A program made the translations under genes and the position numbers. 64,000 bases of DNA from Crambe crambe (taxonomy: Eukaryota > Porifera > Demospongiae > Poecilosclerida > Crambeidae). Below the pieces are notes generated by a model that did no database searches, was not told the origin of the DNA, and saw only the letters and a list, made by a program, of their open reading frames with translations. How positions within the stretch are numbered: position 1 is the first letter of the stretch; each line of letters opens with the position of its first letter. The DNA lies in the NCBI GenBank assembly GCA_963924555.1, contig OZ004597.1:2064404-2128403 (forward strand), read 5' to 3'. Below are positions 1 to 64,000 of this stretch, one piece after another.

Positions 1-143
1 TGATGGATGTGATTGGTGAGAGTCTGCATGGCTCCAGGCTGAATCAGTTGCTGGAGGCTAAGTTTGTGCCTTGGCTTGGTGGGGCTAGGCAGGTAGTCAA
101 GTTGGAGTTTCTGAGCTCTGTCAATAGTAAATTAATACAGTAG
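1..143 (+). CDS. 3' end of an unidentified gene, partial at the left edge
   Basis: A reading frame is open from the window edge (codons in register with position 3) for about 46 codons and stops with TAG at 141-143. The peptide is protein-like in composition, with a WLGG turn and leucine-rich helical stretches, and ends SVNSKLIQ. I do not recognise the family. The gene would enter from the left and converge on the minus-strand SH3/RhoGAP-like gene that ends at 568. It could also be a chance open frame, because only one short segment is visible. Confidence 0.35.
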   Translation, partial: MDVIGESLHGSRLNQLLEAKFVPWLGGARQVVKLEFLSSVNSKLIQ

Positions 144-567
144 AGTGAGGATAACAGGCAGCAGTACAGTGGCTGGTTAAGTCCAAATAGCTTACCTGTT
201 CCAAGTAGCATGAATAGCAGTTCGGTTTCTTGTAGAGAATGCTCTTAAGATTAGTTTAATCAGTCTTACAAGACTCTTGAACTTCCCTGGATTTATCTTA
301 ATAAAAAATGCCAGCTGTTTGTCGATCTTGAAGCTACAATGTTTACCTACCTCTTTAGGATCCATGATAAAATAACTGCATGTAATGCTGATGGGAGGGG
401 CTGAACTATAGTCATTATGCGCATGGGCACAAAGCGTGAATATAATTAAGAAGCGCGCGCGCTACAAAAAAATTCACCAAGATCAAGAATCAAAATAATT
501 ATGCAAATCCAGCTCAGTAAGATAAAATCACATTTTTGCCAAAAAATGAAATAAAATAGAGATCCTT
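144..567. other. Short spacer between convergent gene ends
   Basis: About 420 bp separates the putative plus-strand stop at 143 from the minus-strand stop at 568. I see no coding segment in it. It is AT-rich, holds a short alternating GC run (about 452-462) and one GCGCATG motif near 419-425. Polyadenylation signals for both flanking genes would be expected here, but none can be assigned with confidence. Confidence 0.4.
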
Positions 568-3500
568 TTATGTGATGACAAATTCACAAGTGCTGATGAG
601 GTATGCTAGCAAAGGTTGTGACTGGCTTGATGGCACGTTCTCAAACAAAGCAGGACTGAACACTCTGTCTATGTCCTCAACTCCAGTGTGGTTCTTGTCT
701 GAATATTTCAAAATCTAAGGGGAGCAATGGGATGGGTGAAAGTGTAGAAAATGTATGAGAAGATTTAAGAACCTCCAATAAAGGACCCTTTATTTGAGAA
801 GTTGATATAGTAGAAATAAACCTCTCTATACAAAGGATAACCTTTAAGGACAACATCTCTACAGGGGTGTCCTCTGTGTGTCCTTTATTTTAGACCCTCC
901 ACTGTAACCCTAAGTATAGAGTGATAGCCTCTGCCAGAATATAGTTCTTTACCTTGCCAAACAAGCGTAGGAGTTTTCGAAGCAGTTCCCTGTAGTCAGG
1001 CGAGAGTTTTTCCAGTTCTCCCCCCAACACTGTGATGGGGTCGGCACTCTGCATTGAGTCACAGAGCTGCTGAGCCAGATCGTGAGTGACCAGGCATCCC
1101 AGGTGGGACTTGTCAAACAGGGACAACAAGACCCCAACCACAGAGGGTGCTTCTTCAAGAGAGTTCAAATCCACATCCTGAAAATCCAAACAATTTGTAA
1201 AAGGTCAAAGTACTGCATATGTCACTAATAATCTTATAGTCCACACAAAATTACCTCAGCATTGTTGATGGCATCCAGTAGTCTCTTAATGAGGACACGA
1301 TTTCCACTAGTTGAAGATATCAATTTATCCTCTCGTACCAGTTTGTCAGAGGACAAGTAAGAAATGCACTTGATGGCTGTCTTGTATGACAAGGAATAAC
1401 AGTTACTACTTTCCCTACTGTCTGTGGGTTTCTTCCCAGGCCTCGTTCCCTTGGCAACAGCCGTAACTCCCGAGAGGTTGGATACCGAGGTGGAGACCTC
1501 TTGGCGGACCCCAAATGAGTTGGGATTGTCAGGGGAAGCTGTCCTGGACACAGGAGCACTGGAGCAAAGAGGTCGCTCCGAGACCTCCAACTGTGCCTGC
1601 ATCATCTGGATAGCCTTGGGTTTGGCTGCAAGAGGAGGCTTGGTAACCCCTTCAGTTGGGTTCTTCTCACTTTCACCCTTAGCAGGTCTCTTCAGAGAGC
1701 GCGTTTTCTTTCTCGGAGGCGCAATGGGAGGTGGAGGTTTCGGCTTTTTCTCCAAAGGTTTAGATGACTTGGTTTCCTCCTTCTGGTTGAGTCTGTTTTC
1801 AACTGCTCCAGGAGAACTAGAAGGTATTGGAGGTGGCTTGGGCTTGTGGAAGACAGGGCGACTTAGTTTAGGTGGAGTCTGGGGTTTCTGGGGCACCTGC
1901 GGTGATGAAGATGGTATCCATTGTGGAGGAGAATGCTGTTGGGGTACACCGACAGGTTGAGGGGGAGCAGGCTGAGGCTGAGATGGTGTGTCCAGAGCTG
2001 GTGCCGTCGTTTTTTCTTGCCACTCATTATTCGGCTCCTCTTCTTCCTCATCCATTTTCTTCTTCATCTTCATCCTCTTTGATCGAGATCGAGGTGGTTT
2101 GATAGGGGGTGCTGGAGAGGAGGATGGTTTAGGTGGTTCATTGAGAGGAGCAGCAGACGGGGAGGGGTTTGATGATGGAGGGGATGGGTCTCGCTTGGTA
2201 GCAGACATGCGGACACTTCCGAGGGGACTTGGAGTCAGACATGGCCTATCCTCCATGGCATTTACAGGTGGAGAAGACACTGTAATAGGCACGGAAGCAG
2301 GCCTTAAATTAATTTCTTCCTTTTCTTCTTCCTCTTCCTCCTCCTCCTCCTCATCATCATCCTCATCTTTCATCAACTCCGCAGGCAACTCACTCCGAGG
2401 AATAGTGGCATAGTCCCTCTCCTCCCTCGGAGCTTTGGGCTTTGACGGACCTTTATTAAGTGATTGTGTACTACTGAACTCATCAAACTCCTCCAGGTTC
2501 TTCAAGAGGTCTTCCATGCTATGACTCGAGAATCTGGATGTCAGTGTTCCCTCCTCCTCGACCTTCTCCTCGTTTCTCTCCACACCGTTTCCCCTGTCCA
2601 TCTCTAAGTTCCGCTTCAAGTCCGGAGATGCTGGAGTGACAGTCATGAACACAGGAACCGATTCTTCCTCTTTTGGAGACGGAGTGGGAGGGTCAGGAGC
2701 CTTGGACTCTGTTTTTCTCTCGCTATTCGGAGTGTTACTTCCTTCGTTACTGTCTCTTCTCTTTACCATCTTGTGCATTCCATCCGCACCATACTTCTTA
2801 GCATACGGAGGAGGGGGCGGGGGAGGCCGTCTGCGCTTTGGTCTTGCCTTCACTTCATCCCCTTTCTCATCCGTAGAAGGTAGTGGAGGAGGTTTTATAT
2901 CTTCCTGAGTAGACGGTTGCTTGGCTTGGTCTGTCTGCGAGGGTCTGTTCTCCGCTATCCCTTTGGCTGCCAATCGTGGGGATGATTTAGGACGAAACAG
3001 TGCCTTAGTAGCCGGTAGACTGGGTCGAATTGCCACCATTTCTTCTTCAAGTTCCGGAAGAGTAGGTTTGTCATCTTTATGCTTGTAAGAGAGAATAGGT
3101 GAACGCTGGAAGTCATCAGTGATGGGCATGTATGAGGATGGTGGCTTCTTTTTAAATAAACTCCTTCTCTTCTTTGACTTGCCTTCGTCTTTGCCTTCTC
3201 CAAAGTCACTCGACTTCTGATTAGACTTGAACATATCAATGGCTGTGTCACTAGTCTTCCGCTCAAACTTGCCAAACAAGCTTGGTTTCTTGGTGGGACT
3301 AGGAGAACTTCCAGTGTCTGAGTTGTCAGAACCAGTGGACGAGTGCTGAGATCTCTTCTTGAAGCCGCCCGAGCTCATCTTCGAGAGAGAGTCTAAGTTC
3401 TTTGGCTCTGGGGGTCGGGGAGGAGGTTGCTGGCGCTGTGTGTCATCGGCTGGTGGGTGGGTGGAGGAAAGGGGTGGAATGTTGTAGAGGCACAGAAGGG

Positions 3501-6500
3501 AGAAGGAAGAAAGACAAGAGTAAGAGGGTAGCCAAAGCTCTAGCTGATACTCCTACAACTCACCAGGAACGAGATCATTGTGATTTTCTTCCCCGATTCT
3601 TCCTTGTTGATATCGCTTCAAGAGTTTCTTTTTTTCCTCTTTGGTCTTTGGGATCTGTATGATCTCCACAAAGCTCGCCGGAAAAACTCCCACTTTCCCA
3701 TCTATTCGGCCTGTCCACCATCCATCACCACCTTTCTCTATAATCTAAGAAACATACACACAAAAGAATAAATTTATATTCAAAATAATGCTCACCATCA
3801 TCACAACAAACCTCAATCAAGTCCCCTTCATCGAATTCTAGATTTTCTTCTTCTCCAGGTTCAGTTAGAGCTTCGTAATCGTAAATAGCCACAGCTGCTG
3901 GACTGCAAAGACACAAAGCAATTAATATCCAGGGTTCTACCCACTATACTGTTAGGTGGTTGCTCACCTTGGGACACGGGACCAATCAGCACTCTCTATT
4001 CGCATCCGATTCTTCCTGCGTTGGTCTCTGCGAAACTCGGAGAGTTCCTCCTCCCCTGGTTCGTGAACGTTGAACATGAAGTAGGGGACAGGGTTATTAG
4101 GAGTCACCAAGGTGTTATCGGCCAAGACGTCATCCCCCTACACAGCATAAAGGTTTAAATGGAATGGAAAATTGTAACTAAGGACAATAGACTCACTCTG
4201 AAGCGCAGCTGTATACTATTCAGGGTGATTCCTGTCCGATCACTCAAAGTCCTTCGAATATCGAGCACCTTTGTGGAAGGGAAAGCCTTCAACGTAATCT
4301 CCGCACCCTTGTTCATCTGGATTAAAGAAGAGCAGAACAAGACAGAGTATGATACTAAAGAAAGGGGAGGGGATTGGAGGGAGGGGGAGGAGTTTAAATT
4401 CTTAGGTAGATACAACATATTAATAGCATAATTCAATCAGCTAATTGAAAACTCCCAAAGGGAGAGCAGCTAGTAAATTTTCCAGTAAATTCTCTAGTAA
4501 ATTTAGAGTCAATTATGAAACAGCTACACATGAAATGTGGTTTTCAATTTCTGCCACATTTAGATACCTCCATATTCAAATGCAAGTTATTATACATACG
4601 CTATCTTATAACAATTATTGCATTTCATGATGCAAATTGAAACATTTTCCCTCAAAGCATTCCACGACGTGGACCCATGCTCGTTCTAATGTGCCACCCC
4701 GCACAGCCCACATGTACAAGCATTTCACAAACCTACTCACCAGTGACTTGGTGATGCTGTCCACCGCCACGCTCGTGCAGATCATGACACAAATCTCAAA
4801 GTCCTGGATTGGAAAATTGACAAATTACCTTTACCATAACAATGATACAAAAAGGTTACATTCCATATCTGTTGGGGGGACAAAATTCCCTTTCCTAGTC
4901 TTCAAAATCTGCTGTGTGAATTCATACCTACCTGAGGAAGAGGGGGTGGGTTCTTTACGGGGGGAGTTGGTGGCTCTTTCCTTGGCTCCTTCCTCTTGTT
5001 GGTGACCGGACTGTTCTTGGGAGAGGGCCCCACACCGGGCCCGAACACGTCAAGGTTATGCAGATCTATGTTGCGCTGGAGTGACATCTGCTGGCTCTCA
5101 CGAATGTTCACAGACCTGCAGGCACATAGAGCAAAGTATTGACTAACTATAGAATTAAACCTGATGAGGTGGCATTCTATATTTGGAACCGAGTGCTTAT
5201 CTACAATAACTGCCAAATAAGAAACAATAGCCGGAACAAACAAAGAAAAAAGTTGCCTGCATAAACACACATGGAGGGATCACTCAGTCTATCATAGACT
5301 AAAAGTCCCTTGAATGTGATTAATCACAGATACAGCAAACCCTAAGGCTTGAAAGGAAAAAGAAAGCTTGTTTAGAAGCATTAGGCAGTGTGGATGTTAG
5401 ACTTGATGTTGTTTGGGAATCTAGTGAGCCATGTACAAAGAATAACTATTGATCTAGAACATCGAAACTGCTTGAAATGGTTTGTGCGTGAATAATGAAC
5501 TGGTCCTGGTACCAGTAGAGGTTTTGATTTGGGTATAAAAGTCGCACAATAAGGTCATAAGGTCATTCCAGCATCTTTTAAAATGGGTGGAGCCCCTCCC
5601 TCCCTCCCCCCTCCTGATGAATCACAGTCACCTTTTCTGACACTGTTCGACCATGACCTCCAGAGCACTCATGAGTGCCGGGGCTTGCGTGGAGACCAGT
5701 CGGAGGGAGGCAGTGTCTTCTGTCTTGGACTGCTCCCCATATAACAGCACATTGTCAATCAACATGCAGCAAAAAGAATGAACCTAAAACAAACGAAAAC
5801 ATCGAATTTTCACATCAAGAGCAAAGTTCATGCTTACATTATTGGCATTCTAACTTTTATTGGTAATTTAATTGGCAAATGTAATGTTTACACCTACAAG
5901 CATGTACAAGCATGTAGAGGTACATGAATTCACAGTAAGGATCCACCAAGGTACAGTAAGAAGAGGTTGAGTGCAAAGTGAAGCACTACTCTGCCTACAG
6001 CATGAGTTAAATTCCTCAAAGTCACAAAAACTTAAGTTTAAGCAATTGAGTGCTCACACACAGGAGGTTAAAAGGTACTGCCTTGACGGTTGCCTAGGGC
6101 TATGACTCATAGTTAAGGCATCCCAACTTGCCTAGCTGCCATAATCGATCAAAGGCATCCTTACCTCTGTGAACGGAGTGAAGCTGGTTGCACTCAAAAC
6201 AAAAGAGACCAAAACCAAACAAAAACACATTTCAAAGATAGGCTTGCACGATAATTGTGGTCAAAGACTGATTGCTCTGAAGGGCTTGCATGACTGCCAT
6301 GCTGGTATGACGGCATGGTATGACCCCATCAAATCATTATACCTTATATATTGGGGTATTTGTACCTAATGGGCTTAAACACAGTGTACAAGACCTGTAT
6401 AGTAGCTGTCTTTGGTTATGATTACACTTTAGAGCCATGCCTCTACATTCCCTTGAATGCTACAAGCAAAATACTTCACGAAATTTGATCTCCACAAAAA

Positions 6501-8983
6501 TGCAGCTGATAATGGGAATGCCTTACACCTCCATGCCTTTATGTTGGACTCCCTACAATGGAATGTCTTTATGGAGTACTCCCAGGCCCAGGATTAAGGT
6601 CTGACACACTCCACTCCAGGCCCAGGATTAAGGTCTGACACACTCCACTCCAGGCCCAGGGTTAAGGTCTGACACACTCCATTCCAGGCCCAGGATTGAG
6701 GTCCAATACACTCCACTCCAGGCCCAGGATTGAGGTCTGACACACTCCACTCCAGGCCCAGGATTGAGGTCTGATACACGTCACAATATGAATGACTCAT
6801 GCTGAGCATATGTCGTGATTGAGAGAATTCAAAGATTATGATTCGAGATCTATTATTATTACCACAACCATAATCCCCAGACAACCACCATCCCCTGAGA
6901 CAATCACAATCCATAAATAACACAGGAGCCACAAATACACACATAACACTGAGTCTTCAAACAACAGGTGGGGAAAAAAATCATTTTCAAATTCCTTCAG
7001 GTCCGAACAAGCTGTTTTCACATGGTCAACAACAAAAAAAGCCGAGCTTGGCATTGGGCGTGTGGGTACCAAAGTCCCTCAAATTGGCACTGTACTAATC
7101 CGATAAAGTGGCACAAAAAAAGTAACTAGTTGTAGAGTTGCACACCCACAGATGGTGATTAATAGACTTGGCAATTTAGAAACTCCTTAACAGGACATGA
7201 ATAGGTGGATCAATTGTGGAGTTTGTTTTACTGCAGCATGTGCAGCATTCCATATCTGGTAAACAGACCAACGATGTCCATATCATAAACAGAACTACAT
7301 TGTAATAATGATAACGAAGCACTAACCAATCACGATCCCATTCACCAGATTTGGACGATCAATTTTATAAAAAAGATGATCAAGTTATTAAGATGAATGA
7401 GGTAGTTAACACTTATTTATGGGAATGGAAAACTTAGCACATGACGAATTGAGGTAGGTACTACATATACGACTGTGTGTACACTCTCCTAAAGAAAACA
7501 CAGCAGTCGAAATTGGTAATGGAGGGATGAAATGAAGACAGATGTCCATACAGGGACGGGCTATGACCCAGACTTTCTACGTGACTCGGGCTGTGACCCA
7601 GACTTTCTACGTGACACGGGCTGTGACCCAGACTTTCTACGTGACACGGGCTGTGATCCAGACTTTCTACGTGACACGGGCTGTGATCCAGACTTTCTAC
7701 GTGACACGGGCTGTGACCCAGACTTTCTATGTGACACGGGCTGTGATCCAGACTTTCTACGTGACACGGGCTATGACCCAGACTTTCTACATGACACGGG
7801 CTGTGACCCAGACTTTCTATCCACAGGATCTAAACAATGAAACTGTATGGTATGCTTGCATGCAAATACTTCCTGACTTCCCTGCCAATACAGAACACAC
7901 GCTCACAACTAAAATACCTGTGGTGGCTCTCTAAAATGGGTCATTAGTACTTAGAACAAAGAAGATTGTCACAACAAAATGTCACACATACTGTTTTATG
8001 GAAAATCAGTGGGGAATAGTAATTCTCCTCTTTTGGGTTATTTATTTTCTCCTTTTGGACCACTAAAGAGTGTTTTTTGCTGGAGTATAGTGTTATTAAA
8101 GGAATTCACAAGTGAGAGCTAGGCTCCATTGCATCTCCCGTGCACAATACATACACACATACATTTCAGCAAACAAACATACACATACTTGAGATCTCAT
8201 TGGGAATTTGGTCACAAAGAGACTGTCCACCAAGTCCAACAGGATGGACACCATTTTCGATAACACGATGGTGGGTTCCAACAAGGCTTCCTTACTTGGA
8301 GACTTCTGTCCGGCTAGATCCACCAACTGGGAAGTACTTCGGGAAAGACCGGTCACCGCCACTTTCAAAGTGTCCACCGGATTTCCATGCTGTTGAGGTT
8401 TGCTCTGTGGCTCAGCTTTTTTTGTGAGCCCTTCTTGCTGCCTCTTGAGTTCTGCACACAACTTTCTTTCTTGTTCCGTGAGCTCTGGAACAAGGTACGG
8501 ACTACTCCGCCTGGACCCTGAAGACACACCCCCAGTGGGAGAGACCCCCGATCCCCTCACACCATTCCCACTCATACTGGGCGGTTGATCAGTTCTCGAA
8601 TTCAGAGATGTTTTGTTGAGAATATCATCCAGAGAGATATCAGTTTCATCCCTGGGGGCCAAAGAGGAGTGCCAGGCATCTAGATCCTTCATCAAACTTT
8701 CCACTGCTTTCCTGGTGCTGGACAGCTTCTGTAGAGAAACAGAGTCGACTGCTCTAGTATCCTGCGCTATCTTCTTCGCAGCTATAACGAATTCCGCCAG
8801 CGTAGTGGTGGATCTGTTCTTCATGGGATCAGGTGTACCCTCCGCCAGTTTCTTCGCAGCTTGGACTATCATGGTGGTAAGTTTAACTAACTCCTCAGCT
8901 TTTCCAGAAGCGCCAATCACTTCTGTGAGCCGCTCCATCGTGCTGGAATACAGCTCTCGCTTCTCCTTTGCAGACAAGGCCAT
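568..8983 (-). CDS. SH3 and RhoGAP-like adaptor protein without the arginine finger
   Basis: Exons read by eye on the minus strand: 8189-8983, 5632-5783, 4932-5115, 4741-4803, 4197-4316, 3968-4137, 3796-3902, 3564-3736, 1255-3449, 953-1177 and 568-714; phases join cleanly. The order is an N-terminal helical region of about 265 residues, a basic proline-rich segment, a segment that may fold as a ubiquitin/RA-like domain (inferred), an SH3 domain (AIYDYEA, then GWWTGR and GVFPASFVE), and a roughly 650-residue proline-rich, acidic, low-complexity linker. Last comes a RhoGAP-like domain (SGNRVLIKRL through DRVFSPALF). The RhoGAP match is by pattern only. Where active members have the arginine-finger motif [LI]-[FY]-R-x-SG, this protein reads LISSTSG, so GTPase activation is unlikely. 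It is probably a cytoskeletal or signalling scaffold. I cannot name an orthologue. Confidence 0.72.
6585..6788. repeat. 34-bp minisatellite, six copies
   Basis: Tandem units begin at 6585, 6619, 6653, 6687, 6721 and 6755. Each starts GGCCCAGGATT and continues through GAGGTCTGACACACTCCACTCCA-like sequence, with scattered substitutions; the last copy is degraded. It lies in the first intron of the SH3/RhoGAP-like gene. Confidence 0.9.
7558..7821. repeat. 30-bp minisatellite, about nine copies
   Basis: Units start every 30 bp from 7558, each GGGCTGTGACCCAGACTTTC followed by TACGTGACAC, with only C/T and A/G changes between copies. The unit is a multiple of three and free of stops in several frames, so it produces long artificial open frames on both strands. 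There are no unique spacers, so it is not a CRISPR array. Confidence 0.92.
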
Positions 8984-9189
8984 TTTCGCACCTAAACCAT
9001 CCTAGATTCAGATCCTTCCCTCAAAACACAAACGTTCTTCTGAAGTGGCAACTTAGCCTAACCAACTGAGGAAGTTCCCGAAGGACGATTATTAATTAAA
9101 ATTATTTTTCGCTAAAAAAATTTAATGCATTGAAAAATAATTAATGATCTAGACTAGGATGACTCAGTTATAGTAACCCGCTTAAAAAT

Positions 9190-11597
9190 TTATGCCTTCA
9201 TCTCCATTTTGACACAAGTTTTGAACTCTGACCAGCCACCAATGTGTTTATGTTCTCTCATCTATTATATTCAGGAAAAGGGGAGGAGAAGGCGAAGGAG
9301 GAGGGGAAGAAAGAGGAAGAAGTTAACAAGCATGATTCTTAAGTACTGATGGATAACTCACTTTGAATCCGCGCAACTTCCAACTTTTCATCACAGCCAC
9401 AAACTCCTTATAGCTCAATTTTCCATCTCCATCAACATCGAAAATATCAAAGACGGTATCAACAACAAATTTATCAAGAGATTTTCCAATGCAGATCTTT
9501 GCAGCACGGCCAAATTCCTCCTCAGTGATAGAAGTACCAGCTATGGTAAACATTGTCATGGCAATCTCAAAATCGTCAAGATTGTTCAGCAACTGGCAGA
9601 AACAGCGAAATTGTTCGAAGGATATTCCCTAGACCAAAAAAAGATTCAATAACTTCTGTGTGATAGATGTTCAATTTCAAACATACAGTTTCTGGCTTTG
9701 TTTTTCTCTTCAATCTTGCAAAGACAGGGTCCATGTCCCAAGTGGTATGTCTCAGCAAGATTTGGGCAAAGTCCTCCTCACTAATGGTCGGGGCACCACC
9801 AGCGTACTTGTTGAAGTGAGCTCAAGTCAAGGAATAAAAGACACAATAGAATTATACGCTAGCACAGGGCCATCCAGCTCTGTGTCATGCAAATGAACAT
9901 ATGAGATATCCACTATTACCACCTAGCCACCTCTAGAGAGACCAGGCGGCTTCATGCAACACCATGTAGAAGTACACTTAATGCCCTTCCACTATTCATG
10001 ACGTTAACGTCAATTCTGACTCCTTAACAATACGTAATTACATAATGAACTTGGCATGCCAAAGGATATCTCAATCTCTAGGACTTCTGTTTGCAGATTT
10101 TCAATAAACCTGTGATGAGTACATACTGTGAAGGACAGGATGTTGAAGATACATTTGTTTTTATTATAACAACAAAGTGTTTTTTTCCTCTTCCATCTAC
10201 AGCTTCAGTTGGAGTCATGGAATGCATATTGTATTGCTTGGTATTAATAGGGTTGTGCTCATTCACTTAGGTATTCATTGGGGAGCTAATTGGGAGGGTT
10301 ATACTCAATCACTGAACTATCAATGAATTGTGTGTCAGTCACATACTGGTAAAAGTCCTTTGAGTATAGATTTTGGTTGCCACGTTGACCAAAAAGGTGG
10401 ATAGTCAGGGTGCTCTGTTTTAACCGTTGCTGAATGAGCTGGGGGAGTAGCAATATAATATAGAAAGGTAAGTAAGAGGGTGCGGTAAAAAAAAACTAAC
10501 TCACAGCATTTTCTCTTTGCTTTGTGACTGCCTCATGCACCTGTAGAAAACAATTTTGCTACTTTTCACTATGCAAGTACCAAAATAGAGACATGTATAC
10601 TACTTAGTTACCTTGCAAAACTCCTTTTCATCCACAAAATCGTTGCCATCAGCATCGATCATCTTGAAAGCTATTTTAAACTGGCGTGTTGTTTCTGTCC
10701 ACAATGTACAGGGAAATGATGTAAAACTGGATGTATTTCACACCCTGACACCAAAATAGTGTTTCAGTATTCAGTGGAATCCCTACCCTTGGGACCATTT
10801 TGAGTGTCTAATTAAAGGGGCAGTCTCATCTTGAAATGTGGTCTGAGGGTGTACTTGGATAATGAGAAGAGGCAACTTACTAACTAATGCGGTCAGCAGG
10901 AACAAATAATCCCCATAAGTAATGATTCCTACAAAAGGAGGAAGTGATGAGGTTACAGAATGACCGGCACTATACAAATATTACACCAACCATTATTCCA
11001 CATTTCTCTGAAGAGGACCTTTGACCCCTTTGATCGTGGAAGTGCTGCCTTCAGAAGTTGACTCACTTCTTTATCACCAATGAACAGAGATTCATGTTCT
11101 GCAATACCAGAAGAAGAAACCAATTAAAATCTTCCTGGACTACAACTCCAGGCCAGTCCTAATCACATACGTCTCGGTTCATCAAGGGTAACAGATTCCA
11201 AGAAATCTCGAGGTGTCATATACGGTTCTCCCTTGTATCGAAGAGATGAAAAATCCTTGTAGCGACGCTCACGGATGGACACTTTCTTCTTCTCTGCTTC
11301 ACCTGATTCTTTCTTCCCACGACCCTCATAAGCATTCAACTGAAGCGGATTTCTGATCTTATGGAGAGAACTCTGGCTTGGAGCATCTTTATTCCTTGTA
11401 TGGAAGTACCAAACAAGGCCTAGCCCAGAGGCTATTACTCCTGCTGCTGTTCCTAGGGCTGCGGATCGCCCATGGCTCCGGCCTGAAGGCTCTGGTCCTT
11501 CTAGTCCTGTTGCTGAGAGGCACCTAAAATGGGGCGATACAGGGAGTCGAGCTCGGGAGGTGAGAAAAAATGTCCTGACAACTCTAGAGGAACGCAT
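9190..11597 (-). CDS. MICU1: Mitochondrial calcium uptake protein 1 (MICU1-type EF-hand regulator)
   Basis: MICU1 sits in the mitochondrial intermembrane space and gates the calcium uniporter. The first exon (11171-11597) encodes a basic N-terminus that looks like a mitochondrial presequence, a hydrophobic segment (GVIASGLGLVWYF), a basic stretch and the family motif YMTPRDFLESVT. Later exons give a first EF-hand (loop DADGNDFVDEKEF, about 10620-10690), degenerate middle EF lobes (about 9690-10430) and a canonical EF-hand (DVDGDGKLSYKEF, about 9395-9450). The last exon, 9190-9261, adds the tail GGWSEFKTCVKMEMKA. This exon lies beyond the stop reached by reading through the previous donor, and it restores the family-like C-terminus. 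The start is 121 bp from the TMEM165 start on the other strand. MICU2/3 are less likely because of the basic region and presequence. Confidence 0.88.
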
Positions 11598-11718
11598 CCC
11601 TGTTCTCTCTGTGAACTTATATTTATCGACCTTTGAACTTATTAATGTGGCTTAGGGTTACGCCCCGCTCAATTTTGCAAGCCAAAAAAAATTGGTATCC
11701 GAAGGCGTCTTGGAATAT
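11598..11718. promoter_or_regulatory. Bidirectional promoter between MICU1 and TMEM165
   Basis: Only 121 bp separates the two start codons, so both 5' UTRs and core promoters must lie here or overlap the first exons. I see no clear TATA box. Shared regulation is inferred from the geometry alone. Confidence 0.45.
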
Positions 11719-13555
11719 GAAATTAACGTTATTATCAAGTTTCTACCTTCTCTGTTGTCAGCTTTATCTTCCATTGATCAGTGGATACGTAGAAGATGAA
11801 AGTGAAGGGAAAAAAGTGGTGGTGGAGGAGAAGGCCAAGGGCATAGACCCTCCAGTCCAGATCCATGAGGAGGTAGTAGGTAAGAGTAAAGAACTGGAGA
11901 AGGAAGAAGGAAATGTGCTGGTGGGAGTCAAAGAAGAACAAGGAGTTGATCAGAATTACAACAAAGTGGAGGTAATTGGATAAATCAGAGAGGAAGAGGA
12001 GAGGGAACAAATATATTCATCTTTTAAGGGAGAAGAGGGGGAGATATTACCTCGAAGTTTAACTCTTAAGACCATGAGAACTTCATTGGGGATATTTGTG
12101 ATGATACTCAAGATTTTGTATCTTTCTAGTTGGAAAATATCGAGGAGTTAAATAAGCCAAAGAAAAACTGTCGTTTCTTTCATGGATTTGCAGCTTCTAT
12201 CTCTGTGATCATTGTATCCGAGATAGGAGACAAGACCTTCTTCATAGCAGCCATAATGGCCATGAAATACTCAAGGTGAGGTGAGGGAAAATGACGTCAG
12301 GTGGGCAGATTATAGAATACCTTTCCTCCCTTATTGCTATATTCTCCTGGTGTAGCAAGGTTACTGAATGCCATGTCCTCAGTACAGATACATGAATACA
12401 ATGTGTATTCTCTGGAACAGTAGATTTTTGAAAGAACATACATGAATGCCACTACACGTTAATCTTTTTAAGCCAACAAGTAACAAGTCTTTGTTTTCTG
12501 CATATTAACAGAGGGAGGGTTGCTTCCTGTGATGATTAAATGTGGTTGCTAGATGATACGATTGTGAATGTGTGCAATTTGATACGACATTCTACAGAGC
12601 TTGGTTTTTGAAATTATATCTGCTATGAGACTGAAAAAACAAAAACAATGATTTTTTCCCTAATAGATGGCTGACATTCGGAGGGGCTATTTCTGCTCTC
12701 GCCTTCATGACTGTTCTCTCTGTGTGTCTTGGTTTTGCCACCATGATTATCCCTCGCTGGATCACCTTCTACATCAGCACGGGACTGCTTGCCCTCTTTG
12801 GAGTGAAGATGCTCTATGAGGGGTACAAAATGGACCCCAGTGAAGGGGTTGAAGAGTTGGAAGAAGTCTCAGAAGAACTCAGGAAAAGAGAAGAATCGGT
12901 AATTACACAAGTCCTTGTGATTGAAAGATCAATTCAGAGATGAAGAGCCCCAACCAAGCATGTTTGTTTTTATCGTAATCAGTTCTACAGGCATTAAAGA
13001 TCATTTCTAGCATCATATTTACCAAAAGTACACATTACAGCTGCTGACTCAAGGCTCTGGAACAGATCCTGAACAAGGTCTCTCTACAGTTCCCCTGAGA
13101 AGGCGGTTGAAATTCTTTGGTCCTTTGGTCTCTCCCATCTTCCTACAGGCGTTCACGTTAACCTTCCTAGCCGAGTGGGGGGACCGTTCTCAACTCACCA
13201 CCATTATTCTAGGAGCAAGAGAAGTATGTGGGTGCTGCAATTCCTATATTGTTGTAATCACCTCATTTTACTATATTATTTTATTTATTTGTGTTTCTTA
13301 TAGAATCCATTTGGGGTGATTATCGGGGGTACTTTGGGACATGCACTCTGTACTGCGATAGCTGTTTTAGGAGGGAAAATGGTAGCACAGAGAATATCTG
13401 TCAAGACAGGTGAGAATTCATTACAGTCAAAATGATGTTGACATACTATAGTATTAATATAATTTTCTCCCTTTTGTTTTATAGTCACACTCATTGGAGG
13501 TGTGGTCCTCCTGCTGTTTGCTGTGACTGCAATTTTTCATCCACTTGATTCATAA
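11719..13555 (+). CDS. TMEM165: TMEM165/GDT1 family Golgi calcium/manganese transporter
   Basis: GDT1-family proteins move Mn2+/Ca2+ into the Golgi in exchange for protons and support glycosylation. Exons: 11719-11971, 12130-12275, 12667-12898, 13041-13223, 13304-13409 and 13485-13555. The start at 11719 gives a hydrophobic signal peptide (LTLLSSFYLLCCQLYL) and an acidic luminal segment. The protein carries both family signature repeats: SEIGDKTFF in the first half and AEWGDRSQL in the second. Six or so transmembrane helices flank an acidic, coiled-coil-like loop (EGVEELEEVSEELRKREE). An in-frame upstream ATG at 11633 would hide the signal peptide, so the later start is preferred. The gene converges on NDUFA2, leaving about 200 bp between stops. 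Confidence 0.9.
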
Positions 13556-13759
13556 TATTTGTGAACAATCTCTTGTCTATTTCTCAGTCTCGCTTGATCC
13601 CAAGGCACATATTTCAACGAGGCTATTCTACTTTGTGCAGTGTATATTTATTAGAATCGATGTCAAATTCAAATTGATTTTATACTCTTATCGATGGAAA
13701 TACAATAATGTATTACCATTTGAATGGTATGATGCAGACCTGTTTGTAATAGTAAATAC

Positions 13760-14183
13760 CTATCTCTCTGCTGTTACCATCTCTTTCAATGCAGCCAACA
13801 CTTCATCGCTATTCTTGTCCTTTAAAGAAACAGAGTTCTCCACACCATATGCTGCAGGAGAAGTAGCAAATTTAATAGCCACATGAAAATTAAGGGGGTT
13901 AGCACATACAGTATCTCCCATACAGTCTAGGCTCCACACCACTGCATTCACGGATCAAAAAGGGGAAATTTGGATTCTGCTGCTTTAGGTCTACATAATG
14001 CTTCTCTATGAAGTCCCTGCAAAATATACAACACAAGCAGGTGATGATGAACCAGTGATGGCAGCTGAAAACACCATGAAAGTATTACCTTACTCCCTGG
14101 CTGCTTTTAGAGGACTGGCATAAGTGTACACGCACTTCTTTCAGCTGTCTAGAGATAGATCTAACCCAAGTCGCCGTGGCCAT
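13760..14183 (-). CDS. NDUFA2: NADH dehydrogenase (complex I) alpha subcomplex subunit 2
   Basis: NDUFA2 (B8) is a thioredoxin-fold accessory subunit in the matrix arm of complex I. Three exons: 14089-14183, 13910-14016 and 13760-13851. The spliced protein contains [25 protein letters not shown] and [19 protein letters not shown], a strong match to the family along its full length of about 98 residues. The last intron is only 58 bp. Reading through it gives a false methionine-initiated ORF from 13951, which is not the real start. The start codon is 99 bp from the start of ZDHHC17 on the other strand. Confidence 0.93.
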
Positions 14184-14282
14184 TATTTTTTTTTTGAACT
14201 CTGATGACCTTTGATGCCCCGCCCAATTCCACGTGTTACACCCACTTTCCAAGGAGTTTTCGAATTCACTTTGTGCCTGATC
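14184..14282. promoter_or_regulatory. 99-bp bidirectional promoter of NDUFA2 and ZDHHC17
   Basis: This is the tightest head-to-head spacing in the window. It includes a run of nine T next to the NDUFA2 start codon. No recognised core element is visible. Confidence 0.4.
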
Positions 14283-17358
<3,076 letters not shown>

Positions 17359-17587
17359 GATATATTATTATGCCAAGTATAACAATATACAGTACACTAA
17401 TTTTTTTATAGTACTTTTCATTAATATTTTATGCTGATTTTGAGTCTACTGAGTCTTCTTTTTTTTTAAACTTGATTGGCCTGCATTTGATTAACAAAGT
17501 AAAGGAAAATATAATATTTAGAGTATTTGCCCTGGAAGGCCCATTTGTAATGTGATGGATATGTACCTTTCATTTTTGTGACTCGTT

Positions 17588-17932
17588 TCAGAGTCGTTTG
17601 TGACTGTGAATTTGAGCTGGTTTAGTGGTAGTTGCTGCTGGCTCCCGATACTTTTCCATGCTGGATGATGGCAGTGGAGGGAGGACCTTGACAGCATTTG
17701 GGCAGATCCTCAAGATGTGCTCCTCCCTGCTCCACTTCACAGGGTTCAGTTCTGCAACAAATTTACTCCTTTTCTCCACAGTTTTGTACCCACTCACAGC
17801 GACCTTCCTACCACTTTCACTTTTATGCTCTTCCTGCAGTTTTTTCTTCATCCTTCTCTGAGGGCGAACACATTTGAAGATGGGAAGATCACCCATGGTT
17901 ACTTCTATTGCACTACTAGTCTGAACAGTCAT
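17588..17932 (-). CDS. Small uncharacterised protein, single-exon ORF
   Basis: A 114-residue open frame with ATG at 17932 and no matching shadow of a larger gene. The protein is basic and lysine/arginine-rich in the first half (VRPQRRMKKKLQEEH), with a tryptophan-containing centre (ELNPVKWSREEHILRICP) and a proline-rich tail. I see no signal peptide, membrane segment or known motif. It may be a real small gene, the last exon of a spliced gene, or chance. It lies between the ZDHHC17 stop (17358) and the centrin stop (18322). Confidence 0.4.
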   Translation of the reverse strand: MTVQTSSAIEVTMGDLPIFKCVRPQRRMKKKLQEEHKSESGRKVAVSGYKTVEKRSKFVAELNPVKWSREEHILRICPNAVKVLPPLPSSSMEKYREPAATTTKPAQIHSHKRL

Positions 17933-18321
17933 TCAACTTTATTTGGTGTTTTCTGCGTCTGCTGGTCTTTTTATACTTATACCACTTATTAATTACCATA
18001 GCATTGTGTGTTTGGTATATCTATACATGGTAACAATTGAAGGCATTCTGAAACCACACTAGGTCCACATGTTGAATTGTTTCCTACCATCACTGACACT
18101 GAGAGGACTGAGAGCCTTTGACCGAAAACAAGCATTTTTCAGCAAATGGGAGCTATTATTGGAAGCATGACATCAATATATAAAAAAGTACATGGGAATG
18201 GAAATGTATGCCACGAAGATCATAATAACCATGACATTGTATAATGTAGATAGAGTGAAAAAGAGATAATGTTGCACCTGTTTCGAGAGAGAGGGAGATA
18301 AAGAAAAGAGAGAGAGTTTCG

Positions 18322-19306
<985 letters not shown>

Positions 19307-19607
19307 GACTTCTTTTACAATCCAGCCCTGTGATCCGTACAATCAATGAAATAGTTGCTGCTTAACACACCTAGAATACTTGCTATCACATACAAAATTT
19401 TTCCCTCTTATTTTATGGTGCGCAATATCTAGAATAACGTTTCATTCAATACGCATGCGCATTAAAACAATAGAAGTCCGATCACATGACTACTGCGATC
19501 AGCACAAAGTAAGGTGAAGTCAATATTTCATCAGACTTACATTCTAATAGGCTTCAAGTAGCGTTGGATCTTTCAAACTAAGATAACCACCCCCAAAGTT
19601 TATCAAA
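19307..19607. promoter_or_regulatory. Bidirectional promoter between centrin and ATP6V0C with an NRF-1-like site
   Basis: About 300 bp separates the divergent start codons. ACGCATGCGCAT at 19451-19462 resembles the palindromic NRF-1 core (GCATGCGC). No TATA box is evident. Confidence 0.45.
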
Positions 19608-20756
19608 ATGGTTTCAGAAAGTTCCGATACTCCAGTGTACTCCAGTTTCTTCGGCATCATGGGGGCGTCCGCCGCCATCATTTTTGCCTGTAAGTCTCTC
19701 CCGCTCATTCAAACAGCGAAACATCTTCATTTTTTTCATCGTTCTTAATGGACTAGTTAACGTGTTATATCAAATGTAGACGAGTTCTTTTGCTTTTTTT
19801 TTTTCTTGCCCACACACAAATAGCTCTTGGTGCAGCTTATGGGACAGCTAAAAGTGCCACTGGAATTGCAGCTATGAGTGTTATGAGACCAGATCTCATC
19901 ATGAAGTCTGTCATTCCTGTTGTCATGGCGGGTATCATAGCTATCTATGGTCTGGTGGTTTCTGTGCTTATTGCTAACAAATGTAAGTATTGTGAGTGGG
20001 TTCACTGTCCTCAAGTTTGTGACCTTTGATTAAAGGTTCTGATTAGCTTCACAACAGGATGTAGGGTTTCCCTGTTTATGTTAATAGTAGTCCTCCAATA
20101 ATTTGTCAAGTCTCTAGAAAGAATACAAGCCCTGAAGATTTTAATTGGTCTATCTCTATTAACTACATAACAGGAGTGCTATTCAAACAGTGCTTTGCTG
20201 TTGTACGTTCTATACAAATGCTTTCATTCATGGTAAAGTGCCATGTTGTTTCTTAGCAAGGATTTATTTGTTGGACATGGAAAGACACATTTTTCGATTT
20301 TCATGTTATGTGTGAAGCATGTGCTTCATATTCACATGGCATTCTCCTTTTCTCCCCCTTGCAGTGAGAGCGGACCTCACCCTTTTTCAGTAAGTCTGTG
20401 AGAATTTCTCACTTTTATGTGCGTGAGAAGTGATAAGTGTATCGATACTGAATATTGCTTGTTTAGCTATATATGGTACATAGTAAGCTTCCACTATGGT
20501 AGTAGTGTATAGTACAAACTGTAATCCATCGTGTGCCCCCTCCCCCAGATCTTTTCTTCATCTTGGAGCTGGACTCTCAGTAGGCTTCAGTGGTCTTGGT
20601 GCTGGATTTGCTGTAGGAATCGTTGGGGATACAGGTGTGCGTGGAACAGCTCAACAACCAAGGTTATTCGTAGGAATGATCCTCATTCTTATCTTCGCTG
20701 AAGTGTTGGGTCTGTACGGGCTTATTGTTGCTCTTGTCCTTTCAACAAAAAATTAA
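19608..20756 (+). CDS. ATP6V0C: V-type proton ATPase 16-kDa proteolipid subunit c
   Basis: Subunit c forms the proton-carrying rotor ring of the vacuolar ATPase. Exons: 19608-19689, 19824-19982, 20365-20389 (a 25-bp microexon) and 20549-20756. The protein has four hydrophobic helices: [59 protein letters not shown] and [20 protein letters not shown]. The last holds the essential proton-binding glutamate in [10 protein letters not shown]. The microexon supplies the luminal loop (LRADLTLFQ), and the flanking phases agree. Length and sequence are typical. It converges on the TrmH-like gene with about 150 bp between stops. Confidence 0.95.
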
Positions 20757-20909
20757 TGAGCTGGTTAAAAAAACTCGTCCATCTTTTTGTTTTTGTTATT
20801 ATTTTCCTCTTAAATTTGTAGTGTATAATCCTACTATAGTGAACTTGTCATAATTCTGTTTAAGTTGTATAATAATATCTCTGTTCTATTCATAAACTAT
20901 TAGAAAATT

Positions 20910-21686
20910 ATGACATCATCAGAGTGATTTTTTGCCAGATCACCTTTGAACCCTGGAAGTGCAGTCTTTGCATAGTACTTGTAGGTCCACTCCAACTTTT
21001 CTCTTTCACTCAGATCACCTCCAGTGGGCTAAGAATAATAGAGAGCAGTTTAGGTTGGAGGTTATACAGGACACAGGCCTGCTTCTTACATGTTTACTGA
21101 TCCTATATAAGTAAGCGTGGTAGAGAGTGAGGGCCACTGAGACAGAGACGTTAAAACTCTCCACAAATCCACACATCGGCAGAGAAAATTGAACATCAGA
21201 CAACTCCGACAGCTCCTCAGAGATTCCTTCAGTTTCATTTCCAAATGCTATAAGCCATTTCTGTTCAAAATCAATATCTGCTATTGAGGTCGGAGCTTTT
21301 GGGGAAGCAGTGGCTAAGGAGTAACCGTAGCGTTGCTTTAAGGTGGAGATGCACTCTTCTGTGTTTGACCACTGATGCACCTCAACCCAGCAACGTGCTC
21401 CAACATCAGTTCTGGGTTGAGATTTGAACTTTTTTGGACTATGGGGCATGTTTTTCTTGGATTTTGTTGTGAGTTTGTGAAGACTGAGGCACCCTAATGC
21501 ATCCATGCTACGTAGCACTGCACCCTCATTCCCCTCATCATGAACATTCTCCAGTAGTATTGACACAGAATTGGATCTAGCTGCCACTACTGATGCTATT
21601 AGATCTCTCTTTCTCACTGTAATAACTGAACTAAGCTTCTCTACAGCTTCTTTTAGGCACATCCTGGGTGAGCCCATTGAAGCCAC
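20910..21686 (-). CDS. TrmH/SpoU-family RNA 2'-O-methyltransferase
   Basis: SpoU (SPOUT) enzymes methylate ribose 2'-OH, commonly in tRNA. Two exons, 21090-21686 and 20910-21028, join in phase 0. Visible SPOUT features are motif 1-like ILLENVHDEGNEGAVLRS, the motif 2-like glycine turn in IAFGNETEGIS, and motif 3-like SLPMCGFVESFNVSVSVAL (usual core P-x-G-x-x-x-S-L-N-V-S-x-A). The tail GDLSEREKLEWTYKYYAKT resembles free-standing TrmH proteins more than large TARBP1 proteins. At about 235 residues it matches the bacterial TrmH size. Substrate (for example tRNA G18) is inferred. It diverges from NSUN7, another RNA methyltransferase relative. Confidence 0.82.
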
Positions 21687-21916
21687 GTGGATGTACCCTT
21701 GAACTTTGGACCCATGAACTTATTCATGCACATGCGCATTATAGACTAGTAGCCATAGCAACATTCTATAAAAAAATACACTCAAAAATTTGTCACGTTG
21801 CATGCACCGCGTTGATTGATGATGCATTTATCAACAATCAATGAAATCATTATTATCAGAGCAAATCGGTTGTATAAATCAAGGTAGTCTGAGATCTATC
21901 CGAAAGAGCATTCTTA
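21687..21916. promoter_or_regulatory. Bidirectional promoter between the TrmH-like gene and NSUN7
   Basis: 230 bp lies between divergent start codons. ACATGCGCATTA at 21730-21741 is a half-conserved NRF-1-like motif. Confidence 0.4.
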
Positions 21917-24153
21917 ATGGCTTCCATACTATTAAAGAGCACAATTTGTGATGATGCCAAGCCTAGTAGTTCCCATGCTCAAGGACCCGCAGTGGGAACC
22001 ATCGAGACAGCGTTTTCTCTAAGTCAAAAAGATTGTTCAAAATCTGAACGTGAGAAAATATATGCTCTTCTTCATGATTCCCCAGAGAGAAAGGCCCCAA
22101 ACCCTTCCATGGAAAACTATCATTGTTATCCACTTGCCTTGGAAGTCTACCAAGCTGTTTCCATTGGAAAACCTCTCTCAAAATTAAGAGTTCAGACAGA
22201 CAACAGTGCAGTAAAAAGAAAAGTGTATCAACTGGTATTTGATTCTCTCTATCGTAAGCTTCTTCGCTTATTCTTTCCCCAATAATACAATTTTTTTTTT
22301 TTTTTTTTTTTTTAATTCCAGATTATGAGATTTTGGAAGAAGTTCTAGTTGAAAGCAGTTTTTATGCAAAATACTTCCATGTGAGTGCAATCCACATAAT
22401 TATAAATAGTTCCATTATTATTATTATTGTATCATCGTCCATGTGGCAGATGAATGCTGAAAAGTCACTCCTTCACATCATGCTCTTTGACTTCCAAAGC
22501 TCTAAATTCACTCTCAAACTTCCGGACAATGACGACAAAAATGTTTCAAAGTTGGTTGCAAGTATAGCCCGTGCCCTCTGGGACCACAAAATCAAGTTAA
22601 ACGCCACCTTGGCTCGAATGAGAGTGAAGGGGAATGCTTTGGTAATCTACCAATTGATCCCAGATCCCGTTTCCAGGGAACTATACGAGGCCAACTGCAT
22701 TCAGCCCTGTTATTTGCGAGTGAATACCATTAAAGTGCAGGATGTCCGAAATGAAGTGTTGAATCAGCTTTGCAATGAGGGATTCTTGCTGGTAGATTCC
22801 GAGACTGAGCTCTACAGGCAAAAGAATTCAATCTGGCTCTTGGATGAAGACATGCTAGTTTTTTCATCTGACTGTAGGGGACTATTAGATACTCATTCTT
22901 TGGTGGAGAATGGGTATCTCATTCCACAGGTTAGTTCATATTATATAGCAGAGAAAAGATGATTTATAAACCATTTTAATGTTTTCTTAAAGAATATTAG
23001 AAGCTATGAATTTGTGAACAGAATCCGAGCAAATATTGAGAGGTGTTCAGGAGATGTCATTATTACGGAGCCAAGTTCGGGATTAGAAATAGCCCACATT
23101 GCTACTATTCTTGGTCACAGAGGGACAGTTCTGGTTTATAACACACGCCCTATTGACATACATTTCATTGAGAAAAAATTAAACAATTTTGAAGTGAAGA
23201 GTATCCTTCAATTTATGTTATTACCATGCAGTAATAGCTACTTGATAACAAAGTTCCTTGACATATTATTAATAATTCAGATGTTGAATTTATGGATGAG
23301 TCATTTATATGTGCTTGCAGTGAGGACGAATTTTTAGCCAATGTGCAGATTATCATTCTTCCTTCGGCGATACCAAGTGTTGTGGACCACTGTGTGGATT
23401 ACGCCGTCCAGGAAGGAGGTGAGAATTTAGAGGACTGCCGAAACAGCATTTAACTAACTTTTCTGTTATTTTCAACAGATCAGATACCATCTGTGCTTTT
23501 ACCACCTGGGAAAAAAGATGAGATGAGTTCATCAACAGACGAACCTCCTTTCTCAAATTATCTTACAAATGTTTTTACCTGTAAGCTAAGAAGAAGGTTA
23601 ATGCCATAACAAAGAAATGCATGATTTTTTTCTTTTATAGTCAAGCAGGTTGTATGCATAATATATGACACGTGCTCCAACTACAAAACTGATAATGAAA
23701 GCCTTATCAGGAAGGCACTAGATGAATACAATTCCAATCTGGAAGGAGATGGGAAGAAGTATGACCTTATCTCTTCACTGATTTCTGCTGAGAGTGAAGA
23801 TTCGAGTGACAACGACTGCTTCACTGCCATAATAGAAAGAGAAGTGAGATTTTATACACTCAGTTGCATATAAATGGACACCATTTTATTCTGGATTGCA
23901 GCCTGATAAGGACAAGATGACCCTAGCCCTGCCACCAAGGGATGTTATAGAGCGTGCAATTGCCAAGGGCCTCATCGATGGAGAAGGGATCAGTGACACT
24001 AAATTGATCAAAAAAAGAAAGTCCAAGCTCAAGAGGAACTTGAAACCTCTCACCCACAGACACAGCTTCCCTGTGATGACTATAGCAGCCCAACAGAAAG
24101 TTGTCCAGAAGAAGGAAGTACCCAAAACCACACAAAAAGTATTCAAACCTTAA
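21917..24153 (+). CDS. NSUN7: NSUN7-like putative RNA cytosine methyltransferase
   Basis: NSUN7 is a divergent member of the NOL1/NOP2/Sun m5C methyltransferase family linked to sperm motility in mammals. Exons: 21917-22253, 22322-22380, 22450-22929, 22993-23200, 23281-23418, 23479-23580, 23641-23843 and 23902-24153. Resemblance to human NSUN7 runs through LLHIMLFDFQSSKF, IKLNATLARMRVKG, YLRVNTIKVQDV and the motif VVCIIYDTCSNY. The TCS cysteine (motif VI) is present. The SAM-binding motif I region (ITEPSSGLEIAHIATILG) lacks the usual PGGKT-like turn, and the motif IV PC cysteine is not evident (ILPSAIPSVVDHC). Activity is therefore uncertain. A basic lysine-rich tail ends the protein. It stops only 47 bp from the convergent poly-UBL gene. 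Confidence 0.83.
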
Positions 24154-24200
24154 CCTTGACTATAATACATTTTGTATCAGTAAGGATAATGACAGCATAT

Positions 24201-24647
24201 TTATGAACATACACAAATAAAGCAATCAAACTGTTGTAGCTCTATGGTGGCAAGGCATTGTTGTTTATTAAAAGTACCACCTTGTACAGTTCTAAAGGTG
24301 TACATCGGTGTCAAATCACATTGCCAGTTGGGAACTCTCACTGCTTGAAAAAAACTCGGTGCCCTTCCTCCAGACGTCAAAAATGGGACCGTCACTTCAG
24401 CGGCCGTGGTAGTAGCAACATGACTGCCCTGCTGCTTGAGTATGCACGAAAGTTCGTAGACTTGACTACAAAGTTGTGCTGAGGGAGGGAAGTGGAATTT
24501 GCTTGACATCTTACACACCTGGATAGTAATGGTATGAATCGGGGTTGAAGCGGGCAGCTTCACATTGATTTTCCGATCTTTCCATTCAAAATGGCTACCA
24601 CTGAAGACTCCTATCAGTGGATCATGAACAAGATCTATCACATCTGT

Positions 24648-24679
<32 letters not shown>

Positions 24680-27143
24680 AAAAGAAAAGAAAACAAACTG
24701 GTGTAAAGTGATAATCATGTAAGTGTAGGATTTTACTCTTACCTAGCATTATAGCACTCCCTTCTTGGTTGGAAAGGTGATTTGATGCTGCTCTGGTTAG
24801 CATTTTTCCGTTCAGAAAGAGTCTTAGTCTGTTTTGAGACACATTGAGTGAGGATCCTATATGACGATACAGTTCTCCCACTGTAATCGAACTGTTCACG
24901 GAAATTACTTGAGTCGAAGCACTTGGATGGTACTTGGATATAACTATGCCAAATGATGAAAATGGCATCTTTGCAGAAATCCTGCCATCATCATCTTCTT
25001 CTTCTTGGAGTACCATCACCAGACTGCTCTCCCTCTCAATTCCATAATCTTCCAAGATCTTGTCATTTTCTAACTCTCTTCCTTGAAGAAACAACTTCTG
25101 TCTCTCAGGAGGGATACCTTCGATTTTGCTGATCTTAGCCTTGACTTCGCTGATCTTTTCCCCAAGGGACACACTCAAGGTTACGGTCTTTCCTAGGGGA
25201 TTCTTGATAAAGATACTCTGGAGACTGGGCATGGGTGTAGTTGGCTGGGTTTGGACAGTCAGCTGCAGCGTAGTTTGCATTTGAAGGTTATACGTGTCCA
25301 GTGTTAGCTCATCCTTCAGTTCAACTCCATTCATAAACAATTTCTGCAGTTTTTGAGATATGCCCTGCATTTCATATATTTTATCTTTCAATTCTTGTAC
25401 CTTGGCACTGGGAGATATATCAATTGTTAGAACTTTTCCAATTAAAGTTCTGACGAAAATACTGATAAGTTCCTCTTTAGGAGCAATCAATGAGAGATGT
25501 AGTGTGCTCTCCTGTTCGATATTGTAATCCGTCAACAAACGCTCATCATCGAGACTTTCTCCACGAAAAAGTAATACCTGCTGATCACTGGAAACTCCCT
25601 CCTTCTCAGAGATCTTTGCTTTTAGAGTCTTCACTCTGTCTGTGGGATAGACTTCAATGGCTACGTTTTCCCCCAGCAAATTCCGGACAAAAATTAACGT
25701 TGGAAGGGAAGGATCTTTAATTTCAAGCTCCAATACATGCTGTGATTGAGGACCACAACCACTCAGTGGCATTTCATCAGATAATTCCACACCATGAAGC
25801 AATAGTTTTTGATGATCAACCGGAAATTTTTCTTCAGCAAATATCTTCTCCTTTAACTCATGGACTGTATTACTCGGTGTGAGGTCATCAAACTCCAGGA
25901 TTTTCCCTGTCGTTAATTTGACACGAAGGGGCTGACCAGCGGCCTGAGGAGCATGCACCAATGCCAATTGGAGAGTGCTCTCTGTCAGAACATTGTAGTC
26001 CCCAAGCTTCATCCCATCATGAAGTGACTCTCCACCAAGTAACAGCCTTTGCTGGTCACATGCTACACCCTCCGATTTCTGAATTTTTGCTTTGATACTT
26101 CCAATCGTGTCAGATAAACTTGTTTCAAGTGTAATGGTCCTGCCCATCAAGGTCCTGACAAAGATCTGTATTGAATCACTAACCTTTGGTCTCAAAATGA
26201 GATGCAAAGTACTTTCCATAGCAATGTCATAAGACTTCAATGTCCGGTCATCATCCAATGGGGTTCCTGTGAGTAATAATTGCTGGTCATTAGGATCGTA
26301 TCCCACACTGGAGTGAACTTTATGCTTGATCTCCCTGATAGTGTCACTGGATGAACATTCAATAGTCACCACTTTACCTATTGGGGTTGAGATGTATAGC
26401 ATCTGAGGATTTTCTGAACTCGGTTTCTTTAGTTCTGGTTGCTTTACTTGAACATCGATGATACTTCCATTCTCAATAAAGTAACTATCCATCGTTTTGT
26501 GCTTCTCAAGAAGCGTGCCATGGAAGTAAATTTGTTGATGATCAAGAGGAATCTCAAACTTCTTAGAGATCTGTTTGCACAGGTTATTAACAGGGTCCTT
26601 AAGCAGTATCCTCATGGGAACTGATTGACCACCACCAGTCGGAAGCCTGAGAAACACCTTCCTCTGAGACGAGGCACACACTACATGAAGTGCACTTCCT
26701 CGCTGAATGCCATAGTGATCTAAAGGTTTCTCCCAGTCCATGACTTTCCCTCCATAAATCAGCTGCTGCTGTTCCAAAGGAATGCCTTCTTTCTTGTGGA
26801 TTTGAGAACAAATCTCCTCCACAGTGTCGCTGAGGGTAGCTTGGATGTTGAAAGTTCTTCCACCGAGGGTCTTGATGGGTATATCATGCTTGACAGCCTT
26901 GGGCTGGGTCAGAGGAAGCAACAGTATGGAAGCCCAATTCTGGATGTCATAAGAGACCAGAGTTGCCTCGTCTTCCAGCTCCTTGCCTTTGAAAAGAAGC
27001 TGCTGAAACTGAGGTGGGACGTGGCCTTGTTCGTAGATCTTATTCTTGATAGTCTTTATGGTATCATAAGGATCCGCAGAGAGGGTCACGGTTTCCCCCT
27101 TCACTGTTTGGACGAACAGAGTGAGAGACATACCCTCGGACAT
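24201..27143 (-). CDS. Tandem ubiquitin-like domain protein (nine clear, one degenerate repeat)
   Basis: Two exons, 24743-27143 and 24201-24643. The first exon is one long frame of nine consecutive ubiquitin-like domains of about 75-80 residues, each with the pattern I-F-V-R-T-L-x-G-x-x-x-T-[IL], an Ile-Lys-x-Lys-Ile helix, QQ-[LR]-L-L-x-G and D-Y-N-[IL]-x-x-E-S-T-L-x-L. A tenth, degenerate copy (SITVGELYRHIGSSLNVSQ) and a C-terminal unique region follow. No repeat ends in the Gly-Gly needed for processing or conjugation, so this is a non-cleavable array, not a polyubiquitin precursor. Repeats differ strongly from each other, so the array is old. Function is unknown; a multivalent ubiquitin-mimicking scaffold is an inference. 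The 99-bp intron holds a GAAA repeat and is itself open in frame. Confidence 0.85.
24644..24742 (-). other. 99-bp in-frame intron of the tandem UBL gene
   Basis: The donor GTAAGAG at 24742 and the acceptor TTCTTACAG before 24643 are good matches to consensus. The intron carries a (GAAA)n run (plus strand, about 24650-24692), which is a pyrimidine tract on the transcript. Its length is divisible by three and it lacks stops, so retention would insert 33 residues including a phenylalanine/leucine-rich stretch. Confidence 0.7.
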
Positions 27144-27170
27144 ACCTAGCTAGCTGGAATTAGCTACTAC

Positions 27171-27180
27171 GCATGCGCAT
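27171..27180. promoter_or_regulatory. NRF-1-like palindrome upstream of the tandem UBL gene
   Basis: GCATGCGCAT lies 28 bp upstream of the start codon at 27143. The same core recurs in other promoters of this window (19451, 21731, 30063). Confidence 0.4.
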
Positions 27181-27268
27181 GTACTTATGTTTGATAATGA
27201 AACTTTGTGGTCAGAAGGGTAATCTCGCAATCACAATTAAGATGATTGAATGATGATTTAAAAAAAAT

Positions 27269-29893
27269 CTATAATATCTCTAAGTCCACATGTCTGACTT
27301 CTGGGGATTGTTTCTGAAAAGAATTCTGATGAAAATGCTCTTAAAAAACAACAAACTTACTTTGATCTCCGTTTCAATACGATCTACTTCAACTCCCAGG
27401 ACATCAATTACCTGCTCACCATACTCCAATAGAAACTTCTCCATTTCAGGCACAGAATTGAAAGACTGCACATCCTGAGGAAAGGGACACGATAATAATC
27501 ATATGATACATAAACAGTCTACCGATACACATCATACTCTTTACACACCTGCAGTACTTTTTCAAGGTTTAATTTATTCACGTGCATCCTAGCCACCTCC
27601 CTACCATCAAAGTTCACCTCAGCTTTGAAGCGGACAGAGTCAGCCCCCATATCAGTGGCTTTAATGTCATGGATAGACCTAAACATGTTAACAACATTCA
27701 CAGACATGATTGGAGGTTGTTGTTGTTGTTGTTGTTGGGGAAATTTTTGACCACACCTGATAATAATATCACTTTCAAGTATATCAGTTATCAGCTTCAA
27801 CCTATCTGGTGGTATTGACCTGCAGGGGAAAGAAACTTCATTTAGAAGGGGGTGTTCCACACTAAGCAGTTGCCCCATAATGACTCACTGTCCTACTAAA
27901 GCATTTCCATTTCTCTCAACGAGAAAGACCGCCACTGCCCCCAGCAAACCTGCAAACATAAACAATTATCACCCTGTTGTGTCGATCTCAGCAACCACAT
28001 ACCACCAATGGTGATGGAGCCAATGGCATCGTAGACAACATTGCCAGTGTAGTGGGTGAGAGCCAGTGCAGAGCCAGCCAGAAATACTCCAGCCACTGCA
28101 GCACTGTCCTCCATCAACACAGCTACTGCAGACGGGTCCCTCCCACGCCTAACTGCAATAGATGTAACTGTATTACACAACTGGAGAAAGTTTTTAAGTA
28201 TTGCCTTTTGAAAATATATAGTCAATGTTCATTACTGACTCACTGTAGTCCTTGAAACTAACTCCTGCTTCTTGGGCACTCTTGCGTACTTGCCGGATAG
28301 CCGATACCAAAGTCACTATAGGAACAGTAAATTGGCTATAATTATCATCATTTTGCATAAATGATACACTCACATCCTTCCACAAATAAAGATGCAGCAA
28401 GGACAGAGAAGGCCTAAGAGAGAGAGGGGGAGAGGCATTTATCAGATGAACTATAGTATGCACGGTAATTATCGTCTGCTTCTTACCACAGGAATGGCCC
28501 CAACCACATGTGGATGCAGCAACCCCTGAATGCCATGATAACAGGTAACACCAGCCCCTATGAAGAATATCCCCATTCCGCTAACTAAAGAATACACGTA
28601 GCGAGCACGGGACCACCCATATCTGTAGTGACATGATTATAATCTACTATAACAGAAATTGGTTCCAATCTTACGGATGGTCTGGGTCTGGGTCACGGAT
28701 AGATTGGGCGATTCCAAATGCCAGGAAACACTATACAATGTATTGTCACACGAATGCTAAGTACAAGGGTGATCTGTTTATACTTGATTTAGCATGTCCA
28801 CCAGGGAATGAATGGCCTCAGAAAGCATGGTTGCTGAGCCAGTATGGAAGTATGCCAGCAGTTTGAACAGTGACACTGCAAAATTACTGTAAATGGTTTT
28901 GTGTAGAACAACATTGAATTGTCAACAACACTATCCTACTGACCTCAAGATAGCATAAAACACAACTTTTGCTGAGCCCCTGAGAAAGGACACTCTTTCT
29001 TCCCTCCTTCCAAATGTCTATAATAATATCGAGCATAGCCAATGCAATAACAAGGACTGCATTGCACTCCATTGATGTACCTTACCTCTCTTTCTTGTTC
29101 TTTTCTGGTTGCATCCTTGTTGATTTTCTTGAGATAGGTGATGAGAGCGCTAAGTCCTTTTCTTCTCCTCTCTTCTTCCTCTCTTTGCAGTCTCCTCTGC
29201 TTCAACTCATGCTCCAGGACCAGCCAAGACCCCCAGACCTCCAGTGCTCTATAATATTACTCTGTTCAATCACAACCATAGTGATCGTATTAGGAAACAC
29301 ACCTCTTTTCAACATCTGATTTCAGATAGCAGACAGTGGGGGTGTCATTATTAAAAGCACTGCGTAATACTCTCTTGCTAAGTCCCTCTAGATCACTTTT
29401 TTTAGAGGTGGGAATCATCATTCATGAAATTCAATTACAATTGAGACACTTACTCAAGTTCAAGGAGATAGTCTGTCATGGCACGAGAGGCTGATATGAA
29501 GGTGTTTTCCCAGTATGCTTTGGAAACTGAGGGCTGAGTGTCTACATATAATATGTATGAAAAAGTGCATATTTCAGTAAAAATACCACTTACCAGAGGT
29601 ATCATTGGTTTTGTCTTTGTCTGTATGTAAGTGAACTAAAGTGGTACTAAATGATGAAACCAGTATTCTATAATTTGTCGTTTGTCGGTCATATGATAGC
29701 GATGGAGATTTCCAGTTGTCACAAATCCTTGTGGCATGTTGCATCAAATTTCTCCATGAAATAAGTCTGACAGGTCCACCGGTGAGAATGCTTGACAAAC
29801 TAGCTGCATAAAGAGCCTGGCTGTTGTAACAAGCTAGCTACTTAATAGAGCTCTTCTCACCGTGACACCTGCGGCATACTCTGAGAGTTCCAT
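27269..29893 (-). CDS. SLC30A9: SLC30A9 (ZnT9) cation-diffusion-family transporter
   Basis: SLC30A9 is the mitochondrial zinc exporter of the CDF family. The visible exons give an N-terminal region, SDLEGLSKRVLR and a charged helix (LKQRRLQREEEERRRKG). Then follow the CDF membrane segments with the metal-site signature (MLSEAIHSLVD at about 28795-28830 and MEDSAAVAGVF at about 28085-28115, corresponding to HxxxD and D/ExxxD sites). The cytosolic C-terminal domain (SIHDIKATDMGADSVRFKAEVNFDGREVAR) completes the protein. The true last exon (27269-27312) ends KKQSPEVRHVDLEIL, essentially identical to the human C-terminus; the longer readthrough ORF is not used. The first exon (ATG at 29893, MELSEYAAGVT, then a roughly 40-bp intron) is tentative. 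Many small exons are present. Confidence 0.88.
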
Positions 29894-30299
29894 GAAATAA
29901 CATCTCGAGGAATACACTTAAATTTAACTATTTGCTGACTCAGCGATTCTGTTTAACAACGTGAGGTCACTGGTCGACTTTTTTTTGTAATTTTGCCCGG
30001 TGGCAGTTCCAAACTCGCCCGTCCTAAATAACCACGGGCAAAAAATCTGGGTTGCAAAAACCTGCGCATGCATCCAAAAAACTGCATGCAAAGCAACACA
30101 AAATGCATGCACTTCAACACTTATTTTCTCCGTGCACACTCACGCTATCGATCCACAGTCGATTCCTTTGTATTCTTCAGCTTGCTAGGAACGTACAGAT
30201 GTAACTTTTGCTAGGTTTCTACTCACCTAGCTCATGTGCTGAGCATTTGAAGACACCTATGTCATTGTGGTAGCATACTCCTCTGACATCAAAACACCC
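29894..30299. promoter_or_regulatory. Divergent promoter region of SLC30A9 and ubinuclein
   Basis: About 400 bp between start codons, containing TGCGCATGCA at 30063-30072 (NRF-1-like). No coding potential fits either neighbour. Confidence 0.4.
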
Positions 30300-33200
30300 A
30301 TGAACGTGGATAAGAAGAAAACGGGCAAGAAAAGGGAAGTCACTCTGCGCTTTGATCTGGAATTGATCCAGCCATCTGATGAGGCAACAAATGAATTCTC
30401 ATACGTACAATTAGTGAAAGACGAAGAGAAAAAGGTGCTTCTCTTATTTCATGATCTAGCCTAGGAATGGCGGGTGGTGTTAGGCTCGCATTTTAAGGGG
30501 TGTAGTTTCCTACCGTGGGCCTTCTTTGCCGAAAGAAGTTTTCAGCCATCTTGGATCAAGTTTATATTTAATTAATTAGTGGGCGTGGTGATTTTTTTCA
30601 GGATGGAGAAACTTCAACTCTGGATGGCTCCTTATTGAATGATCCGTTGCTCCAAGAATCTGATGAAGATCTTGTTGCAATAGCTAAAAAATTTGAGAAG
30701 AAATATGTGAGTATTTTTGCAATCGGCTCTAGCCAGCAACTGTACACGTCACCATCCATATATTTATGAAGTCTATCGATTGCTGCAGGCACCAAAGAAA
30801 AGAAAAAGAGTATTACATGATTCGGTAATAAAGATAATGCTAGAAATAATACATATTGTTTATGATTGTATTCTCATAGGATCTCATAGACAGAGGCTTT
30901 GGGTACGACTTGACAGACTCATTTGTAGATGATACTGAAGTGGTAAGCCTTGCAGGCCTGGGACTACCACTGAATTTAACTATAATCACTACAGTATGAG
31001 GACTACGTCCCCCACCAATTGGACACGAGATTTGGTGGCTTTTATGTCAACACGGGGGAATTGGAGTTCAAAACTGCTGAAGATATCGAAGATGATGAGT
31101 GAGTCATGCATGAATGAATAAAGCACCCGCCATGTGTGTAACTTTCCCTCTCTCTTTTTGCTCTCTCTCCCTCCTAAGTGAGTTAGATTTTGTGAAGAAA
31201 AAACCAAAGAAACCCAAGGTCAAGAAAGTGCCAAGTTTCCAAACACCACAGGCTATTCTGGCTAGGTATGTCTGTTTCATTCTACATGGATGTAATCATG
31301 CATTCTTTCTTTCTTCTATAGTCAAAAGTTGAAAAAGGCAAAACAACGTGCTGCCTTACAGAAGACTCCCTCAGTCAAGAAATCTCAAAATGGATTAAGT
31401 GGGCCTGTGACGGCAGGGGGCACTCCTGTTATTAAGCCACCTCCTTTGAAGAAACGCAAACAGAGTGAACCAAAATGTTTTTTCCCGAAAGTAGAAGGTG
31501 GTGATGAGGTCACGGGATCTTTTCCCGTCAACCCTCTGATAGAAGCACTCACCACCTCCCACCAGTCCTCCACTCCACAAGACGTTATTCCAACCATCAA
31601 TTTATCGACAAAACTTGGCAAAGGGTCAACAGGTGACTTGAAGCTTACTGCTGCTGGGTCAGTGTCAAACGAAGTCCCAACTCAGCAAGTGCCTAAAGAA
31701 CCACCTACTCTGCCAGATAAGCTACCAACTCCTGTCTCTTGCAAAGTGGCTAGTTTAGAATCGGTAATGGTCAACGTATTTGCATTATAACAGTGATCCC
31801 CCTAGGGTCTATATGATTATATTTGATTCACACCTTCAGATGATCGTGCAGGACCAAGGTGCTGATGGGAAGTTGTCCAATAAAGCCAGGATGAGTTACG
31901 ACGAACACTTAGTTGAGTGAGTAGACCATCAGAGATGAGCAGCTTGTTCGTTTGATTCATTCCATTCTCTTTTTCAACATCTAGCATCCATTTACACTGC
32001 CACGGTGTGTCCTTGAAGATAAGGAATGTAAGTTCACACCATTAGGGACACTAGCCAGTGCTGTTGAGTGTATTACGTATGCCTGCAGGGTATATTTGAG
32101 TATTTAGCGTACAAAATGGGAGTTGCTAGAGGAACACTGGTCAAGAGGATAAAGCAAGAACTGAAAAAGAGAGAGGTATGTATGTATGTATGTATGTATG
32201 TATGTATGTATGTATGTATGTATGTATGTATGTATGATGTTACGAGATGCTCTTTAAACTTTGTTTCAGGATAGTGAAATTGAAAAATGTCTTCTTGAAC
32301 TAAAACAAGGTGAGCATGAGAAATGATACCCAATCTATAAAAAAAGGTGACCTTTAAAATTGATCCGAAGGTGACCTTTGAACCACACACACACCCCCCC
32401 CCCCCCAGTTGAGTCTTGTGGCTGTGGTATAACACTACATGCTGTACTGATGCTTTTCCATATTCTCCAGCTATTGATGCAAGTATGCCAGAACAAATAG
32501 AGCTGCACGAGAAGGAAGTGAAAGCCCTCCGAGCAGAATCCATAAGTTCTCAGCCAGAGAAGGTATACATTGGAGATCCTCGTTAATCGAGAAGGCCCCT
32601 GTCCACCTTTTTTGTACTAGCTAGTGTTTAGCATATACACTGACAGCCATACAAAACCACTTTAGACTTGAGACAATGCCTGGAGTTCTAGTGTGGGCTG
32701 TTCCATTGGACTGTGCCCCAACAGCCAAAAGGGTCGTGTGAAAACTACGTAATTTTTGCATTATCTATAATAATAATTTAGCAGATTCCAGAAATGGACG
32801 AGGAGAGTAAACTGGATGATGTTTTTGATGAAACCACTGGGAGTGCTAACCAACCGCCACTTGGCAGTCAAGAGAAGACCAAGAGAGCTCCAAGGAAAAG
32901 GTTTCGCTGGAATGAAGATATCAGGTGTGTTTTAGAGAAGTGTAGAGGAGAGGGAGGGAGGGAGTAACCACGACTCTTGTTTGTAGGAAGCTGCTGTGTG
33001 CAGTGGTCAAGGTAAAGGTGGCTTGTGAGGAGCGAATGAACAGGGCCAATAAGGGAAATGGAGAAGAGATCATCAATGTAAGTGAGTAGTGGCCAGAGAT
33101 GAAATAAAATAATGAAGAACTGTGACTTTTTTATCACCATTTTTGATGTTTTTTTGTTAGACATTTTTGGAGGAAAAAGTCAAGCCACTCTGGCCCAAAG

Positions 33201-35047
33201 GTTGGATGCAGAAAGGGTAGGTGGAGTTTCCTGTCACATGACTTATCCATCAATTCTTATCATATGCAGTCTCCTTTATAAGGCATCAGAAGTAGCCCAC
33301 AAGCACTTTACCAATCCTCAGTAAGTCTGATATTTTCTTACGTAATAAGAAAAAATGTTTACTTGCTGAATTTTCCTCTACTTTTTGCCATGAACAGACC
33401 TAAGAAAGGTTAGCTCTGCTATTCCATTGCTGAATATTTGACCCATTTGACTTTATTTCATGATTGCAGTAGTACCAGTGAAGAAGGAAAAGCTGCAGAT
33501 AGCAGCCAAGAGAGACCAAACATCTCAGTCAATCGTTGCTTCATCTGTGGGAAAGAACTTGTCTTCAGCAGCAGGGGCAGCAGCAACTAGCACTGGTGGT
33601 GGGTCCAGCCATCTCCCTCCCTCCAGTGGAAGCATGGTGGGATCACTGGACAGACAGTTCACTAGCATCAAGAAAGAGCTCAAGAAAATCAAAATTGCTT
33701 CTCAGAGCACCAATCCTGGAGCTGGGGCTATCCTGGCAACCATGGAGAACAGTCAAGGTAGTGGTGGTTCTGGACTGGCAAAGAGTGTTGTCGTGGATGC
33801 AAGGAACATTACCACTGCAGCTGCCAAAATACCCCATTCAAAGTCTTCTTCAGTGCAGTCCATGGATCATGTTCAAACCACCAAAGTGTCTAAGAGTAAA
33901 CCAGCAGCAGGACCACTCAGTGTGAGCACCACAAAACAAGCAACGACAAAGATGGGAGCAAAAATAAAACCCAAGGGTCTGATTTCTGTAGGAGTTGGAG
34001 GCAAGTCTCAACCAGCCACCATTGCTAACTCTGTTGCCTTCTTGCTGTCCGCTAACTCTCTGGATGTCACACAGCTGTTGCAAGCTCACCTCCAACAGAA
34101 GTCCATGTCAGGAGGAGGAGGAGGAGGAGGCGGGACCTTACAATTGCCTGTCCTTGCTTCCACTCATGGGAGCAGTACTGGACAGTATATCCAATTAATA
34201 CCCACCACTGGTACTACAAAGGTTTCTGTATCCAAGGACTCTACTCGTAGCGTAGTTGCCACAAACCCAGCCTCTCGTGGACCAGTTCTGACCGTTGTTT
34301 CAAATCCACAACCAACTAGAGTCACTCCAGTGGTGCAGCCATCAATGATGCAGGAGTCTGTAAGTGCTCACCTCAAAAAGGCTGAAACTGGACAACATTT
34401 TCTACCACCGCCAGCCGTTTCACAATCACAGGTCATTCTCAGTAGCAGAGATGGAGGTAGCACCACTACAGAGTTGGAATCGGTCATAAGTAAAGTGGTG
34501 TCTGGTATTGGTACCCAAAAGCCTTTCCAAGGAATGAAAGTTCCCATTTCAGTTGAACCGCCAACAAAAACTGCTCCTGCTCCACAGCTTGCCAAGCAAC
34601 AGAAAGAGCTTTTCACATCTCCACAAGTTTTCCTTCCAGCTCAAAACAAAGTGTCCAGTGGTACTACCACTGTTATCACTGGGGGAACTGTTGGGTATGG
34701 CCCTCCTAACACTGCTTCAAGTGGAGGGGGAGGACCTATAGTTGGACATGCCACTCCCATCATGACCCAACCCCCAAGTACCTCCTTTGTTGATAGCTCT
34801 GGAGTTCTACTGAGTGTTCCAGATACTCCACCACTGCAATCTCTCCCCATTGCACCTGCTGCAGCTGTTGTCTCCAAGGAGGGGAAGCAAGGTGAGTCAC
34901 CTGTCTCCAGTTCACCATGTCAGAGTCCTCTCAAGTCACCTGTGGAACAAATATTTGAAGAACACTCTTACTTAGGAAGTAACTTTTGCAATTCCAGGCC
35001 AGGAGACTGAAAAAGAAAAAAAAAAGAAAAAGGGGAGTCAGTTCTAA
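30300..35047 (+). CDS. UBN1: Ubinuclein, HIRA-complex histone H3.3 chaperone subunit
   Basis: Ubinuclein joins HIRA and CABIN1 to deposit H3.3. The start ATG at 30300 is followed by VTLRFDLELIQPSDE, the N-terminal family motif. The Hpc2-related domain is split over exons near 30880-31100 (GYDLTDSFVDDTEVYEDYVP, then GGFYVNTGELEF) and is diagnostic. A lysine-rich region follows. The conserved middle domain comes next (DIHLHCHGVSLKIRNGIFEY, GTLVKRIKQEL; then FRWNEDIRKLLCAVVKVKVA and VKPLWPKGWMQ). The last 1.5 kb encodes a long Ser/Thr/Gly/Pro-rich tail. A final intron (34892-34997) seems to join the tail to a lysine-rich end GSQF with TAA at 35045-35047. If unspliced, the frame stops at 35010. 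An intron near 32176 begins with a GTAT repeat. Confidence 0.9.
32176..32236. repeat. (GTAT)n tetranucleotide repeat starting at a splice donor
   Basis: About 15 perfect copies of GTAT start exactly at the 5' splice site of the ubinuclein exon ending KKRE (exon end 32175). Each copy can be read as a GTATGT donor. Confidence 0.93.
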
Positions 35048-35443
35048 ATTTAACATTGTGGAAGAGAAGTAATTATGGTAGTTGTCACTCATCCTGGCTT
35101 ATTATCCAATTTTTGCACACTGCAGTTTAATTAAATTCGGTAAAGTGTCACCAGAGAGGTGAAATTGAATTATATACAATAGGGATGAGGTTACTTTCGT
35201 GGCCATCCTTACCAACCATGCGTGAGTGATGATCTAGTAGGTCACGCCTCGGAGTGCTCAGACCAACGTTGGAAGTCATGAGCGGAATTTGAGGATAAAA
35301 AGCAGCGAATGTTCATTCAGTTGATCATAGCAGTACAAGCAGCGTTGGTCCTAGCTAGCAGCAATCCAGAGCGGGAAAGAATCTTTGCAACACACGAACA
35401 TAAGGAGTGGACGTTCACAGTTGCTTCAGAGAAGACAGCTGCA

Positions 35444-36902
35444 ATGGCCAGACCAGTCATTAAGAAGTTTCTTTCAGTGGAGCAAGGAGAAGGGGTAGGA
35501 GCTAGAGTAAGGAGAAGTGTGGGAAGACCAGAGGTAAATTTACTATGCTTAGGCCTGGTCACTCGTTTGTTTACTGGTTTGTTTGTTTGTTTTTTTTGTT
35601 TGTTTAGTTGAAGAATTTGGACCCCTTTCTTCTGCTGGATGAGTTCAAGGTCAAAAAACCAGCAGGCTTTCCTGATCATCCGCACAGAGGATTTGAGACG
35701 GTACATAAATCTGTATATAGGGTGACTGACTGACTGGCTGGCTCATCTCACAGGTAACTTATATGCTGGAGGGTTCTTTTCAGCATGAAGACTTTTGTGG
35801 GCACAGGGGGACAATCCAGCCTGGTGACCTGCAGTGGATGACAGCTGGAAGGGGGATCATGCACTCGGAAATGCCAGCCGGTGACGGAGAAAACATAGGG
35901 TTACAATTGTGGATCAACCTCAAAGCAAAGGACAAGGTATGTAATGTATACCAGCCTCTTTATCACAGCACTGGATGTAGGACTGGCTCTGATTTGTGTG
36001 TGATTTGGATCAATGGTACTGTAGTCTCATCTATTATTTTAGATGGTGGAACCACAGTACCAGGAACTTCTCAAAAAAGACATCCCTCATGTCAGTAAAG
36101 ACGGAGTCAATGTTGCTGTGATAGCTGGGACCTCCTATGGTGCTAGTGTGAGTAAACCCAGTCTTTATAAATCAATACAATTGTATAATCAAGCAAAAGT
36201 TATTTCTTGTACATGCTCCCCCATTCTCCTCCTGTCTTAGTCACCTTCTCCACCTATCTTAGTCACCTGTCAGGACACGTACCCCAACCATGTACTTGGA
36301 TTTTAAGCTGGAAGCCAAAGCGTCCATGACTCAGCCAGTGCCCGTAGGCTGGAATGGGTTCATCTATGTCATCAAGGGACGGGGACAGTTTGGAGGGAAT
36401 GGGAACTGGACCAGCAGTGACGCCCACCACACCCTCGTCTTGGGAGAGGGAGAACATGTTGAAGCAACCAACATGGTACAAATATGATACAGCGACAAAT
36501 TATTGTAATTTCATAACGATTCTTATAATTAGGGTGAAGATTTGCTGCACTTTGTATTGATTGCCGGACAGCCCCTCCATGAGCCAATAGTTCAACATGG
36601 TAGGTCTTCCTACATTGTCACATGATTAGGATGCATGGTCACACGATTAGGATGCATGGTCACACGATTAGGATGCATGGTCACACGATTAGGATGCATG
36701 GTCACATGATTAGGATGATGGATGGTCTGCATTATCACACAACCAGTCACGTGCCTTTGTTTCTCCATCATAATATACAGGGCCTTTTGTGATGAACAGC
36801 GATAGCGAGATTACTGCTGCCATAGCAGATTATTCACAGGGCAGAAATGGATTTGAGAAGGCTCCTGGTTGGAAGTCCGAGATTGGAAGGTCAAGACGAT
36901 GA
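35444..36902 (+). CDS. PIR: Pirin, nuclear iron-binding cupin protein
   Basis: Pirin is an Fe-dependent bicupin that modulates NF-kB in mammals; relatives act as quercetinases. Exons: 35444-35533, 35608-35700, 35754-35936, 36043-36147, 36263-36475, 36533-36599 and 36781-36902. The four metal ligands of the N-terminal cupin are visible: the two histidines in DHPHRGFET, and the His and Glu in GIMHSEMP. Other conserved blocks are [37 protein letters not shown] and the C-terminal GPFVMNS. The start MARPVIKKF matches the usual pirin start. The frame is open further up to an ATG at 35309 that would add a hydrophobic N-terminus (MFIQLIIAVQAALVLASS). I judge the longer form possible but less likely. 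Confidence 0.92.
36617..36721. repeat. 21-bp tandem repeat, five copies, in the last pirin intron
   Basis: Units GTCACACGATTAGGATGCAT plus G are repeated from 36617; the first and last differ by C/T changes and the last is truncated. Confidence 0.88.
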
Positions 36903-37031
36903 AAACAGCATGATATGTAGAGTCAGGTCAATATCATTTTTACTCCCTTTTATTGCAATATAATTATTACATGATTGGATACTAATAAATAAATCAATTC
37001 AATTTGCAACATTTTGGTGGAAAAATAAAAC

Positions 37032-40000
37032 TCACACAGTCAATCGCTTAGTCAGTTCAGGAACCAGTTTATCATACTCAATTAATTCCTTCAAAAAATT
37101 GTATGAAGTGAACAAAATCAAAATACTATAATACAATGCTTACCTCTTCCCTAGTTTTGACATCTCTGAGAGTGACTCCACCTTTGGACCTTTCTGACTC
37201 GCCAACAGTGACAATGAAGGGCACTCCTTCTTTCTCACAATACTGAAACTGGTTCAGCAGCTTGGGGTTCTTCTTGTACACAATTTCAGTCTGTGAAAAA
37301 AGAAAAAAACATTTCTTGACCTTTTCTCAGTTTAGCCATCCTTAGCCTCGTACCCAGGCCCGCTTTTTTCACGGGAAAAAGCGGGCCTGGGTACGAGGCT
37401 AAGCCATCCTTGACTCACCTTTATCCCAGCATCCCACAACATGGCACATATTCTCATTCTCTCCTCCAACATGTTCTTCTGGCCCGAGGCTACCATTACC
37501 TGTGTCTCGACTGTCCTCACCTCACTGCTGCTGGCCATTTTAGCACGCGCCTCCAAGATGGAGAAGATCCTCTCTATGCCCATACTGAGTCCCACACACG
37601 GGACCGGTCTCCCTTTCTGGTCGAACATCCCGACCAGCCCGTCGTAACGACCCCCAGCTGCCACAGAACCAACAGATGGCAAACCACTATCAGCACCACC
37701 ACCTAATTGATGGAAGGATATCACAAAAATGACCTATTAGATCAGCTCCTAGGCAAGACTGCTGAAAAAGTAGATTACAGAGGATCAAAAATAGTATGGC
37801 GGCAAGTAGAAATTGCACCCACCTGTTAGAACTGCTTCATATATCAGTCCTGTATAATAATCTAGACCACGAGCTAAGCTGAGGTCAAAGGACACCTGAG
37901 TGATTGAAAATACTTCTCAAAAAAGCAAATAAAAAGCTTGGGAGTTGCTTTACACCTTATCCAAGACTCCGAAGAGCTCGCAGTATCTGAGCAGGGTCCT
38001 CATCTCTTGCAGGCCGACCTTTGCATCCTTGACAGCCACTAGGGTTTGGTCTGAGTCCAGATGGTCAAGGAGCTCAGTGCTTCCATGGAGTTTCACGTAG
38101 TTACCAATCCGATCAGCCACCTCTCCTGATAAACCCTTCTCTTCCACCATCTCCTTACGTACTTCCTCCCACTCCGTCTATATAATCATGTGAATACACA
38201 TTAAGCTAATATCATATTGCAGTATGCAAGAATGAACTTTGAACTCTTAGTATGGAATACTACAGTATGCAAGAATGAACTTTGAACTCTCAGTATGTTG
38301 TATTTGCATCATACTTACTTTGTCCAGCTTATCAACGGCAGAACAGATTGTCCTGAACTTGTCTGTGGGCACCCCACAAGCTGAGAACATTCCATCCAGA
38401 ACCTTTCGGTGATTCACCTGCAAGAGAGCTTTGGTAAAGGGTCTTTCCTTGGCTGCCAACAATTAATTAGGGTCATGCTGGCATCTATTTCCTTTGAACA
38501 GAATTGCTGAATTAAAATTACCATCATACTTATGTAGTAAGAGCAACCAATGTTGTTTCACTGAATTGGTGATGGCATGAAACTGCTGCAGAAAGAGTGC
38601 TTTCTTTACTAAATGGAACTAGACTCAATAACAAGAAAAGAGGCTACAATTATGCTACAATAACCATCACTTTATTATTTTTGTTGAGCATACAATAGGC
38701 CCAAAAAAGCACAATTTGCATGTCCCTATAGAGCAGCAATTCTAACCTTAATGACAAAATCGCCCAGCTTGAGATCTTTGAGTATCTCTGAGATGACCTT
38801 GACACACTCAGCATCAGGAATCATCAGATCATACTCCCCAGCAATATCGAAATCCTATAATTAGATATAATCATATTATGGCTAAACAAGTACAGTGCCA
38901 CAGGCTTAAAGAGTAGAACTTTTATGTTTCTGCATTCCAGAGTTTGTATTTCTAAGCTACAGTTGGGCCAGTTGACTCCCTTATTCCACAATCAGAACTA
39001 ACTTTGAGACGAGACAGAATGATGAATATTTCTTTTATGAGAATGAATATTACAATTGATTTTTGATAAACAAGTTATGAATAATTAACTCACACATTGG
39101 TAAAACTCGCGATATCTTCCGTGGGTCATTCTTGGTTGGTCTCGACGGTACACACGATCGATGTGGTACCTCTTAATCTGCTTGATCTTATTCATGGCCA
39201 CATACCGAGCAAATGGAACCTGGAAAGGAAAACAAACAAACAACAATGGCTAACTCAATTGATTCCACATCTAGAATACTCGACTGGCTGGAGAGACAGA
39301 CCCCCCGCAATAGAAACAGACCCCCCACTCTTTACCAGGACCCCTTAACAGAAACAGACCCCCACTCTTTACTTAACAGAGACAGGACCCCCATAATGGA
39401 AACAGGCCCCTGCTTATTATTTTATAATGACTGCAAACGTGTACATAACATGTACCGTGAGGTCGTATCTGAGAGAGAGCAACTCTCCTCCCTGATCAGC
39501 CAGGTCATAAATCAACTTGGAGTCCTCGCCATATTTCCCCATCAGCGTTTCCTGCAATTGATAAATAAAATTGTATGCAATAAGAGCAGGAAAAGTCAGT
39601 CACCTTCAGCTCGAAAACAGGAGTACTGATGGACACAGCTCCATGACGCTTGAAACATCCTTTAATCACATCAAATACCTTCTCTCGGATGGCCATTTGA
39701 AAGGGGTCATAATCACGTGTCCCCTGTAATTATCACATGATATTAATATATGAAGGTTTATCTTCCCTTCTTACCTTTGGGACCTTTAGACTGAACTTTC
39801 CTCCAGAGCTTTCGGAAGAATCTTCCAATTTTGCCTTTAATTCAAGAAGTTTGGCAACCTCTTTTTTGATCTGAAATAGCAATACAGAATGCAATCACAT
39901 GATACAGCATGGACATACCTTTAAAAAAGTATGACCCCCCTAGTCCCCCTGCCTCAAATTTAATCCTTAATCCCACTAAAGTAATCAATGACCCGTAGCT

Positions 40001-40611
40001 GGTAAGATCTTTGCCACCATCTCCTCAGCAATAAGGTTGCCATAGTGATGATGCTTGTAATTATGAGATGAACGAAATTGTGGACCCAGGAGACAAGTCT
40101 ATAAATCCTGGGGTGCAAAATATACACATGAATATCAGAGGATCAGTTCACTGAAAACTTGAAAGTGAAACAGCTAGGATTGAATGCTTCATAGATGCAA
40201 CCATCCTGGATTGTCCAGGGATTTATATGTCCAGGGGTCGTCTATTTGTCCAAGGATTTGTAGTGGTACGGCCATGGTGGATCTGAGTAATGCCATCCAG
40301 TAAAGGCAGTGTCATGCACTAACTTATGTCATTATTATTATTCAAATTGTACACACACACACACACAAGATGGTACGGCATGGCTGTACCATCCACAGAT
40401 TGTGGTTATATAGCTAAAATAACTGGTATTTAATCTACAGCAGCCATATTCATTTTACATAGAACTGGATTTTTTACTTCCAGGTATGATATTTTGTGGA
40501 ACCAATGAAACCCACCTCTTCTGCAGGTTTTTTATCCTTCTTCATCTGTCGCACTACATCACCCTGCACTCTTATTTCCTCTTGCATCAAAGTTTTTGCA
40601 CTGGCAGCCAT
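37032..40611 (-). CDS. HARS1: Histidyl-tRNA synthetase, cytoplasmic type
   Basis: This class II synthetase charges tRNA-His. The first exon (about 40510-40611) encodes [20 protein letters not shown], a WHEP-like helical appendix. The core starts at [17 protein letters not shown] (motif 1 region), followed by [16 protein letters not shown] and [29 protein letters not shown] (motif 2). The HisA signature [14 protein letters not shown] and motif 3 ([16 protein letters not shown]) are intact. The anticodon-binding domain ends [14 protein letters not shown] at the TGA (37032-37034). All residues expected for activity in these motifs are visible. It converges on pirin (129 bp between stops) and diverges from the 7TM-MARCH gene. 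One intron carries a palindromic insertion at 37344-37401. Confidence 0.94.
37334..37411. mobile_element. 58-bp perfect palindromic element with 10-bp target duplication
   Basis: AGCCATCCTT occurs at 37334-37343 and again at 37402-37411. Between them, 25-bp perfect inverted arms (37344-37368 and 37376-37400, starting AGCCTCGTACCCAGGCC) flank a 7-bp loop. This looks like a miniature inverted-repeat transposon inserted into a HARS1 intron. The 9-10 bp target duplication recalls Mutator-like elements. Confidence 0.8.
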
Positions 40612-40809
40612 CTTGGTCTTGGTTTCAGCACTATTAAACCGACCCGCGCATAACAAAATCATGACCAATAAGCGCCTCAATTTAGCGTATTACTCTTTGC
40701 GGCTGACATGCGCGGTAAATTTCCTCTGGCCGTAAATCTGAAGCCGCAGCTTCACCTTCGACGACTCTTTTTGAGTTGGAACCGGGTGTGCTTCATATAA
40801 AGTGCCGCC
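40612..40809. promoter_or_regulatory. Bidirectional promoter of HARS1 and the 7TM-MARCH gene
   Basis: 198 bp between divergent start codons, with several CpG-containing stretches (about 40639-40655, 40696-40760). No TATA box stands out. Confidence 0.4.
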
Positions 40810-43800
40810 ATGGGTATTTTCAGTCTAGAAGTCCTTCACAGGCTCAGGAATACGGTGTCTACGAACGCTGATGCTGTCAAGACTCTGTACTCTTGTCTGG
40901 CCTCGACTTTGGGTTTCGACACCATGCTATTAGACGTCTCTGGCAACTACAGTCTTTGTCAAAAGTCCTGTAACGGCACCGATAATGGGACGAAGTGCAT
41001 TAATAGCAGTTGTTTCTATCCAGTGAGTATGGGAGTATGATATCGGTACTGTCAACCAGCTAGCTACTAGACTGGTGCTATATAATGTGATGGCAAAGAT
41101 GTATTATACAAGTTTATGAGTAGTAAAGAGTAGTGTGTGTTCAGTGCTCTATGCTAGTAGTGTAATGGTGCTAAATAATGACATTAGTTGATGCTAACAA
41201 TCAGTTTCTCACACCTTTGGTGATTGCATAAGCTTTAGAGTATGAATATGCTGACACTCTGAACTCTTTACTACAGATTTCCTATAATTGGTTCATACAT
41301 TGTCTGATAGCTTGACTCTTATATAATGAATAAGACTCTATGAATAATAACAATCAATATTCATATCATACCAGGGGCTAGCGTCAATTGTAATGAATGC
41401 CATGTCGCCTAGCGTCTGGTTCCCTTGTATTGTTTACTGTGATAAAACTCCCTATAGTGATTCAATATACCCCCACGGCCACCCTCCTACCAGTAAGGCT
41501 GCAGAGTTATGACTTGATCTGTACTCTTGTAAACATGTACCCCACTCAGTTGTATTTTTTTTTTAATTTTATACTTTTATCTTTTCTTAGTGCCTGACGT
41601 TGTACACTGACTTTGGGGCAGTATTTGCAACCTTCTCTTACCTTCTCCTGCTCATCTCCACTATTCAACTCGTAAGTACTACCTATGTTATGCTCCAGAG
41701 TCAGACACCACAACCAATCAAAGCATTGGAATCTTCATTATAACTGTTTGCACTACAATGGGTTTGTGTTGACATGGACAAGTAGTGTGTCTATAGCACC
41801 GGGAATGAGAATGTCAGTTTCCTACTGTGTAAAGATGTAGCTAATGCCCGAGTCAGAAATGTGAGAAACGAAGAAATGGAACTTGACAGATTTTTGCACT
41901 TTATCAGAATGAGAGATGGAACTTGACAGGTTCTTGTCAAACTGATTTGGTACAGCAAGTTTCCTCAAGCACTCTGTGCTCAAAGAAATACCCAGGTCTA
42001 AGTACACTGTAACTTAGTAGAACAAAAGGTTTGTAGTTATAAGACCTCTGGCTTTGCAAGGCAAAGGTGAGGAAACTTGCTGTAAACTTGGTTTTGAGTT
42101 GTGGTTAGCAGGGAAATTTATAGTCTGGATATAACTTCCTTTCAGACAGTTTTGATACTAATGAGCAGTTAACATGCTGTGCAAAAGGGAAAGTAGAGAA
42201 GTTAGTGCCCTGAACCTCTCTCCACATGATTTTTGAATCTTAAATTCTATCTTGCAGATTTTAGCTATGATCCATGACTCTTTCCAAGAGGATAAACATC
42301 GGTTATCTCGGTGGCAGAAGGCATTTCGTGTCACCATTCAAAAGTGTCTCTTGGGTGCTGTGATTTTGGCTACAGGATCCAGGGCTATTTATTACACAGT
42401 TCAGAGTCTAATTCCCGATAAATGGGGGGACATACTCCTCAATGTTTACTACCCATCGCTCCTTTCTGCATTCTCTCTCCTGATCTGCTTCTGGGCAGAG
42501 GTAAGAACAGAATTAGGATAGAAACTTTGTCTGTAATCGTTGCTGTTAAGAACAGTAATAAGGAAAGAAATCTTGTCTGTAATGACTTGGCTGTGTGTCA
42601 CAGATAGTCATAAATAATAGAATTCCCCCCTGAATTAAGCTCTGTCTACCCTGAATTAGATAGTAGGAATGTGAATAATGTTAGAGCCAGGTGTACCATA
42701 GTCAACGAAGGTCAAAATGAAAGCTCTATCATTTTCATTCATACCCATACAGTTTTTTTATACACCATCAAACTTGGAAAGTCGAGACTTCCTCATCAAG
42801 CACCGATACTCGATCGTCTATCTCATTTTCAACATTATGGTTTACCTCCTACTCATTGCCGATATCATAGCCACACCCCTCATCAGTGACCAAGAACAGA
42901 TTCAAATGAGTGGCATAATTGGCACCATTTTTGCTTTCTTTTTATTCATGACACTGATAGGATTTCTCCACTTTGCCATTCGGCTTTTCTTTAGGGTAAG
43001 TGTATGAGACCTTTAATAATGTGGGGAAGGGAGACCATGATGTTTTGTTGTTGTTTTCAAATTTGTCGTAACATTAAAGAATTCCACGTGTGTTATTCTT
43101 GCTGTTTCCATTTCAGCCTGACTGGCAACCTCTCTTTATCCAACTGGCCGTCTTACGGATCAACCTGCGCCAACAGTTTGCCTCTGTGCTGGGTGTGGTT
43201 TCTAATGCTGTTATGCAGGGTCTGATCATATCTCTGCTAATCTTCAATATGGTGGTCCGTTACATCCCTGTGGACAGTTACAACCTGTACATCTGTGCAG
43301 TGGTGATTCGAGTGACAGAACTCATCATGCCATTCTGGTTCTGCTGCTCACTTTGGAACTTCAAGCAGTGAGTAAATGGGTATCATTAGTAAGAACAGCT
43401 CAAATTCTTGATGATGCCCATCTGTAATGTACACCTGTGTTAAGAATGTGGTATCATGGTCATATTTCTGTGTGTTCTTGACAGACCAAAGAGGTTATGG
43501 ATCCTTAACCCTGGTCTAATTCTCAAGCCAAATGATCTGGTAAGCCAAACAAAATAATGTGTTGCACCACATTGGTATGTATTTCCTGGGCATTTTGCTG
43601 CTACTGGTTAGTGAAGTCTTACAAGGCATGTCAAAATTTTCTGTGCAGGTGGACGATGTTGAACGCAAGAGTTTGATTGGAACTCAGTCAGATGGCTGTA
43701 CACAATATGGGACAGCTTCACTCAGTAAGTGTCTCCTTATTTTTTCCCCCTCGTGCTTTGAACTTTTTTTTATTTTTTACTTTTTAGACTCTGTAGGTAG

Positions 43801-45787
43801 TGATGATGATGCTATTGCTCGGAGTAGTGTGGCAGGGGAGGATGGATGTTGTTGGGTTTGTCTCGGCAATGATAACCCTAGTGATCTCTTCTATCCCTGC
43901 AACTGCAGACTGCACAGGAAATGCATCAAGCAGTGGGTGGCTAAGGTAAGAGGGCAAAGGACAAGTGAGTAGGATGGGGATAAATTGTTAGAGTGAGGAA
44001 AGGGAAGATCATGAATCAGAATGTTTTTGGTGACTACAGTACAGGGCTATAATTGGGGTGAGCCCCACACTAGGAAGTAGGCTAATAAAAATAATAATAA
44101 TGACATATAAGTTAGTACATAGCATTGCTATGGCATTGCCTAGATTATGCCAGATTGAATCTAAATTACCAACTTTAGGGCATTCCCGGACCCCCAGATG
44201 GTAGCTATGTCTGTGCCACTATAAATAAGTGCTCCAGCTATGTAGAGTACCCAATATAATATTATAATGAAGCAGGCAGACATTATGGCAAAAGTTATTA
44301 TTGTTCCCCTACAATTAGCGAGTGTACAGTACATGAGTATTGTGGAATGTGTGTACGATACCTATGGATCATTGGATTGAGAGTTGTGTATGGTCATTCC
44401 ATTCCATTGTTGCATGTGATTGTTTTTGTGTAGAGAGCATCCAATGCGAACATCACTGAGAAGGAGTATATGAGATGTCAGGTGTGCAGAAAAAAGGTAT
44501 GATTGGAATCTCCCTTTGGCTTTTATAGAATAATGATTAATAAGCCTGTGGGATTGTAATCTGATACCAAAGCATAAAACCATAATTGTGATGTATTTCG
44601 TCACCAAAGCCTGGCCTGTTATTAACTCAAAGCAGTAGTTAATGTAGCGGTTGGCTTGAGGCTGCCTGGAATTCAGGGGCTTTATTGTTATTAATCCTTT
44701 TCCCTTGCAGTATCACACAAAGAGCGAAAGTTTTCTCTGTTTCTTTCGAGGCATGGAAAGAAGGTGAGACCTGCTCCCTCTCTGTCTGTGTACAGGGACT
44801 AGCTGGAGCTGTTTATCCTTGCCTACCATATAAGTATACATGTGGGTTTTAGAAGCCTAGGTGTTGTAATTAGCAGAGCCGCAATGGTAATAATCAGTTT
44901 TGGAATGGCTGCATCTCTAATGATGCAAAAAAAATTACCAACACATTAGCCAATGCCATGGAGTAGTTTGCTTGTGAACCATCCCTGGCCATAGACTGGA
45001 TGTGTTGCATCACCGGCGCTAGGGTGATGCAATACAACCTGGGGTCAATCCTTTCATATCAGTACGCTAGCGGTTTTGTGGTCAGTCTTGTGACTTCCAT
45101 CAAATGTATGTAGGCATTGGCTGCTGTTGTTGGGAGCTGGTGTGTTGGTTCTGACAACTATAATAGGACTGGTTCTCTTTGCTCATTACTCACAACTGGA
45201 GAGAAATAGGAAAATACTCGCGATATGCTGCGTGGCCATATTTGCAGCAGCAATCATAAAGTAAGTTATGTAACACTTGACACGTGTAATAATAATGTTT
45301 ATATTAGTCTTCTTGTGTATATTTTGCATATTGGGAGCTAGGACTGGGTAATTCCCTGTAATGATGACTCCTCGTACAGTAATTATACTGTTACTGTCTG
45401 CTGATTCCATGTATGTTATGATCTGCTCTTGTTTACAGGTGCCTAGGGTTCAAAATGACTCTGGTTCTACGCAAGAGTAAATCCCGAAGACAAGAACTAC
45501 AGGGCCTCACTGTAGAAGAGTGGAAGAAAAAAAAAGAGAAGAAACAACAACTTGAGCAAGCATACCAGATTCCTTCTCCTCCTCAACCTGTGGTTGCAAG
45601 CAGTGGGGCAAGGAGACCTGTCATAGCTGGTAGTGGTAGCATGGTACGCTATGATGCTCCTGTTCACCCAATTAGTGTTGGCACTGAAGGAACTGTAAAA
45701 ATAGTCACTGCTACATCTAATCTTGGCACTAAGAACTCCTCTAAGTCTTTTCACAGTAGTATTTCAGTAGACAGCAATCCATCATGA
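40810..45787 (+). CDS. Seven-span membrane protein fused to a MARCH-type RING-CH E3 ligase
   Basis: Exons: 40810-41022, 41591-41671, 42258-42500, 42753-42995, 43117-43367, 43485-43539, 43649-43724, 43788-43945, 44434-44496, 44711-44763, 45114-45260 and 45439-45787; all phases join. The N-terminus is short and cysteine-rich with several N-x-S/T sites. Seven hydrophobic segments follow (for example AVFATFSYLLLLISTIQLIL, LLSAFSLLICFWAEF, IVYLIFNIMVYLLLIADI), ending at FWFCCSLW. This block vaguely recalls the TOM1/THH1/GPR137 type, which is a guess. Then comes a C4HC3 RING-CH domain (CWVC, YPCNC, LHRKC, MRCQVC) and two more transmembrane helices, which is the usual MARCH layout. A lysine-rich, Ser-rich cytosolic tail ends the protein. 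It is likely a membrane-embedded ubiquitin ligase; substrates are unknown. Confidence 0.82.
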
Positions 45788-46315
45788 CCTGTATATTATA
45801 TATACCGTTTGCTTCATTATCATACAGTTCAATTTTGTGTTTGTTGGGTTTCCATATTATAAGCTGACGTCACATCTGGTACCTGTTCGCACGCGCGTAC
45901 AATCTGCATTTAAATTTGGCGCGCGCATGCTTAACTGGTGCTGACGATATTTTACCCATTACCACCACATTTATGCACATTCTTACGAGTGTTGTACCCA
46001 AAAGTAAGACTTCAGTGCAACTATTATACAAAGGTATGTACAATTAAAAAATAATGGTGAGGCACAAAATCAATTGGAATCAAAATAAATAATTGTTCTA
46101 GGAATGAACCACATCAATACAAACGGACAAGAGAGTGATCAAGACCAGAATAATATGTAGTAAAAATTTTCCATACTGTCCACAGTCACCTGTGAAACTA
46201 ACAAACACATGCACACACAACGAGAAGGAGCAGAAGTTTGATTTCAAAGGAGCTATTAACTATGTGTAACAGTAGCAGTGCACAGAAGCAGAAATTGGAG
46301 AGAGTTTTGGGTGGA
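45788..46315. other. Spacer between convergent gene ends with a CpG-rich core
   Basis: About 530 bp between the 7TM-MARCH stop and the ARAP stop. I see no gene. Positions 45888-45930 are unusually CpG-rich for a 3'-3' spacer (CACGCGCGTAC, TTTGGCGCGCGCATGC) and include an E2F-like TTTGGCGC. Confidence 0.5.
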
Positions 46316-62958
<16,643 letters not shown>

Positions 62959-64000
62959 AACTCCTCCAAAGATGCTGGTAGTTTAAAGGATAGTTTTTCT
63001 ATGGTGCTGCATGAAACTGACACCAATAACTGTAGATACAGAACTCTGCATGTAAACCTGAAGGAAAAACAAATTGTAAGTTAAAAAATACACACTGCAT
63101 ATTTCTTGCCACCTCGACACATAATATTTCAATGATTACATAAGTGTCCTGTAGGTATTGAATGGTGTCCTATTGGAGGCTTAATTAGTGTCCTGTAAGC
63201 ACTGAACAGTGTCCTATTTCACTCATGACCTTTAGTGGATCTCCTATTGGATCTTACACTGTAAATTGATCTTGAAACAACAGCACATGGATATATGGAT
63301 AGTGCCTGTTTAATCAAGCAGAAAAATACAACTGTGTGTCTAATCATCTGACAGGATATGTACAAACTGCAAGAACCAGCTATGTAATGACATTATTATC
63401 CATGTCCTCACTCCTGTCTCCTAGCAATAGTGAGGTCATGCTCATGCTCATGTACTCATATCATGCAATATAGCAAGGTCATGTACTGTATTGGTTTACT
63501 TATGTACCAGGTACTGCTTTAATATGTACTGAGTAATGGGTCAAATCTATAATGATGCCAGAAAAATGTGGCTGCAATAGTGAGGTCACAGAGAAGTTTG
63601 TTTAACAGAAGCGTAAATTGCAAGGCATTTCTGGACCTCCTTGAATGTGTAACACATTCTTTTTTCGGCTGAATCCAAGAGAGATAAAGAGATGCCATGC
63701 TGAAAAACAGGGTGGGCTGGTGGCAATACTCTTACCATGGGACTCTCTGAAACTCTCATAAGGTCTTCACTTTAAATAAGAGCCATATTTCAATACAGGT
63801 GACTTGGTACCAGAATCTGACATTCCAGTCTAGCACACTCCTACTTACTCCATGAATACAATTAACAGTGGGCTAGACTGCCCAATCATGGAGATACTAG
63901 AATTTTAAATAAAAGGCATAGGGCTGTGCTAATAAGTGAGTCACATTGTTATCAAACCTAAAATAGGTACCACTATATTCAAGTCATAGAATATTACATT
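62959..64000. other. Upstream region of ARAP, no gene seen
   Basis: The kilobase upstream of the ARAP start codon should hold its 5' UTR and possibly a first intron (an acceptor-like stretch lies near 63060). Between about 63140 and 63250 a GTGTCCT-containing motif recurs four times, perhaps a diverged repeat. I see no other coding segment to the window end. Confidence 0.5.

Follow-up and report, generated by a model that had tools for sequence, protein, structure and literature searches.

We found that a single spliced frame (positions 40810 to 45787 of the 64,000-nucleotide Crambe crambe window that was analysed) is predicted to join seven membrane spans, a C4HC3 ring finger and two further spans in one chain, as a sequence-only reading of the same DNA had proposed. 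The encoded nine-span protein seems to belong, in an unusual form, to a class of membrane ubiquitin ligases that is already known. The explanation that we favour, and hold to be reasonably probable, is that one gene specifies a polytopic membrane E3 ubiquitin ligase whose seven-span part would bind or sense membrane substrates, lipids or adaptors.

The twelve-exon structure was confirmed as a predicted gene model. In the computed frame, each of the 11 introns has GT-AG borders and the phases are compatible throughout, giving a coding sequence of 1932 nt (643 aa plus stop) that runs from the ATG at 40810 to a TGA ending at 45787. The 643 codons hold no internal stops, which argues against a decaying gene. 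The start at 40810 is supported by its Kozak context, GCCGCCATGG, and by an in-frame TAA upstream at 40798. The exons are assigned as follows, with the supporting evidence in brackets.

40810 to 41022, forward strand: exon 1, start ATG and predicted N-terminal luminal or extracellular region, residues 1-71 (Kozak context, upstream TAA, donor GTGAGT)
41591 to 41671, forward strand: exon 2, bulk of predicted span 1 (GT-AG, phase 0; hydrophobicity)
42258 to 42500, forward strand: exon 3, predicted span 2 and bulk of span 3 (GT-AG, phase 0; hydrophobicity)
42753 to 42995, forward strand: exon 4, predicted spans 4 and 5 (GT-AG, phase 0; hydrophobicity)
43117 to 43367, forward strand: exon 5, predicted spans 6 and 7 (GT-AG; hydrophobicity)
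43485 to 43539, forward strand: exon 6, juxtamembrane linker (frame need; held-out splice-site scores)
43649 to 43724, forward strand: exon 7, predicted cytosolic linker lacking an in-frame Met (frame need; Met scan)
43788 to 43945, forward strand: exon 8, acidic/serine linker and ring ligands 1-6, CWVC...CNCRLHRKC (held-out acceptor; Pfam RINGv)
44434 to 44496, forward strand: exon 9, final ligand pair of the ring, CQVC (GT-AG; Pfam RINGv)
44711 to 44763, forward strand: exon 10, linker past the ring (GT-AG frame)
45114 to 45260, forward strand: exon 11, predicted span 8 (482-502) and bulk of span 9 (513-531) (GT-AG; hydrophobicity)
45439 to 45787, forward strand: exon 12, end of predicted span 9, basic juxtamembrane stretch, predicted cytosolic tail and stop TGA (spliced frame)

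One gene is likelier than two at this locus, because the spliced frame contains no in-frame Met from span 7 to the end of the ring (none between M331 and M453) and because the gap between the seven-span and ring exons is free of CpG. Positions 43368-43648 have a CpG o/e of 0 and no TATAWA box, as compared to a CpG o/e of 1.25 at the gene's 5′ end (40615-40809). Exons 6 and 7 are both required for the ring to stay in frame. We scored splice sites using eight training donors while holding out the junction sites around exons 6-8. The exon 6 acceptor falls in the top 3.5% of AG dinucleotides and its donor in the top 3.0% of GT dinucleotides; the exon 8 acceptor is in the top 0.09% of AG and is the third-best among eleven acceptors. 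The three held-out junction donors score under all eight training donors, in a comparison that is biased toward the training set.

We weighed these measurements against an arrangement of two neighbouring genes on the same strand, where a seven-span protein ends past exon 6 and a small MARCH-like gene starts in intron 6. Reading through exon 6 into intron 6 soon meets a stop (ORF end 43557), the unspliced ring frame offers ATGs at 43577 and 43628, an ORF at 43544-43972 stays open across intron 7, and introns 6 and 7 have codon scores at an exon-like level. However, both ATGs fall within a predicted GT-AG intron, exons 6-8 have no in-frame Met, the CpG-rich character of the 5′ end is not repeated in the gap, and the strength of the exon 8 acceptor makes it unlikely that exon 8 is a first exon. 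The sequence-only reading had named a poly(A) site and a new start within 43540-43788 as the marks of two transcripts; no AATAAA or ATTAAA lies on the forward strand within 43368-43788, and the two ATGs that could serve as new starts lie inside the predicted intron. We consider the two-gene arrangement unlikely. Codon usage does not really help to support the junction. Exons 6-8 score positively and highest in their own frame, but one frame of intron 6 reaches 0.066 and one of intron 7 reaches 0.156; the scores of exons 9, 11 and 12 dip slightly below zero, and for exons 10 and 11 a different frame does better. A sigma-70 scan of the junction returned 1 promoter-like site against 1.0 expected, a count that carries no meaning in an animal gene.

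The nine spans are the top-ranked hydrophobic segments on a Hessa-type scale, with seven before the ring (residues 82-100, 124-142, 165-183, 200-218, 233-251, 291-309 and 314-332) and two after it (482-502 and 513-531), the latter ranking second and third among the 14 segments listed. The weakest accepted segment (314-332, 3.67) and the best rejected one (23-41, 4.43) are close, and the count of seven spans is therefore partly dependent on the cut. Lysine and arginine occupy 15 of 93 inside positions in the loops of the seven-span part, compared to 6 of 121 outside positions (permutation P-value 0.006). This positive-inside bias supplies the topology prediction that the sequence-only reading had suggested as a check, and predicts an outward-facing N-terminus and a cytosolic ring. 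The permutation covered the seven-span part; the short loop between spans 8 and 9, predicted to lie outside, carries 3 K/R in 10 residues, contrary to the same topology. The N-terminal sequons and cysteines noticed earlier are indeed present: the predicted outer side carries sequons at 46, 55, 59 and 65, and the predicted inner side carries two others, at 446 and 627. The region before the spans measures about 80 residues.

The ring itself occupies residues 409-458 (409-CWVC...CNC-RL-H-RK-C...CQVC-458), and all eight ligands are present in C4HC3 order. It matches Pfam RINGv above the cut-off (E 5.7e-6, 26.8 bits versus 21.6), while its match to zf-C3HC4 is under that family's cut-off. The consensus spacing of RING-CH fingers is C-x-C-x7-H, and the x7 spacing recurs in all three fingers compared, namely Doa10 and the same genome's two other RINGv matches (L001, MARCH5-like by eye, and L002, MARCH6-like by eye). 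The spacing here is C-x-C-x2-H, which equals that of RING-H2 fingers in the same structure-match alignments. Thus, the earlier assignment to RING-CH holds for ligand order and for the RINGv match, but not for spacing, and the description of a complete MARCH ligase was too strong, as the spacing differs from that of both RINGv fingers and of Doa10.

By sequence, the best solved structure for the ring in a PDB search is the Doa10 ring (E 2.3e-4); MARCH8, whose solved finger is entered under the name cellular modulator of immune recognition, reaches only E 0.39. The number of residues between ligands 6 and 7, counted by eye, is 21 here and 20 in Doa10, a likeness to the Doa10/MARCH6 proteins (up to 14 spans). 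In contrast, Doa10 has five additional residues between ligands 4 and 5, and its ring was matched at the N-terminal end (37-98 of 1319). The atypical spacing means that the predicted E3 activity is not guaranteed. An inactive but coding-competent ring (a pseudo-E3), or a gene in decay, would leave the seven-span part as the functional portion; the five residues found in Doa10 and in both RINGv fingers are indeed missing. We judge this very improbable, as all ligands are retained, a Trp lies four residues past ligand 6 as it does in Doa10, the spacing is that of the aligned RING-H2 fingers, and the frame is uninterrupted. For the favoured E3 ligase, we infer zinc binding, E2 binding and ligase activity of the finger.

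We searched for relatives of the seven-span part. No significant Pfam match was found at E up to 10, where YmiC and Toxin_2 were listed, both under their cut-offs; NCBIfam returned 0 families and PDB 0 matches. PF06454 (THH1/TOM1/TOM3, GPR137) was not listed at E up to 10, a search in which HMMER's filters may lose remote matches, and a PF06454 search of the sponge's own genome scored two candidates, both at other loci and under the cut-off, with the nine-span gene absent. The suggested TOM1/GPR137 likeness was accordingly not recovered. A short stretch near span 3 is what we take to be reminiscent of plant TOM1 proteins. Kinship with two weak TOM1-like ORFs on C8, aligned together, was rejected (probability 0.4% versus the seven-span part). 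No relatives appeared in viral contigs (5 pattern stretches) or prokaryote genomes (34 pattern stretches). A search of the sponge genome at E up to 1 gave 12 matches, every one of them inside the nine-span gene; because it scored only 11 first-look candidates and matched exons singly, it could have overlooked a distant paralogue.

The layout invites comparison with enzyme-linked receptors. GPCR-bigrams, GPCR-PIPK and GPCR-TK proteins carry a C-terminal enzymatic domain after the 7TM part, the enzymes being lipid or protein kinases and others. GPCR-TK and GPCR-PIPK are reported from sponges (PMC12716839, PMC6033456), and 7TM-enzyme fusions occur in sponges and choanoflagellates (PMC12716839). 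The words ubiquitin and RING occur 0 times in the main text of either paper on these fusions. A ligand acting on the seven-span part could likewise switch the attached ligase, as proposed for GPCR-bigrams, and the seven spans, the outward N-terminus predicted by charge and its glycosylatable, cysteine-containing sequence are consistent with such a receptor. Nevertheless, no Pfam GPCR model is among the matches listed at E up to 10 and no PDB chain was matched, the N-terminus is short, and the same layout is accounted for by polytopic RING E3s of the secretory pathway, with no need of a ligand. Receptor function is speculative, and a true ligand-switched enzyme is improbable. The bolder proposal of an unreported family, in which an outward-facing receptor-like module, its own RING-variant E3 and a two-span hairpin would convert a signal from the lumen or the cell exterior directly into ubiquitination, as a counterpart of the sponge and choanoflagellate 7TM-kinase fusions, is decidedly improbable. 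Were ligand switching true, this would be, to our knowledge, the first one-chain receptor-ligase, on a speculative reading.

Known membrane ligases supply parallels to the favoured E3 ligase. TRC8, gp78 and RNF145 place a multi-span N-terminal part before a cytosolic ring of the RING-H2 type, with no spans known past it; the likeness is the multi-span part ahead of a ring predicted to be cytosolic. They are sterol-related E3s, with roles described in PMC7332293. Tul1, as described in PMC11555709, has a glycosylated luminal N-terminus, seven predicted spans and a cytosolic ring past span 7. By this description, Tul1/Dsc1/FLY1-FLY2 (fungal and plant Golgi-endosome E3s) share the plan predicted here through the ring. 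A signal peptide, a large luminal domain and a RING-H2 at the C-terminus set Tul1 apart from the sponge protein, whose N-terminus is short and whose C4HC3 ring precedes two predicted spans and a tail. The literature searched holds no counterexample to the earlier statement that no standard animal family is known with this layout, but the plan through the ring is already represented in fungi and plants. MARCH ligases of the two-span type have a C4HC3 ring and then two spans, and most MARCH proteins, according to PMC4897099, have an N-terminal ring without preceding spans. The likeness to MARCH/MARCHF lies in ligand order, the two predicted spans past the ring and the RINGv match; the difference lies in the seven predicted spans ahead of it and in x2 rather than x7 spacing.

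For the favoured E3 ligase, a short glycosylatable N-terminus would face the lumen or the outside, and the seven spans could serve as a platform in the membrane for binding or sensing membrane substrates, lipids or adaptors. The C4HC3 RING-variant finger would be presented for E2 recruitment on a cytosolic loop about 150 residues long, the two-span hairpin would tether the other side of the finger to the membrane, and the initially basic C-terminal tail would be cytosolic. By analogy with Tul1/Dsc1, TRC8/gp78 and MARCH, membrane proteins bound by the spans may be ubiquitinated and sent to degradation or sorting; the compartment, the substrates and the sensing by the seven spans are what we infer.

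If the chain is confirmed, two membrane-ligase plans (seven spans then ring, and ring then two spans) are united in one protein, which would resemble a Tul1-like plan in a sponge. Its finger, with RING-CH ligands and RING-H2 spacing, could inform the origin of MARCH fingers.

Two features flank the gene.

40615 to 40809, no strand assigned: presumed divergent promoter, common to the nine-span gene and a histidyl-tRNA-synthetase-like minus-strand gene (CpG o/e, as above)
46043 to 46089, forward strand: candidate poly(A) signals, ATTAAA at 46043 and AATAAA at 46084 (motif)

The start of the minus-strand neighbour, judged by eye, is near 40611, and one of four minus-strand ORFs scanned matches tRNA-synt_His under the cut-off.

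The gene under study, here the 7TM-ring gene, was reconstructed as a spliced frame of 12 joined exons on the plus strand (40810-45787) that encodes a 643-residue protein with seven spans, a ring and two further spans. All 11 introns are GT-AG with compatible phases, and the start at 40810 is supported because an in-frame TAA lies at 40798 and the start codon stands in the context GCCGCCATGG.

The seven spans, the ring and the last two spans are very probably encoded as a single chain. No in-frame Met is encoded by exons 6 to 8, so the spliced message offers no second start between 43540 and 43788, the sign of two genes named in the sequence-only reading; the nearest Mets on the two sides are M331, within span 7, and M453, close to the ring's end. 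The ring is in frame only when both exon 6 and exon 7 are included. Using a splice-site matrix trained on eight of the gene's introns, we ranked the sites of the held-out introns 5-7 against every GT and every AG in the window: the donors fall in the top 2.9%, 3.0% and 4.3%, and the acceptors in the top 3.5%, 0.6% and 0.09%. All three donors scored lower than every one of the eight training donors, a comparison that favours the training set. Between 40.7 and 46.3 kb, AATAAA or ATTAAA occurs on the plus strand at 43073, 44084, 46043 and 46084, and none of these four sites falls at the junction of the seven-span part and the ring. Across 43368-43648, the CpG observed/expected ratio is 0 and no TATAWA is present.

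A separate product could be opened by the ATGs at 43577 and 43628, which lie in the unspliced ring frame. For exons 6, 7 and 8, a codon score trained on the gene's other exons is above zero and highest in the frame of the gene model. We gave it no weight at the junction because introns 6 and 7 also attain 0.066 and 0.156 in a single frame, the values for exons 9, 11 and 12 fall just under zero, and a different frame scores higher than the modelled one in exons 10 and 11. Within the single-chain gene, intron 7 (43725-43787) is 63 nt long, a multiple of three without an in-frame stop, and a possible isoform retaining it would add 21 residues ahead of the ring.

The ring matches the full RINGv model of Pfam (positions 1-47 of 47; 26.8 bits, cut-off 21.6), with zf-C3HC4 below its cut-off (16.4 bits versus 21). 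Its top PDB sequence match is Doa10 (E 2.3e-4 and 4.3e-3), followed from E 0.099 upwards mostly by RING-type fingers; these later matches include cellular modulator of immune recognition, which we take to be MARCH8, at E 0.39. Between ligands 4 and 5, the Doa10 alignment has to open a gap of five residues; the three RING-type alignments shown (RNF24, ZNRF3 and RNF38) require none at that place. Searching the species' own assembly (143,139,886 bases, 119 contigs) with RINGv returned three matches: the 7TM-ring gene and two loci that are, by eye, MARCH5-like and MARCH6-like, the latter matched over model positions 1-30 only. Ligands 4 and 5 are separated by two residues in the 7TM-ring protein and by seven in both others. 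The proposal of a complete MARCH ligase thus needs revision, as the finger departs from the textbook form. Since the short spacing accompanies a ligand 6-7 stretch of 21 residues (counted by eye), close to Doa10's 20, the ring reads as a RING-variant with mixed spacing.

The seven-span part had been likened to TOM1, a resemblance that the searches do not bear out. The TOM1 model (PF06454) scored two candidates in the genome, both sub-cutoff loci elsewhere, and the 7TM-ring gene was not among them. Those loci are multi-span ORFs on C8 that lie about 4 kb apart and share 82% identity; they resemble the model weakly and below cut-off. On comparison they showed no resemblance to the 7TM-ring protein. 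For the seven-span part, Pfam at E up to 10 gave only YmiC and Toxin_2, both sub-cutoff, NCBIfam gave no family and PDB at E up to 10 gave no chain. With the whole protein as query against the own genome, all 12 matches were the 7TM-ring gene itself (11 candidates scored).

Seven of the nine best hydrophobic segments precede the ring and two follow it; span 7 (314-332) is marginal. In the seven-span part, 15 of the 93 positions in inside loops are K/R, against 6 of the 121 in outside loops (permutation p 0.006), a bias that predicts an orientation with the N-terminus out and both the ring and the tail in. Contrary to the charge rule, three K/R occur among the 10 residues of the loop that joins spans 8 and 9 and is predicted to lie outside. 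Residues 1-67, predicted to face outward, hold four sequons, and two more (446 and 627) fall on the predicted cytosolic side.

The most likely reading of the 7TM-ring protein is a polytopic membrane E3. The seven spans would pick out the membrane substrates or adaptors that the finger, anchored to the membrane at both sides, would then ubiquitinate. What was computed here is the gene model, the topology bias and the ring ligands; ligase activity, compartment and substrates we infer. A function as a receptor is conceivable but unsupported.

According to PMC4897099, the usual MARCH layout is an N-terminal ring followed by two spans, with exceptions in MARCH5 (four spans), MARCH6 (up to 14) and MARCH7/10 (none). 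Tul1 is described in PMC11555709 as having a signal peptide, a glycosylated luminal N-terminus, seven spans and a cytosolic RING-H2, and as found in fungi and plants and absent from mammals. Fusions of 7TM proteins with enzymes appear in PMC12716839 and PMC6033456, where the main text, as available, contains neither "ubiquitin" nor "RING" as a whole word; ER E3 roles are treated in PMC7332293. Among the literature matches listed (titles and abstract openings, with most subscription journals outside coverage), none was a 7TM-RING-2TM protein.

Features around the 7TM-ring gene
Upstream of the gene, minus strand: histidyl-tRNA synthetase-like gene, identity read by eye
46550-48950 region, downstream, minus strand: RhoGAP ORF (Pfam, 41.6 bits, above cut-off)
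46550-48950 region, farther along the same minus strand: RA ORF (Pfam, 19.2 bits, below the cut-off of 21)
46550-48950, after these two ORFs, minus strand: PH-like stretch, by eye
24201-27149, minus strand: 982-aa open frame
15534-16337 and 49780-50372: long TC/GA-type dinucleotide arrays, open in several frames

Among four upstream minus-strand ORFs scanned, one matched tRNA-synt_His below cut-off (19.2 bits versus 25) and the other three had no Pfam match. The CpG ratio of 40615-40809 is 1.25, compared to 0.36 for the whole window, as would fit a divergent promoter between the 7TM-ring gene and its minus-strand neighbour. The order of RhoGAP, RA and the putative PH is presumably ARAP-like. 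In the scanned 786 aa of the 24201-27149 frame, Pfam detects nine diverged tandem ubiquitin-like stretches (PF00240, 531.9 bits), so the frame reads as a poly-ubiquitin-like protein with non-identical units.
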